DNA of 64,000 nt, taken from Natrarchaeobius oligotrophus. Lineage in GTDB: Archaea; Halobacteriota; Halobacteria; Halobacteriales; Natrialbaceae. The notes beneath the pieces were generated by a model. It made no database searches and was not told the DNA's origin. It saw only the letters and a program-made list of their open reading frames with translations. Positions 1-64,000 of this stretch are shown here, one piece after another. Both the position numbers and the translations under genes were made by a program. Where the stretch lies: contig NZ_REFZ01000009.1 in the NCBI RefSeq assembly GCF_003841465.1, positions 1-64,000 of the forward strand. The letters are read 5' to 3'. The first letter of the stretch is position 1, and every line of letters starts with the position of its first letter.

Positions 1-2
1 CG

Positions 3-113
3 CCGCCACCGCTGCTCGACCGGTTGATCGACGACGCACAGAAGATCCACCAGCAACGGCCAGTGTTACAAGAGACGCTCGCTACCGCTACGCAACCGAG
101 GTGTGAGTCTTAG
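3..113 (+). CDS. C-terminal end of a gene cut by the window edge, unknown product
   Basis: An open frame runs in from the left edge and ends at TAG 111-113, giving 36 residues. Its last part reads as an amphipathic helix (DRLIDDAQKIHQQRPVLQET), which looks like a genuine protein terminus. I do not recognise the family. The P450 remnant that follows lies in the same frame just after this stop but bears no resemblance to it. The call rests only on residue character and could be wrong. Confidence 0.3.
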   Translation, partial: PPPLLDRLIDDAQKIHQQRPVLQETLATATQPRCES

Positions 114-350
<237 letters not shown>

Positions 351-394
351 CGATTATGAAATTGTGTTCGGATGCTGATCGAACTGGTATTACT

Positions 395-2155
395 TCATCC
401 GAACAACAACGTTCCTCCCCAGGCGATCGCCATCGCGAACGCGACCGCGGCACCGGCCTGACGGACCATCATCGCGAGCGCCCAGCGAATCGACACTTCT
501 CGAGCGACGGTGAACGCCGTCACCAGACAGGGAAAGAGAACGCCCGCGAGGTAGACCGCCACGAGCACCTGCACCGGCGACAGTGCGGTGGCGCTTCCTC
601 CGTCGGCAGCCAGAAGCGCGATCCCATCTTTTCGGATCGATGCGAGCACCACTGTCAGCGCGACGCCCCCGGGGAGGTTGAACAGCCCCATCGTCGGCTC
701 GAGCACCGAACCCAGCGCGTCGACGACGCCGGCGCGATCGAGCGCGGCCGCGACGAACGTGATGAGCGCGAAGATCGGCAGCGCTTTCAGGACGAACTCG
801 CGTAACGCGCTCCAGGCCTCCCGGGCGACCGCTCGCGGGTCCGGACGCTGGAGGAACGTCCGTCGGTCGACCACCGTAGACGATCGGCGGGCCTCCGAGG
901 GGGCGATCGCCGCGACGTAGACCAGCGTGGTCGCGGCGAGGACGAGCAGATACGGGCCGACGAGCCAGCTCATTCCGACCGCGGCGAAAACCGCGAGCGT
1001 CGCGGGGAACTGGTAGGAGCAGGCCGAGCCGAACGAGATGGCCGATATCGTAGTACACCGGGTGCAATCCGAGCACGATCGGGTGTTCACCACCGCAGGA
1101 ACGTTACAGCCGAACCCCATCACGACGCGCACGAGGTCTCGTCCCGAGAGCCCGAACCGTCGCATCGTCGGGTGTAACGAGACGGTCATTCGGGTGACCA
1201 GTCCGGTGTTCTTGTAGATCCCGAGGACGACTGCGAAGACGAGCATCGTCGGACCGGCCCAGACGAACAGGAACGGCCCCATCGTGAGAAAGCCGTACTC
1301 GCTCGCGAGCACCGTCGCGAACGGTTGGGGCAGCGTCGAAGCGCGAGCGACCGCGGGCTCGAACGCCGTCCCGACGAGCGGATCGAGTTCACCAGCGACC
1401 GCGTTAGCGAACCACACCGCGATCGCCGCCGGGACGAGCAACAACAGCGCGCTGACGACCGGGCCGACGGACGGCCGCTCGAGAATCGTCTTCGGCGGCT
1501 CGATCCGCCCGCCGACCCGCCGACGGGCCGATCCCGGGAACGGACCCGGCTGCTCGAGCGCGCGCAGAATGCGAGCGTAGTCGGTGTCGGGGCTCGCCGC
1601 CGCGGACGACTCCCGTCCGCCACCGCCGCGATCGACTCCGGCGTCGGTGACTCCGGCGTCGGTGACTCCGCCGTCGGTCATCGGTCGGGAGACGTCGCGC
1701 GCATCGACCGGTACGATCGGGACACCCAGGTCCGCGCTCAACTGTTCGAGCTCCCGTCTGGTATCGGCCGTCTCCGCGACTTTGTCCCAGAACGTGACGA
1801 CGATCGTTCCCAGTCGCCCCTCGACGAGCGGGAGGAGGTCTGCGAGGTTGCGGTCGACGTCCGTCGCCGGAACCACGAGCATCACCCGTTCGTGATCTTC
1901 GAGCTGGGACAGCGCGTCACGCGTCGCTTCCGTATCAGCGTCGAGGACGATCCCCGGCGTATCGACGAACTCGAAGTCAGCCGTCACGTACCGCTCGCTT
2001 CGCACGGTCGACCCGCGGAAGTTGTCGCTCGTCGGACGATCGCCGGTCAGTGACGAGACGAGCGCGGATTTTCCGACGCTCTCTTTTCCGACGACGGCTA
2101 CGGTTTCACGACCCGTTCGACGTCCGTCTTCGATCGCTCGAGTTGCTCCCCGCAT
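395..2155 (-). CDS. feoB: FeoB-like ferrous iron transport protein (GTPase plus permease)
   Basis: 586 residues. The N-terminal G domain has a P-loop GKESVGKS (23-30) and switch DTPG (65-68). The G4 position is weak, TFWDK in place of NKxD. A Gly/Asp-rich linker (about 158-190) leads to a polytopic C-terminal half. There GFGCNVPAVVNTR (347-359) is the FeoB gate motif, and the usual second gate segment follows (RKDG within a late helix). A run CSDCTRC just after the first gate adds three cysteines. FeoB imports Fe(II) across the cytoplasmic membrane with GTP hydrolysis. It is the third gene of a tight leftward operon: 3 bp separate it from the upstream oxidoreductase, which suggests that reduction and uptake of iron are coupled. 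No separate feoA is visible. Start taken at the ATG at 2155; an internal shift is unlikely because the P-loop lies close behind. Confidence 0.82.
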   Translation of the reverse strand: MRGATRAIEDGRRTGRETVAVVGKESVGKSALVSSLTGDRPTSDNFRGSTVRSERYVTADFEFVDTPGIVLDADTEATRDALSQLEDHERVMLVVPATDVDRNLADLLPLVEGRLGTIVVTFWDKVAETADTRRELEQLSADLGVPIVPVDARDVSRPMTDGGVTDAGVTDAGVDRGGGGRESSAAASPDTDYARILRALEQPGPFPGSARRRVGGRIEPPKTILERPSVGPVVSALLLLVPAAIAVWFANAVAGELDPLVGTAFEPAVARASTLPQPFATVLASEYGFLTMGPFLFVWAGPTMLVFAVVLGIYKNTGLVTRMTVSLHPTMRRFGLSGRDLVRVVMGFGCNVPAVVNTRSCSDCTRCTTISAISFGSACSYQFPATLAVFAAVGMSWLVGPYLLVLAATTLVYVAAIAPSEARRSSTVVDRRTFLQRPDPRAVAREAWSALREFVLKALPIFALITFVAAALDRAGVVDALGSVLEPTMGLFNLPGGVALTVVLASIRKDGIALLAADGGSATALSPVQVLVAVYLAGVLFPCLVTAFTVAREVSIRWALAMMVRQAGAAVAFAMAIAWGGTLLFG

Positions 2156-2158
2156 CGG

Positions 2159-3454
2159 CTAACAATCACACAGATCCGGCTCGCAACAGGACAGATCGTC
2201 CAGAAACATGTTCGCCTCCCGATAGACCTGGAGGGGCTCCGTGTCGACTCCGAGTCGCTCGCCGATGGTCTCCGCGATCACCGGAAATCGCGCCCTGAAC
2301 TTGTAGATGAAGCAGAACTCGACGTCGTCGTGTTCGACGGCCGGTCCGGCGAGAAACAGTCCGGGCGTCGACGGTGACTCGTCGCGATCGGTCAGCCGTA
2401 TCGTTCCTTCCGCTCGCGGGAAGAGATTCGCAACCGGTCCGAGCGTCGGCTCGAACCCCGTCGCAAGTAGCGGTCGGGTCCCGACGGTGTACGTTCCGTC
2501 CCCGTCGTCGAGTTCGTATCCGTCGGCAGGGCGTGCGTCGACCTCGAAACAGCCGTCCGACCGCCGCCGAACCTCCTCGACGACGGCCCCGCCTTCGACC
2601 TGCAACCGATCGGAGTCCGCGACCGACTCGAGGCGCTCGAGCGTGTACGGTGACAGAACGTCGCTCGGATCGGGGCCACGAGCGGCCCAGGGCTCTCCGC
2701 TATCGAGGACGCGGACCCGACGGCCGGCTTCGACGAGCGCGACGGCCGCGTCGATCCCGCTCTCGAAGCCGCCGACGATCAGGAAGTCGTCCGCGCTCCT
2801 GGCTGCAGCGTAGTCGGCCCACGACTCGACCTCGCTCGTGTGGACGCACAGCGACGAACCCGGAACGTGATCCGTCCGCGGCGTTCCGAACTGCCCGCCA
2901 GCCCAGACGACGTACTCGCTGTGAATCGGACCGTCGTGCGTCTCGAGGACGAACCCGCCGTTCGTCTCCGGATCGTCGATCGCACCGCCGTCGACCGCCG
3001 TGACGGCATCTGCTCGCTCGCCATCGACCGCCGTGACGGCGTCTGCTCGTTCGCACTCGGAGGCCGTCTCCTCGTCGGATTCCGCTCCGGCGGGACCGCC
3101 GCGGGATTCGACGGCCGTCACCTCGACGCCCGTTTCGACGGGCAGTTCGTAGAACTCCGCGACGACCTCGAGGTAGTCGGCGTACTCGTCGCCGCTTGGA
3201 TGCTCTCGATCGAGCGAGAGCGCGGGGGAGGTGTCGGGCGTAATCGCGTTCAGGTCCGTCAGCCCGAAGCTGTTGCTCGGAAACGACGGCGTGATACAAC
3301 GCATCTCCGCGGGCCAGTATCGAAAGGACGCGCCGATCTCGTCGCGCTCGAGGATTCGTATCTCGAGGTCGAGCGCCGACAGGGCGACGCCGACGCCGAT
3401 ACCGGCGGCTCCCGCACCCACGATCGCGACGTCCACTCGCTCGTGGTCGGTCAT
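2159..3454 (-). CDS. NAD(P)/FAD-dependent oxidoreductase with Cys-rich C-terminus
   Basis: 431 residues. A Rossmann dinucleotide motif VAIVGAGAAGIG lies at the extreme N-terminus, and a second nucleotide-binding segment (FLIVGGFESGIDAA) in the middle is typical of two-dinucleotide flavoprotein monooxygenase/thioredoxin-reductase-like enzymes. The C-terminus ends in SCCEPDLCDC, four Cys in ten residues, which suggests a metal or redox site; this tail is not a general feature of the superfamily. A 33-bp direct duplication inside the gene (about 2992-3057) yields GERADAVTAVD twice in a surface loop. The start overlaps the upstream small gene by 4 bp and the stop is 3 bp from the FeoB-like gene. 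In this setting I infer a reductase for ferric iron or an iron chelate; the true substrate is unknown. Confidence 0.8.
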   Translation of the reverse strand: MTDHERVDVAIVGAGAAGIGVGVALSALDLEIRILERDEIGASFRYWPAEMRCITPSFPSNSFGLTDLNAITPDTSPALSLDREHPSGDEYADYLEVVAEFYELPVETGVEVTAVESRGGPAGAESDEETASECERADAVTAVDGERADAVTAVDGGAIDDPETNGGFVLETHDGPIHSEYVVWAGGQFGTPRTDHVPGSSLCVHTSEVESWADYAAARSADDFLIVGGFESGIDAAVALVEAGRRVRVLDSGEPWAARGPDPSDVLSPYTLERLESVADSDRLQVEGGAVVEEVRRRSDGCFEVDARPADGYELDDGDGTYTVGTRPLLATGFEPTLGPVANLFPRAEGTIRLTDRDESPSTPGLFLAGPAVEHDDVEFCFIYKFRARFPVIAETIGERLGVDTEPLQVYREANMFLDDLSCCEPDLCDC

Positions 3455-3768
3455 CGAACCTCGTCGAGCGGTTCTGCGGAGATTTGCCCACGCTCGTTAC
3501 CTGCACCGTGCTCGATTCCCGGTGTCTCGATCCGGAGCCGTCCGGAGCCGTCGCCGATCCGCGTACAGATCGAACACAGCGTCCGGTAAAGACCGGCGGT
3601 GACGACTGCAGCGGTCGAAGCGCCGAGAACGAACTGTTCCACGAGCGGGCCGCCGACCGCGAGTCCGACCCCGCCGCCGAGAGAGCCGCCGATGATCGCC
3701 GCTTTCACGGCGAACTGTGTGTCGTCGACAAGTTCGTACGTCCTCGAGTCGGTAGTCGACTTGCGCAT
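3451..3768 (-). CDS. small membrane protein, first gene of the iron-type operon
   Basis: 105 residues with a Gly/Ala-rich hydrophobic stretch (about 23-42) and a second (about 47-62), followed by LCSICT with two cysteines and a polar tail. No family recognised. It overlaps the next gene by 4 bp (ATGA type), so it is very likely translated with it. The start ATG at 3768 lies about 27 bp downstream of a clear TATA box, as expected for a leaderless haloarchaeal mRNA. Position and cysteines suggest an accessory subunit of the oxidoreductase/FeoB pair, for example a membrane anchor; that is inference. Confidence 0.65.
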   Translation of the reverse strand: MRKSTTDSRTYELVDDTQFAVKAAIIGGSLGGGVGLAVGGPLVEQFVLGASTAAVVTAGLYRTLCSICTRIGDGSGRLRIETPGIEHGAGNERGQISAEPLDEVR

Positions 3769-3794
3769 TCTGATACCAACTTCCTGCCCAATAT

Positions 3795-3802
3795 TATTAA
3801 AA
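3795..3802 (-). promoter_or_regulatory. TATA box of the iron-type operon
   Basis: On the minus strand the sequence reads TTTTAATA, in an AT-rich island (3780-3845) inside GC-rich DNA. It is 27-34 bp upstream of the start at 3768, the correct place for a leaderless transcript. The AT-rich stretch just upstream would be the natural site for an iron-dependent repressor, but I see no clean dyad. Confidence 0.6.
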
Positions 3803-4034
3803 GCTACTAATTATACTGATAACAAAAACATTAAAATTCTGAAATCCTCGATCGTCGCGGACGAGTTTCACGGAGACGTTGCAATTCGGTTGTTGTGCCC
3901 GCCGAAACGGCGCTCACGAGCGCAAGGGTTCAGTTTCGATTTCGGTACGGACGCAATTCGTCTGAATCGAAACCAAGCGTCGAAACGGACGTTCCCTATT
4001 ACGTACGGAATCGTCGTCGCTCCGCACGCACGCT

Positions 4035-4436
4035 ATGAAAGCATCATCCCTTGACAGACGTCGATTCGTGCAGGCGATCGGAATCGGTTCAGTCGCGGCG
4101 ATCGCCGGCTGTTCGGACGACCAGGACGACCCGGTCGACGGCGACGACGACGTCGGCGCCGGAGACGACGAAGACGACGAGTTCGGAAACGGGGAGTCGG
4201 ACGATACGCCCGGTGACGATGACGACGTCGCCGCCGGAGACGATGAGGAAGGTACCGACGAGATGGACGACGACGATGACGACCTCGCAGACGACGGGGA
4301 CGACGGCGGTTTCGAGGACGACGACGATGGCCTCGAAGACGACGAATCGCCTTCCGACGAAAACGATGATGAAACGCCTGCCGACGACGAGGAAGACGAC
4401 CTCGATGACGGGGAGGACGGTGATCCCGAGGAGTAA
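4035..4436 (+). CDS. Tat-exported lipoprotein with a very acidic low-complexity body
   Basis: 133 residues. The N-terminus has a twin-arginine motif (DRRRFVQ), a short hydrophobic core and a lipobox ending IAGC, so the mature protein would be lipid-anchored at Cys26 or nearby. The remainder is almost entirely Asp, Glu and Gly with some Ser/Thr, and no folded domain is evident. Such tails are common on haloarchaeal surface proteins and stay soluble in high salt; function unknown. It stands alone between the iron operon and a repeat array. Confidence 0.75.
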   Translation: MKASSLDRRRFVQAIGIGSVAAIAGCSDDQDDPVDGDDDVGAGDDEDDEFGNGESDDTPGDDDDVAAGDDEEGTDEMDDDDDDLADDGDDGGFEDDDDGLEDDESPSDENDDETPADDEEDDLDDGEDGDPEE

Positions 4437-4692
4437 CTACTCTCACCGCCGTCGAAGTTTCGATCGGTCGCCGCCAGCCCGCGGTCGTTCCGGCTGGCAG
4501 CCGGACGTTCCGACCGGTGAACGATCGGTGTCGGGCTCGACCGAGCGACGCCGTCGCCGATTCGACTCGCTTTTTCTGCCGATCAACTGACTCGCCACTC
4601 CGCGACGCAGTTGCCGGGGCGGAGCCGCGTCCCACGAATACGACTATTGCTGCTTCGAGCGTCGCCGCTTCGTCGGAGGCAGAACGTCGACT
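4437..4692. other. intergenic, no gene seen
   Basis: GC-rich spacer between the acidic lipoprotein and the 27-bp repeat array. No promoter, RNA gene or convincing coding frame was found. Confidence 0.5.
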
Positions 4693-4989
4693 CGAGTAAC
4701 CGGCTCACGTTTGTCCATTCGAGTAACCGGCTCACGTTTGTCCATTCGAGTAACCGGCTCACGTTTGTCCATTCGAGTAACCGGCTCACGTTTGTCCATT
4801 CGAGTAACCGGCTCACGTTTGTCCATTCGAGTAACCGGCTCACGTTTGTCCATTCGAGTAACCGGCTCACGTTTGTCCATTCGAGTAACCGGCTCACGTT
4901 TGTCCATTCGAGTAACCGGCTCACGTTTGTCCATTCGAGTAACCGGCTCTCAGTTACCGATTCGGGTGACCGGCTCACAGTTATCAGTT
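4693..4989. repeat. tandem array of a 27-bp unit (9 perfect plus 2 degenerate copies)
   Basis: The unit begins CGAGTAACCGGCTCACGTTT and ends GTCCATT. Perfect copies start at 4693, 4720, 4747, 4774, 4801, 4828, 4855, 4882 and 4909. Copies at 4936 and 4963 have diverged. Because 27 is a multiple of three, every frame stays open and repeats a 9-residue peptide on either strand, so apparent ORFs here are not evidence of a gene. There are no unique spacers, so this is not CRISPR. Identity of nine copies indicates recent slippage amplification. Confidence 0.95.
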
Positions 4990-5168
4990 CCTCAAGTCGA
5001 TGCCCGATCACCGCCTTCGCTGATCGCGTCGAGTTTAATTGGTCGATAATGATATAGCGAGCCTCTCTCTCCGCGGATAACACACGTGATTCGAACTGAT
5101 CGATGCCGTCGCGCCGTCGGGCAATCGGCCGAACAGCCGGTCGACGGGAAACGAGGTGAGGTGAACCG

Positions 5169-6893
5169 ATGAACCAACCGAACTCCGACGACAGGGACGC
5201 AACGTCCGAGAACTTCGACGAGGCTACAGCAACTGATGAATCGACCGAGACCGCTCGCGAGTCGACCAACCTCGAGACGCTGCTCGTCGGCATCGATGCG
5301 GCCTGTCTGTCGACCTTCGATCGACTCGAGCGGGCCGGCCGAATTCCGACGATCAGACGGCTCCGGTCGGACGGCGTCGCCGCTCCGCTCGAATCTCAGA
5401 TACCGCCTTGGACGCCGAGCGCCTGGCCGTCGATCTACACGGGCGTCAATCCGGGCAAGCACGGTGCGATCGGTTTCGTCGGGTACGAGGGATACGACTG
5501 GCACGTGACCAGCAGCGACGACGTCGACGCGCACCCGTTCTGGACCCTGCTGGACCGGCAGGGACGGACGAGCGTCGTGGTCAACGTTCCGGTGACGCAC
5601 CCGCCGGACGACTTCGACGGCGCGATCGTCCCCGGCTTCCTCGGCCCCGAGGACCCGACGTGTCACCCGGAGGGGGTGCTCGAGGACGTCCGCGATGCGA
5701 TCGGGGAGTATCGCGTCTATCCCAACTACGTTCGCGACGACGACTCGATCTCGGACGAGGAGAAGATGGCGGAGTACCGGCGTCTGATCGAGATGCGGGG
5801 CGAAGCGTTTCGCTATCTCGTCGACGAGCACGACCCCGAGTTCGGCTTCGTCCAGTTCCAGAAGACCGACACGGTGTTTCACGAGTTCGCCGGTGACGAG
5901 GAAAACGTCGAGACCGTCTACGAGGCGACCGACGCCCAGATCGGCGCGATACTCGAGGCGTGCGATCCCGACCGCGTCTTTCTCGTGAGCGATCACGGCA
6001 TGGGTCCGTACGACGGGTACGAGTTTCGTATCAACGAGTTCCTCCGCGACGAGGGGTACCTGGAGACGACGACCGGCGGGAAGGGGATGCCCTCGTGGAC
6101 GCCGATGCGCAGGCGGCTCCGCGAGGGTGAGGAGTACGATTCCTGGGAACCGGGAACCGTCGCGCGGGCCGCCTCGGTCGCAGCACACTTCGGCGTCACC
6201 GCCCGTCGAGTCCGGGCGGCGCTCGAGCGGGTCGGACTTGCGGATCTCGCGACGAAGTACGCGCCCGGGGGCGTCTCCCGGACGGCGAACGAGCAGGTCG
6301 ATTTCGCCGCCTCGAAAGCGTACGTCCGTGCTCGGACGGAACTCGGCGTCCGAATCAACCTCGAGGGGAGAGAGCCCGACGGCGTCGTTTCGCCCGACGA
6401 GTACGAGCGGGTTCGCGAAGCGCTCATCCGCACGCTCCAGCGAGTGGAGACGCCCGACGGCGAGCCGTTCTTCGAGACTGTCGCGCCGCGCGAACAGTAC
6501 TTTCACGGGGAAAACGTCGACCGGACCGTCGACGTGGTGACGATTCCAGCGGCGTTCGACCACACGCTCTCCGAACAGGTCCGGACCGACGGCGATTACT
6601 TCGCGCCGACGGAACCGTGGAACCACAAGCTCGACGGCGTCTTCGTCGCGGCTGGCGACGGCATCGCCGAGGACGCCTCGCTCGATCGCGTTCACCTCTT
6701 CGACGTCGCGCCGACGGTCATGGCCTCGATGGGCGTTCCGTACAGCGACCGGATGGACGGTGAGGTCGCACCGATCGTCGACCGAACCGACCCCATTTCG
6801 TACGCGGCGTACGCGGATCGCGGAAACCGCGACCGGACCGCGGTGGGCGACGAGGTGACCGACCGGCTCGCTGATCTCGGATACGTCGACTGA
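5169..6893 (+). CDS. alkaline-phosphatase-superfamily phosphodiesterase/phosphatase
   Basis: 574 residues. After a 35-residue polar N-terminus, the type I phosphodiesterase/nucleotide pyrophosphatase fold is recognisable: metal-binding Asp in GIDAAC (D43), the nucleophile region PPWTPSAWPSIYTG (T82 probable nucleophile), GKHG (H98) and SDHGM (D275-H276). The C-terminus ends LADLGYVD, a terminus usual in this archaeal subfamily. There is no signal peptide, so it is probably cytoplasmic. Members of this subfamily often lie in archaeal surface-polysaccharide clusters, as here, and presumably hydrolyse a phosphoester or sulfoester of a glycan precursor; the substrate is not predictable. A good Shine-Dalgarno (GAGGTGA) precedes the ATG. 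Confidence 0.85.
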   Translation: MNQPNSDDRDATSENFDEATATDESTETARESTNLETLLVGIDAACLSTFDRLERAGRIPTIRRLRSDGVAAPLESQIPPWTPSAWPSIYTGVNPGKHGAIGFVGYEGYDWHVTSSDDVDAHPFWTLLDRQGRTSVVVNVPVTHPPDDFDGAIVPGFLGPEDPTCHPEGVLEDVRDAIGEYRVYPNYVRDDDSISDEEKMAEYRRLIEMRGEAFRYLVDEHDPEFGFVQFQKTDTVFHEFAGDEENVETVYEATDAQIGAILEACDPDRVFLVSDHGMGPYDGYEFRINEFLRDEGYLETTTGGKGMPSWTPMRRRLREGEEYDSWEPGTVARAASVAAHFGVTARRVRAALERVGLADLATKYAPGGVSRTANEQVDFAASKAYVRARTELGVRINLEGREPDGVVSPDEYERVREALIRTLQRVETPDGEPFFETVAPREQYFHGENVDRTVDVVTIPAAFDHTLSEQVRTDGDYFAPTEPWNHKLDGVFVAAGDGIAEDASLDRVHLFDVAPTVMASMGVPYSDRMDGEVAPIVDRTDPISYAAYADRGNRDRTAVGDEVTDRLADLGYVD

Positions 6894-6973
6894 TACGGTC
6901 TGTTGTAACGATTTACTGGTGCAACCGCAGGGCGGTCGCGATTGCATCGGTAACGAGTTACAACAATCCGTAT
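6893..6973. repeat. 81-bp inverted-repeat element next to a stop codon
   Basis: Two 24-bp arms face each other. The left begins ATACGGTCTGTTGTAAC and the right ends GTTACAACAATCCGTAT; about 19 of 24 positions pair. The element starts on the last base of the upstream stop codon. It could fold as a terminator-like hairpin in RNA or be a small non-autonomous repeat. Confidence 0.7.
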
Positions 6974-7096
6974 GAGGGGATTGTCGTCACGATTTCTGCG
7001 GGACGGCGCCCGACAGTTGCAGCGATCGCAACGGTCGCTATCCCCGGTATAAGTAACGCGTCCCGACCGCATCCGACGAACCGGGCGGAGATCGCT

Positions 7097-7762
7097 ATGG
7101 GATTCATCGCAGAGATTCGGCTCGTCCACGACGAACTGCCGCTGGCGTCGACGATCGCGGCTCACCGATCGGTGACGATCAGATACGAGTACGCGCTCTC
7201 GACCGACCGACCGACGGCGTTCGTCTCCCTCTTCGGCGACGAGCACGCGTCGATCGAGGCGTCGATGGACGAGGACCCGACCGTGTCGAACCACATGCGC
7301 GTCGCGACGTTCGCGAACCGAACGATCCACCGAGTCGTCCTCGACACCGACCGACGGATCGTGCCCGACCGGTGCGGCGAGTGCGGGTCGTTCGTCTTCA
7401 CGATCACGAGTGGGGAGCGGGGGTGGGTCGTGCGGATTCACTTTCCGGACCGGGAGTCGCTGACCGAACTACGGCGGTACTGTCGCGACCGCGGCATCTC
7501 CTTTCGAGTAACGCAACTGTACGATTCCACATCGAGCGACGACGGAACGTACGTTCTGACCGAACGACAGCACGAAATCCTTTCGATGGCGTACTACGGG
7601 GGATACTACGACGTTCCCAGGGCGATGACGCAGGACGACCTCGCGGAACGCCTCGGCGTTTCCGATTCCGCCGTGTCCCAGCGGCTCCGGCGCGCCGTCG
7701 CCGAATTGATCGAAGCTTCCCTCGAGACCGATCGAACCCCTGACGTGCCAGCCCGTCTCTAG
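7097..7762 (+). CDS. bacterio-opsin-activator-type HTH transcription regulator
   Basis: 221 residues. The C-terminal part (about 155-205) is the HTH-10 domain of haloarchaeal Bat-like regulators: LTERQHEIL, then GYYDVPRAMTQDDLAERLGVS and a recognition helix SAVSQRLRRA. The N-terminal 150 residues form the usual small ligand-sensing region without a recognisable PAS or GAF signature; one CGECG sequence could bind metal. A TATA-like GGTATAAGTAA at about 7047-7057 lies 40 bp upstream. Given its place between glycan genes it may control them, by inference only. Confidence 0.85.
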   Translation: MGFIAEIRLVHDELPLASTIAAHRSVTIRYEYALSTDRPTAFVSLFGDEHASIEASMDEDPTVSNHMRVATFANRTIHRVVLDTDRRIVPDRCGECGSFVFTITSGERGWVVRIHFPDRESLTELRRYCRDRGISFRVTQLYDSTSSDDGTYVLTERQHEILSMAYYGGYYDVPRAMTQDDLAERLGVSDSAVSQRLRRAVAELIEASLETDRTPDVPARL

Positions 7763-7877
7763 TCGGATCCCCGTCGGTCCGAATCGCGCTTTCGGTTCCG
7801 ACTGGCGGAGTCGAAACTTAAAAACTTGCTATCCGAATCCATAGATACTGAACCCGTACATGAGTCGGTGGACGTGA

Positions 7878-9548
7878 ATGTCGCAGTCGGAAGGACGTAA
7901 TTCTGGGGAAGCAGCGCGAACGAACGACGACACCCGTGAGACGAACGGTGGTGTGGATGACCGTTCGCCTGATGGAGCGTCGACGAACGTGGAACGGCAG
8001 TCAGCGACCACGGGACGATCCAGACGCTCATTGCTCCGAACCGTCGCGGTTGCGGCCGCGTCGGGTATCGGCCTAGTCGCCGCGAGCGAGCCGACCGCAG
8101 CGTTTCACGAGGGATACGATTCCGTCGTCGACGTCGTCGACGAGGGTGCGGACGATACGGGGAGCGAGTCGATCACACCCGTTCTCGAGGAACTCAGGGC
8201 GGACGACACCGCGTTCGTGTTTCCGGAGGGTCGCTACTACGTCGACTCGCAGTTTCGTTTCACGGGGTTCGAGAACCTCGGGTTCTTCGGGCGCGACGCG
8301 ACGCTCGTGCCCGCGAACTACCACGATTTCGACGGGCCCCAGTACCGGCTGTTCCGGCTGGGCGTCTCGTACAACCCTGGCCGCGACCTCCGGTTCGAAG
8401 GGTTCGACGTCGACCAGTCGGCGCCCGACACGGGTATCCGCGTGATCGAAGCGACCGTCTCCCGATCCCTCGAGGTCCGCGACGTCAGCATCACCGGGGA
8501 ACACGACAGTGGAACCTGGGGGCCCGGGATGTTCGCCGTCACCGATCCGGACGGTCGGGGCGTGATCGAACGGTTCCGCGCACCCGACGGCGGCGTCCAC
8601 GCCGACGCGACGCCGCACGCCGGAAACGCGTGGCGCGGTCCGATCGGGATCGAGGCGAACACGAACGTGGGCACGCTCGAGTTCACCGACTGCGTGCTCG
8701 GGGGCTTTCCCGACAACGGGCTGTACGCGGTCAACGAAACGGGAACGGTGGTCGTCCAGGGCGGCCGCTTCGCCAACAGCAACGGCGCGAACGTACGTCT
8801 GGGCGGCGACGGGAGCGTCATCAAGGATGCGGTGATCGAGGTCGATCGCACGCGATCGTACGACGACGGTCAACGCGGTATTCGTCTCGAGAACGGCGAC
8901 GACCTTCGCGTCGAGAACGTCGACGTCTCTATCAGCTCGCCACAGCCTACGAGTCACGCGATTTCGGTGATGAACACCTGCCGATCGTCCAGGATCGACG
9001 AGGCGACCATCGAGATCCGGGGAGACGAGGTGAACCACGGGATCGTCGTCTCGCCGAAGGCGGGGTACACCCACGTTTTCGACGGGGAGATCGTTCACGA
9101 GACGGCCGGCGGCTATCCGCTCTGGATTCGAGGCGGCGACGGACGGGAGCGGGTGCTGGTCGAACTCCTCGACGTCTCCGGCGAGTCCGGCGTCACGGCA
9201 GCCGGCTTCCGTGACGGAATCCGGTGTGAGCGAAACGGCTGTCGGTTCAGTCACGTGACCGTCGATCAGCCCGCTCGAGACGGGGCCGACCGAAACGGCC
9301 TCGTTCTCACGGGAGACGACGCCACCATCTACAGGGGAACCGTCCGCGCGAGTCAGTACCCGTACGTCGATCAGGGCGACGGCAACCACCTTCGCAACTC
9401 CGACGTCGAGTCCTACCGCGACGGCCTCGAAGGGGTGCGCCTCTATCCGGGTATCGACGGACCGGAGTTCAGGGTCAACAGGATCGCAAACGGGATCGAC
9501 GACCTCGGGGCGAGCGACGTGCTGACCTGGCGAAACACGTACGATTGA
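7878..9548 (+). CDS. Tat-exported right-handed beta-helix protein
   Basis: 556 residues. A polar N-terminal extension is followed by a twin-arginine signal (SRRSLLRTVAVAAA, about residues 49-62) and a cleavage region AAF. The mature part begins DSVVDVVDEGADDTGSES, the opening of pectate-lyase-like/glycoside-hydrolase-28-like beta-helices. Repeating short strands with Asn and Gly turns (VRLGGDGS, IRLENGDD, GLVLTGDD) follow, as in parallel beta-helix repeats. It probably acts outside the cell on or as part of a polysaccharide. Catalytic residues cannot be assigned. A TATA-like CTTAAAAAC lies near 7815, about 60 bp before the ATG. Confidence 0.8.
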   Translation: MSQSEGRNSGEAARTNDDTRETNGGVDDRSPDGASTNVERQSATTGRSRRSLLRTVAVAAASGIGLVAASEPTAAFHEGYDSVVDVVDEGADDTGSESITPVLEELRADDTAFVFPEGRYYVDSQFRFTGFENLGFFGRDATLVPANYHDFDGPQYRLFRLGVSYNPGRDLRFEGFDVDQSAPDTGIRVIEATVSRSLEVRDVSITGEHDSGTWGPGMFAVTDPDGRGVIERFRAPDGGVHADATPHAGNAWRGPIGIEANTNVGTLEFTDCVLGGFPDNGLYAVNETGTVVVQGGRFANSNGANVRLGGDGSVIKDAVIEVDRTRSYDDGQRGIRLENGDDLRVENVDVSISSPQPTSHAISVMNTCRSSRIDEATIEIRGDEVNHGIVVSPKAGYTHVFDGEIVHETAGGYPLWIRGGDGRERVLVELLDVSGESGVTAAGFRDGIRCERNGCRFSHVTVDQPARDGADRNGLVLTGDDATIYRGTVRASQYPYVDQGDGNHLRNSDVESYRDGLEGVRLYPGIDGPEFRVNRIANGIDDLGASDVLTWRNTYD

Positions 9549-9596
9549 TTCGGCGTCGTGTAGCCGAACAGGAGGGTGCTACGCCGCGGACGGCTA

Positions 9597-10685
9597 CTAG
9601 CCCGAACCGCCGACGGTCGCTTCGATCGCGTCGCGGAACGTGACGACCTCGAGGTCGCGTTCGTCGATCCACTCGAGGGTCTGGCGGATGCGATCGCCGG
9701 TGACCTCCTCTTTGAACGTGTGTGCGCCGACGACGCCGAGCGCCTCCTCGTGGGCGATTCGGTCGAGAGCCGATTCGACGTCGTCGGGAGTGGTGAACTC
9801 GATGAAGTAGTCCCGTCGCGTCTCGAACGGGTCGAACGTTTCCGGATCGTTGACCATCGAGCCCGGTCGCACGTTCGCGATTCCGGCGTAGTACTCTCGA
9901 GCGATTTCGACTGCCCACTCGTCGACGATGTCGTACGGCGCGAGCAGCGTCTCGATCTCGAAGCCGCGCCCCTCCAGTTCTCGCTTCGATTCGCCGAGGA
10001 ACTCGCGCATGACGTCCGCCGGATAGCGCTCACGGGCGTCTCCGGCTCGAAACGACGTACCGAGGGGCTCGTCGAACTCGAGGTAGCCGCCGACGTCGTC
10101 GCGGTCGGACCCGACGACGGTTCGCCGAACGCTGTCGTCCCCGTCGGTGATTTCGATCTCGTACCCGTGGTGAAACCCGTGGTGTCGCCGTTCGGGGTAG
10201 ATCCGAGTGTCGTCCGGACCGGCGTCCTCGACGAGTTCGAACGCACCCAGCGCGGTGTGTGCCGTCGTGTGGGAGGCGACCTCCCATCCGGCTGCCTCGA
10301 GTTCTCCGATCTGATCGACGTCCATCCAGTCGGTGCCCTGGAAGTCTTTCCGACCGATCCACTCGGTGACGATTCCCGCGGTCGCCGGCGCGTCGAACTC
10401 GCGGTGTACCGGATACGCGACCTCGTAGTCCTCGATCGGTCCGTCGTCGTAGACGAAGACGACCGCGCCTCCGTCGACGCCGGGAACGTCGTCGGGACCG
10501 GTTTCCGTCGCCGGCTCGTCTTTTCCGGTCGCGTGATCCTCGCCGTCGTTCGGTCCTGTGTTCGTGTCCGCGCCGTCCGAGCCACCGTCTCCGTCCGCCA
10601 GTCGTTCCAGACAGCCTGGGGTCGCTCCGATCACGCCCGTCCCGGCCGCCGCGACGAAACGGCGGCGAGTGGGTTCGTCACTCAT
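9597..10685 (-). CDS. Tat lipoprotein with active-type polysaccharide deacetylase domain
   Basis: 362 residues from the ATG at 10685; a GTG three codons earlier is less likely because MSDEPTRRRFV is a normal Tat N-terminus. The lipobox region reads GATPGC. A Gly/Asp-rich linker of about 50 residues precedes a NodB-type domain. It has motif 1 with YDDG (catalytic and metal Asp pair), motif 2 ASHTTAH (two metal His) and a weak motif 3 APYD. All metal ligands are present, so N- or O-deacetylation of a surface polysaccharide is plausible. Two paralogues lie at 14105 and 16656, so the cluster probably decorates an extracellular glycan. Confidence 0.82.
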   Translation of the reverse strand: MSDEPTRRRFVAAAGTGVIGATPGCLERLADGDGGSDGADTNTGPNDGEDHATGKDEPATETGPDDVPGVDGGAVVFVYDDGPIEDYEVAYPVHREFDAPATAGIVTEWIGRKDFQGTDWMDVDQIGELEAAGWEVASHTTAHTALGAFELVEDAGPDDTRIYPERRHHGFHHGYEIEITDGDDSVRRTVVGSDRDDVGGYLEFDEPLGTSFRAGDARERYPADVMREFLGESKRELEGRGFEIETLLAPYDIVDEWAVEIAREYYAGIANVRPGSMVNDPETFDPFETRRDYFIEFTTPDDVESALDRIAHEEALGVVGAHTFKEEVTGDRIRQTLEWIDERDLEVVTFRDAIEATVGGSG

Positions 10686-11059
10686 CGCCCTCACCTGATT
10701 CGACCCGCGTCAATACGTATGCGTGGAATAACGATCGTTTCCGCCACGAAACCGCGGAGACGATCGTTTCGTACGGGCTGCGACGAGTCGTTCCCGGCTG
10801 ATCGCAAAACGGCGGGCGATCGACCGGTGATCAGTCGTAGCAGACCACATCACGCGTCGCGATTAGCGGTGTGTACCGAACGTCTGTCATGGTGTCGTCC
10901 GACTGCTGCCGATTCGACGTCCGAACGACCGGACGCCGCATTTAACGCAGGTATAATAAGGGGATCGTGGCGATATCGCTCCGGTAGCGTGGACGCCGTA
11001 CACGAACGCAACGGACCGGTCGCAGACGCTATCGACCGCCGACGTCGGGGGGACGGGGT
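10686..11059. promoter_or_regulatory. divergent intergenic region with a probable flippase promoter
   Basis: 374 bp between two divergent genes. On the plus strand a TATA-like AGGTATAATAAGG lies near 10949-10962, about 100 bp before the flippase start, so that mRNA would have a leader. No RNA gene or further coding frame was recognised. Confidence 0.45.
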
Positions 11060-12709
11060 GTGAACAGGAGCATCGCGAGCGGCGTCCTCTCGGTCGTCGG
11101 CGCGAAGGTGATCGTGCTGAGCGTGACGGTCGTCACGACGCCGCTTCTGTACCGGCTCCTCGGCGCGGGCGGGTTCGGCGAGTACGCCTTCTTGCTTTCC
11201 GTCTTCGCCATCTACATGATCTTCGTCAGTTCGGGAATTACGGACGGCGTCCGGAAGTTCCTCGCCGAGGATCGGAACGACCCGAACTGGAGCGAATCCG
11301 TCGTCGGATTCTACTTCAGGCTGGCGGCCGCGCTCGCCGCAGTGGGTGCGCTGGGGCTCGCACTCGCCGCCAGGTTCGACCTCGTCGCGGTCGCGTTCGG
11401 GGACGAGCTGACGATCTACTTCTACGCGCTCGCCCTCCTCGTGATCACGGCCCAGTTCCGAGACTACGCCCGCAAGACGCTCATGGGATTCGGCCTCGAG
11501 CGCTACTCGGAGCCGCTCACGGTCCTCGACAAGGTCTGCTTCGTGGCCGTCGCGATTCCCCTCGTTTCCGTCGGTTTCGGAGTGATGGGCGCGCTCGCGG
11601 GACATCTCTTCGCCAGCGCGCTCGTCGCGATTACCGGCCTGTTGCTCGTTCACCGACGTCTTTCCCTGTCGTGCGTCCGGAGTCGGTCGCCCGCTCGATT
11701 TCCACGGAAGCGACTGCTGACGTTCAACTCGATGAGCGTCGTGCTCGTGTTTCTGTTGATGTCGCTCTATCACATCGACATCGTGATGTTACAGCAGTTC
11801 GCCGAGAGCGAGTCGGTGGGGAACTACCGGGCGGCGCTCGCGCTCGCGGAGTTCCTCTGGTTCGTCCCGCTGGCGCTCCAGACGGTGTACGTTCACTCGA
11901 CGTCGGAGCTGTGGTCGAACGACCGTCGTCGAGAAATCTCCGAACTGTCGTCCCAAACGACCCGATACACGTTCCTCCTGACCGGCGTCATGGCGCTCGG
12001 CCTCGCCGCGCTCGCTGACGTCGTGGTACCGCTGTACTTCGGCTCCGAGGCCGAGCCGGCCGTCTCGCCCCTCCTGCTATTGCTCCCCGGGGCGCTCGGA
12101 TTCGCGCTGGCCCGTCCGATCCTCGCGGTCTCGCAGGGCGAAGGAACGCTCCGATACCCGGTCGCCGCGACCGGTTTCGCCGCCGCGATCAACGTGATCC
12201 TCAACGCGTCGCTGATCCCACGCTACGGGATGCACGGGGCCGCCGTGGCGACGAGCGTCGGCTACGCCACGATGTTCGTCTTCCACTGCTGGAGCGCACG
12301 GCGCGTCGGATTCGACCCCCTCTCGGACGCACGACTCGGACGTACGGTCGCGACGACGCTCCTCGCCGCCGGGCCGATCGTCGCCCTCGCGACGGCGATC
12401 ACGAACCCGTGGCTCGCTCTCGCGATCGTCCCTCCCGCGGGGCTGACGATCTACCTCCTCTTTGCCGTCCTCGTCGGCGCGCTCGAGCCCGGTGAGCCGT
12501 TCGAACTCCTCGCGCTCTCTCCCGATCCGATCGGTTCGCGGGCGGACGCGGTCCTCCGTCGACTCCGGAACGCCGGCGTAGCCGAAACCCACGGCGGGCC
12601 GACGCGGAACTGGCTCCAGAACGCGTTGTTCGTGCTGGGACTCTCGCTGTTGCTCTCGGGATTCTCCCTTGGCGTCCTCGGTCCCGCTCTGGATGGGCTG
12701 GTTCGGTAA
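11060..12709 (+). CDS. oligosaccharide/polysaccharide flippase (Wzx-like, MOP superfamily)
   Basis: 549 residues with about 12-14 membrane helices. The N-terminus (SVVGAKVIVLSVTVVTTPLL, then YRLLGAGGFGEYAF) is the classical start of the polysaccharide-biosynthesis flippase family, which moves lipid-linked glycans across the cytoplasmic membrane. The last 60 residues add a charged cytoplasmic stretch and one final helix. A GTG start at 11060 fits; no in-frame ATG precedes the first helix. It lies with glycosyltransferases and would export the unit they build. Confidence 0.88.
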   Translation: MNRSIASGVLSVVGAKVIVLSVTVVTTPLLYRLLGAGGFGEYAFLLSVFAIYMIFVSSGITDGVRKFLAEDRNDPNWSESVVGFYFRLAAALAAVGALGLALAARFDLVAVAFGDELTIYFYALALLVITAQFRDYARKTLMGFGLERYSEPLTVLDKVCFVAVAIPLVSVGFGVMGALAGHLFASALVAITGLLLVHRRLSLSCVRSRSPARFPRKRLLTFNSMSVVLVFLLMSLYHIDIVMLQQFAESESVGNYRAALALAEFLWFVPLALQTVYVHSTSELWSNDRRREISELSSQTTRYTFLLTGVMALGLAALADVVVPLYFGSEAEPAVSPLLLLLPGALGFALARPILAVSQGEGTLRYPVAATGFAAAINVILNASLIPRYGMHGAAVATSVGYATMFVFHCWSARRVGFDPLSDARLGRTVATTLLAAGPIVALATAITNPWLALAIVPPAGLTIYLLFAVLVGALEPGEPFELLALSPDPIGSRADAVLRRLRNAGVAETHGGPTRNWLQNALFVLGLSLLLSGFSLGVLGPALDGLVR

Positions 12710-12940
12710 CACCGCCGCCGGCCGACCGATGACCGCGTGCGAGTCGCGTTCGTCTATCGACGAAAATTGACTCCTGCTCGGACGGTTCGCTGTTAGACGG
12801 TCTGTCGTCAGTCGGTACCGGTGCAGTCGCGATACGTCCGCAGTTACGCCGATGGATCTCCACAGCAGTTCGTCTCGGTCGTCTCTGGAACGACTGCGGA
12901 CGGACCGCACTCGGACTGGTACACGATCACGGCAGTCCGA

Positions 12941-14047
12941 TCAACTGATCTGGGTCTCGAGATGCTCGTTTTCGGCCATGTCGAACGTCATCGCGAACAG
13001 GAGGAGCGCGACGCCGGCGACGAGCAGCACGGGACTTGCCGTCCCCGAGAGGCCGGATCCGAAGACGACCGTGGAGAGCCACCGCAGTCCGGCGACGGCG
13101 ATCGTCGCCGTCCCGAACAGGTAAAACAGCGCGAGCGGATGAAAGTCCCGGACGAGGTACTTCGACCGCAGCCGCCACAGGAAGTTCCGAAGCAGCATCG
13201 TCGACACCTTCGGAACGTACTGAGAGTAGGTGATGCTCGACTCCTCGTCGCCGTAGACTGCGGGCATCGCGACGTCGGCGACGGCTAGCCCGCTCGCGTT
13301 CAGCTTCACCAGCAGGTCGTTACAGTAGCCGTAGTACTCGTAGAGTTCGTCGACGTCGACAGCCTCGAGCGCCTCGCGGGAGATGGCCGTGTAGCCGTTC
13401 TGGGGATCCATCGTCTTCCAGTAGCCCGAGGCAATCTTCGTCAGGAACGTCAGGATCGCGTTCCCGACCAGCCGAAAGCGCGGCATCGACGCCCGATACT
13501 CGCTCGACAGCAGCCGGTTTCCCTTCGCGTAGTCGGCGACTCCGTCGACGATCGGATCGAGCAGGCGCGGCATCAGGTCGAGATCCATCTGGCCGTCCGC
13601 GTCGACGGTAACCGTGGCGTCGACGCCCTCCTCGAGGGCGGCGAGGTAGCCGGTCTTGATCGCGCCGCCAGCACCGCGGTTCTCGCGGTGGCGGATGGGA
13701 ACGACGCGACCGATGGAATCGCGAACCGTCGCCCGTCCCGGGAGCGCCGACGGTCCGCCGTCGGTCAGGGCCCGGTCCGGATCACTCCGCTCGGAGCGGT
13801 CGTTCCGATCCGCCGTCTGGTCGGTCCGTTCCCGCCCGCCCGCGGGGACGGTCGATCGGGAGCGTTCGTCGCGTTCTCGGTCCGCTTTTGCCGCCGCGTG
13901 GATCTCGTCCCACGTCCCGTCGGTCGACCGGTCGTCGACGACGTACAGCCGGTCGACGAACGACGGCATCTCGCGAATCACGTCGCCGACGAACCCCTCC
14001 TCGTTGTAGGCGGGTATCACGACGCCGACGATGTGCTCACGGTACAT
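12941..14047 (-). CDS. family 2 glycosyltransferase (DPM-like) with a hydrophilic insert
   Basis: 368 residues from the ATG at 14047 (an upstream GTG at 14059 is in frame). GT-A features: VGVVIPAYNEE near residue 8, YVVDDRSTDGT (35-45), nucleotide/metal motif DADGQ (149-153), then two C-terminal membrane helices, as in polyprenyl-phosphate-sugar synthases. Between the first and second conserved blocks (about 52-112) there is an Arg/Asp/Ser-rich insert of roughly 50 residues that family members usually lack. It probably transfers a sugar to a lipid carrier or growing glycan at the inner face of the membrane; specificity unknown. Confidence 0.86.
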   Translation of the reverse strand: MYREHIVGVVIPAYNEEGFVGDVIREMPSFVDRLYVVDDRSTDGTWDEIHAAAKADRERDERSRSTVPAGGRERTDQTADRNDRSERSDPDRALTDGGPSALPGRATVRDSIGRVVPIRHRENRGAGGAIKTGYLAALEEGVDATVTVDADGQMDLDLMPRLLDPIVDGVADYAKGNRLLSSEYRASMPRFRLVGNAILTFLTKIASGYWKTMDPQNGYTAISREALEAVDVDELYEYYGYCNDLLVKLNASGLAVADVAMPAVYGDEESSITYSQYVPKVSTMLLRNFLWRLRSKYLVRDFHPLALFYLFGTATIAVAGLRWLSTVVFGSGLSGTASPVLLVAGVALLLFAMTFDMAENEHLETQIS

Positions 14048-14104
14048 CGTCGCGCCCACCCCCGTCGAACCGACCGACCGGGTGGATTCCGTATCCCGTC
14101 TCGC

Positions 14105-15367
14105 TCATGCGTCCGCGTGCACCTCCGACGCCGTGACGACGTCGACCTCCCGGCTCGCGACGTGCTCGAGAAGGTCCTCGAACGCGCGCTCGCTCGTGCC
14201 CTCGCCGCCGACGTGCTCGAAGTGGAGCACCGCGAGCTGTCCGTACTCGGCGGCGTGATCCACGTAGGCTCTGGTCTCGTCGCCGGCCGCTCCCGAGACG
14301 AACCCGAGGTTGTACGGATCCGTGACCGGCAGCGCGTTCGGTCCGCCTCCGTACCGAAACGCCCGCTCGTGATACTCCGAGACGAGGTCGGCGGCCGTCG
14401 TGCTGAGCAGGTTCCGCGGCGTGACGAAGGTGTCCGCGCCGTCCTCGAAGCCGCGGTTCTCGAGCCAGGCGCGCGTCCGGCGGATCAGTCCCTCCTGTTC
14501 GTTGGGGGAGAACTCCTGGAGGTACTGCGCACCCGTCCGTGGTCGCGCGGCGACGTCCCAGCCGGCGTCGACCAGCTCTTCGAGTTCCTCGAGCGTGAGT
14601 CTGCCCGTCTCCCCGACTGCCTCGGGAATAACCGCCTCGACGCCCCCGAACCCGTACTCCTCGAGGCGATCGAACGCAACCCGGCGGTGGCTCTCGAGCG
14701 TGCCGTCGAACAGGAACAGAATCCGTCCTCGGTCGGGCCGGTCGACCGATCGCAGGTCGTCGATCCAGCACTCGATCGAACCCTCGTGATCGCCGCGTCG
14801 TCGGACGGTCAGTCGAATCTCGCGGACGTTCGAGAGGTCGGGATGGCCATCGACGCGCGTCGTTCCGAAGTCGACGCGAACCCAGCGGTCCTGCGGTCCC
14901 GTGAGCGTTCGTCGCATCGCGTGAACGTCGTTCGAGTTCGGCGCGAACAGCTCGAGGGTGAGCTGAAGCTGTTCCCGTCCCGTGTACTTAACCGCGAGCG
15001 AGAGGTTCGATTCGCTCAGGTCCAATCCGTCCGGAGTTGTCGTGTAGATACCCGCATACTCGGCGTCCGCTCCCGCCGAGAGGCGAGCCGACCGGGTGCC
15101 GACGTACGGGTCGTTCGCGTCGGCGCGCACGGTGCCGGCATCGAGCATCGACACCCACCCGTCGAGGTTCTCAACCGTCTCGAGAGGCTCTCCCGGCAGA
15201 TCGTCACGGCCGTCGACTTCGACCGCCGGTTCGGACGGCTCGTCGTCCGGAACCGGTTCGTCACCCCCACGGTTCGGACCCCGGACGCTCGAGAGACAGC
15301 CGGCGAATCCGGCTACTGCGACCGCGGACGCTGCAGTTACGAACGATCGCCTGTTTCGTCCCGTCAT
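14105..15367 (-). CDS. Tat lipoprotein, degenerate polysaccharide-deacetylase paralogue
   Basis: 420 residues. Tat motif NRRSFV, lipobox FAGC (Cys24). Residues about 60-205 form a beta-sandwich-like module ending WIDDLRSVD, shared with the paralogue at 16656 and probably carbohydrate-binding. The C-terminal NodB-like domain has lost its metal site: motif 1 is FLFDGT with one Asp missing, and motif 2 reads ARPRTGAQ with no His. I infer a non-catalytic glycan-binding paralogue, or a changed mechanism. It sits 57 bp from the neighbouring glycosyltransferase in the same direction. Confidence 0.75.
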   Translation of the reverse strand: MTGRNRRSFVTAASAVAVAGFAGCLSSVRGPNRGGDEPVPDDEPSEPAVEVDGRDDLPGEPLETVENLDGWVSMLDAGTVRADANDPYVGTRSARLSAGADAEYAGIYTTTPDGLDLSESNLSLAVKYTGREQLQLTLELFAPNSNDVHAMRRTLTGPQDRWVRVDFGTTRVDGHPDLSNVREIRLTVRRRGDHEGSIECWIDDLRSVDRPDRGRILFLFDGTLESHRRVAFDRLEEYGFGGVEAVIPEAVGETGRLTLEELEELVDAGWDVAARPRTGAQYLQEFSPNEQEGLIRRTRAWLENRGFEDGADTFVTPRNLLSTTAADLVSEYHERAFRYGGGPNALPVTDPYNLGFVSGAAGDETRAYVDHAAEYGQLAVLHFEHVGGEGTSERAFEDLLEHVASREVDVVTASEVHADA

Positions 15368-15556
15368 TATCCGCCGCGACGAACCGTTTCGTCTTCCTTA
15401 TGTGGTCGTTAGCGTCGTTCCGTTCGTTTACACCGTTACACCGGGAGTGACTCGCGCCCCGGAGTGCGTGACCATTGCGTGCGCTTCGGCGCCCACTGGA
15501 ATCCGCGCGGTTTATCCTGTCGATAATAATGCAACCCGAACGGCAAGACGAGTGAG

Positions 15557-16546
15557 ATGCCACGCGTCAGCGTCGTCATCCCGACGCACGACAGAGCGGA
15601 GACGCTACCGCGCGCGATCGACAGCGCGCTGGAACAGACGATCGACGATCTCGAGGTCGTCGTGGTCGACGACGGATCGACTGACGACACGCCGTCGGTC
15701 CTCTCGGCGTACGAGGACCCGCGGGTTCGACCGATCGTACACGCGACCAACCGCGGCGCGAACGTCGCCCGGAACACCGGGATCGATCACGCGCGCGGCG
15801 AGTACGTCGCCTTTCTCGACTCCGACGACGAGTGGCTCCCGGAGAAACTCGAGCGCCAGCTCGAGGTCCTCGAGCGCCGCTCGGACGAGTGGATCGGCGC
15901 GTACTGCGACGCGACGTTGGAGCTGTCCGGACCGAGCGGCAGACTCCGAAGCGCCGTCGCCGCCGCGCTCGCTCGGACGGACGAGGAACCGACGATGGAG
16001 GGAGGTGCGGAGTTGATCGGCGAGATCCTGGCGGACAACGTCCAGCCGGGGGCCGGCTCGACGCTGCTCGTTCGGACCGACGTCGCCCGCGACGTCGGCG
16101 GCTTCGACGAGCAACTCGATCGGTTTCAGGACCCCGAGTTCTGCCTGCGGCTGCTCGGCGAGGGCCGTCTCGCGTACGTCGACGAGCAACTCGTGAGCCG
16201 CGAGGAGACGGGTCATCCGCCGGCAGACGTCGTCAGGGCCGCCGACGAACGATACCTGTCGATGTACGAAGCGGAGGTCGACCGGTTCGAAGCCCGGGGA
16301 TACGACGTTCGCTCGAGCCACGAACTCGTCCTCGCCAAGCGCTACCTGGCCGACGGGCGGTTTCTCCGGGGCGTCCGGCACGTGCTGGCGGCCGAACCGT
16401 CGCCGAGACGGTACCCGGGTCTGTGCTGGACCGCGGCCGAGGGTGTTAGACGCCGCCCGAGGCGGTTCGTCGCGGCGGTCGGACTGGCGTTCGCGGCGAT
16501 CGTCGGCATTCGAGCGATACTCTCGAGCGTCGACGGTTACCGGTGA
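15557..16546 (+). CDS. family 2 glycosyltransferase with C-terminal membrane helix
   Basis: 329 residues. The GT-A fold starts at once (VSVVIPTHDRAETL), with VVVVDDGSTDD at 34-44 and the DxD-type FLDSDDEW at 87-94. A mid-region GGFDEQLDRFQDPEFCLRL is typical of family 2 acceptor-site segments. One hydrophobic helix closes the protein (about 303-322). Probably adds a sugar to the surface polysaccharide at the cytoplasmic side of the membrane. Confidence 0.88.
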   Translation: MPRVSVVIPTHDRAETLPRAIDSALEQTIDDLEVVVVDDGSTDDTPSVLSAYEDPRVRPIVHATNRGANVARNTGIDHARGEYVAFLDSDDEWLPEKLERQLEVLERRSDEWIGAYCDATLELSGPSGRLRSAVAAALARTDEEPTMEGGAELIGEILADNVQPGAGSTLLVRTDVARDVGGFDEQLDRFQDPEFCLRLLGEGRLAYVDEQLVSREETGHPPADVVRAADERYLSMYEAEVDRFEARGYDVRSSHELVLAKRYLADGRFLRGVRHVLAAEPSPRRYPGLCWTAAEGVRRRPRRFVAAVGLAFAAIVGIRAILSSVDGYR

Positions 16547-16655
16547 TCGACGACGACAACAGCCGTTGTTCCGCAGCGGATGGCTCTTCGATCGAGGTGG
16601 CCGCGGAAAATGGATCGGAATCGACTCGAAAACGTGCGAGCCGTGCCCTGTGGAT

Positions 16656-17978
16656 TCACGACGGATCGGTTCGAAGCTCCCAGAGGTCGTCGAACGTGAT
16701 GACCTCGACGTCGGCGGCGTCGACGTGCTCGAGGAACGTCTCGTAGTCCGATTCCGACATCGTGTTCTCCTCGTCGAACGCGTGGAAGTTCAGGATCGTA
16801 CACTGGTTGTGTTCTGCGGCGAGATCGACACACCGCTTCGAGATGTCGAGGTCGTGGGCGATCGTCCGCGGGAGCGCCATCGGATCGAAGCCGTAGACGT
16901 TCGTCGTGTTGACGTCTCCGGCCTGGTTGAAGCCGCCGCAGTAGTGGTAGTCGGTGAAGTACTCGAGGCTCGTCCGATCGTAGCTGTTGTGCGGGTAGAC
17001 GATGTAGTTCGCCCCTTCGAACCCGTTCTCGACGAACCAGTGTTTGTCGCCCCTGATTCGGCTCTCGATTCGATCTTCGTCGTCGTACTCGTGGATCGGC
17101 TCGTGGGTTCCGTGGACGACGATCTGGTCACCGGCGTCCTGGCGCTCCTGGAGTTCGGAGACGCTCATGATACCATCCCGTCCCTCCTCGGTCCACCGTG
17201 GAACTGGTGCCTGGACCGTCCGGAAGTCGAACTCGTCGTGCAACGGCGCCGCGGTCTCGTAGTAGTCGCGGAATCCGTCGTCCCAGACCAGCATGACGTA
17301 CCCCGTCTCGGGCGTGTCGTGCGTGCGCAGGTCGTCGATCCAGACCTCAGCTTCGTCCATGGTGTGGAGGACGTGAATCTCCAGGCGATCCAGTTCGTCC
17401 ATCGCCGGTTCGATCTCGCTTTGCTCGTAGACGCCCGGACTCGACCGGAACCAGCCGACGTCGGGTGCGCGGTACGTGATTTCCCTGAGGGAGTAGTACC
17501 TGTCGCTCCCGAAGCTGTCCACGAGCCGAAGGTTGATCGTGACGTTCTGCGGGGTCGTCGTCCGGATCGCGAACGAGAGATCCGCGTCGGCCAAATCGGC
17601 GTCCTCGAGGTTGCGTCGCGCGACGACGTTCTCGGTTCCGTCGGACGTCAACTTGAAACTCTGCGTCCCGTCGAACACGACGTCTTCGTCGCCCTCGCCC
17701 GTTCCCCCGTCGACTTCCCAGCCATCGAGGTCCTCGAAGTCGACGAACGACTCGCCCGGCTGTCCGTACCGCTCGCGGCTATCGTACCGGGTCTCGAGCG
17801 CCGGAACGCCGTCGGCGAGCGCCGACACGTCGGCTTCCGTCGACTCGTTTCGCGGAGCGTCGTCGGTTCCGTCGTCCGAGATCAACTCGACCCTGTCGGC
17901 ACAGCCCGCGATACCCGCGGTGACCGTCGCGCCGGACAAGGCGAGGAATCGTCGTCTCGTGGATCGTCCGTCCATCAT
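16656..17978 (-). CDS. Tat lipoprotein with polysaccharide deacetylase domain
   Basis: 440 residues; start either of two adjacent ATG codons. Tat motif TRRRFLAL, lipobox IAGC (Cys26). A beta-rich module (about 70-210) closes with WIDDLRTHD, matching the module in the 14105 paralogue. The NodB-like domain keeps motif 1 VWDDG and motif 2 HEPIH (H-x3-H), so metal binding looks possible, unlike the neighbour. Motif 3 is PHNSYD. Likely an extracellular, membrane-tethered deacetylase acting on the exported glycan. Confidence 0.8.
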   Translation of the reverse strand: MMDGRSTRRRFLALSGATVTAGIAGCADRVELISDDGTDDAPRNESTEADVSALADGVPALETRYDSRERYGQPGESFVDFEDLDGWEVDGGTGEGDEDVVFDGTQSFKLTSDGTENVVARRNLEDADLADADLSFAIRTTTPQNVTINLRLVDSFGSDRYYSLREITYRAPDVGWFRSSPGVYEQSEIEPAMDELDRLEIHVLHTMDEAEVWIDDLRTHDTPETGYVMLVWDDGFRDYYETAAPLHDEFDFRTVQAPVPRWTEEGRDGIMSVSELQERQDAGDQIVVHGTHEPIHEYDDEDRIESRIRGDKHWFVENGFEGANYIVYPHNSYDRTSLEYFTDYHYCGGFNQAGDVNTTNVYGFDPMALPRTIAHDLDISKRCVDLAAEHNQCTILNFHAFDEENTMSESDYETFLEHVDAADVEVITFDDLWELRTDPS

Positions 17979-18213
17979 AGCGAGACGACGGTTCCGACAG
18001 CGTACCCATTATTATAGAGCCGATAGGCCGTCGAGACGGTCGCTCGGATCGACCGAGCCGTCGCCGCAGAAGAGCCGATTTCGACCGCTTCGATCCTTAA
18101 CGAGGACATAGTAAACGACCGAACGGGCGAACCGACACACGATCGGGCGATATCGAGGTCGAGGACGCGGCTCTCCGCGTCGATCGACCGTCGCCGGACG
18201 GTCGTGGTAGACG

Positions 18214-19914
18214 ATGAACAGGGAACTCTTCGGCGTTTTCGGAGGTATCGACGCGTTCGAGCGGTTCAGATCGCGAGACGAATTCGATCGGGTAGTCGTC
18301 GGCCCGGACGTGACCGTCGGACTCGGAGACCCGGGCCTCGACCGAGCCGGATGGAGCGATATCGCCGTCGACGGCGCGAACGGGTGCGTCGTCTACGGCG
18401 AGGCGTACGCTCCCGACGACGAGGCTGGCGCTTCGTGGCTCCTCGAACGCACTGCGACCGAGGGCCTCGACGCGCTGGCGTCGTTCAACGGCTCGTATCT
18501 GGCCGTCATCGACCTCGACGGAGAGTTCCCGTTCGTCGTCACCGATCCGATTCGATCGCGGGAGTGTTTCTACACCGACGACCCGGGTGTTCGCGTCTTC
18601 GGTACCGACGCTTTAGCGGTCGCGCGGACGATCCGGGAACCGTCGCTCAAGGACGACGGTGTCCTCGAGTTTCTCCACCTCGGCGTGACGCTCGGCGAGA
18701 AGACGTGGCTATCGGGACTCCGCCGCCTTCCGATCGATAGCCGACTCACGCCCGATGCGGTCGAGTCCCTGGGCAGGTTCGTCTACGAGCCGCGGGAGTT
18801 CGATTACGTCGACGAACTCGCAGCGCGTCTCTCCAGGGCTGTCCGTCGACGCTCGTCGACTCCGGGTCGGAAAGGCGTTCTGCTCTCCGCCGGCTACGAT
18901 TCCCGAATTCTCCTCTCGCAGGTGTCGGGGATCGAGCGCAGCTACACGGTGGGGGCGTCGGACGCCCAGGAGGTTCGTGGCGCGAAACAGCTGGCAGACC
19001 AGTACGGAGCGAGCCACACGGCGCTTCCCCCCGACGAACGCTACTTGCTCGCCGACGAGTCCAAGGTCCGCTACTCGCAGGGTATCAAGGAATCGCTTCA
19101 CATACATCACGCGGGGTACACCGACGACCTCGAGGTCGAGACGATGTATCACGGACTCCTCTCTGACACCCTCTTTCGCGGACACTTCGGTGCGCGCGAC
19201 GGCGTCGACGTGCTCGGCAAGCGCGTCCCGTTCGAGCGCCTCGATTCCGATCCGGACCCCGTCGAAACGCTGCTCGAGAAGTTCGGATACGACCGCGACG
19301 CCAGCCTCGATCTCGCCGAACGGACCCGGTTTGACGCCGACCCGGAACCGTTCGTCAGGGCCGCCATCGCCGACGAGTTCGCGTCGAACCGGTGGCGAGC
19401 GAACGCGATACAGAACGCGATCACGTGTTGCGGGATCGCCAATCAGCCGTCGATGCCGTTTCACAACCACCTCGCCGATCGGTTCTACGCGCCGTTTCTG
19501 GCGACGGACGTCGAACTCGTCGACTGGCATCTTCGGACCCCGCCCGAGCATCGGACGACGGAGACGTTCCTGAAAGCCTGTCGACGAATCGACGACCGAA
19601 TTCTGCGTCATCGCCCGCCGGATCGTCCGCGCGGTCACGTGCTCCTCAACGAGGTCGAAGGATTCATTCGGCGGAAGACGCCGCTCCTTTCGTCGTTCGA
19701 ACCCCCGTGGCCGGATCGGGCGGCCCTCTTCGACCGATACGATCTCGACCGCCGACTGTTTTCGAACCGCAACCGGCTTCGATCGCTCCCGCCGCGGCAC
19801 AAGCTTCGATTGAACGACGTGCAAACGTGGTTCGGCGCTTGCGTCGGCGCTGAAGACGAGTCCCGCCAACCGTTGCGAGCCTCGAGAGCGCCGTCCGAAT
19901 CAGGAAACGGCTAA
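18214..19914 (+). CDS. asparagine-synthase-like protein lacking the glutaminase cysteine
   Basis: 566 residues. The overall layout is that of asparagine synthetase B: an N-terminal Ntn-hydrolase-like half and a C-terminal PP-loop ATPase (LSAGYDSR at 224-231, a variant of SGGxDS). The N-terminus is MNRELFGVFGG, so there is no Cys at position 2 and glutamine hydrolysis is not expected. The N-terminal half is also short on other glutaminase signatures. Such proteins in polysaccharide clusters are thought to transfer amino groups or ligate unknown substrates with ATP; here the acceptor is unknown. Confidence 0.75.
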   Translation: MNRELFGVFGGIDAFERFRSRDEFDRVVVGPDVTVGLGDPGLDRAGWSDIAVDGANGCVVYGEAYAPDDEAGASWLLERTATEGLDALASFNGSYLAVIDLDGEFPFVVTDPIRSRECFYTDDPGVRVFGTDALAVARTIREPSLKDDGVLEFLHLGVTLGEKTWLSGLRRLPIDSRLTPDAVESLGRFVYEPREFDYVDELAARLSRAVRRRSSTPGRKGVLLSAGYDSRILLSQVSGIERSYTVGASDAQEVRGAKQLADQYGASHTALPPDERYLLADESKVRYSQGIKESLHIHHAGYTDDLEVETMYHGLLSDTLFRGHFGARDGVDVLGKRVPFERLDSDPDPVETLLEKFGYDRDASLDLAERTRFDADPEPFVRAAIADEFASNRWRANAIQNAITCCGIANQPSMPFHNHLADRFYAPFLATDVELVDWHLRTPPEHRTTETFLKACRRIDDRILRHRPPDRPRGHVLLNEVEGFIRRKTPLLSSFEPPWPDRAALFDRYDLDRRLFSNRNRLRSLPPRHKLRLNDVQTWFGACVGAEDESRQPLRASRAPSESGNG

Positions 19915-20130
19915 TCGCCGTTGACGTTGGTGCACTCCCGTTCGCGAATCGGCGACCAGCACGCCCGTCGTGCCCGCTCGAGTGCGGGCGGTGAGCAAAT
20001 CGCTCGCCGACTACTGGGGATGATTTCGCCGTGGTTGTGAACGGCTGGCGTGCGATTATCACGATTGATACCGTTTTCATCGGTCGATAATCGTCGTCCG
20101 CACCGCTCAACGATCCGCGCCGTGAAAATA

Positions 20131-20139
20131 CTTATATAT
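20131..20139 (+). promoter_or_regulatory. TATA box for the gene at 20161
   Basis: CTTATATAT lies 22-30 bp before the ATG at 20161, consistent with a leaderless transcript and with choosing that ATG over upstream in-frame ones. Confidence 0.65.
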
Positions 20140-20160
20140 CGCCAAGGGATACCCTGCAAT

Positions 20161-20709
20161 ATGCGTCTGACGCCTTTCGGGCTCGGCTCTTCGACGGACG
20201 AATCCGACGGAGAGCGATCCGAGGACGACGAATCCCCGGAGGTTACCATCTACCACAACCAGGTAGATGGCGACACCACACCGCTTGACTCCCCGTCGGA
20301 TGTGACGTCAGACTTCGTTCCGGAGTCCGATTCGGCGCTACTCGCCGTGCTGGAACAAACGGACACCCCCGCAACGGTCGACTCAGTCGTCGACCGGTTG
20401 ACCGAGCCGGCGGAGCCGTCGATCGAGACGTGGGCCGCCGTGCACGAACGTCTTCACGACGAGCGCCTTCCCGAGCTGGATGCAAGCGGCGCGATCGAGT
20501 TCGACGCCGATCGAGGAACGGTCGAGACGGTCGAAGCCCGATCCACACAGCGGTCACTCCTAACGGCGCCCCTCGTCGGTGTGGCACTCGTCTCCGTCCT
20601 TTTCATCGTTCTCGTTGCGTGGTTGACGTCCACGTTGACCGCGTTGACGTTTACCTTCGTCGTCGTGATGATCGTCGCCTGGTTCGTTCCGGTGTCGGGA
20701 GTCGTCTGA
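20161..20709 (+). CDS. small membrane protein with winged-helix-like (DUF7344-type) segment
   Basis: 182 residues. Start chosen at the ATG right after the TATA box; an earlier in-frame ATG would precede the promoter. The middle (about 55-130) resembles the DUF7344 winged helix of haloarchaea but is divergent. Two hydrophobic helices end the protein (LLTAPLVGVALVSVLFIVLV and a second). It converges on a related gene with only 6 bp between stops. Probably a membrane-tethered regulator; target unknown. Confidence 0.7.
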   Translation: MRLTPFGLGSSTDESDGERSEDDESPEVTIYHNQVDGDTTPLDSPSDVTSDFVPESDSALLAVLEQTDTPATVDSVVDRLTEPAEPSIETWAAVHERLHDERLPELDASGAIEFDADRGTVETVEARSTQRSLLTAPLVGVALVSVLFIVLVAWLTSTLTALTFTFVVVMIVAWFVPVSGVV

Positions 20710-20715
20710 CGCACG

Positions 20716-21306
20716 TTACTGTACGAACTGCGTCATCGTTACCAGGGTGAATACGAGCAGGATCAGCGCGGCCAATCCGACTCCGGAGAGAAACGACGCG
20801 AACGGCAGCTCCAGCACCGCCCCGAGCAACGCGACGTAACAGATCGCCGTCGCGACGATGTAGTAGTCGTGGCGGGTCGTCTCGCCGGACTCCTGCTCCT
20901 CGCCGAAATCGTCATTCGGATCCACGTGGAGATACTGATCGACGCGATCCGCAAGCGGTTTGCGCTCGACGATTCCGCGATTCTTCTGGTACTCGATAAC
21001 GCCAGCTTCGTCGAGTTTCGAGAGGTGTGATTGGTACAGCGGAATATACACGCGCTGTCGTTGCGTGGAGGTCAGCTCTTCGACCGTCGTTTCGTGTTCC
21101 CACGCCGCCACCTGCTCCGCGACGTCGCGCATGCGCACCGCCTCGTCGACGTCGCGAAGATATCTGAGAACCAGCCGACGCCGCTCGTTTTGCAGAAGGT
21201 GGAATATCTCGTCCTCCGATAGCTCGCGCTCGGATTCCGGACGGTCGTTCTCCTCGTCCGGTCCACCCTCAGTTTGTTCTTCAGGGCTGATATGAGTCGA
21301 TTTCAT
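20716..21306 (-). CDS. DUF7344-type winged-helix protein with C-terminal membrane helices
   Basis: 196 residues from the ATG at 21306. It is preceded on the minus strand by a TATA-like CTTTTATTACC near 21340-21350. LSEDEIFHLLQNERRRLVLR through LSKLDEAGVIEYQKNRGIV is the DUF7344 winged-helix domain. Two hydrophobic segments follow (about 145-190). Likely a DNA-binding regulator held at the membrane. It faces the paralogue at 20161 tail to tail. Confidence 0.82.
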   Translation of the reverse strand: MKSTHISPEEQTEGGPDEENDRPESERELSEDEIFHLLQNERRRLVLRYLRDVDEAVRMRDVAEQVAAWEHETTVEELTSTQRQRVYIPLYQSHLSKLDEAGVIEYQKNRGIVERKPLADRVDQYLHVDPNDDFGEEQESGETTRHDYYIVATAICYVALLGAVLELPFASFLSGVGLAALILLVFTLVTMTQFVQ

Positions 21307-21696
21307 CGCACCATCTTCCCCTCTCTCTTTCCGGGTAATAAAAGTAGAGGAACTGTACAGTGTCAGAAGAAAAACTTTTAGTGGTTTCACTGGCAAAGTT
21401 GACGCTTCATCACATTTTAGTACTCCAATATCGTGACTTTCAGGCCTTAAAGACAGTATTTTGTCCGTCTCAACCTATCCTTCATTCCCGTTCAGTTCAT
21501 CAGGAAACATTCTATCATTTAATTTGATTTTGCCATCGTTCTTCACAGAACAACCGTTCTTGGATGGTCGAAATGACCTCCCTCAACAGCTATGTCAGGG
21601 TGGGTATGGTTGTCGGTCAAACGGGGCGTTCATCACCCGACAGTTTCCCGGCTTACCGGACCGATAATAAACCGCGCTCTGCGCGTCAACGACGAT
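21307..21696. other. AT-rich intergenic region
   Basis: 390 bp with much lower GC than the neighbours, especially 21350-21560. It carries the promoter of the leftward regulator at its left end. No gene is convincing before the DUF1616 start. An upstream in-frame extension of that gene to 21592 exists but encodes an atypical sequence. Confidence 0.5.
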
Positions 21697-22686
21697 ATGA
21701 GCGACTCCGACTGGTGGTTTCTCGATCTGGCCGCCGTCATCGCGGTCACCGGAACGCTTTCGTTCGCCCTCTTCGCCGGGATCTCCGGTCCTGTCCGGGT
21801 GCTCCTTGCGATCCCGCTCGTCCTCTTCCTGCCGGGGTACGCGCTGGTCGCGGTCCTGTATCCGGACGAACGTGGGGACGAGTATCGGGCGTTCGACGAT
21901 CGAAAGACTGGACTCAGCAATCCGCTGTTGCTCACCCGTGGGCTCCGGCCGATCGAGCGACTCGTCCTGTCGGTCACGTTTAGCGTCGCCCTCGTTCCAG
22001 CGATCACCCTTCTTACGACCCTCTCCCCGGGGGGTATCGTAGCGGAATCCGTCCTTCTCGGGACTGCCACGGCGACGATCGTTCTCTCGGTCGGCGCGAT
22101 CGCGTCGCGGTATCGCTGTTCACCCGACCGTCGGTACTCACCGTCGCTCGCAGCGACGGTCCCGTCGTTCACGCGAGTCCGACACGGAACGTACACCGTC
22201 ACGGAGCCACGGCCGTACAACGTCGCCATCGCCCTTGCGTTCGTGCTCTTGCTCGCCAGCGCCGGATTTGCACTCGCTAACCCGCCGCAACACGACGGAT
22301 TCACCGAGTTCGCGGTCGAAACGGAGAACGTAACCGGCGACGTCGAGACGATGTACCCGTCGACGTACGCACACGGCGAGACGCGGGATCTGACCGTCTC
22401 GATCACGAACCGCGAACACGAATCGCGGGCCTACACGACCGTCGTCTTGCTCGAGCGCGTCGACGCCGGAAACGGAGAGACGACCGTCGAGAACCGAGAA
22501 GAGCTGGCCCGGGAAGCGACGACGGTCGCCGACGGAACGAGCCAGGAGCAAACGCTCGAGATAACGCCGACCATGCGGGGCGACGACCTCCGGTTGACGC
22601 TGCTCCTCTACGAGGACGAGCCGCCGGATTCACCGACCGGTGACGACGCCTATCGCGCGATGCACCTGCCGATCGAGGTCGAGTAG
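21697..22686 (+). CDS. DUF1616-type membrane protein
   Basis: 329 residues from ATG 21697 (MSDSDWWFLDL). Four to five membrane helices occur in the first 220 residues, including LLAIPLVLFLPGYALVAVLY, the most characteristic DUF1616 segment. After that a soluble extracellular beta domain (about 225-329) resembles an adhesive or CARDB-like fold (TVSITNREHESRAYTTVVLL). Function is not established. The family is common in archaeal surface-glycan clusters, and its role here is probably in cell-envelope assembly. Confidence 0.82.
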   Translation: MSDSDWWFLDLAAVIAVTGTLSFALFAGISGPVRVLLAIPLVLFLPGYALVAVLYPDERGDEYRAFDDRKTGLSNPLLLTRGLRPIERLVLSVTFSVALVPAITLLTTLSPGGIVAESVLLGTATATIVLSVGAIASRYRCSPDRRYSPSLAATVPSFTRVRHGTYTVTEPRPYNVAIALAFVLLLASAGFALANPPQHDGFTEFAVETENVTGDVETMYPSTYAHGETRDLTVSITNREHESRAYTTVVLLERVDAGNGETTVENREELAREATTVADGTSQEQTLEITPTMRGDDLRLTLLLYEDEPPDSPTGDDAYRAMHLPIEVE

Positions 22687-23447
22687 CTGTGGCTGTGGGA
22701 ACACGCTACCGCGCGTACGTCGGCGTTCACGCACGCGCGAGAGTAATTCGCCTTCGACGCAGGAGGCGATCGCCGCCGCCGTCGGACGCAGCTTCCGGAC
22801 CTCGTCGACGAACCGCTCGCCTGAACGTTCGAATTCACGGAGACGGGATACTCGACCGACGCTCGTCTCTCCCGTCGTCAGTTTCGCGGTGTACGCCCGT
22901 ACGCGCGGGAACGCGAATCACCGCTTTCGGGTGCGTTCCCATATCGCACCTCCCGTACCTCCCAACGTTCTCGATCCGTTTCACTCGAGACGTTCCGTGG
23001 AACCGCGTGGTCCTGTGTGATAGTAACAACTGCAACGATTTACACGCTGATCGTCGATCTGTCTGGCGATCAGGTGTGCAATAACGTGCAGTGGCTACTA
23101 CAGGCTTCGTCGCCGCCAGCTGACGACTACGGCGGATTCGTCGATCACGTTGGAATTTACCCGTCGAACGCGACCTCCCTTCTTGGTGCGGATTCTCGAC
23201 GGAGGCCCCGCTCTGTGCCTCTCTGACGGTCGCCGCCCTCACGGTTTGGTCGTCTGACGGCGCGCCGATTGCCAGCGACTGCGTTCGATTCGGTCTGTCG
23301 GTCGGGACTCTGCAGCCGTCGCTCGAGGGATCGGTGACTGGATGGAGACGGACGTCTAAAACGTCCAAGATGCTCGAGTCGACGATCACGCCGGCCCGGT
23401 CGCCGTAGACGAGTCGAGTCGCGACGGCGACCGGCGCAGACACTCGA
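22687..23447. other. long intergenic region, no clear gene
   Basis: 761 bp without a convincing coding frame. Frames on both strands are Arg/Ser-rich and lack the acidic character of local proteins. It contains the inverted-repeat element at 23021-23100. A decayed gene cannot be excluded. Confidence 0.5.
23021..23100. repeat. 80-bp inverted-repeat element (TAGTA...TACTA)
   Basis: Left arm TAGTAACAACTGCAACG continues to CTGATCG. The right arm is CGATCAGGTGTGCAATAACG and then TGCAGTGGCTACTA. The arms of about 32 bp pair with few mismatches around a 14-bp centre. The outer sequence recurs at 32793, so this is a repeat family, probably a small non-autonomous element. Confidence 0.75.
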
Positions 23448-25430
23448 TTACGCGGTCGCGGGCGACGGCGTACACATCGTCACGTCCCCGTTGGTGTACA
23501 CCGTTCCGTGATCGGGGCGGCACAGTCGGTCCTGACTGATCCGCTCGATTCGTCCCTCTCCGTTCTCGTCGACGAAGTAGACCGCGTCGGTCGACTGCCG
23601 CTCCCGGTAGACGACGTAGTCGTGTTCGGCGACGCCGTCGTCCGGAACGGTGGCCGACGTCGTCGAGGGATACGCACCGGTTCGACTGAACAGCGTCTGG
23701 TACGGGTGATCGGTGTACAGTCGCTGATCGGGTCGAATCTCCGCTCCGCGGGGCGAACCGGTCAGTTCGCCGATCGACTCGGCCGCGGCGAGTTCCGATT
23801 CGTCGTACGCGAGCCGTTCGCGCTGGTCCGAGAAGACCGGGTTGTCGGGATTGCTCTCGGCCGCTAGTATCATCGCTCCCGGGTAGACGAGTACGAACGT
23901 CAGCAGACAGACGACGACGACCGACGGCGAGAGATTCTGACTGATCGTCCGGAGTCCAATCGCGCCGAGGATCGCCATCGGCGCGTAGAGGAACGCGAAC
24001 CACCGCGTCGGGATGAACGTGTGAATGCCGAACATCGGCATTCCGAGGACGAACACGAGCATGAACGCGGCCGCGAGTAAGAGCGTGAACACGGACTGCT
24101 CGGCGCGACGCCTGTGGACCACGTACAGGCAGCCGGCGAACGTCGCCCCGAGCAAAAACAGGAAGCCGGCCACGTCGACGTAGAGTGCCACCTGATCGAG
24201 CAGCGTCGGCGCGGCCGCCTCGACCCCGTCGGCTCCGCCGTCGTCCGGAGAGCCGCTCGCGATGTTGAGAAAGCCAGCGCTCTCCTCGAGCGTCTGTGTG
24301 AAGAAACTCAGTACGGTCGCGAGAAACGACTGCTGACGATACGGCGTCAGCGACCAGACGAAGATCGTCATCCCGAAGTTGAAGACGACCAGCCCGACGA
24401 GGTTCACCGGCTTTTTCGCCCGGAAGACGCTCGGATCCAGCCTCGTGAGACCGAACGGACCGACCACGAACACGATCTGGGCCACGAACGCCGCCAGCAA
24501 CAACACGAGCATGATGAACGTCGACACCTGATGGGTGAGGATGACGGCGACGCTCAACAGGATCAGCAACGAGAAGTCCCGAAGCGTGTACTCGATGCGC
24601 ATCACCCGAACGAGCGCGTACAGCATTCCGAGGAAAAACACCAGTCCGAGACTCGTCGGGATGAGGTGGATCCCCCACATCGAGACGTGACTGGCGAGGG
24701 CGTACGCGGCCGCCGCCAGCACCGACCACCGGTCCGAGACGAGCAGGTTCGTCGCCGCGTAGACGAGCAGAATCGACATCGGCATCACGAGACCGACGGT
24801 CAGATAGAGCGCCGAGCGCAGGGAAAGTTCGAACAACAGGGACGACGCGACCACCAGCAGGTGATAGAACGGCGACGCGTAGTGTTTGTCGTGAGCGATC
24901 GCGCCGAGCGACGACTCCTCTCGGATCGCGCTCACGAGTTCGACGTGAGTCCAGACGTCTATCCCGACGAACCCCGGCGTCGCGTACAGCGCCGCAAACC
25001 GGAACGCGTACGCGAAGAGCACGACCTGGACCAGCAACAGACCGCGGTTGAAGTGTCGATCGTCCGCGAAGGCGATCTGTCCGACGACGAGCGTCGCGAC
25101 GACGCTCGAGAGACCGAAAAACGCCGGAGTCCGTTCGCCCTGGAGAACCGTCAGGCAGATCATCGCCGCGAGACCGACCAGCACCACGCTCGGCAGCGCC
25201 ATCGTGACAGACGCCGGGAGCCGCGGATGCGTCGTCGCCTCGCTTCCCTGGTACAGCGAGAGAATGTAGAGCCCACACGCCGTCGCGAGCACCAGCGGAA
25301 CCGTCTCGAGGTAGATCTGCGACGCGAACAGCCGGAGCGGAAACAGCGCCACCGCGATCGCGAGACCCGCGATCGCCGCGACGGTGTCGAGTCGCAACGG
25401 TCGCAGCCGCGACAGCGATCTATACACCAC
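23448..25430 (-). CDS. large polytopic membrane protein, GT-C-like
   Basis: 660 residues from one of two adjacent GTG codons (25430 or 25427). Both overlap the end of the upstream glycosyltransferase by a few bases; the open frame continues further upstream but inside that gene. About 13 membrane helices are followed by a soluble C-terminal domain of about 120 residues. A loop IDVWTHVELVSAIREES after an early helix recalls the acidic catalytic loop of GT-C transferases that use lipid-linked donors. I infer a glycan transferase or polymerase acting on the outer face of the membrane; no family is certain. Confidence 0.72.
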   Translation of the reverse strand: MVYRSLSRLRPLRLDTVAAIAGLAIAVALFPLRLFASQIYLETVPLVLATACGLYILSLYQGSEATTHPRLPASVTMALPSVVLVGLAAMICLTVLQGERTPAFFGLSSVVATLVVGQIAFADDRHFNRGLLLVQVVLFAYAFRFAALYATPGFVGIDVWTHVELVSAIREESSLGAIAHDKHYASPFYHLLVVASSLLFELSLRSALYLTVGLVMPMSILLVYAATNLLVSDRWSVLAAAAYALASHVSMWGIHLIPTSLGLVFFLGMLYALVRVMRIEYTLRDFSLLILLSVAVILTHQVSTFIMLVLLLAAFVAQIVFVVGPFGLTRLDPSVFRAKKPVNLVGLVVFNFGMTIFVWSLTPYRQQSFLATVLSFFTQTLEESAGFLNIASGSPDDGGADGVEAAAPTLLDQVALYVDVAGFLFLLGATFAGCLYVVHRRRAEQSVFTLLLAAAFMLVFVLGMPMFGIHTFIPTRWFAFLYAPMAILGAIGLRTISQNLSPSVVVVCLLTFVLVYPGAMILAAESNPDNPVFSDQRERLAYDESELAAAESIGELTGSPRGAEIRPDQRLYTDHPYQTLFSRTGAYPSTTSATVPDDGVAEHDYVVYRERQSTDAVYFVDENGEGRIERISQDRLCRPDHGTVYTNGDVTMCTPSPATA

Positions 25431-26382
25431 GGGCGACTCCCCTCCGGCGCTCCGTCCGATCGCACGTCTCGAGCGACCGACGGTACAGCGAGACCAGGCG
25501 GCGTCCCATCGCCTCGAGGCCCAGTTCGTCGACCCGCTCGCGGCCGTCGGAGCGGCCGCCGTCGTCGAGAACTGCCTCGAGACCGAGCACGAGTTCGCGG
25601 TCGTCGTCGCTGACCACGCAGTTCGCGACCCCCTCGAGCGTCTCGCGGACGAATCCGACGTTCGTCGAGACGACCGGCAGATCACAGGCGGCCGCTTCCT
25701 TGACGACCATCGGACCGCTCTCCCTGCTCGAGGTCACCAGGAGGACGTCGCTCGCGTTCAGGTAGTACGGCATCTCCTCGTAGTCGACGCCGTCGATCGT
25801 TCGTAACTCGAGGTCGGCGTCGACGGACTCGACCAGCCGGTTCGCGCGCGGGAAATCTTTTACCGACCGGGACGGATCGTACGGAAACAGCGCGATACGT
25901 CGCTCGGTTTCCCAGCCGAGTCGTTGGCGGGCCCGTTCGCGCGAGACCGGTCTGAACAGGTCCGTGTCGACGCCGAACGGAACCAGTTCGTGGTCGGCCT
26001 CGAGCCGTCGCGACATCGTCGGACTCGGAACGATCGCGGCGTCGGCCCGGCGCGCCGCGTATCGGCTGACCGACCGGAGCCACTCCTGTTCGCTCATCAG
26101 ATCCGTTCCCCACAGCGTCACCACCACCGGGCGGATCGGCTGTGCCAGGGCGAACGGGGCGACGAGCCCGTAGTTCGCGTGGACCAGGTCGTACTCCGCC
26201 GAACGAAGTTCGGAGAGGACCTTCGGGTAGAACCTGACGTAGTCGATCGGCGTCCGACCCGAGTTTCCGCGGTACTCGCCGGGAACGTCGAGGACCGTAC
26301 AGTCGAGGCCGCGTTCTTCGAGGACCGAAACCTGTTGCTCGAAGAACGGACGCGACGACGTAACGAGCTGTAGCACCTTCAT
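25420..26382 (-). CDS. family 4 glycosyltransferase
   Basis: 320 residues from ATG 26382 (MKVLQLVTSSRPFFEQQV). GT-B fold: an N-terminal Rossmann half with DLVHANYG, then the donor site VTSSRESGPMVVKEAAAC, with the paired Glu of GT4 enzymes, and PVVSTNVGFVRETL. It uses a nucleotide-sugar to extend a glycan at the cytoplasmic face. The upstream DUF354 gene ends 4 bp away and the downstream GT-C-like gene overlaps it, so the four genes 28892-23448 look like one operon. Confidence 0.88.
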   Translation of the reverse strand: MKVLQLVTSSRPFFEQQVSVLEERGLDCTVLDVPGEYRGNSGRTPIDYVRFYPKVLSELRSAEYDLVHANYGLVAPFALAQPIRPVVVTLWGTDLMSEQEWLRSVSRYAARRADAAIVPSPTMSRRLEADHELVPFGVDTDLFRPVSRERARQRLGWETERRIALFPYDPSRSVKDFPRANRLVESVDADLELRTIDGVDYEEMPYYLNASDVLLVTSSRESGPMVVKEAAACDLPVVSTNVGFVRETLEGVANCVVSDDDRELVLGLEAVLDDGGRSDGRERVDELGLEAMGRRLVSLYRRSLETCDRTERRRGVARGV

Positions 26383-26386
26383 CGTT

Positions 26387-27451
26387 CTATCCGGGGTTGA
26401 CCGCAGGCGACGCGGGGATCGGTTCGCTCTCACGGGCGGTCGTCTCGATCGATCGAACGACGAACGCCGTCACGTCGATGCACTCGTCGAGGAGACGATC
26501 GCGGCGACGCTCCCAGACGTCCACCTCCGATTCGAGGATCGAGACGGCCGTTTCGAGCGCCTGCTCGTGACGTTCGTCACCGTTGTAGCTGTACAGCAGC
26601 CCGTACTTCGACAGCTCGTCCGTGTAGCCGAGCGAGAGCGAGTTCACGTACACCGCGGGTGTGCCCAGCACCGCGGCCTCGGCAGCCGTCGTCGCGCCCT
26701 CGCCGACGACGACGTCGGCGAACGCGAGCAGGTCGTGCATCCGCTCCGGCGGCGTCCGAAGCCGGTAGGACGCGACGTCCGACGGCGGCTCTCCCTCCGC
26801 GGTGACCAGGACGGTCGTCCCGGCGGCCTCGAGTCGCTCGATCACCTCGCGCGGATCGTCGAAGCCGCCGTGACCGACGTCGTGCGAGGCGTTCCAGCCG
26901 CTGAGGCGCACGACCGCGAACGATTCGTCGGGATCGACTCCGACCTCGTCGAGAACGGAGGGGTCGGGCTCGAACAGGTCGGGATGGAGGTACGCGAGCT
27001 CGTGGGTGCCCGGGTACGTCACCTGCTTCGAGCCGACGTCGCCCCGGTAGCACGCGGGCGTACAGACGACGTCGGCGAACGGATAGCCGAGCGACGTGAT
27101 GAGCGACGCGTGTTCGGTGTCGTAGAAGACGAGGCTCTTCGTGCGAAGCGCCGCGGCGACGTGCGCCGCGGCGACGCCGCCGATGCCGGTGATCACGTCT
27201 GGATCGATCCGTCGAGCCCGGCACAACAGGCGCGCCTCGTAGGCCGCCTGCGTCTTCGCCAGCGAAAGCAGCGAGTCCGCGCCCCCGGCGAGCACCTCGT
27301 GGTCGATTCCGTACGCCTCGAGCAGGTCGATGGCGACTCCCTTCTCCCGCGCGAAGACGTGGACCTCGTGTTCCCGACGCTCGAGGTCGGCGACCGCGTT
27401 TCGGAAGAAGTGCACGTGTCCGGGATGCTGGATCGTCACGACGATCCGCAT
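26387..27451 (-). CDS. DUF354 protein, GT-B/UDP-GlcNAc-epimerase-like fold
   Basis: 354 residues from ATG 27451. MRIVVTIQHPGHVHFFRNAV is the standard DUF354 start. The second half keeps a donor-type site (ADVVVGEGATTAAEAAVLGT) similar to UDP-GlcNAc 2-epimerase or MurG-like enzymes. Its chemistry is unproven. Next to a nucleotide-sugar dehydrogenase and glycosyltransferases it probably makes or transfers an N-acetylated sugar. The gap to the dehydrogenase gene is 49 bp. Confidence 0.82.
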   Translation of the reverse strand: MRIVVTIQHPGHVHFFRNAVADLERREHEVHVFAREKGVAIDLLEAYGIDHEVLAGGADSLLSLAKTQAAYEARLLCRARRIDPDVITGIGGVAAAHVAAALRTKSLVFYDTEHASLITSLGYPFADVVCTPACYRGDVGSKQVTYPGTHELAYLHPDLFEPDPSVLDEVGVDPDESFAVVRLSGWNASHDVGHGGFDDPREVIERLEAAGTTVLVTAEGEPPSDVASYRLRTPPERMHDLLAFADVVVGEGATTAAEAAVLGTPAVYVNSLSLGYTDELSKYGLLYSYNGDERHEQALETAVSILESEVDVWERRRDRLLDECIDVTAFVVRSIETTARESEPIPASPAVNPG

Positions 27452-27500
27452 CACGTGAACACCTCCGCGACGGCATCGCCGATTCCCGCGCTCGTGAACA

Positions 27501-28892
27501 TCATAGCGTTCGATAGGTGAACCCCGCTTCGACGGCGTCGCCCTCGTCGAGCACTCCCCCGACGTCGATCAGCGCGGGATCCTCCGCCAGTTCGTTCGCC
27601 GCCGCCTCGAGGTCGACGCGTTCGAACTCCGCGTGAGGCGTCGACAGCACGACCGCGTCGAATCCCTCGAAGGTGAGCCGATCCTGAACCTCGAGGTCGA
27701 ACGACTCGCGGACGGCGTCTTCGCTCGCGAGCGGATCGAACCCCTCGACGTGTACGTCGTACTCCCGAAGTTCGTCGACGACGTCGGCGACTTTCGAGCT
27801 TCGAATGTCGCCCACGTTCGGCTTGTACGCGAGGCCGAGCACGAGCACCCGGCTCTCGCGGAGCGTCTTGTGACACCGGTTCAGCGCCTTGATCGTCAGC
27901 TCCGCGACGTAGTCGGGCATCGACTCGTTCACCGACCGACCGGATCGAACCAGCTCGGGTTCGAAGCCGTCGCGGGACGTGCGGTACGCCAGGAAGTACG
28001 GATCGACGGGGATACAGTGGCCGCCGACCAGCCCGGGGCGGTAGCCGTGGAAGTTCCACTTCGTCTCCGCGGCCTCGAGGACGGCCCGGGTGTCGACGTC
28101 CATGCGTTCGAACGCGATCGCGAGCTCGTTGACGAACGCGATGTTGAGATCGCGCTGAGCGTTCTCGACGACCTTCGAGGCTTCGGCGACCTCGATCGAG
28201 GGGGCGCGGTGGACGCCGGCGTCGACGATCGATTCGTATCGTCGTGCGACGTCCTCGAGGACCTTCTCGTTCTGACCGCTGACGACTTTCACGACGTCCT
28301 CGAGGCCGTGATCGTCGTCGCCCGGCGTCGCTCGCTCCGGGGAGTAGCCGACGAAGAAGTCTTCGCCCGCGGTCAGTCCGGAGGCGTCTTCGAGCGCGGG
28401 CATGAACACTTCCCGGGTCGCTCCGGGATAGACGGTCGACTCGAGAACTACCGTCGTTCCGGCGCTCATCCTCGAGCCCACAGTTCGGGCGGCGCTCTCG
28501 ACGTAGCTCATGTCGGGTCTGCTCGCGTCGTCGATCGGCGTCGGGACGGCGACGATTACGTACTCGGCGTCGGCGATCGCCGTCGCTTTCGTCGTAAACG
28601 AGATGTCGGCCTCGTGGACGGCGTCGATCGGGAGTTCGCCGGTCGTCTTCGCTCCCGACCGAAGTCGCTCGACCGTCGATTCGTCGACGTCGTATCCGAT
28701 AACGCGGTACTCCGCGCGTGCGAATCCGACCGCGAGCGGCAGCCCGACGTAGCCGAGTCCGACGACGCAGATCGTCGCGTTACGGGCCGATTCGTCGAAC
28801 TCTTCCCGCCGACCGCTGGTTTCCGGTTCGGTGCGACCGACCGCGTACCGATCGTCCGTTCGATTCTCCGTGTCGCTGATTGTCGGAGTCAT
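27501..28892 (-). CDS. nucleotide-sugar dehydrogenase (UDP-glucose/UDP-ManNAc type)
   Basis: 463 residues. A 40-residue polar N-terminal extension precedes the NAD site VVGLGYVGLPLAV (about 43-55). Other family marks: ESTVYPGAT, FVGYSPERATPGD, catalytic Cys293 in GGHCIPVDPY and LGLAYKPNVGDIRSS. The enzyme oxidises the C6 alcohol of a UDP-sugar to a uronic acid with two NAD+. The sugar is not decidable from sequence alone; the GGHCIPVDP wording is more common in the UDP-ManNAc branch. First gene of the leftward glycan operon. Confidence 0.9.
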   Translation of the reverse strand: MTPTISDTENRTDDRYAVGRTEPETSGRREEFDESARNATICVVGLGYVGLPLAVGFARAEYRVIGYDVDESTVERLRSGAKTTGELPIDAVHEADISFTTKATAIADAEYVIVAVPTPIDDASRPDMSYVESAARTVGSRMSAGTTVVLESTVYPGATREVFMPALEDASGLTAGEDFFVGYSPERATPGDDDHGLEDVVKVVSGQNEKVLEDVARRYESIVDAGVHRAPSIEVAEASKVVENAQRDLNIAFVNELAIAFERMDVDTRAVLEAAETKWNFHGYRPGLVGGHCIPVDPYFLAYRTSRDGFEPELVRSGRSVNESMPDYVAELTIKALNRCHKTLRESRVLVLGLAYKPNVGDIRSSKVADVVDELREYDVHVEGFDPLASEDAVRESFDLEVQDRLTFEGFDAVVLSTPHAEFERVDLEAAANELAEDPALIDVGGVLDEGDAVEAGFTYRTL

Positions 28893-29241
28893 GGGTGGTA
28901 CCTTCTCGAGGGAGGCGACGCACGTGGTCGTGCGTCAGCGTCCCGTCTGCTTCGAATCCCGCCGATTTCGGGACTGCCCTCGAACGAGGGAACCGGTCCC
29001 GATCCGTTTACTATACCCTCGATAAACGATTGCGACCGTCTCAACGCCCGAAAAGCCGAGATAGGTGCCGCATACGGTGGGTTTCCGACAGTTCGAATCA
29101 AATTCGAATGTGCGGCTTAGCCGGATGATAAGCGACCCTGTACGAACCCATAATGAAGTTCCCCGTCGTCACAGATCGGAGTGCGGTCGCCGCGACCTGG
29201 TCGACGCCCGGACGCGGCGGTCGCCTCGAATCGCGATAGCC
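28893..29241. other. divergent intergenic region
   Basis: 349 bp between the dehydrogenase operon and the HTH gene. A TATA-like TTTACTATACCC on the plus strand (about 29007-29018; minus strand GGGTATAGTAAA) could drive the leftward operon with a leader of about 90 bp. A 28-codon frame at 29153-29239 precedes the HTH gene but has no independent support. Confidence 0.4.
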
Positions 29242-29916
29242 ATGAACGCTCGCTCCCAGATCGGCACCGGACCGGCCGACCCCGCGGAAGGGTACCGTGT
29301 CCCCATCGAAACGGTCTCGGCTGCCGCCTACGACGCGTACCCCGACGTTCCCGTCAGCTACCCGCTCGGCGCCGACGTCCCGATCGGCGGCTGGACGTTC
29401 TGGATCACGGCGATCCGGAACGCGTCTGCCTGGGAGTGGGCGCTGCTCGCGGTTCTGTTTTCGTTGATCGTCGCACTGGTCGGGATCCGGGGCAGACAGC
29501 TCCTGTTCGACCGCGACCTCGCGGTCGCATCGCCCCAACTGGGCTCCACCCACCCCGAACCGCCAGACGCCCCGAATTCCGACGAGGGGGAGGTCGATCG
29601 CTCCCGACCCGTCGGCCGGTGCGCGTACGAGCGCGTCGTTCCGGTCGAAACCCCACCGGAACTCCTCAGCGACGAGGGACGCGTCGTTCAGTTGCTCGTC
29701 GAAAACGACGGCGAGATCCGCCAGCACCGGATCACCGACGAAACGGGCTGGTCGAAGTCCAAGGTTAGCCGGCTCACCTCGAGTATGTGCGAGGACGGAA
29801 CGATCGAGAAGACCACCGTCGGTCGAGAGAACGTCGTCTCGCTTCCGGAGTCGCGGCCCGACGAGCGAACCTCTCCCGCTGACGCCGACGATCCGCTTCC
29901 TCCTCGTAGCCGGTGA
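29242..29916 (+). CDS. membrane-anchored winged-helix regulator
   Basis: 224 residues from ATG 29242; a longer N-terminus is possible but is Arg-rich and unlike the rest. An extracellular N-terminal part of about 60 residues, one membrane helix (WALLAVLFSLIVALVGI) and a linker come first. The C-terminal winged helix follows (ELLSDEGRVVQLLVENDGEI, then DETGWSKSKVSRLTSSM), as in MarR-like domains of haloarchaeal one-component membrane regulators. It faces the glycan operon divergently and may regulate it. Confidence 0.8.
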   Translation: MNARSQIGTGPADPAEGYRVPIETVSAAAYDAYPDVPVSYPLGADVPIGGWTFWITAIRNASAWEWALLAVLFSLIVALVGIRGRQLLFDRDLAVASPQLGSTHPEPPDAPNSDEGEVDRSRPVGRCAYERVVPVETPPELLSDEGRVVQLLVENDGEIRQHRITDETGWSKSKVSRLTSSMCEDGTIEKTTVGRENVVSLPESRPDERTSPADADDPLPPRSR

Positions 29917-30624
29917 ACGCCGGTGCAATCCCGTCGATAAACCGGCGACCGACACGACGTCCGCGGCCGCTCGAGTGCGACCGGCGAGTACGTCGATTCA
30001 CTGCGTATCGCGCCGTCCAAGCGATCCGGCCGCCGATTCTCTCAGCAACGTTTCACGTTTGGTCCTTTCCCGATACCTTCGAGAAACTCTTTAGAGTCCG
30101 TATTGGCCCGATTCAGCGGATGCGGAGAGCGAGACCTCTTCCGATTCCTGACCGACGGATGACCGTTGCCGGCCGTTCGGTCGCACGCGTTGGTCGTCTC
30201 CTCGAAAGTCAACTTCCGATGGAGGTTCGCTTCATCGAGACCTCTCCCGTCGAGGTTCGTCTTCTCGCGACCTCTCCCGATCGACGACTCGCGCACGCTC
30301 GAGACGATCATCCCGTTCACCGCGTTTTCGATCCTGTCGGACCGGACAGCCGTTACCCCGTTCGTCCCGGCGGCCGGATTTTACCGCCGCCCTAAGCCGA
30401 CGTGCAGCGCGTGCAATCGTCTCACCTCCTGGCACCGTCTGGAACGGCGCGTCGGGTGCCGTCCGATACGGACCGAAGAACGGGCGATCCGACGTTTGCT
30501 TCACGACGCGCAGCGCCGTCTGCGCCGCGGCTCCGCTTATTCGTTCTATAGTAAAGCGGCTTCCCGCCGTCGCGACCGATAGCGCCCCGGCCGTTCCACT
30601 CGGACGGTCGGGCACGATCCACCC
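29917..30624. other. long intergenic region with the glmS promoter
   Basis: 708 bp. No convincing gene: frames are Arg/Ser-rich. Two imperfect 30-bp direct copies (GAGGTTCG ... GACCTCTCCCG) occur around 30220-30283. A TATA-like TTCTATAGTAAAG at about 30544-30556 lies upstream of the small frame and glmS. Confidence 0.45.
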
Positions 30625-30759
30625 ATGACACGAACCAGCACCGAACGCCGGAGCGTCGTCCCGACTCGAGCCGTCGCGAATCCGTCCGTGCCGGACGAAA
30701 CCGCCCCCGGGCGTCGTTCGCCGGCTGCTGTACCGCGGCGAACGGAGGTGACCGGCTGA
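30625..30759 (+). CDS. possible 44-codon leader frame coupled to glmS
   Basis: ATG 30625 opens 44 codons ending TGA 30757-30759, whose last base is the first base of the glmS ATG (TGATG). It lies about 70 bp after a TATA box. The peptide is Arg/Pro/Thr-rich with no recognisable domain, so it may be a regulatory leader or a chance frame. The overlap with a strong Shine-Dalgarno for glmS (GGAGGTG at 30744-30750) is what makes it noteworthy. Confidence 0.3.
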   Translation: MTRTSTERRSVVPTRAVANPSVPDETAPGRRSPAAVPRRTEVTG

Positions 30760-32567
30760 TGTGCGGCATCATCGCCCGGATCGGTCGCGACGAAGCGGCG
30801 GAGACGTTGCTTTCGGGACTCGAGAACCTCGAGTACCGCGGATACGATTCGGCTGGAATCGCCGTTCAGAACGGGTCGGGTGTCAAGGTCCACAAGTGTT
30901 CTGGCGACGTTTCCGACCTCGAATCCCAACTCGACGAAACGCCACACGGCAACGTCGGGATCGGTCACACCCGCTGGAGCACGCACGGGCCTCCCACGGA
31001 CGAGAACGCCCACCCGCACACCGACACCGCGGGCGACGTGGCCGTCGTCCACAACGGCGTCATCGACAACTACGCCGAGCTGCGGGAGGATCTGCACTCG
31101 AGAGGACACGTCTTCGAGAGCGACACCGACACGGAGGTCATTCCGCACCTCATCGACGAGTACCTGAAGACGACTGACGAGACCGAACTGGCGGTCCGAC
31201 GCGCCGTCGACACGCTCGAGGGTAGCTACGCGATCGCCGCGATCGTCGACGGCGAGGAACGCGTCTACGCGGCTCGGAAGGGCTCCCCACTCGTCCTCGG
31301 TCTGGACGACGGCGGCTGGTTCCTCGCGAGCGACGTGCCGGCGTTTCTCGAACACACGGACGAGGTCGTCTACCTCGAAGACGGCGACGCCGTCGTCCTC
31401 GAGCCGCACGACTACGCGATCACCGACCTCGAGGGCCGACCGGTCGAGCGACCGGTCGACACCGTCGACTGGGACCCACAGGACGCCGGAAAGGGAGAGT
31501 ACGACCACTACATGCTCAAGGAGATCCACAGTCAGCCGACGGCGCTCTCGAACGCGATCGACGGGCGAGTCGTCGACGGCGAGGTTTCGTTCGAGGACCT
31601 GCCACCGGGCACGTTCGCCGACGTCGAAACGGTGCAACTCGTCGCCTGCGGGACGTCGTATCACGCGTCGCTGTTCGGCACGCATCTGCTGCGGTCCGCG
31701 GGCGTTTCGGCCGATGCGATTCGCGCGAGCGAGTACGAACCGGTCTCGGGTCCGGTCGACGAGCGCACGCTCGTGGTCGCGGTCACCCAGAGCGGCGAGA
31801 CCGCCGATACGCTCGACGCCGTCCGAACTGCGAGCGACCGCGGCGCACGCTCGCTCGCCGTCACCAACGTCGTCGGCTCGACCGCGGCGCGCGAAGCCGA
31901 CGACGCCCTCTACATCCGGGCCGGCCCGGAGGTCGGCGTCGCCGCGACGAAGACGTTCTCGTCGCAGGCTGTCACCCTCGCGCTGCTGTCCCAGCGACTC
32001 GCCGCGGACCTGCCCGAAGCGACTCCACCCGCCGACTCGACGGCGATGCTCGAGGCGCTCGACGACCTTCCGAACCAGGCCGAATCCGTGCTGGCGGAGA
32101 GTCGAGCGTCCGCCCTCGCGCGCGAACTGCTCGACGCTCGATCGTACTTTTTCATCGGTCGCGGACTGGGTCGGTCGGTCGCCCTCGAGGGCGCGTTGAA
32201 GTTCAAGGAGATCACGTACGAGCACGCCGAAGGGTTCGCGTCGGGGGCGCTCAAACACGGACCGCTCGCGCTCGTCACCGAGGAGTCGCCGGTGTTTGCG
32301 GTCTACACCGGCGGCGAGGACGGAAAGACGACGACCAACGCGACCGAGGCGCGCTCGCGCGGCGCGCCGATCGTCGCCGTCGGACCGGACGACCATCCGC
32401 TCGCCGACGCTGCAGACGCTCACCTGTCGGTTCCGGACACGCACCCCGTCTGGACGGCGCTGCTCGCGAACGTGCAGCTCCAGCTCGTCTCCTACCACGC
32501 GGCGGCCCTGCTGGATCGACCGATCGACAAACCTCGAAATCTCGCGAAGAGCGTGACGGTCGAATAG
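30759..32567 (+). CDS. glmS: glutamine--fructose-6-phosphate aminotransferase (isomerizing)
   Basis: 602 residues, the normal length. N-terminal Ntn glutaminase with nucleophile Cys2 (MCGIIARIGR), then LEYRGYDSAG and GHTRWSTHG. Two SIS domains follow (ACGTSYHASL; TQSGETADTL; GRGLGRSVALEGALKFKE), and the C-terminus is DKPRNLAKSVTVE. It converts fructose-6-phosphate and glutamine to glucosamine-6-phosphate, the entry point to UDP-GlcNAc, and fits at the end of the glycan region. A Shine-Dalgarno GGAGGTG ends 8 bp before the ATG. Confidence 0.96.
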   Translation: MCGIIARIGRDEAAETLLSGLENLEYRGYDSAGIAVQNGSGVKVHKCSGDVSDLESQLDETPHGNVGIGHTRWSTHGPPTDENAHPHTDTAGDVAVVHNGVIDNYAELREDLHSRGHVFESDTDTEVIPHLIDEYLKTTDETELAVRRAVDTLEGSYAIAAIVDGEERVYAARKGSPLVLGLDDGGWFLASDVPAFLEHTDEVVYLEDGDAVVLEPHDYAITDLEGRPVERPVDTVDWDPQDAGKGEYDHYMLKEIHSQPTALSNAIDGRVVDGEVSFEDLPPGTFADVETVQLVACGTSYHASLFGTHLLRSAGVSADAIRASEYEPVSGPVDERTLVVAVTQSGETADTLDAVRTASDRGARSLAVTNVVGSTAAREADDALYIRAGPEVGVAATKTFSSQAVTLALLSQRLAADLPEATPPADSTAMLEALDDLPNQAESVLAESRASALARELLDARSYFFIGRGLGRSVALEGALKFKEITYEHAEGFASGALKHGPLALVTEESPVFAVYTGGEDGKTTTNATEARSRGAPIVAVGPDDHPLADAADAHLSVPDTHPVWTALLANVQLQLVSYHAAALLDRPIDKPRNLAKSVTVE

Positions 32568-33239
32568 CGATCGTCCGAGCGAGACGCTCGTATCTTCCGT
32601 TCGTCAGATCCCGCTTTTCGTCCCGCGTTGGGCTCGTTCGTCCCTTCGGCCGTCGCTCTCTGATCGCCCGATCGTTGCGTCCCGCGCCGTCCGGCTCCCG
32701 CTTTATGTCCCGGAACGGCCCGCGACTCCGACCGGAGCACTGATCACGGATCGGCCGTCGGACCTCTCGTCGTCGGTTCTTGCACGTCCCGTTAGTAGCC
32801 ACTGAACGTCAACGCTTACTCGATCGCACGGGGGGAGCGCGGTTCGGAGCGAACGAAGTGAGCGAGAACCGCGTACGGCGAGCGGGGAGGGACGACCCGC
32901 GAGCTACGAAGTGAGCGAGAACTGCGGATAGTGCGATCGGTGTGTGAATCGCTTCAGTCCAGTATATTCGTCCGGCCGGATTCCCACCCTTTCGAGCCCG
33001 ATCGCCGTCGAACGTGGTCTAAACGATCGGGTATCGACTCCGTCGCCCGTCGCTGAAAACCGATCGGCTCGCCGCCGAAAACCGGTCGCGGCAGCGGGTA
33101 CGTCGGACCCGTGACGAGTATACACGTACGAAACTGGGTCGACGTCAGCGGAATACGAAGGAGCCACTCGAGGTCGATCGACGCTCGAGAGGCCGAGTCA
33201 CAGCGAGTCGGTAAAGTGGGCCGTTCACTGACGAGGCAG
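32568..33239. other. long intergenic region with a repeat element
   Basis: 672 bp without a convincing coding frame. It contains the composite inverted-repeat element at 32793-32962. A TATA-like CTTTATG near 32700 is not followed by a gene. Confidence 0.5.
32793..32962. repeat. 170-bp composite inverted-repeat element
   Basis: The left end TAGTAGCCACTGAACG runs to CGATCGCAC (32829). The right end begins GTGCGATCGGTGTGTGAATC (32931) and reads GCTTCAGTCC. The first 12 bases match the arm of the element at 23021-23100. The core holds a second hairpin (CGCGGTTC/GAACCGCG) and two copies of ACGAAGTGAGCGAGAAC. It looks like a family member enlarged by an internal insertion. Confidence 0.6.
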
Positions 33240-34199
33240 CTAGTCGTCTTCCGCGTCGAGGACCAACACGAGTTGCTCGTCGTCGCCGTCGAGTTCGATC
33301 TCGGCGTCGTCGTCCTCGTGGTCGTCCGCGGAGGCGACGACCTCGTAGGTTCCGTCCGCGAGATCGAACTCGACCTCGCCGTCGCCGTCGGTCGTCGCTT
33401 CTTCCCGATCGCCCAGGAGCCGCCGCTCGGTCACCTCGACCGTGGCGTCCTCGAGCGGATCGCCGTCGTCGTCGACGACCGTTACCGTGAGTACATTCCG
33501 CTCGTCGGCATCGTCGTTACCGTCGTCATCGTCGTCGCTCGGCTCGAGCACCAGCGTCAGGCGCTCGTCGTCGCCGTCGATCTCCATTTCCGCGCCGTCG
33601 TCCTCGTGGTCGTCCGCGGAGGCGACGACCTCGTAGGTTCCGTCCGCGAGATCGAACTCGACCTCGCCGTTGCCGTCCGTCTCGAGTTCGTCCTCGTCCG
33701 GCCCGCCCTCGTCGATCGCGTCGACCTCGACGGTGGCGTCCTCGAGGGGATCGCCGTCGTCGGTTTCGACCGCGACGGTCAGCGTGTGGCGTTCGTCTTC
33801 TCCGTCGCTGTCTTCCTCGTCGCCGTCATCGGCGTCGTCGTCCCCGCTGTCACCGCTGCCTCCGTCACCGATGTCGTCGTCTTCGTCGTCACTACTGTCG
33901 TCTTCGCTTCGATCGCCGTCGCTGTCGTCGGTTTCGTCGCTGCTCTCGCCGTCGCCGTTGTCGTCCGCGTCTCCGTCCTCGTCATCGACGCTTGCGTCGT
34001 CTTCGCCGCTACCGATTGGTTCTTCGGAGTCGTCTCCTCCGTCGGCGAACGAGCCGACCGTGTCGTCGATAGACGAGCCGCTCGCTGCGAGACCCAGTCC
34101 GGCGACGAGCAGCGCGACGCCGGCGACGACAAGCGCTACCTGCACGCCGGTCTGGATCGATCGCGTTCTCGCTTTCCGTGGACGGACGTCGGAGCGCAT
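33240..34199 (-). CDS. single-pass membrane protein with two carboxypeptidase-regulatory-like repeats
   Basis: 319 residues. One membrane helix (about 20-42) follows a basic N-terminus, then a very acidic spacer of about 90 residues. Two beta-sandwich repeats follow (about 137-220 and 233-316). Each has DGDPLEDATVEV, then GEVEFDLADGTYEVVASADD, the signature of transthyretin-like carboxypeptidase-regulatory domains. The repeats contain a 75-bp stretch identical at DNA level (33308-33382 and 33596-33670), pointing to recent duplication or gene conversion. Probably an outward-facing structural or adhesive protein. Confidence 0.78.
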   Translation of the reverse strand: MRSDVRPRKARTRSIQTGVQVALVVAGVALLVAGLGLAASGSSIDDTVGSFADGGDDSEEPIGSGEDDASVDDEDGDADDNGDGESSDETDDSDGDRSEDDSSDDEDDDIGDGGSGDSGDDDADDGDEEDSDGEDERHTLTVAVETDDGDPLEDATVEVDAIDEGGPDEDELETDGNGEVEFDLADGTYEVVASADDHEDDGAEMEIDGDDERLTLVLEPSDDDDDGNDDADERNVLTVTVVDDDGDPLEDATVEVTERRLLGDREEATTDGDGEVEFDLADGTYEVVASADDHEDDDAEIELDGDDEQLVLVLDAEDD

Positions 34200-34528
34200 G
34201 GTTGTGTCTCGTCGTAGCTAGCCGCGGTACTCGATCGCGCTCTGTCCCGGCGGATCACCGGTGCGAGATCGCCGGTTCCCGACCGGCGCGGACCGATCCG
34301 CTTTCGTTTCGACGACGCGTCTTGTCTTCGCGTCGGCCCCTGCACCGTTCCACCGGGTGAGCGCTCTGGGTTGCATCGAGCGAACCGTTTCTCCCGCCGG
34401 CGGTTCACTATGGGGCCGTTAAATTCGTTTCGCGGTCGAAATCTCAGCGTCCGCCGGCCGCTCACGACCCGCCCGACGACGACTGCGGCGCATCGATGAA
34501 ACCCGTCGCTCGCTCGAGCGAAATCCGG
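34200..34528. other. intergenic, no gene seen
   Basis: 329 bp between two leftward genes. No clear RNA gene or coding frame. The right half encodes Arg-rich frames only. Confidence 0.5.
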
Positions 34529-35479
34529 TCAACACCCGTCTCCGAACGTTCCGTCCAGCGCCATCGAGTGGTGATCGTAGTATGCATAGAGGTTCTTCGG
34601 GGAGACGTACCGACCGCCGTAGTAGCCGGCGGGCCCCGTCGTCTCGATGACGTTGTCCTCGAGGTCGGCGGTGAATCGCACGTCGCGTCGATCGTAGACG
34701 AGATCGCCGTCGAGGCGGTACTGGACGACGCCGTCGGCGTTCGCCCGACCGTTCGTGACCGTGTTCACGCAGACGTAGTATCCGAACTCGTACCACCGGC
34801 CCGGTACGATTTCGGCCTCGTTCACGACGTACTCCTCGCCGTCGAGGAGGTAGTCGTGATCCTGGGACTCGTCCATGTGGTAGGTGTGCGAGAGGAGCCG
34901 GAACGGCCCGTCGGCCTCGCCCCCGCTGGTGGTGACGTAGAGTCGATTGCTCCAGCCGTTCGTTCCGTCGGGGACGCCGCCGCCCGCACTTCCCTCGCCC
35001 AGCGCCATCGCGCAGTTCCAGAGTCGACAGTTCGACGGATCGCGACCGGGCATCTCCCAGCCCGTGTCGAGCGCGAAGTGGACTCGTCCATCGAGTTCGA
35101 AGACGCCGTCGTCGAGATCGTAGTGGGTGCTCACGCCCCAGCTCTGTCCGTCGCGAATGCGCATCTGGAGCGCGCGCTCCCCGGAGTACGTGGGACTGGC
35201 GACCAGGGTCGCGTTGTCGGGATCGCCGTTGGATCGCCAGTAGACGTCGTCCCAGCTGTCGTAGTCGTCGTAATCGAGGTGGATCTCCTCCGTCGGTCTG
35301 TTACAGCCACTCGCTGCGCTCGCAGCGGCGGCTCCCGTCGATCCCAGGAGTGCGGTGGCACCCAGCAGACTCCCCGAACGAAGGGCGCGCCGGCGTGTCA
35401 TCCCTGGCGCGATCGCTGGATCGGCCGCGTCGTTCGTCCGTTCGCCATCGGTCGTACGGCTGCGAGAGTCTTCCGTCAT
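34529..35479 (-). CDS. Tat-exported polysaccharide-lyase-like protein
   Basis: 316 residues from ATG 35479; the open frame extends far upstream through the next gene but that part is not coding. Tat motif TRRRALRSG after a polar stretch, signal ending AAAASAA. The mature part is a jelly-roll/concanavalin-like fold: ERALQMRIRDGQSWGVSTHY, then NRLYVTT, GRWYEFGYYVCVN, DGVVQYRLDGDLVYDRRD and AYYDHHSMALDG. The pattern recalls PL14/PL20-type lyases, which cleave acidic polysaccharides; the exact family is a guess. It may act on the exported glycan made by the upstream genes. Confidence 0.68.
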   Translation of the reverse strand: MTEDSRSRTTDGERTNDAADPAIAPGMTRRRALRSGSLLGATALLGSTGAAAASAASGCNRPTEEIHLDYDDYDSWDDVYWRSNGDPDNATLVASPTYSGERALQMRIRDGQSWGVSTHYDLDDGVFELDGRVHFALDTGWEMPGRDPSNCRLWNCAMALGEGSAGGGVPDGTNGWSNRLYVTTSGGEADGPFRLLSHTYHMDESQDHDYLLDGEEYVVNEAEIVPGRWYEFGYYVCVNTVTNGRANADGVVQYRLDGDLVYDRRDVRFTADLEDNVIETTGPAGYYGGRYVSPKNLYAYYDHHSMALDGTFGDGC

Positions 35480-35871
35480 GCTGGTTGTGATCGGAATCGC
35501 TCGCACAATAGTATTGAACGGCTGACCGATCGTAACAAACTCCTTCCTGATCGCGGCGGCTCGGCGCGATTTCCGCGCGAGACGATCAGATCTCCGCTTG
35601 CACTGTTCGCGGCGTGCAACGATTGCTACTCGCACAACCGTTTGAAATCCCCGTTCCCGCGACCGTTGACGCCCGAACCGCGATCGCGACGAATCGAACG
35701 CCGTGACCGAGTGACCGACCATTCCAGAATCGAAACGTGTTCGACGCTCCGCCGGGCCAACCGATGCTCGCGTCGGTCGGATCTCCCGAGCGGTATCGAG
35801 GCCCACTCCTCGACGGGAGAGCGCTTCGTGGATCGTCCCCCCGTCGGCTCGCCGACGGCCGACCGCTCCGG
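35480..35871. other. intergenic with promoter of the lyase-like gene
   Basis: 392 bp between two leftward genes. A minus-strand TATA-like CAATACTATTG lies at about 35505-35515, roughly 30 bp before the start at 35479. Nothing else was recognised. Confidence 0.45.
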
Positions 35872-36846
35872 CTACTCGGCGAACGCGCCGGCGACCAGAA
35901 GCGGGAACACGAGCGTCGCTTCCGCCTCGACGAGCGTGTAGTTGTCCTCGGCCTCCTTGATCTTGCCCCACGAAACCGCCTCGTTCGGCGGGGCGCCCGA
36001 GAGCGAGCCGTCGCCCTCGATGCCGGTCGAGATGTAGACGACGTAGTCGGCGCCGCCCCGAAAGAGGTTCGTCATGATCGCGTGGTGTTTGGGGACGCCG
36101 CCGCCGACGGCGATCAGTCCCGTCGTGTCGGCCAGCAGTCCGTCCTCGATGAGCGAGTCGTAGTCGTCGAGGATCTCGATTCCGACCTCCGAGTCGTACC
36201 CCTGGCGGTAGTAGTAGAGGAAGTTGCCGACCTCGGCGTCGGTCAGCGCCGGACAGTACACCGGGACGTCGTTGTCCGCGGCCTGTTTCAACACGGAGTC
36301 TTCGTCGTCGAGCGTCTCGCCCAGCTCGCGCGCGAACGCCGTCGGCGTCCGGACCTTCTCCTCGGCGAAGAAGTCCTCGAAGAAGTCGTAGAGGTACTCC
36401 TCGAGCCAGACGTACCGGTCGGAGGGGACGAAGATGTTTCCGAGCCGGTTGATTCCGCGCTCTCTGAGCGCCTCTTCGTCGGCGTTCCACTGGCCCATCT
36501 TGAACGGCTTCGCGGTCTTGATCACGTCCTCGGTCAGCGAGCCGGACGTCGTGATGATCACGTCGACGTACCCCTCCCGGACGAGGTGGGCGACGGTCTC
36601 GCGCAGCCCCGAGGAGACGATGTTCGAGGTGAACGTGAGATAGACCGTGGCGTCGTCTTCTTGCATCCGCCGGGAGATGTCGATCGCCTCGGCGAGTTGC
36701 GTCGCCTGAAAGCCCGTCGTCGCGTACGACTCGAGCAACTCGTCGAAGTCGAACGAGCCGCGGAAGTCGTAGCCGCGGACGTCCGCCCCGGAGAGCTCCT
36801 CGTCGGTGCCGGGTACGACGTGTTCTCGAGAGGTGTCTTCGTCCAT
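35872..36846 (-). CDS. dys: deoxyhypusine synthase
   Basis: 324 residues, full length. Family marks: FTSNIVSSGLRETVAHLV, then VDVIITTSGSLTEDVIK, GLIAVGGGVPKHH, YISTGIEGDGSLSGA and active-site Lys in NEAVSWGKIK. The enzyme starts hypusine formation on the Lys of translation factor aIF5A; in haloarchaea an agmatine-based variant has been described. It is essential housekeeping and unrelated to its secreted neighbours. Confidence 0.95.
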   Translation of the reverse strand: MDEDTSREHVVPGTDEELSGADVRGYDFRGSFDFDELLESYATTGFQATQLAEAIDISRRMQEDDATVYLTFTSNIVSSGLRETVAHLVREGYVDVIITTSGSLTEDVIKTAKPFKMGQWNADEEALRERGINRLGNIFVPSDRYVWLEEYLYDFFEDFFAEEKVRTPTAFARELGETLDDEDSVLKQAADNDVPVYCPALTDAEVGNFLYYYRQGYDSEVGIEILDDYDSLIEDGLLADTTGLIAVGGGVPKHHAIMTNLFRGGADYVVYISTGIEGDGSLSGAPPNEAVSWGKIKEAEDNYTLVEAEATLVFPLLVAGAFAE

Positions 36847-37056
36847 ACGCGTCCGTATTACGCCGGACGGATTTGAACTCCTCGAAACGCGACGCCTCGG
36901 ATCCGGCTCTCGGTGACGACATCGATCGACTACGCGTTCGCGTTTGCCGTCACCGCTCGAGTCGTCTCGCTCGCGACGCCCCCGGTCGCGCGCCTTGAGG
37001 GGCTTCGAAGTGGAACGACGAGAAGATTTTCCGCCGAAAATCGGTCGGAACGCGGA

Positions 37057-38520
37057 TCAGAGCAGCCCGAGGGCGGCCACGACGTGGGTCATCGCGGCGA
37101 TGACCGGAACGAGGATGATCGTCCGCATGACGAACAGCAACACGAGATCGCGGAACCGGATCGGGATGTCGCTGAACATGTCCATCATCATCGGGCCGAC
37201 CGCGGAGAAGAAGATCAGCTGGGAGATGGAGAGAACGGCGATGAAGAACCGGGCCATCGCGTCGGCTTCGGCGACGAGCAACGCGGGGATGAACATCTCG
37301 GTGATGCCGATGATCGTCGCGGGCGCGACGACCTCGGCGTCCGGAATCCCGAGCAGCTCGATCACCGGCACGAGTGGCTGGGAGATCACGTCGAAGACGG
37401 GCGTGTACTCGGCGATGACGACGGCGGCGAGGCCGATCGAGAGGATCGTTCCGAGGATGAGGATCGCGAGTTTGAGACCGTCGACGAAACCGCGGATCGA
37501 CGCGCCGACGATCGAGCCACCCTCCTCGGCCTTCTTGACCGCCTCGGAGAGCCCGAACCGGAAGTAATCCCGCGGCGAGCCCCGGAACGGCGTTTCGGGG
37601 TTCGGCTCGGTGATGTACTCGTCGGGGACGTTACTGAGCGGCGGGATCCGCACGAGGATGAACCCGGTGATCCCGATGCAGATGACGTACGCGACGAAGA
37701 TGATCGGGAACAGCTCGAGCAAGTCGACGGTCGCGGCCACGACGCCGACGAAGCCGATCGACACCGTCGCGAAACACGTGCTGATGACGTAGACGTCCTG
37801 TTTCGAGTACTCGCCGCGGTCGAAGACGTTGCGCGTGACGTACAGCCCGACGCTGTAGGAGCCGACCCAGGAGGCCACGCTGTCGAGGGCCGCGCGGCCG
37901 GGGATGTTGAACAGCGGCCGCATGATGGGGCGGGCCATCGTCCCGACGAACTCGAGGCCCCCGAGTTCGACGAAGAGGTTGATGAAGATCGCGCCGATCG
38001 GGATGATGACGGCCACGCTCAGGATGAGCGTCCCCCAGACGAGGCCGCCGGTCGCGGGCGAGACCATCCATTCGGGACCGATTCCGAAAAACAGGAACGG
38101 AGCCAGGATCGCGCCCACGACGCGAAACAGCCAGAAGCTGGCGGCCGTCTCCCAGTACGGCAGCGTCAGTCGGGACGCCGTTTCGTCGTCGATGTCGACG
38201 AACCCGCGCTTTCGAAACTCGGCGACCGTGGTCAGCACGCCGCCGGCGACGATGAGCGCCATCGCGTACACCCCGGCGATCGTCGGGAACGATCCGGTGA
38301 TCCAGCTGACGACGATGTCGAACGGAACCGTCACCTGTCCGTCCCACGGGACGGGAACGAGGAAGAAGACGAATCCGATCAGGAACGCGATGACGAACTT
38401 CGTCACCGGCCCCCGCCGGATCTCGACGAGGTCGATCTCCTCGATCGTCTTCGCGCTCGGTTCGGCCTCAACCCGTTTCGTCTCCTGTGTGTCGTCGATC
38501 CACGGTGTTTCATCTAGCAT
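37057..38520 (-). CDS. YjiH-type/nucleoside-recognition GATE membrane protein
   Basis: 487 residues with about 10-11 helices. The GATE-type repeat is visible twice (GRAALDSVASWVGSYSVGLY in the first half; GITEMFIPALLVAEADA in the second), as in the YjiH family and relatives of spore maturation proteins. Substrate is unknown; transport of a small solute across the cytoplasmic membrane is inferred. It stands alone with a long spacer on each side. Confidence 0.82.
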   Translation of the reverse strand: MLDETPWIDDTQETKRVEAEPSAKTIEEIDLVEIRRGPVTKFVIAFLIGFVFFLVPVPWDGQVTVPFDIVVSWITGSFPTIAGVYAMALIVAGGVLTTVAEFRKRGFVDIDDETASRLTLPYWETAASFWLFRVVGAILAPFLFFGIGPEWMVSPATGGLVWGTLILSVAVIIPIGAIFINLFVELGGLEFVGTMARPIMRPLFNIPGRAALDSVASWVGSYSVGLYVTRNVFDRGEYSKQDVYVISTCFATVSIGFVGVVAATVDLLELFPIIFVAYVICIGITGFILVRIPPLSNVPDEYITEPNPETPFRGSPRDYFRFGLSEAVKKAEEGGSIVGASIRGFVDGLKLAILILGTILSIGLAAVVIAEYTPVFDVISQPLVPVIELLGIPDAEVVAPATIIGITEMFIPALLVAEADAMARFFIAVLSISQLIFFSAVGPMMMDMFSDIPIRFRDLVLLFVMRTIILVPVIAAMTHVVAALGLL

Positions 38521-38640
38521 TACTTATTGACGATTGCTACCAACACTCAAGTTGAATATGCCGCCATAGGGTGGCAGATTTACGTGCGATCGGACGTCGA
38601 AACGTCGCTGCAATCGTTCGGAAGCCGTCTCGAACTCGAG

Positions 38641-38868
38641 TCAGTACGTTTCGACGGTAATCGCGTCGACGCGTTCGAACGACTCGCGCCACTCGCGAGC
38701 GGCGGCAGCCTCGCCTTCGTCGATCATCCCCGCGAGGTCACTCACGGCTCGGCGGGTGCGGAGCCGTCGGCTCGAGCGTCGGCCGCCCCGCAGCAGTCCG
38801 TCTCGGATCGTCGGTCGCCCCTGGAGCTGCGCCCTGGTGCCGACGTCCAGACTCTCGAGACGGCCCAT
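38641..38868 (-). CDS. possible 75-residue hypothetical protein
   Basis: ATG 38868 opens a frame after an in-frame TAG. The C-terminal half (DLAGMIDEGEAAAAREWRES) is acidic and helix-like, as in real local proteins. The middle is Arg-rich, as in chance frames. It could be a decayed small gene. No family recognised. Confidence 0.3.
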   Translation of the reverse strand: MGRLESLDVGTRAQLQGRPTIRDGLLRGGRRSSRRLRTRRAVSDLAGMIDEGEAAAAREWRESFERVDAITVETY

Positions 38869-39004
38869 CGTCGGCTACAATCGTCCGTCGATCGATTCGC
38901 CTCGAGCACCGGTCGGATCCAAACCGCACCCCGTCCGTCGTCTCCTGCCGGTACGAAACCACTTACCACGCTGACGCGGAAACCGTTCGTCAGGGTAGAA
39001 ATCG

Positions 39005-39457
39005 ATGGTAGTACTCGCAGCGATCGGCGAAGAACGGCATCCGAAGAAAGTGATCGAAACGGCACACGAACTGGCCCAGCGGTACGAGACTCGACTCGTC
39101 GTGGTCCACGTCATTCCTCGAGAGGACTTCGAGAGCCACCGGCAACTTCTCGAGCAACGCAGCGAACTCGACGGACTCACGGTCGATCAGGAGGCCGAAA
39201 GCGCCGCCGAGTTCGTTCGGCTGGCCGTCGAGAACGTTCTCGGAGAGTTCGACGACGCGATCGAAGCGCGCGGTCGCGTCGGCAACCCGGCGGAGGAGAT
39301 CGTCGCGGAAGCCGACCGGATCGAACCCCAGTTCGTCGTGATCGGACGGCCGCAAGCGTCCCGGATCGAAAAGACCGTCTTCGGAAGCGTCCCACAGAGC
39401 ATCGTCCAGAACACGGAGTACAACGTGGTCAGTACCGTGATCGGAACCGACGACTGA
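39005..39457 (+). CDS. universal stress protein (UspA family)
   Basis: 150 residues, standard length. Start VVLAAIGEERHPKKVIETA, second strand RLVVVHVIP, ATP-loop region VVIGRPQASRIEKTVFGSVPQ and terminal VVSTVIG. The G-2x-G-9x-G(S/T) loop is only partly kept (GRPQASRIEKTVFGS), so ATP binding is possible rather than certain. Cytoplasmic stress protein of unknown specific role. Confidence 0.88.
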   Translation: MVVLAAIGEERHPKKVIETAHELAQRYETRLVVVHVIPREDFESHRQLLEQRSELDGLTVDQEAESAAEFVRLAVENVLGEFDDAIEARGRVGNPAEEIVAEADRIEPQFVVIGRPQASRIEKTVFGSVPQSIVQNTEYNVVSTVIGTDD

Positions 39458-39763
39458 TACGGACTGCTGTCGGTCAGGTCCGGTCCGCCCGCGGTCGTCC
39501 GACGGCTCCTCCGGTGATTCGGTACGCCAGATCGCGCGAGGCGCGTTTCGTTTCGTTTCGGTCTCTCTCGCCACGCGTTCGGAACCGATCCGGAATACTG
39601 TCCGCTCTCGAATCCGTTACTTCGAAAATCGAAGTAATGGTACAGATCGATTCTCTGGATGCTTCCGACGGTTCGTGTGTGATCGAAATGGCTCCGGGGA
39701 CTCGAGGGTCATCCGTCCCGGAGAATCGAGCGACGGACGACCACCGACCCGACGCGGGGGCTC
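39458..39763. other. intergenic, no gene seen
   Basis: 306 bp between the converging stress-protein gene and DUF6517 gene. A small dyad TTACTTCGAAAATCGAAGTAA (39617-39637) could form a terminator-like hairpin. No coding frame is supported. Confidence 0.45.
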
Positions 39764-40600
39764 TTACACGCTGAGAAGACCGTCGTCGTCTTCTCCATCG
39801 TCCTCGTCGTCATCTCCGCCGCCGTTCGCGTCTTCGTCGTCCTCGTCGTCACCTTCGTCGTCGTTCACGTCATCTTCCCCGTCCGCGTCGTCTTCTTCAC
39901 CGTCTTCGGCATCGTCGCTCTCGCCATCGTCGCTCCCGGCGTCGTCTTCGCCCTCGAAGTCGACGTCGTCGGACACCGCTTCCATCAGAGTCACGACGTT
40001 CTCGCGCTCCTGTCGCTCGAGGTCCCGGGGGTAGACGCCGATGGCGACGACCAGGTCGTCGCCGGCCGAGACGGCCTCGGTGACGTGGAGGTAGACCTCG
40101 ACGTCCGAGCCGTCGAACTCCGCGTCCGCAGCGAACGTGGACATGGTCGTCGACTCGCCGAGGACAGTCACTTCGCCGTCAGACTCGTGGACCACGTCGT
40201 CGATGCCGTCGTAGTTCGCGACGACCAGATCGACCAGCTCCTCGGTCGATTTGTCCTCGACGGGGTTGACCTGGCGACCGGCGATCGAGATCCGCGGCGT
40301 CGAGAGGACCATAAAGACCGCACCGCGAAGCCTGCCGAGCGGACCCATGTCCACGGCCTTTTCGTGTTCGGTCAGCTGGTTGCGGACGACGACGGTCTCG
40401 GAGTAGCCGAGCGCACCGACGCTCTCTTCGATCGTAAGCTCCTCGACGGCTGTCAGCTCGTAGTCGGTCTCCGACCGGGCTTCGTCCTCGACGCCGACCG
40501 CTCCCGACGCGTGTTCCGCGAGTCCAGCCGCCTCGAGACAACCCGCCGCACCGACCAGTCCTGCGCTTGCGATCCCGGCGAGCAGCGTTCGACGATTCAT
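39764..40600 (-). CDS. DUF6517-type lipoprotein with acidic C-terminal tail
   Basis: 278 residues. N-terminus MNRRTLLAGIASAGLVGAAG then Cys21, a Tat-type lipoprotein signal. The body (about 35-205) matches haloarchaeal DUF6517 proteins: VVVRNQLTEHEKAVDMG, then LSTPRISIAGRQVNPVED. The last 70 residues are almost pure Asp/Glu/Gly. It would be lipid-anchored on the outside; function unknown. Confidence 0.78.
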   Translation of the reverse strand: MNRRTLLAGIASAGLVGAAGCLEAAGLAEHASGAVGVEDEARSETDYELTAVEELTIEESVGALGYSETVVVRNQLTEHEKAVDMGPLGRLRGAVFMVLSTPRISIAGRQVNPVEDKSTEELVDLVVANYDGIDDVVHESDGEVTVLGESTTMSTFAADAEFDGSDVEVYLHVTEAVSAGDDLVVAIGVYPRDLERQERENVVTLMEAVSDDVDFEGEDDAGSDDGESDDAEDGEEDDADGEDDVNDDEGDDEDDEDANGGGDDDEDDGEDDDGLLSV

Positions 40601-40836
40601 CAGGACTTCGGTGGCTACCCCGGAACCATAAGGATGTCGTCTCTCCTAGTGTTCGGTTTTTCATGTGAACTGTTCACCGGATGGACGGCGAGCGGTGAAT
40701 ATCGCACCGAGATGCACTGTGAACCTCTTTCGTGTCCGTTGAGGCGGTCGTTCGATGGTGTCACTGTTTTCGGTAGTTTACGCTCCTTCGCTCCAGAAGA
40801 CATTTACGCCGGACCGACTATCACCACGACCGACCT

Positions 40837-42252
40837 ATGACGCTCACACGTCGTCGGATGGTGCAAGCCACGGGTGCGGGAACGTGCGCGCTCTTGCTCT
40901 CTGGACGGAGCGCCGCGAACCCCAGCGGGGAGCACCGCGTGTTCGTCCATCCCGCCGCCGACACCGTCTCCGCCGTGATCGACGCACTCGAGGCGCTCGG
41001 CGGCGCGACGCTTCGCCGGTACGACAACTTCGACTTCGTCGCGGCGACGATCCCGGCCGCCAGCCGGGCCGACCTCGAGGCGGATTCGCGGGTCGCGCTC
41101 GTCGAAGACGACGAACCGATCGAGGCGACGGCGACGCCGGTGGACGACCTCCTCGACGGCGTCGACGACCTCCTCGAGTTCGGCGGCGGCGACGATCGGG
41201 ACTGTACCGTCCACCCCGCTCAGCAACCCGCCTGGGGGTGGGAGCGCATCGGCGCTGACGACGTCGACGAGACGGGAACCGGCGTGGATCTCGCAGTTCT
41301 CGACACGGGCATCGAGACCGGTCACTGCGACCTCGAGGTCGCCGGCGGCCGAAATTTCACGACCGACGGTCCGCCGGGCGATTACGAGGACCGGAACGGA
41401 CACGGAACTCACTGTGCCGGGATCGCCTGCGCACTCGACAACGACCTGGGCGTCGTCGGCGTCGCCCCCCAAGCGAACCTGCACGCGGTCAAGGTCCTCG
41501 GAGACGACGGAACCGGCTACCACAGCTGGATGGCCGCCGGGATCGACTGGTGTCTGTCGAACGAAATCGAACTCGTCTCGATGAGCTTCGGCAGCGAAGC
41601 CGGTACCGCGACGATGGACGCCGTGATCGAGCGCGCCCGCGAGGAGGGACACCTCCTGGTGGCGTCGGCCGGTAACGAAGGGAACGACGGCGGTGACGCC
41701 TGCGGCGAGGATAACGTCCGCTATCCGGCGACACACGAGGACGTGATCGCGGTCTCCGCGATGGATTCGGACGACTCGATCGCATCCTACAGCAGCCTCG
41801 GCGACGAGATCGATCTGCTGGCTCCCGGCTCGAGCGTCGTCTCCACCGACGTCGATAACCGCTACCGCTCCCGTAGCGGGACGAGCATGGCCTGCCCGTA
41901 CGTCGCCGGAGTCGCCGCTCTCGCCTGGGCGCGCCACGGCGAGTCGGGCCCCGGCCCGAACGACGAAATTCGACGCGCGCTCGAGGCGGCCGCGGAGTCG
42001 GTGGTCGATTCGTGTGCGGAGGGTCACGGGCTCGTCCGCGCCGCCGCCGATCTGGACGGATCGAACGGGGGGGACGACGGCGACGACGGAAGCGACGCGG
42101 ACGATTCGACCGGCGGAGGGTCGAACGGGGGGTCCTCGACCGGCGAAAGCGAGCGGACGGACGCCGACGGCGACTCCGGTCTGGGCTCGATCTGGCAGTC
42201 GGTGCTCGAGGCGATCGAAGGGCTGTTCGATCGACTTCTGGGCCGTTCGTAG
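40837..42252 (+). CDS. Tat-exported subtilisin-like serine protease (halolysin type)
   Basis: 471 residues. Tat signal LTRRRMVQATGAG, an inhibitor-like propeptide to about residue 115, then the S8 domain. Catalytic Asp156 (AVLDTGIE), His189 (NGHGTHCAG), oxyanion Asn280 (SAGNEG), Ser350 (GTSMACPYVAG). A Gly/Asp-rich linker ends in a short amphipathic helix instead of the long C-terminal extension of classical halolysins. Secreted endopeptidase; the triad is intact. Confidence 0.93.
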   Translation: MTLTRRRMVQATGAGTCALLLSGRSAANPSGEHRVFVHPAADTVSAVIDALEALGGATLRRYDNFDFVAATIPAASRADLEADSRVALVEDDEPIEATATPVDDLLDGVDDLLEFGGGDDRDCTVHPAQQPAWGWERIGADDVDETGTGVDLAVLDTGIETGHCDLEVAGGRNFTTDGPPGDYEDRNGHGTHCAGIACALDNDLGVVGVAPQANLHAVKVLGDDGTGYHSWMAAGIDWCLSNEIELVSMSFGSEAGTATMDAVIERAREEGHLLVASAGNEGNDGGDACGEDNVRYPATHEDVIAVSAMDSDDSIASYSSLGDEIDLLAPGSSVVSTDVDNRYRSRSGTSMACPYVAGVAALAWARHGESGPGPNDEIRRALEAAAESVVDSCAEGHGLVRAAADLDGSNGGDDGDDGSDADDSTGGGSNGGSSTGESERTDADGDSGLGSIWQSVLEAIEGLFDRLLGRS

Positions 42253-42414
42253 CTCCGTTTCGTTCTCGGTCGGCTGCGAACCGGTCCGCTCGTTCGCCGG
42301 TTCTCTCGTCGTTGCCGTTTCCCTCGTTGTTGCCGTTTCCTGTCCCGCCGCGGGTCACACCCGGACATCTACCGGCACAGCTATTTCCGTATCCGGGGTG
42401 AACGAGGAGCAATT

Positions 42415-42774
42415 GTGGACCCGTTCGAATCTCTCTCCGCGCTCGAGGACATGGACGCCGGCCTCTCGACCGACGAGGTGTTGCGATTGCTCTCCGACGC
42501 CCGAATCCGGACGATCGTCACGTATCTGTACGATCGGCCGGACGCGACCCTCGAGGAACTCGCCGCGATCGTCGCCACCGTCGAAGCCGCGCGATCGTCG
42601 ACGATCGCGACGCCGACGGATTACGAACGTGCGACCGTCGAACTCTACCATTCGACTCTACCCCGCCTCGACGACCACGAGTTCGTCTCGTTCGATCCGG
42701 ACGAGGGGATCGTCCGCGCGACGGACGTTCCACCGCCGGTTCACGCGCTTCTCGGCATCACCGACCCACAATGA
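42415..42774 (+). CDS. DUF7344-type winged-helix protein
   Basis: 119 residues from GTG 42415; ATG 42451 is an alternative start. LSTDEVLRLLSDARIRTIVT through LYHSTLPRLDDHEFVSFD follows the DUF7344 pattern seen also at 20716. There is no membrane helix, so a soluble DNA-binding role is likely. It overlaps the DICT gene by 4 bp, which suggests the two proteins work together as regulator and sensor. Confidence 0.78.
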   Translation: MDPFESLSALEDMDAGLSTDEVLRLLSDARIRTIVTYLYDRPDATLEELAAIVATVEAARSSTIATPTDYERATVELYHSTLPRLDDHEFVSFDPDEGIVRATDVPPPVHALLGITDPQ

Positions 42775-43493
42775 ATCCGTTTCACACTGCCCTCGAGACG
42801 GTCGAGCGTCACCGCAAACGCCTCGACGTCTACACCGACGACGCCGAGGTCGCAGCCGAACTCAAACGACAGTTCGAAACCCGCAACGCGGACGTGGGCC
42901 ACCATCCGGTCACCGGATTCGACGAACCCGGATTCGTCATCGTCCGGGGCTCGGACGACGAGTTTCGCGGCGGACTCGGCCTCGATCAGTTCGCGGCGGT
43001 GCTCTCTCCGGAGGTTCATCCGCCGTGGGAAATCGGGACCTCCGAGGCCGACTCCGGCGATCTGTTCAGCTTTCTCGATAACACGCTGTTCACCGCGTAC
43101 AGCCGTCGACAGCTGCTCGCAGCCGCCCGCGAAATCGAGGAACGAGCCTGGCGCGCGGCCGGCGGCCACCTGTACACCGGCTTTCAGCGCGAGGAGGCGC
43201 TTTCGGACCAAACGGCGGTGTACGAGCGCCTCGCCGACCGCGGGGATCTCGAGACGACCGTCTTCGTCGCCGACGGATGGACGGTTCCGTTCGAGGACGT
43301 AGAGGTCGTCGTCGATTCCGACGGCGAGGTCACCGAGTTCTGGTTCGTCCTCTTCGACGGCGGTGGCACCGAACTACAAAAGTCCGGACTCGTCGCGGAA
43401 AATCGACGAGCGGATCGGTACCGGGGCTTCTGGACGTACGATCCTGATACCGTCGACGAGTTGATCGCGTACCTCGAGTCGGCGGTCCGCTGA
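42771..43493 (+). CDS. DICT sensory domain protein
   Basis: 240 residues. VYTDDAEVAAELKRQFETRN, a conserved middle with FSFLDNTLFTAYSRRQL and REIEERAWRAAGGHLYTGFQ are typical of haloarchaeal DICT domain proteins, which are associated with light or redox signalling. No output domain is attached; the partner is probably the winged-helix protein translated just before it (ATGA overlap). Confidence 0.78.
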   Translation: MNPFHTALETVERHRKRLDVYTDDAEVAAELKRQFETRNADVGHHPVTGFDEPGFVIVRGSDDEFRGGLGLDQFAAVLSPEVHPPWEIGTSEADSGDLFSFLDNTLFTAYSRRQLLAAAREIEERAWRAAGGHLYTGFQREEALSDQTAVYERLADRGDLETTVFVADGWTVPFEDVEVVVDSDGEVTEFWFVLFDGGGTELQKSGLVAENRRADRYRGFWTYDPDTVDELIAYLESAVR

Positions 43494-43827
43494 CGGCGCT
43501 CGATACGGTGTCACCGACGGGCGATCGATCGCCGCCCTCGACACACCGGAGTTCCGGTGAACCCGTAACCGGGACACCGAACTCCGGCGAAGCCGTGGCG
43601 GCACACCCGGGTTGCAGTGAGATCGTGCGTGTCGGACTGACGGTTCGATACGATCGTCACCCGGTCCGAAGGTCGCCGGACTCCGTCGGACGCGGCCGCT
43701 CGAGTCCGTGTCGAACGCATTCGGATCACTTCCGGGGCTCTGGTCTCGAACTCTCCGCGCTCTGGTCAGCAGACGTGTCGTTTTGTCTAATGAGTTATGC
43801 TCGTGGAACTATAACGAAGATGCGAAT
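43494..43827. other. intergenic, no gene seen
   Basis: 334 bp upstream of the padR promoter. GC-rich at left and AT-rich after 43780. It carries short direct repeats of the type ACxCCGG(A/G)xTTCCGGTGA around 43540-43615 but no supported gene. Confidence 0.4.
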
Positions 43828-43877
43828 CATATCCGATAGGTATATCTGTTTTCCTTACCTATCCCCGTCCGGATATG
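43828..43877 (+). promoter_or_regulatory. padR promoter with nested inverted repeats (putative operator)
   Basis: Outer arms CATATCCG (43828-43835) and CGGATATG (43870-43877) are perfect complements; the right arm contains the start codon. Inner arms GATAGGTA (43835-43842) and TACCTATC (43856-43863) are also perfect. The TATA-like GGTATATC (43839-43846) is 29-36 bp before the ATG and overlaps the inner left arm. PadR regulators commonly repress their own promoters, so these dyads are the natural operator candidates. Confidence 0.65.
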
Positions 43878-44156
43878 TACGATTTAACAGGCTTCCAGCG
43901 CGATCTGCTGTACGTCATCGCCGGACTCGACGAACCGCACGGCCTCGCGATCAAAGACGAGCTCGAGAATTACTACGAATCCGAGATCCACCACGGACGC
44001 CTGTATCCGAACCTGGATACGCTCGTCGATAAGGGGCTGGTCGAAAAAGGGACGCGCGACCGTCGAACGAACGTGTACAATCCGACCCGCCGGGGCCGCC
44101 GGGAGATCGAGGCCCGCCGCGAGTGGGAGGATCAGTACGTTCAAGAGATCGTCTAG
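43875..44156 (+). CDS. PadR-family winged-helix regulator
   Basis: 93 residues, the short haloarchaeal form. LTGFQRDLLYVIAGL, then HGLAIKDELENYY, the recognition region IHHGRLYPNLDTLVDKGLVEK and a wing with RRTNVYNPT. Represses its targets until a ligand or stress signal releases it. It lies 458 bp upstream of the tubulin-like gene in the same direction and might control that cluster; this is inference. Confidence 0.88.
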   Translation: MYDLTGFQRDLLYVIAGLDEPHGLAIKDELENYYESEIHHGRLYPNLDTLVDKGLVEKGTRDRRTNVYNPTRRGRREIEARREWEDQYVQEIV

Positions 44157-44614
44157 GACGCGTCCGGTCGTCGAACATACCTTCTCGTTTGCGTCGGAAC
44201 GTTGGTACCTCGTTGCGAGCGTCGACTGCCGAGCGAAATCGGTACTCGTCGTCTGCGTTCGGCCAGCAGGTTCGGCGTGGACCGCCAGAAAGTTCGATTG
44301 CTAGTCTTCTGTTCGACTGCACGTAGTGGGTTGTTAAATGTTGGTGACATTCTCAGAAGCGCAGATATGTAATACATTCCATACAAAATACGTCCACGCT
44401 CATTTTTCGCTTTCGGGACGGACACGTGATCGGCTCTCCCGATCTGGTTTTCTACAACTGGCCACCCGAAATATGTTTTTAAGCCTGAATTAAAATTTGA
44501 TGTGAACGATTTAGGTACAACAGAACTTTAGAATGAATAGCTGAGACCTGATTTTTGCGTACAATAAGAAATAAGTGACGTCCAATTAATGAACGATCGA
44601 GAACTACCAGTCGT
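44157..44614. promoter_or_regulatory. AT-rich region upstream of the tubulin-like gene cluster
   Basis: 458 bp whose right half (44330-44600) is strikingly AT-rich compared with the flanks. It holds several TATA-like stretches: TTTTTAAG near 44475, AATTAAAATTTG near 44488 and ACAATAAGAAATAAG near 44560. The last is about 50 bp before the ATG at 44615. No coding frame is supported. Confidence 0.45.
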
Positions 44615-47600
44615 ATGAACCTACCAGAACGAATCTTTTCGACGGGGGGAGCAGGAAAAAAGATCGCTTTCGAACTGTTGGAATCGGAGTGGGTGCTCCG
44701 CGAGATCCTACGACCTCGCCCGAACCCACAGTCGGTCACGGTTACGATAATCGACACCGCCGAGGAAGAGGAGAATTCGGACCGACAGCGCATCGCGGAT
44801 ATTCGGGAGAACATCGCGTCGATCAAGGACGAACTCCGTTCCACGGACAACGGCCGTCCCGGCGACATCGACGTCGAGTACAAGCTGATCACGCGAAACA
44901 TCCAGCTCAACGACCAGAACGATCTCATCGGAGAGAGCGCGGTTCCCCGAATCACCGCCGGCAACGGAATGGACGAGGAGAACTGGTGGGTGGAAGAACA
45001 ACACATCAACGAAAACCTCGACTTCGCGACCGGCGTCGTCCGAAAGCGGGGTCTCGGAAAGGCGATGTACTACAAGGCCTACGCCGAAGACGACGAACTC
45101 TCGACGTACATCGACCTCCCCGATAAGGGGAAAGTCGCCGTTCTCTCCGGTCTCGGTGGCGGAACCGGCTCGGGACTCATCATCGACCTCGCCCGCCACC
45201 TCCAGCAGAAACAGCGAACCGCCGAGATCACGCTTTTCGGTATCCTTCCGAATCACACCGAGGGAATCCGCGAGAACGCGAACGCGTTCGCCGCGCTCTC
45301 GGAACTCGAGTACCTCAACCTGATCGGCGAACCGGCGTTCAAAGACCGAATTCTGTTGCCGATCGATCCCACCGACTTCGACGGAAAGGGCGGGAACAAG
45401 ATCCAGAACAGCCAGCTCCTCCAGGAGTTCGACGAGGCGATCATCTACCTGATGGCCGCCTACTACAACACCGTCGGAACCGAGGATCCGTTCGCCGACG
45501 CGCCCGACTACGCTCCGTTCACGATCGGGGTTCCACAGATCCTGCGGTACAACGTCGAAGCGATAAACGAGGGCAGGACCGCGATCCGGGAGATCCTCAA
45601 CTGCAAGCAGGAGGCCGTCCAGGCCGAACGAGAGATTTACACGAAGCTCGAGCGGTTCCTCGACAACCAGTACGGCGGTCCGACCGGGGACGGACTCCGT
45701 GACCTCGACCGGGCGGACCTGAACAGCCGGCTCGACGACGCCCAGTCGCTGCTCGAGTTCGAACTGTTCAACGAACTCGAGTACGAGTCGGTATCGATCT
45801 TCTCCGACATCATCACCGACGCCGAAAACGAGACCGACGACGTCGGCGAGCGAATCGACATCATCTCAGGGTCGCTTCGCGCCGTCGATACGACGGGCAA
45901 AGAGGCAGGACGGTTCGTCGACACCATCGACGAACACCTCGCTGAGGTCATCGAGGCCGACCTGCAGGCGATCGTCCAGCGGAACCGGTTGCTCATTCAG
46001 AAGCAATCGATCGACGACAACCGCGTCAGGGACGCCGTCGAGTACCTGATCGGCAGCGACGACGGGAGCGGCAATCCGGGCGTGAAGCTGAACCGACTCG
46101 AAACCCAGCTCGAGGACATCGAGTCACAGCGGGATAGCCGGGAAACCGAACTCGAGGAGACGCTCGAGGAACTCGAGACGCTCGAGCAACAGCAGGCCGA
46201 CGAGATCGACCGCAAGGTTGGAAACTGGATTCGGGATGCGACGACCGACATCGAACAGTACCAGGAGATCGACGTCGACGGCGTCGAGAACGACCTCTCG
46301 TCGCTGACTCGCGCGCTCGAGCAGTTCCGATCGGAGGTCGTCAACGCCAAGGCGGAAGACGAGGTCGACCGGGTAGGCACCCAGGAGATCACCCAACAAC
46401 TCGACGATATCGAACGCAAACTCGAACGCGCCGGCCTCTCGTTCGGCGAGCACCGAAGCGACGTCAAAACCTCGACGGCGGCGCTCAAAGAGGCGCGAAA
46501 GGCGTTCCTGACCATGAACGAGGAAGAAGGGACGCTGGAAAAGCTCACGCCGTGGTCCGGAAAGACGGAGCAAGCGAAAGAGGAGGCCCACCGGAACTTC
46601 CGCGTCCAGAAGAACAAGATCGAAGACCGCGGCGTGTTCAGCGTCGGCCCGCCGGGAGCGTCGTTCAGCGCGGAGGTCACGTACGACGGCCAGTCGGTGA
46701 CCGCCGACCTGCGGGATCGCGAACAGACGCTCCAGAACGAGATATTCGCCTCGCTGCGCGAACGCCTCGACGACCTGTCGGACGAGCACCGACGCGAGGT
46801 GGAATCGGTCCTGGATCGCGACGCGTCGATCGAGCGACTCCGCGACATCGCCCGGGACGCCTTCAAAGACGAGATCGAGGGAACGGACGAGGTCAAAGCT
46901 CGCAAGAACGAGATCGAAGACGAACTCGACCAGCTCGAAACGGACCGCGACATCTACGAATCGACGATCGATCTGTTCGAGGAGTTGAATCAACAGCGAG
47001 AAACCTACTCGGACCGCCTCGCCGAGTTCAACCGGAAACAAAACGAGTACGAAACCGAGTCCACCCGGTCGGTATCGACGGAGCGCGAGGACTCCGCCTA
47101 CATCAAGACCACGAAACCGAACGACGTCTTCCGGGTGACGGGAGACGAAGGAATCGGCGAGAGCGACCTCTTCTCTAGCAAAGAGGAGAACCAGCGCACC
47201 TACGGTGCCCTCGAGGATCTCGTCGAAAACGTCTTCAACGAACGGTACTCCGGGATCAAGCGCCGTCGATTCAGCAAGGGACGACAGCGGTACGACGACA
47301 TCAAAATCCGCGTCGGCGTCCTGAGTCAGGCCGTCGATCAGATCGACCCGGACGCCATCGACTTCGAGAACCGATTCAACAACGCGTTCGACCTCGGCGC
47401 GACTGGCAATCGCGTCGAAAACCCGTACACGAGCTGGCAACACGACATCGGCGACAAGTGGGACATCGGCCTGTGCGTGTTCATCGACGGCATCTTCCTC
47501 GACAACATCCGGAAGATGGTACAGGCCGACGGCTACCGGGCGGGCTACGAGACGCGCCGATCCGAACTCGGCGACGACATCCTCGTCCACCACAACTACG

Positions 47601-47842
47601 GCCTCGAGGACGGATTCTACGTCCGAAGAGCGAAGACGCTCAACATGGAAGACGAGGACGACGCCGGCTTCTACCTGCAGGACGAGTCCGACATCGTCGA
47701 CGAACTACTGGAACGATACGTCGAGACGGTTCCAACGAACGACTCGGCCGACGCCGGCGTCGACGCCGGCGCTGGAACCGACGGGCAGTCCGACGACGAG
47801 GGCGAGATCCAGTCGTACGAGTACAGCGGTGAGATGGAATGA
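44615..47842 (+). CDS. large tubulin-like GTPase-domain protein with coiled coils
   Basis: 1075 residues. The N-terminal domain carries the tubulin/FtsZ phosphate-loop signature GLGGGTGSG at 179-187, and a first nucleotide loop FSTGGAGKK at 8-16. Strand and helix order around them (VTVTIIDTAE; KVAVLSGLGGG; EITLFGILP) fits the Tubulin_2-like group rather than CetZ or FtsZ, which are about 400 residues. Long charged helical stretches (about 490-535, 590-640, 770-930) predict coiled coils. A C-terminal globular part (about 930-1050) is followed by an acidic tail. It overlaps the membrane GTPase gene by 4 bp. I infer a nucleotide-dependent filament or scaffold attached to the membrane through its partners; polymerisation is untested. 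Confidence 0.82.
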   Translation: MNLPERIFSTGGAGKKIAFELLESEWVLREILRPRPNPQSVTVTIIDTAEEEENSDRQRIADIRENIASIKDELRSTDNGRPGDIDVEYKLITRNIQLNDQNDLIGESAVPRITAGNGMDEENWWVEEQHINENLDFATGVVRKRGLGKAMYYKAYAEDDELSTYIDLPDKGKVAVLSGLGGGTGSGLIIDLARHLQQKQRTAEITLFGILPNHTEGIRENANAFAALSELEYLNLIGEPAFKDRILLPIDPTDFDGKGGNKIQNSQLLQEFDEAIIYLMAAYYNTVGTEDPFADAPDYAPFTIGVPQILRYNVEAINEGRTAIREILNCKQEAVQAEREIYTKLERFLDNQYGGPTGDGLRDLDRADLNSRLDDAQSLLEFELFNELEYESVSIFSDIITDAENETDDVGERIDIISGSLRAVDTTGKEAGRFVDTIDEHLAEVIEADLQAIVQRNRLLIQKQSIDDNRVRDAVEYLIGSDDGSGNPGVKLNRLETQLEDIESQRDSRETELEETLEELETLEQQQADEIDRKVGNWIRDATTDIEQYQEIDVDGVENDLSSLTRALEQFRSEVVNAKAEDEVDRVGTQEITQQLDDIERKLERAGLSFGEHRSDVKTSTAALKEARKAFLTMNEEEGTLEKLTPWSGKTEQAKEEAHRNFRVQKNKIEDRGVFSVGPPGASFSAEVTYDGQSVTADLRDREQTLQNEIFASLRERLDDLSDEHRREVESVLDRDASIERLRDIARDAFKDEIEGTDEVKARKNEIEDELDQLETDRDIYESTIDLFEELNQQRETYSDRLAEFNRKQNEYETESTRSVSTEREDSAYIKTTKPNDVFRVTGDEGIGESDLFSSKEENQRTYGALEDLVENVFNERYSGIKRRRFSKGRQRYDDIKIRVGVLSQAVDQIDPDAIDFENRFNNAFDLGATGNRVENPYTSWQHDIGDKWDIGLCVFIDGIFLDNIRKMVQADGYRAGYETRRSELGDDILVHHNYGLEDGFYVRRAKTLNMEDEDDAGFYLQDESDIVDELLERYVETVPTNDSADAGVDAGAGTDGQSDDEGEIQSYEYSGEME

Positions 47843-49296
47843 TAGGTAACGTCGCCGATGCAATCCATACGCATCGGGAGAAGGTGACGCTCGTCAGCTA
47901 CTTCGGGATCATGCTGGTCCTGACGGCTCCGCTGGCGACGCTGTTCGGATCCGCCTACGAGGAGGGACACCTCTCGCGAGCGGTCATCGACCTCCACCAC
48001 CTGATCGACGTCATCGACCTCGAGGGGATCAGCGTCTTCCTGCTCGGCATCTTCCTGGGACTGCTCGTCCTGATGACGATCGATCCTAAAAAACGCTGGC
48101 AGGGATATCTGCTCTGGATCGGGCTCGGTATCGCGATGCTCGGTCTCCAGTCGATGGGACTGTTCATTCCGAACATCGAGTTCACCGATACGTCGAATCT
48201 CACCTGGCTCGGTATCGGTCTCGTCCTCGGGTTGGTCGCCGGCGGTGGACGAACGCTCTTGCGGACGCGGACCGCCGAAGCCCTCGAGTTCAGGCGCGCG
48301 GCCTTCGGGATTTACCTGATGGTCGTACTCCTGATCGTCGGCTCCCTGTTCGAGTATCACGTGACGTATCCGGAGTTCGTCGAGGTTTCGCCGGAGGGGC
48401 TCGTCGTCTACGCGATCGAAAACCCGGAGTTCGCCATCGAGAGCGAGGGGCTCCTTCGCAACGTCGCGATCGCCGGTGTCTTCGTCGTCACGATTCGGAA
48501 GTTCATCCAGTACGATTCGAAAGAGGACTTCTTCGTCCTCGGCCCGCCCGCCTCCGGCAAGAGTCTGTTCCTGATCGGCGCGTACCTCGCGGCTATGAAC
48601 CGCAATCCGAACGACGAAGCGACTAACAAGACGCCGCTCCATCCGAGCCAGGATCTGATGGAGATGGTGCAGAACCTCGACCAGCGCTCCTCGGGGTGGA
48701 TCGTCGACGCGACCGGACAGGGCGAGATCAAGAACCTCGAGTTCCAGTACGTCCACGGCTCGACGTTTCCGAAGAACGTCAAGATAGAGAGCATCGACTA
48801 CGCGGGCGAGTATCTGAGCCGGTTACCCGACGTGTTGTCCGGTGCCGTCGCCGAGGAGGACACGGACAACACGCTGTTGCGTCTCTCGCAGGGCGTCGAG
48901 GAGGCGGATACGCTCATCCTGTTGCTCGACACCGAACGGTACGTCAACGGTGAGGCGCTCGACATCTCGGAGTACTTCAGTCTACTCCAGGCCGTCGATA
49001 ACACGAGCGTGTTCATCGTCGCGACGAAAGCCGACATCCTCGCCGAACGGTTCCGGGAGGACGAAGGCATCGAAGCTCACCTGGCGTTCGACGAGTTCAA
49101 AGCGTACGTCGGGAGGGAGCTCCGCCAGAGCGAGCAGGTCGATGCGCTCATCCGCCAGACGACGGGTGCGCAGATTCACCCGGTCTACTACCAGACGCGG
49201 GTCAACGAGGACGGCGATCGAGTCCCGATGCGCGACGACACGGGCTCGGTCATGACGATCGGCTTCGACCAGTTGCTGAACGAACTCGGACGGTGA
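47839..49296 (+). CDS. membrane-anchored P-loop GTPase-like protein
   Basis: 485 residues. Five to six membrane helices lie in the first 220 residues. A cytoplasmic P-loop domain follows, with GPPASGKS (235-242), a switch-like SIDYAGEY (D320) and TKAD (396-399) in the place of NKxD. These suggest a TRAFAC-type GTPase related to the double-GTPase (DO-GTPase2) proteins that occur with Tubulin_2-like proteins in bacteria; the family link is from memory. Start ATG overlaps the tubulin-like stop (ATGA), and the next gene starts 6 bp after its stop, so the three are surely co-translated. It would anchor or gate the tubulin-like scaffold. Confidence 0.8.
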   Translation: MIGNVADAIHTHREKVTLVSYFGIMLVLTAPLATLFGSAYEEGHLSRAVIDLHHLIDVIDLEGISVFLLGIFLGLLVLMTIDPKKRWQGYLLWIGLGIAMLGLQSMGLFIPNIEFTDTSNLTWLGIGLVLGLVAGGGRTLLRTRTAEALEFRRAAFGIYLMVVLLIVGSLFEYHVTYPEFVEVSPEGLVVYAIENPEFAIESEGLLRNVAIAGVFVVTIRKFIQYDSKEDFFVLGPPASGKSLFLIGAYLAAMNRNPNDEATNKTPLHPSQDLMEMVQNLDQRSSGWIVDATGQGEIKNLEFQYVHGSTFPKNVKIESIDYAGEYLSRLPDVLSGAVAEEDTDNTLLRLSQGVEEADTLILLLDTERYVNGEALDISEYFSLLQAVDNTSVFIVATKADILAERFREDEGIEAHLAFDEFKAYVGRELRQSEQVDALIRQTTGAQIHPVYYQTRVNEDGDRVPMRDDTGSVMTIGFDQLLNELGR

Positions 49297-49302
49297 TCAC
49301 AG

Positions 49303-50778
49303 ATGGCCGAACTAACGATATACGATTCACGCGGAAAACCGTACAAGGAGTCGGGGGGAACAGGGCAACCGAACGAGTTGATCAAGAACTTCTTTTTCGG
49401 CGGGGTGAAGGTCTACGCCGATTTCGGCTCACAGACCAAGATCGCCGTCTTCTTCCGGGCGCGGGAATCGAACGCCGGCCGTGCGGAGCAGTACTACGCG
49501 GTCTACCAGACGCGCTCTCGGAACGACGTCTTCGGAAATCTCAAAGCGGACCTTCGACAGCGCGTCGAAGGGGAGTACGGGATGTCGATCCAGACGGATT
49601 CCGACGACGTCGACGTCTTCCGATCGCTCGAACAGACCCACAGCGGCGTCCCCGGATCGGAGTTCGACCACGAACTCATCGAGAAGTTGTTGAACTCGGG
49701 CCAGCGCCTTCGGTTCGGCGTCTCGAGCACCGAGGACGCCCTCGGACTGTTCGACAGGTACGGTCGACGACCGGCCCAGCGGATCGCGATCGCCGACAAC
49801 CCCGACGTCGAACAGCTCGAAAACTGCGATCTGGCGATCTCGGTCGGGAACTACAGCGGACTCGAGCCGATCGGCGAGACCGAGCGGCTGATGCGGGAGG
49901 GCCGATCCCGATACGAGGAGAAGTTCATCGGCCAGAAAGTATCGAACATCAGGGCGGAACTCTCCGAGCTACGGAGCCAGTCCACCAAGACGGACGAAGA
50001 GATCAGACACCGGCTCAAGCGGGACCTGTCGATCTTCGAATCGCCGCCTCCCAACGCACTCGGCAAGCAGGGGAAGGGCGGCCCGCTCTCACAGCTCGGA
50101 ACGAAGACGAAAGTCGCCGTCGTGAGCTTCGGCGTCGTCGTCGCCGCTTTCCTGGTTCTGCTGGTCGCCGTCAATCTGTTGGCGGTCGCCGGGTACTCGG
50201 CTCCGACCGCGACCGATTCGCTCGTCGTGGTCTCCGACGACGACGAGGCGACGCTCGAGCAGGTCACGGTCGAAGGCGCGGCGGTCCACAATTTGACGGA
50301 AGGCGGTGAGTTCGTCAACGAAACGCAAACAGTCGAACCGGTCGACGGCGAACTGACGGTGAGCGGCGTGACCAACCAGGACCACGCACAGGTCTCGTTC
50401 ACACCGGCCGACGGCGGAGAGCCGATCAACGAAACGTACAACGAGGTTACGAACGAATCGTTCTCCATCACGCTCGAGGGGATCGAAACGGGCGGCGACC
50501 TCACGATCAGCGCCGGTGAGTGGGCCTCGACCGACGAGTACGACTGGCTGATCAACGGTACCGTCACCCTCGAGGTCGAGGCGTCCGGCGACGAGAACGG
50601 AACGGACGACGCGGCGGATACCGACGACGCGACCGACGGGGACGAAACGGACGGCGAGGCGTCCGACGATACCGGGGAGACGGACGACGATGACGAAGAA
50701 GAATCGGCCGACGACGAGGAGACGGGCGGCGAGGACGATTCCGACGACGAGGAGGATTCCACCGATGAAACCGAGTAA
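49303..50778 (+). CDS. single-pass membrane protein, third component of the tubulin-like cluster
   Basis: 491 residues. A cytoplasmic N-terminal domain of about 250 residues (begins ELTIYDSRGKPYKESGG; includes KIAVFFRARES and LAISVGNYSGLEPIGETERL) has no recognised family. A basic stretch and one membrane helix (about 271-296) follow, then an extracellular beta domain (about 300-430) rich in NxT/NxS sites for N-glycosylation, and a 60-residue acidic tail. Topology suggests an adaptor that links the cytoplasmic GTPases to the outside. Shine-Dalgarno-like sequence is weak, fitting re-initiation from the upstream gene 6 bp away. Confidence 0.75.
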   Translation: MAELTIYDSRGKPYKESGGTGQPNELIKNFFFGGVKVYADFGSQTKIAVFFRARESNAGRAEQYYAVYQTRSRNDVFGNLKADLRQRVEGEYGMSIQTDSDDVDVFRSLEQTHSGVPGSEFDHELIEKLLNSGQRLRFGVSSTEDALGLFDRYGRRPAQRIAIADNPDVEQLENCDLAISVGNYSGLEPIGETERLMREGRSRYEEKFIGQKVSNIRAELSELRSQSTKTDEEIRHRLKRDLSIFESPPPNALGKQGKGGPLSQLGTKTKVAVVSFGVVVAAFLVLLVAVNLLAVAGYSAPTATDSLVVVSDDDEATLEQVTVEGAAVHNLTEGGEFVNETQTVEPVDGELTVSGVTNQDHAQVSFTPADGGEPINETYNEVTNESFSITLEGIETGGDLTISAGEWASTDEYDWLINGTVTLEVEASGDENGTDDAADTDDATDGDETDGEASDDTGETDDDDEEESADDEETGGEDDSDDEEDSTDETE

Positions 50779-50840
50779 CGCCCGCGGTATCGGAGTCGTA
50801 TCGAGACGACGGCTGTCCCGTGACGAGGGGAGGTACGCCG

Positions 50841-52154
50841 ATGACCCGCTCGTGTAACCGCCGCCAGGCGCTGGCCGCGATCGGCGGTGCCGCCCTCGCG
50901 ACGGGAACGCTCGGCCCGATCGGAGCCGCGGCAGCCGACGCCGGCGATACCGTGTACGTCGGCGAGGACGGCAATTACGTGCGCGCGCTCGACGTCTCAG
51001 ACGGCTCGGAACGGTGGAGTCGCCGCCTCGGCACTCGAGTCACCTCGCCGCTTCCGACGGTCTGGAACGGAACCGTCTACGCGGCCGTCGCCGCCGATTC
51101 CGAGACCGTACACGCCCTCGACGCCGACGACGGATCCGTGCGGTGGACCGCCTCGACGGAAGGGACTGCACGGACGCATCCCACGGTCGTCGACGGCGTC
51201 GTCTACGTCGGCGACGAGGAGGGAGTACTGACCGCGCTCGATGCGGCGGACGGAACGACGAAGTGGGAGTTCGAAGCGAACAGCGCGATCCACGCTTCGC
51301 CGACGGTCGCAGGGGGAACGGTGTATTTCGGCTCGGACGACGGAAACGTGTACGCGATCGACGCCGACACCGGCGGCGAATCGTGGTCGTTCGGAACGTC
51401 GAATCGGGTTCGAACGACGCCCGTCGTCGACGGTTCGACCGTTTACTTCGGATCGGACGATCAGTACCTCTACGCCGTTTCTACGGCCGGAAGTGAGCGG
51501 TGGCGGTACGAAACCGACGGATACGTTCGGTCGACGCCGGTGGTCGACGACGACCACGTGTACGTCGCATCGGCCGACGAGACGCTCTATGCGCTCGAGC
51601 GATCGGACGCATCGGAAGTGTGGGAGTTTTCCACCGTCGACGTCGCGCGAACGACGCCGATCCTCGACGACGGAACGCTGTACATCGGCTCCGATAACGG
51701 CGATCTCTTCGCGGTGTCGACCGACGACGGTAGCAGAGAGTGGTCGTTTTCCACGGCGCGTCCCGTCCGCTCCTCGCCGACGCTCGCCGACGGAACGGTG
51801 TTCGTCGGCTCCGACATCGAGTCGCTCTTCGCGATCGACGCCGAGACGGGCGTCGAGGAGTGGGAGGTCGAGATGACCGGCGCCGTGCGCTCGTCACCCG
51901 CAATCTCGCGTGCCGACGAGGGTCCCGCCGACGAGGAAGCCGGCGACGAAGCGGACGAAGCGGAGGACGCGGACGACGAACCCGCGGACGAGACGGAAGG
52001 GGACGACGATGAATCGGACGAAGCCGCGACCGACGACGATGCCTCGCAATCGGACGAACCCGAAGTCGCGTTCGAAGTTCCGGGATTCGAAATCGCAAGC
52101 GCGCTTCTCAGCATCGGCATCGTGAGCTACCTCCTGAAAAAACGCGCCGATTGA
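50841..52154 (+). CDS. Tat-exported PQQ-type beta-propeller with PGF-CTERM-like anchor
   Basis: 437 residues from ATG 50841, preceded by GGAGGT; a GTG at 50820 is in frame. Tat signal NRRQALAAIGGAAL. Eight or so blades of the PQQ/BamB-like repeat follow (GTVYFGSDDGNVYAIDADTG and variants). An acidic linker of 60 residues then leads to VPGFEIASALLSIGIVSYLL and KKRAD. PGF followed by a hydrophobic helix and basic residues is the archaeosortase-A signal, so the protein may be cleaved and lipid-attached. It lies 62 bp after the single-pass protein and probably forms an extracellular interaction surface for the cluster. Confidence 0.82.
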   Translation: MTRSCNRRQALAAIGGAALATGTLGPIGAAAADAGDTVYVGEDGNYVRALDVSDGSERWSRRLGTRVTSPLPTVWNGTVYAAVAADSETVHALDADDGSVRWTASTEGTARTHPTVVDGVVYVGDEEGVLTALDAADGTTKWEFEANSAIHASPTVAGGTVYFGSDDGNVYAIDADTGGESWSFGTSNRVRTTPVVDGSTVYFGSDDQYLYAVSTAGSERWRYETDGYVRSTPVVDDDHVYVASADETLYALERSDASEVWEFSTVDVARTTPILDDGTLYIGSDNGDLFAVSTDDGSREWSFSTARPVRSSPTLADGTVFVGSDIESLFAIDAETGVEEWEVEMTGAVRSSPAISRADEGPADEEAGDEADEAEDADDEPADETEGDDDESDEAATDDDASQSDEPEVAFEVPGFEIASALLSIGIVSYLLKKRAD

Positions 52155-52355
52155 CTCCCTCCACACGGCTGAAAAACCGACGCCGAACCGGCGAACCAAC
52201 GAGCGTTTGCCTCTCGCACTTTGGAACGAGACAGTTCGCACACCGGATCCGGTGAGCGGTCGGAGCCGTCGGCGAGCGGCCACGAGACGAAGGCGGTTGC
52301 AACGCTCATCCCACAGTTTCGTCCGGACCAGTGTAACTCGTTGCAGTAATCCGTC

Positions 52356-54782
52356 TCAGTCGTCCTCGATGAGTTCCGCGAGTTCCTCGAGTACCGCTTC
52401 CGGCTCGGTCCCGGTAACCGCGTATCGGACGAGTTCGCCGATCTCGTTTCGCTGGTAGATCCAGGCTTCCCCGGCCGGCTCGGGAACTCCCCACTCGGCG
52501 CTTGACCGAATCGCATCGACGTACGGTTCGTACGGCGTCGAATCGAAGAGCCCGTCGGCGAGCGGTCCGCGACCGAACGGGATTTCGGACCGACTGTCGA
52601 CGATCGCCTCCGCAAACTCCGACGACCGGAACGCACTCGCCACCTCGAGGCTCTCGGCGAGATGTTCCGTGTTCGGGTTCAACGCGACGTACGATCCGAA
52701 GGCGGTCGTCGCCGGCCTCTCGGGTCCCGTCAGGCCCGGGACGATCCCGATATCGTCCGCTCCGAACTCTTCGATCGCGTTGAACGCGAACGACAGGGGC
52801 ATCTGCGCGGCGACGGCTTCCCGCTCGAAAAACAGCTCCTGGACCTCGGGGAGCCCGAACGAAAAGACGTCTTCGGTGGCACACTGCTGGATGGACAGCG
52901 CCGACCGGTCGTCGCCGGTCACGAAGTCGTGGACGACGTTCGCCGCCTCGACGGCCGCCGACGACGCGACCGTTACGTTCCGTTCGCCGATCGGCCCTAT
53001 CGACGCATCCACGGTATCGTAGTACGCCCCTCCGAATCCCGATAGGACCGTCGTAAACATCCACGAGAGGTAGTTCGTATCGCCTGCCCAGATGAAGCCG
53101 AGCGGATTATTCAGCTCCTCGCGGACGACCGAGACGGCTTCCGACCAGTATTCCATCGTCGGCGGGTCGGTTATCCACCGCTCGAACTCGCTCCCGTCGA
53201 GCCCGATCTCCCGGAGCGGTTCCGTGTGGTACGCGATCACAAGCGGCGAAAACCCGTACGGAATCGCGTGGGGCTCGTCCTCGTTCGGATGGACGCTCAT
53301 CTCCCGGTACGCGGGCGGGAGGTCGGAGAACGCGTCTTCGATCCGGCCGGACGTGACGTACTCGCCGAGGGGCTCGGTCGCTTCGGCCGCCGTGAGCGTT
53401 CCCAGTTCGGCTTCGTTCACGGTCACGAGATCCGGCTGCGGATCTCCGGACTCGGCCCGAGCGCGGAGCTCTTCGACGCGCTCTGGCGAACCGACCGCTC
53501 CCGTGCGGAGTCGGATATCGACCTCCGGCGGAACGCCCGCGTCGTCGGCCACGTCCTCGAGCGCCTCGAGCCACGACCGGTGACCGACGTCGACGTGGAC
53601 GGTTCCGCCGCTGACTGCGTCCGGACCGGACTCCGCATCGTCCACCGGGAGGGATCCTCCGGTCGAGTCGTCCCCGGCGAGGAGCGGATAGCCGAGGTAC
53701 GCCGCGCCGACGCCGCTCGCCACGACGGCGCCGTACTTGAGGACGGCTCGCCGCGAACCGGATCCGCTCGCGTCGGCCTCTCTCGTCGATTCGCCGACGT
53801 CGGCCGCGGTCGTCTCCGACGTCCGGTCTGCTTTCGGTCCGCCGTCGTCCGTGCCGGACGGTTCGTCCGAATCGTCTCGCTCGTCGGCCGCATCGACGTT
53901 CTCACGGTCGGGAGCCGGTGTCCCGACCGCCGCGATCGGATCGGTGTTTCGCTTCCCGGTCGCCGGAACGTCCTCGAGCAGGTCGAGTCGGAACTTGTGG
54001 GTCGTCGGATACCTGTCCGCCGGATCGACGGCCGTCGCTCGAGCGATCGTCGATCGAACACCCTCCGGCAGCGTCGCCTCGTCGATTCCGTCCCGGATCG
54101 CGTTCGCGAGCGCGTCGGGATCGTCGTCGTCGTCGATCCCCTTGGGAAACGGCGTCGATCCGGAGAGCAGGTGCGCGGCGAGGACGCCGACTCGATACAC
54201 GTCCGTGCGCTTGCTCGCGTGCTCGCCGACTTCGAGCTGTTCGGGTGCGGTGTACGGCGTCACCGGCGGATCGCTCGCGAGCCTGCTGAGTCCCCAGTCG
54301 TCGACGACGGCCACGGGGCCGTCTGATCCGTCTCGAACCGAGAGGCAGTCCGGGTGGATCGCGAGGTGGTGAGAGGTCGATCCGTACCGGCTGTAGGTCC
54401 GAACGATCTCGCAGACGTCGCCGACGAGTTCGGCGTTCGTGCGGTCGTCGCAGTCGGCGACGGCGTCGACCATCTTCCCCGCTGCGTACCGTTCGATTTC
54501 GGCCGGCTCGTACTCGACGGCGACCCACGGTCTGGGGTCGCTCCCCCAGTCGACGACGTTCCTCGCCGATTCGCGATCGGCGATCCCCACCCACTGTCTC
54601 AACAGATCGTCGAACCGACCGAGACTCGAGTCGGGGATCTCCCGCTGTAACGTCCTGATCGCGACTGGCTTTCCGGCCCGCGTCCGTCCGGTGTACGTTC
54701 GCCAGTGCGTTCCCGATCCGGCTCGCTCTCGGACGACGCACGTCACGTCGTGGCCGGTGAGCTCCTCGTCTCGCAATCCCAT
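52356..54782 (-). CDS. kinase-like domain fused through a membrane helix to a solute-binding domain
   Basis: 808 residues. Residues 10-275 follow a Ser/Thr kinase fold: Gly-rich AGSGTHWRTY, VAIR where VAIK is expected (Lys to Arg, R43), HPDCLSV for HRD, DDWG for DFG (D162), APE at 179-181 and DVYRVGVLAAHLLSGSTPF. The altered Lys and HRD suggest a pseudokinase or a weak kinase. After an acidic linker with RR, one helix (about 346-368) crosses the membrane. Residues 380-808 form an extracellular family-1-type solute-binding protein (IPYGFSPLVIAYHTEPLREI). A one-protein receptor: outside ligand, inside kinase-like module. It converges on the propeller gene with a 201-bp gap. Confidence 0.8.
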   Translation of the reverse strand: MGLRDEELTGHDVTCVVRERAGSGTHWRTYTGRTRAGKPVAIRTLQREIPDSSLGRFDDLLRQWVGIADRESARNVVDWGSDPRPWVAVEYEPAEIERYAAGKMVDAVADCDDRTNAELVGDVCEIVRTYSRYGSTSHHLAIHPDCLSVRDGSDGPVAVVDDWGLSRLASDPPVTPYTAPEQLEVGEHASKRTDVYRVGVLAAHLLSGSTPFPKGIDDDDDPDALANAIRDGIDEATLPEGVRSTIARATAVDPADRYPTTHKFRLDLLEDVPATGKRNTDPIAAVGTPAPDRENVDAADERDDSDEPSGTDDGGPKADRTSETTAADVGESTREADASGSGSRRAVLKYGAVVASGVGAAYLGYPLLAGDDSTGGSLPVDDAESGPDAVSGGTVHVDVGHRSWLEALEDVADDAGVPPEVDIRLRTGAVGSPERVEELRARAESGDPQPDLVTVNEAELGTLTAAEATEPLGEYVTSGRIEDAFSDLPPAYREMSVHPNEDEPHAIPYGFSPLVIAYHTEPLREIGLDGSEFERWITDPPTMEYWSEAVSVVREELNNPLGFIWAGDTNYLSWMFTTVLSGFGGAYYDTVDASIGPIGERNVTVASSAAVEAANVVHDFVTGDDRSALSIQQCATEDVFSFGLPEVQELFFEREAVAAQMPLSFAFNAIEEFGADDIGIVPGLTGPERPATTAFGSYVALNPNTEHLAESLEVASAFRSSEFAEAIVDSRSEIPFGRGPLADGLFDSTPYEPYVDAIRSSAEWGVPEPAGEAWIYQRNEIGELVRYAVTGTEPEAVLEELAELIEDD

Positions 54783-54948
54783 ATCCGGCTATTCGAACGG
54801 AGCACAATAGTTCGGTCGTATTCGGTCTTCGACCGACGCGTCGGCGTTCGGCGCTCGAAACCGAGCGGCGAACGGCACTCACTTCGCACCCCCTCTCAGT
54901 CGGCGACTCGAGCGGGCGAGCTTCGCCTCCAGGCGGAACGGGCCGAGC

Positions 54949-54971
54949 GCCTCGGGGCTTGACCTCGAGGC
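54949..54971. repeat. outer left hairpin, near-copy of the right-end hairpin
   Basis: GCCTCGGGG and CCTCGAGGC around CTTGA form an imperfect stem. This stretch with the next 9 bases matches 56348-56379 except at three positions, as if a second right end lay on the left side of the element. Confidence 0.65.
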
Positions 54972-55110
54972 GGTTCACCGAAGAATCGAGGCGGATGCCA
55001 CGGGGCTTGACCCCGTGGAGGAAGCCGACACTCGATGACGCAAACCACGCTACAGTGATAGGCCGACTCCCGAATGTATAAGTAACACCAGCCGTATATG
55101 TGAAAACAGA

Positions 55111-56328
55111 GTGGAATACCGTCGTACCGCCGTTATCAAACTCGACACTTCTGAAGGAGCAGACGACTCCCTCCGAGAGACTGTCGAGCAGTTCAAACAC
55201 TGTGCCAACACCGCGAGCGAGTGGTGCTGGCACGGCGACGACGGATACCATGTCACTTCCAAAGCGAAAGCCGAACGCGCTCTCTACGACCGACTCCGCG
55301 ACGAAACCGACCTCACCGCAAATCTCGTCCAGAAAGGGATTCGGCGGGCGGTCGAAGCCGTTAAAAGCGGAGTCGAACGTCTCAAACGTGGCGAGAATAC
55401 GTCTCAACCGCACTTTTCTGCCGATAGCGCGGTCTACGACAAGCGGAGTGCGACGTTCCACCGCGACCACGTTTCTCTATCAACCATAGACGGGCGCGTT
55501 GAGTGCAATTACATCCTTCCCGACGACTCGGAGACACCGCCGACGAAGTACGTCTCCGGCGAGGACTTCGAGTTTCGGATGGCCCACCTCCAGTACCGCG
55601 ACGGCAACTGGTATCTCCACGCTTCGATGCGGAAAGTCAAAGTAGACGAGGAATCGCCTGAATCCGAGTCCAAGCACAGAACAGTCCTTGGTGTGGATTT
55701 GGGCGTGAACAACCTCGCCGTTGCTTCGACTGGGCGATTCTGGTCAGCAGACGAGTTCAATCACTGGCATCGAGAGTACGAAAAGCGCCGTGGGTCGCTT
55801 CAGCAGTGTGGTTCTCGACACGCCCACGAAAACATCGAGAGCGTTGGGCGGAAAGAGTATGGTCGGTTCGAGATATACCTGCACACGGTGGCGAACGAAC
55901 TTATTGAGGAGGCCCTCGAGACCGACTGTTCGCATATCGTGTTCGAGGACTTGACCCACATTCGGGAGAACATTCCCGAAGCGACGTGGCAACACGTCTG
56001 GGCGTTCCGACGCCTCTACGAGTACGTCGAATACAAGGCCGAAGAACACGGCGTCGAAGCCGTGCAGGTTGACCCGCGAAACACGTCGAAGCGTTGCTCA
56101 ACGTGTGGGTTTACCCACGATGACAATCGCCATCAAGAATCGTTCGAGTGCCAAAAGTGCGGGTACGAGAACCACGCCGACTACAACGCAGCGAAGAACA
56201 TCGGTTTGCAGTATCTTCGTCGTCGGCAAAATGCAGGCGACGGAGGCGCACCCGTAGATGTGCGCTTGAATCGCGGGACGCTGAACGTGAGCGGGGAGTA
56301 CATACCCCCTGCCTCTGTTGAGGCATAG
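55111..56328 (+). CDS. tnpB: TnpB, RNA-guided endonuclease of the IS605 family
   Basis: 405 residues from GTG 55111. RuvC catalytic residues are present: D196 (GVDLGVNNLAV), E279 (VFEDLTHI) and D357 (NHADYNAAKNIG). A zinc ribbon has Cys329, Cys332, Cys347 and Cys350. The N-terminal wedge/REC-like part and length are normal, so the nuclease looks intact. TnpB cuts DNA guided by an RNA from its own 3' end and promotes retention of the element. The coding sequence is somewhat less GC-rich than neighbours, consistent with a mobile origin. Confidence 0.93.
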   Translation: MEYRRTAVIKLDTSEGADDSLRETVEQFKHCANTASEWCWHGDDGYHVTSKAKAERALYDRLRDETDLTANLVQKGIRRAVEAVKSGVERLKRGENTSQPHFSADSAVYDKRSATFHRDHVSLSTIDGRVECNYILPDDSETPPTKYVSGEDFEFRMAHLQYRDGNWYLHASMRKVKVDEESPESESKHRTVLGVDLGVNNLAVASTGRFWSADEFNHWHREYEKRRGSLQQCGSRHAHENIESVGRKEYGRFEIYLHTVANELIEEALETDCSHIVFEDLTHIRENIPEATWQHVWAFRRLYEYVEYKAEEHGVEAVQVDPRNTSKRCSTCGFTHDDNRHQESFECQKCGYENHADYNAAKNIGLQYLRRRQNAGDGGAPVDVRLNRGTLNVSGEYIPPASVEA

Positions 56329-56370
56329 AACGGGAGTCCACGCGAAAGCCTCGGGGCTTGACCCCGAGGC
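56230..56370 (+). ncRNA. putative omega RNA (TnpB guide scaffold)
   Basis: In IS605 elements the guide RNA arises from the 3' end of tnpB through the right end, with the guide just outside the element. Here the tnpB 3' end is followed by the stable hairpin at 56348-56370, and the guide would be the bases from about 56371 onwards, which lie in the metallo-hydrolase gene. Boundaries are inferred from that model and not seen directly. Confidence 0.4.
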
Positions 56371-56373
56371 GAT

Positions 56374-57018
56374 TTACCGGTACGTCGCCCACTCGGGCTT
56401 TCCGGGAAAGTTGACGAACTCGTCGAGCCGATCGTATCCCCCCTCCAGGACGGCCGAGCCGTGAAAGACGAGCACGGCGTCGAACTCGTACTCGAGCAGC
56501 CGTTCCATGCTGCGTTCCGCTTCGTTCACGTCGTCTGAGTACAGCGCGGGCGGTGCGACGAGATAGCCCTCGGGCAGCCCGCGAAAGTCCGCCCCGAACA
56601 CCGCGTCGCCCGGGACGAGCAGCGCTGCATCCTCGTCGACGAGCGCGTAATTGTCCGGCTGGTGGCCGGGGGTGTGGACCGCTTCGAACGGCCCGATCTC
56701 GTCGCCGTGACCGTACCGTTTGTCGGGCTCGACGGACGAGTCGAGGTCCGTCTCTTCCGGCACCCACGTCTCGAGGTCGTACTCCTCGACAACGGCGTCG
56801 TACCCGCCGACGTGATCGCTGTCGCCGTGGGTGACGATCAGCCGTTCGGGCTCCGTTCCGATCGCCTCGATCCCGTCGAACAGCGCGTCCGTCGTCTCCG
56901 CGAACCCGGTATCGACGAGCGTCGGGACGGTTCTGTTCAGGAGGTAGACGCGCATTCTCCGGCCGTCGCTCTCCGAGACCGTCACGTCGTATACGTCGGG
57001 CAAAACCTCGTCGATCAT
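56374..57018 (-). CDS. metallo-beta-lactamase-fold hydrolase with HxDxDH site
   Basis: 214 residues. The metal motif reads THGDSDHVGG (H64, D66, D68, H69): the second His of the usual HxHxDH is Asp. Later ligands are present (TPGHQPDN; PGDAVFG; VFHGSAVL). Hydrolase of unknown substrate, cytoplasmic. Its stop codon abuts the right end of the TnpB element, so the last residues could have been altered by the insertion. Confidence 0.85.
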   Translation of the reverse strand: MIDEVLPDVYDVTVSESDGRRMRVYLLNRTVPTLVDTGFAETTDALFDGIEAIGTEPERLIVTHGDSDHVGGYDAVVEEYDLETWVPEETDLDSSVEPDKRYGHGDEIGPFEAVHTPGHQPDNYALVDEDAALLVPGDAVFGADFRGLPEGYLVAPPALYSDDVNEAERSMERLLEYEFDAVLVFHGSAVLEGGYDRLDEFVNFPGKPEWATYR

Positions 57019-57164
57019 ACACGGTATCCGTTCCGTCGACCCCTAAGTGCTTTTCGCCGACGTTTCTCTCGGTTTCTCGCCCAGCCGGCGGTCGACCCCG
57101 TTCGAGTCGCGAGTTCGAAACGTTGCACGCCCGACCGAATGCGTCTCGATGTCTTCGCCCTTTG

Positions 57165-57216
57165 GTGTTCATCAGTTGTGTTCATCGTATACATTCATTC
57201 GTTGTGTTCATTACTG
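57165..57216. repeat. four 13-bp direct repeats in a divergent promoter region
   Basis: Units start at 57165, 57178, 57191 and 57204: GTGTTCATCAGTT, GTGTTCATCGTAT, ACATTCATTCGTT, GTGTTCATTACTG. The core (G/A)(T/C)(G/A)TTCAT is exactly phased at 13 bp. It lies between the metallo-hydrolase gene (start 57018) and the enoyl-CoA hydratase gene (start 57411), in locally AT-rich DNA. It could be a protein-binding array or simple slippage. Confidence 0.7.
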
Positions 57217-57380
57217 TGGACGACTCGAGACCTCGGCGAGAAGGCCCGATCCGTTCGCCCACCGCGAGTCGCGCCGTTCGGTCAGCCGCTCGATCGCGCC
57301 CGAAAATCGGCCGTGGTGCACGGATCGACCGGTGGGCCAGACCGTCCGAGCCCCGACCGAACGGCGTCCCACTGCGCGCG

Positions 57381-57390
57381 TTTTATATTC
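57381..57390 (+). promoter_or_regulatory. TATA box of the enoyl-CoA hydratase gene
   Basis: TTTTATATTC lies 21-30 bp before the ATG at 57411, giving a leaderless or near-leaderless mRNA and supporting that start over in-frame upstream codons. Confidence 0.65.
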
Positions 57391-57410
57391 CGTCACTCGT
57401 TCGCAATGGT

Positions 57411-58181
57411 ATGTCCGCAGAGAGCGATCCGGTTCGACTCGAGATCGACGGAACGATCGCGGTCGTCACGCTCCACCGACCCGAACGGAAGAACGCGCTG
57501 TCGAAGGCGCTCGTCGACGACCTCCTCGAGGTCGTCCACCGCGTCGAGGAGACGTCCGCTCGAGTCGTGATCCTCCGGGGTGCCGAGGGGACGTTCAGCG
57601 CCGGCGGCGACCTCGAACAGCCGCCGGACGAGTTCGTCGACGAAGTCTCGGCCTCGATCGACGCGATCGAGGCGATCCGCTCGTCCTCGCGGCCGTACGT
57701 CGCCGCTATCGAGGGCGCTGCCGTCGGCGGTGGGCTCGAACTCGCGCTCGGCTGTGACCTCCGGATCGCCGGTTCGGACGCTCGCCTCGGGCTCCCAGAG
57801 ACGAGCGTCGGCATCTTTCCCTGCGCCGGCGGAACCAGGTTGCTCCCCCGGTTGATCGGCTCGACGCGAGCGAACGAGTTACTCCTCACCGGGCGGCTGA
57901 TTTCGGGAGACCGGGCGGATGACTGGGGGCTCGTGAACCGGGCCGTCGACGACGCCGACGTGATGGACACCGCCCGGGAGTTCGCCGAGACGATCGCATC
58001 GAACTCGCCACGCGGGATCGAGGCGACGCTTCGATCGACGAACGACGCGTTCGAGCGATCCGTGATCGACGGAACCAGGTGGGACGAGGAACTCGCCCGG
58101 ACCGTCGCACACCACCCGGACTTCGAGGAAGGAAAGACGGCGTTTCTCGACGGACGCTCGCCGACGTTCGAGGATCCGTAG
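57411..58181 (+). CDS. enoyl-CoA hydratase/isomerase (crotonase) family protein
   Basis: 256 residues, normal length. Crotonase marks: TLHRPERKNALSKALVDDL, the oxyanion segment GTFSAGGDLEQ and AIEGAAVGGGLELALGCDLR. The catalytic Glu region is LPETSVGIFPCAGGT, which keeps one of the two hydratase Glu equivalents (E in PETS). Hydration or isomerisation of an enoyl-CoA. It is convergent with the MaoC/PaaK-like operon (stop to stop gap 36 bp), which suggests a shared acyl-CoA pathway. Confidence 0.9.
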   Translation: MSAESDPVRLEIDGTIAVVTLHRPERKNALSKALVDDLLEVVHRVEETSARVVILRGAEGTFSAGGDLEQPPDEFVDEVSASIDAIEAIRSSSRPYVAAIEGAAVGGGLELALGCDLRIAGSDARLGLPETSVGIFPCAGGTRLLPRLIGSTRANELLLTGRLISGDRADDWGLVNRAVDDADVMDTAREFAETIASNSPRGIEATLRSTNDAFERSVIDGTRWDEELARTVAHHPDFEEGKTAFLDGRSPTFEDP

Positions 58182-58217
58182 CCGCGTAGCCGCGTTTCAG
58201 CCGCGACGAGAATCGGA

Positions 58218-58697
58218 TCAGCCTTCTCGAGCCGATTCTTCCCCCTCCGCGCTCGGCCGGACCGTCGCGCTCCCGGCCGCGACCGCCGTTTCGTCGTTCG
58301 TTTCGGCGGTCAACTCGAGTTCGACGACGCACGCCCCGTCTTCCTCCCGGACGTCGGAGACGACGCCGAACGCCCGAACGGTGTCGCCCGGACGGACGGT
58401 GTCGAGGAAGCGAACGTCGAACGCGCGAACCGCGCCGACGCCGAACCACTCCGTGGCGGCTCGCGAGAGGATGCCGGCGGTGAACATCCCCTGGGCGAAG
58501 ACGCCGTCGTGGCCGGCCGCCCGCGCGTACTCGTCGTCGTAGTGTAGCGGGTTGAAATCGCCGCTCGCGCCCGCATACCGCACGAAGTCCCGCCGATCGA
58601 CGGATTCCGCGACGATCGTCGGTCCCCGCGTTCCGATCGATACCGTTTCCGACGCAGCCCCCGCCGTTCGATCCGAGTCGGGTGACTCGTCGCTCAC
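58218..58697 (-). CDS. MaoC-like (R)-specific enoyl-CoA hydratase
   Basis: 159 residues from GTG 58697, which overlaps the upstream stop by 4 bp (GTGA). Hot-dog fold with the hydratase-2 motif ASGDFNPLHYDDEYA (catalytic Asp and His) and GVFAQGMFTAGIL. With the next gene it would form the two-subunit MaoC-type hydratase seen in other archaea; the open frame extends far upstream but that part is the reverse of other genes. Confidence 0.85.
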   Translation of the reverse strand: MSDESPDSDRTAGAASETVSIGTRGPTIVAESVDRRDFVRYAGASGDFNPLHYDDEYARAAGHDGVFAQGMFTAGILSRAATEWFGVGAVRAFDVRFLDTVRPGDTVRAFGVVSDVREEDGACVVELELTAETNDETAVAAGSATVRPSAEGEESAREG

Positions 58698-59200
58698 GAG
58701 TCGCCCTCCGTCGTATCGCGTTCCGGAAGCTCGATGACGGTCATCTCCTCGGTCGCGACCGGCTCCCCGGACTCGGTCGCGTACTCGAGTTCCTGGACGG
58801 CTAACGTCATCGTCCCGTCGGTCCCCTCCCGCTCGTAGACGTCGACGAGCGTCGCGGTGCCGGTGAGCGTCTCCCCGACGTAGATCGATCGCTCGAACTC
58901 GAACGCGTGTTCGCCGTGTACCTCCCGCGCCGCGTCGAACCCCAGATCGAAGACCGGATCGCGGTCCGCTCCCTCGCGTCGGTACCGCGGAAACACGGAC
59001 GTTCGCAGGAACGTGGTCGGGGCCGGGATCCCCTCGAGGCCGGCCGCGTTCGCGGCGTCTTCGTCGTAGTAGACGGGAGATTCGCAGCCGATCGCGCGCG
59101 CGAACTCGGCGACCTTTCCGGCTTCGACGCGGAACCCGTCGACGACCGTTCTCGACGTTCCGACCATCGCCTCCAGTTCGGCGAGTGAACGCTCGGGCAT
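58694..59200 (-). CDS. MaoC N-terminal-type dehydratase subunit
   Basis: 168 residues. Hot-dog fold of the FAS1/MaoC N-terminal group: FARAIGCESPVYYDEDAA, then GIPAPTTFLRT and HAFEFERSIYVGETL. The Asp-His pair of the active subunit is missing, so it is probably the structural partner of the gene at 58218. It starts 6 bp downstream of the PaaK-like gene. Confidence 0.83.
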   Translation of the reverse strand: MPERSLAELEAMVGTSRTVVDGFRVEAGKVAEFARAIGCESPVYYDEDAANAAGLEGIPAPTTFLRTSVFPRYRREGADRDPVFDLGFDAAREVHGEHAFEFERSIYVGETLTGTATLVDVYEREGTDGTMTLAVQELEYATESGEPVATEEMTVIELPERDTTEGDS

Positions 59201-59206
59201 CGTCCG

Positions 59207-60547
59207 CTATCGAGGCCCCCCCTCGACGTCGACGAGGTCGGTCTTGTACTCGGACTGCTCGATTTCCTCGGCCGGAACGAGCGTCGGCTCCACGCGAACG
59301 CCGAGGCGGTTTCTGACCGCCGACGTGACGTCGTCGACGATCGCGTCGTCCGTTCGGCCCGCGGTTCCGTCCCGACCGACGCGGATCGGAATCGGCTCCG
59401 TGAACGCGACCTTCTCCTCGTGGGGGAGGACGACTTTCATCCGCGGCGTGACGCCGTCGACGTCGGCGACCACCTCCCGGATCGCCTCCGGGTAGACGTT
59501 TTTCGCCTTGTAGATGAGCATGTCGTCCGAGCGGCCGACGACGCGGAGCCGCGGGGTCCGTAACCCGCAATCGCAGTCCATTCCGAGCACCCGCACGTAG
59601 TCGCCGGAGCGAAACCGCAACAGCGGCGTGGCCTCCCGGCGAAGGGGCGTGTAGACGAGTTCGCCCTCCGCGCCGGCTTCGAAGGGCCGCCGGTCTCCGG
59701 TCTCCGGATCGATCAACTCGGGGTGGACGTGGCCGTCCGCGATGAAGTGTGCGCCGCCCTCTTCGGGACACTCCGCCGCGACCGCCCCGGACACGTCGCC
59801 GATCCCCATCACGTCGCGGATTCCGTCGACGCCCCACCCCTGTCTGACCCGCTCGCGAATCTCGGGATTGCCGAAACCGGGTTCGCCGCCCCCGACGAGG
59901 ATCCGAATCCCGAGTTCCTCGAGGCCGTGGCCCAGGATCTCGGGTGCGCGGTCGACCAGGTACTCGAGGTGCGAGGGCGTCGAGTGGAGGACGTCCGGCG
60001 AGAGGTCCGCAAGCACGGTGAGCAGCTGTTCGCTGCTCCCGCCGCCCGCCGGAACGACGTTCGCGCCGACCCTGGCGAAGCCGTTGATGTACGGGAGGCC
60101 GCCGGGAACGATCGGCCGGCCGATGGCGTGGACCACCGTATCGTCGGCCCGAACGCCCATGGTCCGTGCAGCTTTCGCCACCAGCGTTTCCCAGTCGGCC
60201 CGGTCCTGCGTGGTCAGTCCGAAGTACGTCGGCGTTCCGGTCGTGCCGGACGACGAAAGCGTGAGTGCGAGTTCGTCCGTCGGTGCCGCTTGGTGGGCTC
60301 CGAGCGGTTGCGACGGGTCCGTCTCGCGTTGACACCGCCGCTCGTCGTCTTTCGTCGTGAACGGGACGCGAGCCAGGTCCTCGAGCGTTCGGATCGCTCC
60401 CGGATCGATCTCCCACTCGTCGAACTTTCGGCGGTAGTACTCCGAGTTCTCGGCGAGGTACGCGATCTGTTCTCCTAGCGTTCGTTCGTGGCTCTCGAGA
60501 ATCGACGTCCACGATGGGGGCTCGGCTCCCTCCTCTGTGTGAGACAT
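59207..60547 (-). CDS. phenylacetate-CoA ligase-like (PaaK family) acyl-CoA synthetase
   Basis: 446 residues. The adenylation P-loop is LSSSGTTGTPT; later motifs are PSHLEYLVD, GEPGFGNPEIRERV, GELVYTPLRREATPLLRFRSGDYV and GRSDDMLIYKAKNVYP. These match PaaK-like ligases that activate aryl or other carboxylic acids with ATP and CoA. First gene of an operon with the two MaoC-like subunits, so the product is probably an enoyl- or hydroxyacyl-CoA route; the acid is unknown. Confidence 0.88.
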   Translation of the reverse strand: MSHTEEGAEPPSWTSILESHERTLGEQIAYLAENSEYYRRKFDEWEIDPGAIRTLEDLARVPFTTKDDERRCQRETDPSQPLGAHQAAPTDELALTLSSSGTTGTPTYFGLTTQDRADWETLVAKAARTMGVRADDTVVHAIGRPIVPGGLPYINGFARVGANVVPAGGGSSEQLLTVLADLSPDVLHSTPSHLEYLVDRAPEILGHGLEELGIRILVGGGEPGFGNPEIRERVRQGWGVDGIRDVMGIGDVSGAVAAECPEEGGAHFIADGHVHPELIDPETGDRRPFEAGAEGELVYTPLRREATPLLRFRSGDYVRVLGMDCDCGLRTPRLRVVGRSDDMLIYKAKNVYPEAIREVVADVDGVTPRMKVVLPHEEKVAFTEPIPIRVGRDGTAGRTDDAIVDDVTSAVRNRLGVRVEPTLVPAEEIEQSEYKTDLVDVEGGPR

Positions 60548-60731
60548 TATCGGTGTATTCGCACGTGGGTTAACCGTCCTTATAAAGTGACGCTGCCCGA
60601 GCGCCGACCGTTTAAATAGCGAGGGGAAACGAACGGCGCTCGGTGAAACGACGTTCGATCCGAGCCGCTAACCGAGAACGCCCCCGCGGATACGACGACC
60701 ATCGAGCCGGCCGGTGGCCAGCGCGATTCGC

Positions 60732-61370
60732 TCACTCCGCGATCGTCAAGCCTCTCGCGATCGTCGATATCAGCGTCTCCTGGAGGTGTTCGTAGTACCC
60801 CTGATCGATGGTTTCGAGTTCGGTTTCGTACAGTTCGTACTCGTCTTTGTGAATCATCAGCCAGCCGAGCGTCCCCGACATCAGCCCGCCGATCGTCAGC
60901 GGATCCATCTTCGCGACCGGGCCGTCGCTGCGGGCTTTGATCTCTTCGATGATCGGGACGAACTCCGCCCACCGCTGCTCTTGCACGTCGTTTAACGCTT
61001 CTCCCGACGAGCGCTCGATCAGCTCCCGGTAGTTTCCCCGGATGATCATCTGCTGAACGAACGGATTTTCCTCGCCGAACTCGACGTAACACCAAAAAAA
61101 CCGCTCGAGCGCCTCCTGCGGGTCGTCGATCCCCTCGAGTTCCGTCCGGACGTTCTCGACGTACTCTTCGATTTCGCGCTCGAGAATCTCGAGGTAGAGA
61201 TCCGACTTTGCATCGAAAAACTGATAGAACGTGGGTTTCGCGATTCCGACGGGATCGGTGACGTCCTTGACGGTCGTTTTCTCCGGCCCGTACGTTAGTA
61301 CCAGCTCGCGTCCGGTCCGGACCAACTGCTCTCTGATCCGTTCTCGTTCCTCGTCGCTGAACTTCTTCAT
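60732..61370 (-). CDS. TetR-family repressor
   Basis: 212 residues from ATG 61370; an ATG at 61397 would add nine residues. The HTH reads ERIREQLVRTGRELVLTYGP, then TTVKDVTDPVGIAKPTFYQFF. The ligand domain is helical and variable. It diverges from the ABC exporter genes with two palindromes between them, so it is the likely local repressor, releasing the operator when its ligand binds. Confidence 0.88.
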   Translation of the reverse strand: MKKFSDEERERIREQLVRTGRELVLTYGPEKTTVKDVTDPVGIAKPTFYQFFDAKSDLYLEILEREIEEYVENVRTELEGIDDPQEALERFFWCYVEFGEENPFVQQMIIRGNYRELIERSSGEALNDVQEQRWAEFVPIIEEIKARSDGPVAKMDPLTIGGLMSGTLGWLMIHKDEYELYETELETIDQGYYEHLQETLISTIARGLTIAE

Positions 61371-61394
61371 ACAATCGTCTCGGCTCTGTAAACT

Positions 61395-61434
61395 CATAAC
61401 CGAATCGGTTTTCAGTTATTACTTCATAACCAAA
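61395..61434. promoter_or_regulatory. putative TetR operators between tetR and ABC genes
   Basis: AACCGAATCGGTT (61398-61410) is a near-perfect 13-bp palindrome. GTTATTACTTCATAAC (61415-61430) has 5-bp arms GTTAT/ATAAC. CATAACC also occurs twice, starting at 61395 and 61425, 30 bp apart. The sites sit in AT-rich DNA covering the tetR start side and upstream of the ABC gene TATA-like GATATTTAG (61439-61447). Confidence 0.6.
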
Positions 61435-61467
61435 AAAGATATTTAGTCATAGAGTTACTCATCGAGT

Positions 61468-62385
61468 ATGGGAGCCATCGAAGTGGCAGAGCTGACGAAG
61501 GAGTACGGGAGCGTTCTCGGCGTCGATTCGATCTCGTTTTCCGTCGACGAGGGGGAGGTGTTCGGATTCCTCGGACCGAACGGAGCCGGAAAGACGACCA
61601 CTATTCGAACGCTTCTGGGCTTGTTCGCGCCGACGTCGGGCGGGGCGACGGTACTCGGTGCTGACGTTCGCGACGAGCGTGCACTCGTCGACGCCAAACG
61701 ACGAATCGGATACCTGCCCGCGAATCTGGGATTTCACGAGGAGGTAACCGGCGAGCAGGTCCTCGAGTATCACGCGTCGATCAAGGGCGATCGACGGCTG
61801 GACGACCTGCTCGACGTGTTCACGCCGCCGATCGAACGCCCGATTCGCGAGTACTCGACCGGCAATGAGCAGATGCTCGGCATCGTTCAGGCGTTCATGC
61901 ACGACCCCGACCTCGTGATCATGGACGAGCCGACGTCGGGACTCGACCCCCTCAAACAGGAGCGGTTCAACGAGTTCGTCCGATGCGAGAGCGACCGCGG
62001 CACGACGATCTTCTTTTCCTCGCACGTGTTGAGCGAAGTTCGACGCGTCTGCGATCGCGTCGGAATCCTTCGCGACGGGGAACTCGTCGGACTCGAGGAC
62101 GTCGAAACCCTGCTCGATCAGGGCGGCAAGCGCGTCCGCGTTCAGACGATCGACGAGGCCAGCGAGGCGCTCGCGACGCTCGACGGCGTCGTCGACGTCG
62201 ATGCGTTCGCCGACGGCCTCCAGTTCGTCTACACCGGCGACTACAACGCGTTGCTCGAAGCGCTCGCGTCGTACGACGTTCGCGAGATCGAGATCAGCGA
62301 GCCGCCGCTCGAGGACGTCTTCATGCACTACTACGGACCGGACGGGTCGGCCACCGACGATCCGGAGGGCGAGTCCAGTGTTTGA
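61468..62385 (+). CDS. ABC transporter ATP-binding protein (ABC-2 exporter type)
   Basis: 305 residues. Walker A GPNGAGKTT, Walker B LVIMDEPTSGLDP and H-loop SSHVLSEV. The signature is STGNEQ, weaker than LSGGQ. The C-terminal extension (about 210-305) is typical of drug or lipid exporters (DrrA/CcmA-like). It pairs with the permease gene that overlaps it by 8 bp; control by the divergent TetR suggests export of a toxic or signalling compound. Confidence 0.92.
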   Translation: MGAIEVAELTKEYGSVLGVDSISFSVDEGEVFGFLGPNGAGKTTTIRTLLGLFAPTSGGATVLGADVRDERALVDAKRRIGYLPANLGFHEEVTGEQVLEYHASIKGDRRLDDLLDVFTPPIERPIREYSTGNEQMLGIVQAFMHDPDLVIMDEPTSGLDPLKQERFNEFVRCESDRGTTIFFSSHVLSEVRRVCDRVGILRDGELVGLEDVETLLDQGGKRVRVQTIDEASEALATLDGVVDVDAFADGLQFVYTGDYNALLEALASYDVREIEISEPPLEDVFMHYYGPDGSATDDPEGESSV

Positions 62386-63163
62386 GACGACCCGGTACGA
62401 AATGGGCCGTCGCGTTCGCGGGACGGCGATACTGACCGTCGCGATCGGCCTGTACGCGGCGTTCATCGTCTGGTACTTCACCGTTCTGGAGGGGGTCGAC
62501 TACGATCAGATGCTCGAGTCGATGCCGCCCGCGATGATGGACGCGTTCGGGATCGAGACCCTGGCGACGATCGAGGGCTTTCTGGGATCGCAGATCTACA
62601 GTTTCGTCTGGCTGCTCGGACTGGGACTGTACTTCGCCTACGCCGCCGGCGGGCTCGTCGCGAACGACGCCGAGCACGACCGGCTGGATCTGTTGCTTTC
62701 GTTTCCCGTTTCCAGATCGCGTCTCCTCCTCGAGAAAGTCGCTTCACTTTTCCTCCCGTTGATCGCGCTCAACGTCGGCGTCGGCGCGACCGTTTACGTC
62801 CTCGCCGCGGTGATCGGCGAACCGATCGACGTCGCCAATCTCGCGCTCGCCCACGCGCTGTCGGTCCCGTACCTGCTGGTCTGTGCGGGGATCGGGCTGG
62901 TGCTGTCCGTGCTGGTCGACCGGGCCGCCGTCGCGGAACGAGCCGCGATCGGCGTCGTGTTCGTGCTCTTTCTGCTCGAGTCGGTCGTCGGCGGGGCGGA
63001 CGAACTCGAGTGGATCCAGTATCTCAGTCCAACGTACTACTACGAGCCGACGCCGGTTCTCATCGACGGCTCGTACGAACCGATCGACGCCGCGATCCTG
63101 CTGACCGCGTTCGTCGGACTGGTGATCGTCGCAACGGTGTTGTTTGACCGACGCGACGTGTAG
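62378..63163 (+). CDS. ABC-2 type transporter permease
   Basis: 261 residues from GTG 62378, overlapping the ATPase gene by 8 bp. FETTRYEMGRRVRGTAIL is the usual ABC-2 permease N-terminus; six membrane helices follow, with ANDAEHDRLDLLLSFPVSRS as the cytoplasmic loop contacting the ATPase. Forms the channel of the exporter. Confidence 0.88.
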   Translation: MFETTRYEMGRRVRGTAILTVAIGLYAAFIVWYFTVLEGVDYDQMLESMPPAMMDAFGIETLATIEGFLGSQIYSFVWLLGLGLYFAYAAGGLVANDAEHDRLDLLLSFPVSRSRLLLEKVASLFLPLIALNVGVGATVYVLAAVIGEPIDVANLALAHALSVPYLLVCAGIGLVLSVLVDRAAVAERAAIGVVFVLFLLESVVGGADELEWIQYLSPTYYYEPTPVLIDGSYEPIDAAILLTAFVGLVIVATVLFDRRDV

Positions 63164-63250
63164 TTCCGCAATCTGACGTTCGTCGACCCCGAAACGACGA
63201 TCGACGGCCCAACCCCACACCGCTTTCACCGATCGCACGCATTCTCGGGT

Positions 63251-64000
63251 ATGAACCGACGGGCGATCGAGTCACGACGCGCGGCTGCGCTCGCGACGTT
63301 GCGACTCCAGTACCCGGATACGCTGTCGGCCGTTGGCGTGCGTCCGCTCCACCCGCGAACCGGCGATCCGTACCCCGACGACGAGCGCCACCTCGTGGCG
63401 ACCTGCCGTTCGGTATCGAACTTCGCGATCGGAGCACTCCTCGACGGACCGGACTGGTGTCAGGACGCCGCCAACCGCGCGCTCGAGTGCTTGCATCCGT
63501 TTCGGGCGACCGATGGCTCGGGCTACCACCGTCTGGTCGCGTCGACCGGCGAGCCGACCGATCGAACGAGGTCGGCCTACGGTCACGCGTTCGTCCTCCT
63601 CGCGTATGCGCGGGCGACCGACGCCGGGATCGACGGCGCTCGGGACCGGCTCGAGCACGCGGCCGATCTGATCGACGACGAGTTTCGCGACGCCGGCGGG
63701 CTGATTCGCAGCGACTGCGATCCGGACTGGACCGAACGCGAACCCTACCGCGGACAGAACGCGAACATGCACGCTTGCGAGGCGTTCCTCGCGGCACACG
63801 AGGCGACCGACGACATCCGCCACCTCGAGCGGGCGGGGCAGATTGCCGAGCGGATCGCCGTCGAGCTGGCGACCGAAACCGACGGACTGCTCTGGGAACA
63901 CTACACCGACGAGTGGGAACACGACTTCGCGTACAACCGCGATCGGCCACACCACCAGTTTCGACCGCCGGGCTACCAGCCCGGCCATCACGTCGAGTGG
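63251..64000 (+). CDS. AGE-type (N-acylglucosamine 2-epimerase/cellobiose 2-epimerase) family enzyme, partial
   Basis: 250 residues of a gene that continues beyond the window. An alpha/alpha barrel pattern is present: SAYGHAFVLLAYARATDAG, then YRGQNANMHACEAFLAAHEA and the catalytic-type GHHVEW at the edge. AGE enzymes isomerise or epimerise sugars, often mannose, glucose or N-acetyl sugars. Substrate unknown. An archaeal TATA box is not clear before the ATG. Confidence 0.82.
   Translation, partial: MNRRAIESRRAAALATLRLQYPDTLSAVGVRPLHPRTGDPYPDDERHLVATCRSVSNFAIGALLDGPDWCQDAANRALECLHPFRATDGSGYHRLVASTGEPTDRTRSAYGHAFVLLAYARATDAGIDGARDRLEHAADLIDDEFRDAGGLIRSDCDPDWTEREPYRGQNANMHACEAFLAAHEATDDIRHLERAGQIAERIAVELATETDGLLWEHYTDEWEHDFAYNRDRPHHQFRPPGYQPGHHVEW

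Follow-up and report, generated by a model that had tools for sequence, protein, structure and literature searches.

A haloarchaeal FtsZl1 locus with a conserved three-gene core and exchangeable accessory genes: a possible signal-gated, GTP-driven membrane assembly

In this study, we analyse a 64,000-nucleotide stretch of DNA from Natrarchaeobius oligotrophus (hereafter the window) and describe within it a member of the FtsZl1 system. Our favoured reading, to which we give about an even chance of being correct, is that of a haloarchaeal FtsZl1 operon in which a constant core of three genes (P1, P2 and P3) is combined with exchangeable extracytoplasmic sensors, the products forming a signal-gated, GTP-driven membrane assembly. 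The five genes and the parts of their products are as follows.

P1, 44615-47842, + strand: FtsZl1/Tubulin_2 protein of 1075 aa (Pfam, AF2, Foldseek, alignment), with a GTPase head (~1-312), a predicted helical/coiled-coil arm (~314-815) and a C-terminal alpha/beta segment (~826-1040)
P2, 47839-49296, + strand: predicted polytopic membrane GTPase of 485 aa (homolog alignment, DO-GTPase2 matches), with a membrane part (~1-215) and a GTPase domain (~228-485; GPPASGKS, DYAGEY, TKAD)
P3, 49303-50778, + strand: single-pass protein of 491 aa (alignment, AF2 model, Foldseek), with a cytosolic alpha/beta domain (1-190), helices (192-243), a TM segment (275-295), an Ig-like outer domain (318-425) and an acidic tail
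P4, 50841-52154, + strand: accessory exported PQQ-type (BamB-like) beta-propeller (PQQ_2, 200 bits)
P5, 52356-54782, - strand: accessory kinase-like/solute-binding fusion of 808 aa (Pkinase, SBP_bac_1), with a degenerate protein-kinase-like domain (~1-300), a twin-arginine membrane anchor near 344 and a predicted extracellular solute-binding domain (~390-805)

All five reading frames lie where the first-pass annotation had placed them. The stop codon of P1 and the start codon of P2 share an ATGA overlap, as read from the sequence, P2 and P3 are separated by 6 bp, and the gap between P3 and P4 is 62 bp if P4 starts at the ATG at 50841 (a GTG at 50820, upstream, is also open), while P5 is convergent to P1-P4. 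The total GC content of P1-P3 (0.61-0.63 vs 0.65) is low because of their amino-acid composition, GC3 being normal (0.82-0.85 vs a window mean of 0.81), and a recent horizontal island was rejected on the same ground. In the surroundings, a TnpB/OrfB-type IS605 protein with a Cas12f1-like TNB domain (55111-56328, + strand) and a lower GC content (0.57) adjoins P5, a DICT-domain protein (42771-43493, + strand) that is not a recurrent neighbour among relatives lies upstream of the trio, and a DUF6517 protein and a subtilase whose N-terminus resembles a twin-arginine signal are divergently encoded (39764-42252).

A conserved order of all five genes had been expected at first pass; the gene order of relatives instead shows that only P1-P2-P3 are constant, consecutive and on one strand in ~25 haloarchaeal loci from five families, with P1 identity down to 37%, and that P4 and P5 are accessory. 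Named Halorubrum, Haloarcula and Salinibaculum genomes are among the hosts. Since P1 scores 43 bits for Tubulin_2, well over the cut-off of 27, and the trio is adjacent in ~25 other loci, the gene set is more than a chance arrangement. P1 matches at E 1e-20 occur in 41 of the 392 genomes of the order, a count that takes in a diverged clade where, at most loci, P1 has an additional membrane protein next to it. Tubulin_2 also extends to further families of the phylum. In four of the loci fetched (L122, L123, L124 and L132), from genomes without a P1 match at E 1e-20, P2-P3 occur without P1. The pair must therefore have some function for which P1 is dispensable, and in these loci it may be a stand-alone GTPase/receptor pair. 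Additionally, more distant P2 homologs are accompanied in L131, L133, L134 and L140 by a different downstream gene of 410-440 aa, which may represent a diverged P3.

P1 scores 43.2 bits against the Pfam family Tubulin_2 (cut-off 27) and 33.1 bits against PF00091 Tubulin, and a Tubulin_2 match is present in 38/38 of the P1 homologs scanned. Its AF2 model (pLDDT 84.5, pTM 0.63; 38 sequences) contains, in FtsZ order and with names assigned by the order of elements in the model, S1 (6-10), H1 (11-23), S2 (40-47), S3 (84-91), S4 (173-179), the T4 loop, H4 (184-199), S5 (204-211), H5 (218-236), S6 (244-249), H7 (262-284) and a strand at 302-312. When this model was compared with the PDB by Foldseek, the top 50 matches all belonged to the tubulin superfamily (E 1.4e-5 to 4e-4) and included TubZ, gamma-tubulin, CetZ2 and FtsZ; among the matches listed, the highest per-target TM-score was 0.52, for CetZ2 (4b45). 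The first-pass annotation, which had read P1 as a tubulin-superfamily GTPase and made that reading hinge on a tubulin GTPase fold in a structure prediction, is thus borne out by both the Tubulin_2 score and the predicted fold. Kinship with SMC proteins was discounted, the weak SMC matches (E ~1e-3) spanning the coiled coil only.

The motif GLGGGTGSG lies at residues 179-187 of P1. Across 38 aligned homologs, G11 and G14 of T1 and G181, G182, G183, G185 and G187 of T4 are invariant, the T4 motif GGGTG(S/T)G having its five glycines fixed and its other two positions occupied by T/S and S/A. Because these T1 and T4 glycines are invariant in 38 sequences, binding of GTP by P1 is very likely. A T7 loop with catalytic acidic residues is a feature of canonical FtsZ, CetZ and tubulin. 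Between H7 and the strand at 302 (the T7 region), no acidic residue is invariant among the 38 homologs, D291 being present in 25/38, and canonical inter-subunit (trans-acting) GTP hydrolysis is therefore not assured for P1.

Beyond the GTPase head, the model shows helices with one short strand pair at 314-815 and a mixed alpha/beta region at 826-1040; late conservation is densest in the C-terminal part, where D963, Y978, H993, G1000 and R1005 are invariant. Two genomes (G056 and G302) encode arm-less P1 paralogs of 560-562 aa, both away from the trio.

L042, 3931-5613, - strand: arm-less FtsZl1 paralog
L148, 8154-9842, - strand: arm-less FtsZl1 paralog

These paralogs match P1 over residues 1-321 and 815-1039 and lack everything in between, and their T4 is degenerate (GGATSG). 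Given the AF2 layout and the existence of such natural arm-less forms, the long helical region of P1 appears, on the simplest reading, to be an arm that interrupts a single tubulin-type head and not a linker to an independent domain, and the modelled C-terminal strands may complete an FtsZ-type second domain. In the 2010 paper on the family, the FtsZl1 C-terminus was described as mostly alpha-helical, T6-H7 could not be placed, the C-terminal domain could not be related to known ones, and 'present but extremely diverged' was given as one option for the missing tubulin elements (PMC2875224); the predicted structure of P1, together with the paralogs, favours that option. Within the tubulin superfamily, FtsZl1, which is found in both bacteria and archaea, ranks with the most diverged branches. 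Its discoverers left two questions, namely whether the protein still contains the missing tubulin elements in an unrecognised form and whether filaments are formed at all (PMC2875224). The model and the arm-less paralogs offer a concrete, testable answer to the former, and because haloarchaea that can be cultured (e.g., Haloarcula and Halorubrum species) carry the compact core of three genes, the filament question can be tested with existing genetics.

P2 has 4-5 hydrophobic segments, all within its first 215 residues, and strongly conserved GPPASGKS (P-loop), DYAGEY and TKAD motifs downstream of this membrane part; D82, G235, G240, K241, D320, G323, D399, F420 and G475 are invariant in 40 homologs. 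DO-GTPase2 is matched by 18 of these 40 (best E 3.1e-5) and DO-GTPase1 by two, while the window protein itself falls below the DO-GTPase2 cut-off (E 0.018). By its sequence, P2 appears to be a polytopic GTPase with a distant relationship to DO-GTPase2, in keeping with its earlier assignment as a membrane GTPase akin to the DO-GTPases. Comparison of its sequence with solved structures returned generic P-loop, EngA and G-alpha matches, none of them convincing. The AF2 model of P3 has one TM helix (275-295) with the Ig-like domain outside, and F51-R52, R60 and T193 are invariant in 21 aligned homologs. Its N-terminal 190 residues are conserved and confidently modelled (motif FFRAxES..R.EQYYAVY), and no relative of this cytosolic domain was found in Pfam or PDB fold searches. 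The window P3 has no Pfam match, the Foldseek matches listed from the PDB are mostly Ig/FnIII-type beta-sandwich proteins aligned to the Ig-like part, and in other species the outer region carries CarboxypepD_reg repeats.

At 21 loci, related ones not being independent, 108 proteins are encoded no further than 3.5 kb from the trio, and of their families only PQQ propellers (11/108) and protein kinases (8/108) are clearly recurrent. As genomes hold 1-30 PQQ propeller domain matches each, propellers at 10% of neighbours stand far above background; the kinases were found by HMM search, a regular-expression scan being too strict and missing most. Kinase-type partners, proposed in the first-pass annotation, thus do recur beside the trio as kinase-like proteins, with P5 of the window itself degenerate. 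The beta-propellers and kinase-like proteins beside the trio come in exchangeable forms: the kinase is joined to a solute-binding domain in the window, to CarboxypepD_reg in L033, L035 and L041 and to a propeller in L034, L107 and L149, and the propeller stands free in the window and in L038. P4 matches PQQ_2 at 200 bits, carries a Tat-like twin-arginine N-terminus (NRRQAL) and a PGF-CTERM-like end (12.1 bits, below the cut-off of 18.8), and has a homolog (55%) at the same place in L038. P5 matches Pkinase at 22 bits (below the Pfam cut-off) and SBP_bac_1 at 31 bits (above cut-off), and its relatives adjoin P3 in L033, L035, L041 and L119 (45-50% identity). In P5, Arg replaces the beta3 Lys and Ala the HRD Asp, the latter Asp also being missing in most aligned relatives, and the DFG-type Asp is kept (DWG); P5 is probably a pseudokinase, and Tat-type export of its solute-binding domain behind a cytosolic kinase-like domain is possible. 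A twin-arginine motif (GSRRAVLKYG) stands directly before the internal membrane segment of P5 (window 53673-53765, residues ~340-370).

In the signal-gated assembly that we favour, P2 would sit in the membrane as a GTP switch, and P3 would act as a receptor-like anchor linking the outer Ig-like domain to the conserved cytosolic domain. The sensors (PQQ propeller, kinase-like/solute-binding fusion) would alter the state of P2/P3, GTP-loaded P2 would recruit or release P1, and the GTP-binding heads of P1 would assemble beneath the membrane, with their coiled-coil arms cross-linking heads or reaching partners, so that the assembly would locally reshape or organise the envelope. The computations show membership of the family, the GTP-binding loops, a predicted fold of tubulin type, signals of membrane topology and the conserved adjacency of the trio, and we infer in this scheme a physical complex, polymerisation of P1, the direction of signalling and the membrane output; membrane remodelling was also the 2010 prediction for FtsZl1 (PMC2875224). 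In Synechocystis, a Tubulin_2 mutant (sll0445) is impaired in phototaxis, and the product associates with pilus-assembly proteins (PMC9880817). Outward-facing ligand-binding modules recurring on kinase-like anchors support signal gating, the Synechocystis phenotype supports an envelope or surface role for the Tubulin_2 family, and it is because of these two observations that a signal-gated, GTP-driven assembly is favoured. More tentatively, and at somewhat less than an even chance for its two parts taken together, FtsZl1 may be a complete two-domain tubulin head with a ~490-residue coiled-coil arm between its GTPase and C-terminal parts (an SMC-like head-plus-arm layout on a tubulin fold) and, in haloarchaea, the output component of a module that signals from outside to inside, with extracellular sensors (solute-binding domain, PQQ propeller, CarboxypepD_reg) exchanged among species on a pseudokinase chassis. 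The envelope-spanning part of the nucleotide-driven machine initially proposed is reasonable, with cytosolic, membrane and exported components; the suggestion of defence that accompanied it was not supported, and that of novelty in archaea did not hold.

A nutrient- or surface-signalling/transport regulator, and not a membrane remodeller, is rather unlikely; here, P3, the propeller and P5 would read external ligands, and a P1/P2 scaffold would control pili, motility or transporters. This alternative was raised by the reviewer G. Jekely from periplasmic-binding-protein and other neighbours (PMC2875224), and it fits the SBP-kinase fusion of the window, the CarboxypepD_reg-kinase (L033/L035/L041) and propeller-kinase (L034/L107) proteins, and the phototaxis phenotype of the Synechocystis Tubulin_2 mutant (PMC9880817). 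However, strong recurrence beside the trio is not seen for any family of motility, pilus or transporter proteins (108 neighbours, 21 loci), and a tubulin-type polymer would be unusual as a signalling scaffold.

Published predictions of conflict systems connect tubulins with DO-GTPases (Kaur et al. 2020, PMC7159879), and the matches of P2 homologs to DO-GTPase2, the patchy distribution (41/392 genomes of the order) and the variable outer domains would likewise suit a biological-conflict (anti-virus) system with P1 as polymerising effector. We regard this as improbable: no GAP1 domain was found in the window proteins, the sensors face the outside, the GC3 values of the genes fit the rest of the window with no sign of a recent island, and nearly all PADLOC matches close to the trio come from generic kinase models, beyond which no defence genes recur there, contrary to the defence role once suggested. 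Least probable is that P1 serves as a nucleotide-bound structural scaffold (GTP-binding, non-hydrolysing and non-treadmilling) tethering P2/P3 complexes; the missing conserved T7 catalytic acid and the degenerate T4 (GGATSG) of the arm-less paralogs in two genomes agree with it, but the main family has invariant GTP loops, an unusual property for a mere scaffold. We therefore favour signal-gated membrane assembly first, a pure signalling scaffold second and defence third.

The FtsZl1 family was founded by Makarova and Koonin (2010) on haloarchaeal Huta_2051 (1051 aa), beside which the Huta_2050-2056 locus holds three kinases and as many hypothetical genes, and the same paper noted membrane association of the GTPases linked to FtsZl1 in archaea (PMC2875224); the initial impression that such a system had not been described in archaea was therefore mistaken. 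The window locus is another member of this published system and of the same locus type as Huta_2050-2056, showing the family's N-terminal FtsZ-like GTPase domain that bears GGGTG(S/T)G, its long coiled coil and the C-terminal region after it, the linked diverged membrane P-loop GTPase with TxKD (P2) and the linked kinase (P5, degenerate). It shares with the archaeal operon a similar length of P1, the order of its parts (FtsZ-like N-terminus, long coiled coil, C-terminal domain), GGGTGSG, the linked membrane GTPase, kinase-type genes and a haloarchaeal host, and differs in its degenerate kinase-like protein with a solute-binding domain, its separate propeller gene and the absence of a nearby vWA gene (PMC2875224). 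A vWA-domain gene is linked in the majority of published FtsZl1 operons, being common but not universal (PMC2875224), and is thus not a defining requirement; no vWA match (PF00092) was found near the trio in 21 genomes. Contig G107:C1 carries P1-P2-P3 (36-56% identity) with kinase-like matches on both sides (2072295, 2079673 and 2084986).

The DO-GTPase/tubulin systems with GAP1-N2 (PMC7159879) combine a GTPase of a kind to which P2 may be distantly related with a coiled-coil-bearing tubulin-family protein and beta-sandwich domains, whereas the window has no GAP1 or vWA (Pfam GAP1 families gave no match to P1-P5 even at E 1), an integral multi-TM domain in P2 and an archaeal host. Compared with CetZ and FtsZ of haloarchaea, P1 shares the tubulin-superfamily GTPase head but is ~3x longer, lacks a conserved T7 acid and is encoded together with membrane partners in an operon-like array; the genome also has a short tubulin-superfamily gene that is separate from P1. 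Synechocystis Sll0445 belongs to the same Pfam family as P1, is bacterial and has neighbours annotated as FtsA- and DivIC-like (PMC9880817). In the literature, we found no experiments on archaeal FtsZl1 members and no paper demonstrating an FtsZl1 mechanism. The 2010 paper left the placement of the coiled coil unresolved, whereas the P1 model puts it as an insertion in one head; this apparent inserted arm, the lack of a conserved canonical T7 acid and the kinase missing two catalytic residues but bearing a solute-binding domain are details beyond that paper. The gene set itself is known, and the predicted shape of P1 and the swappable sensors are the new details.
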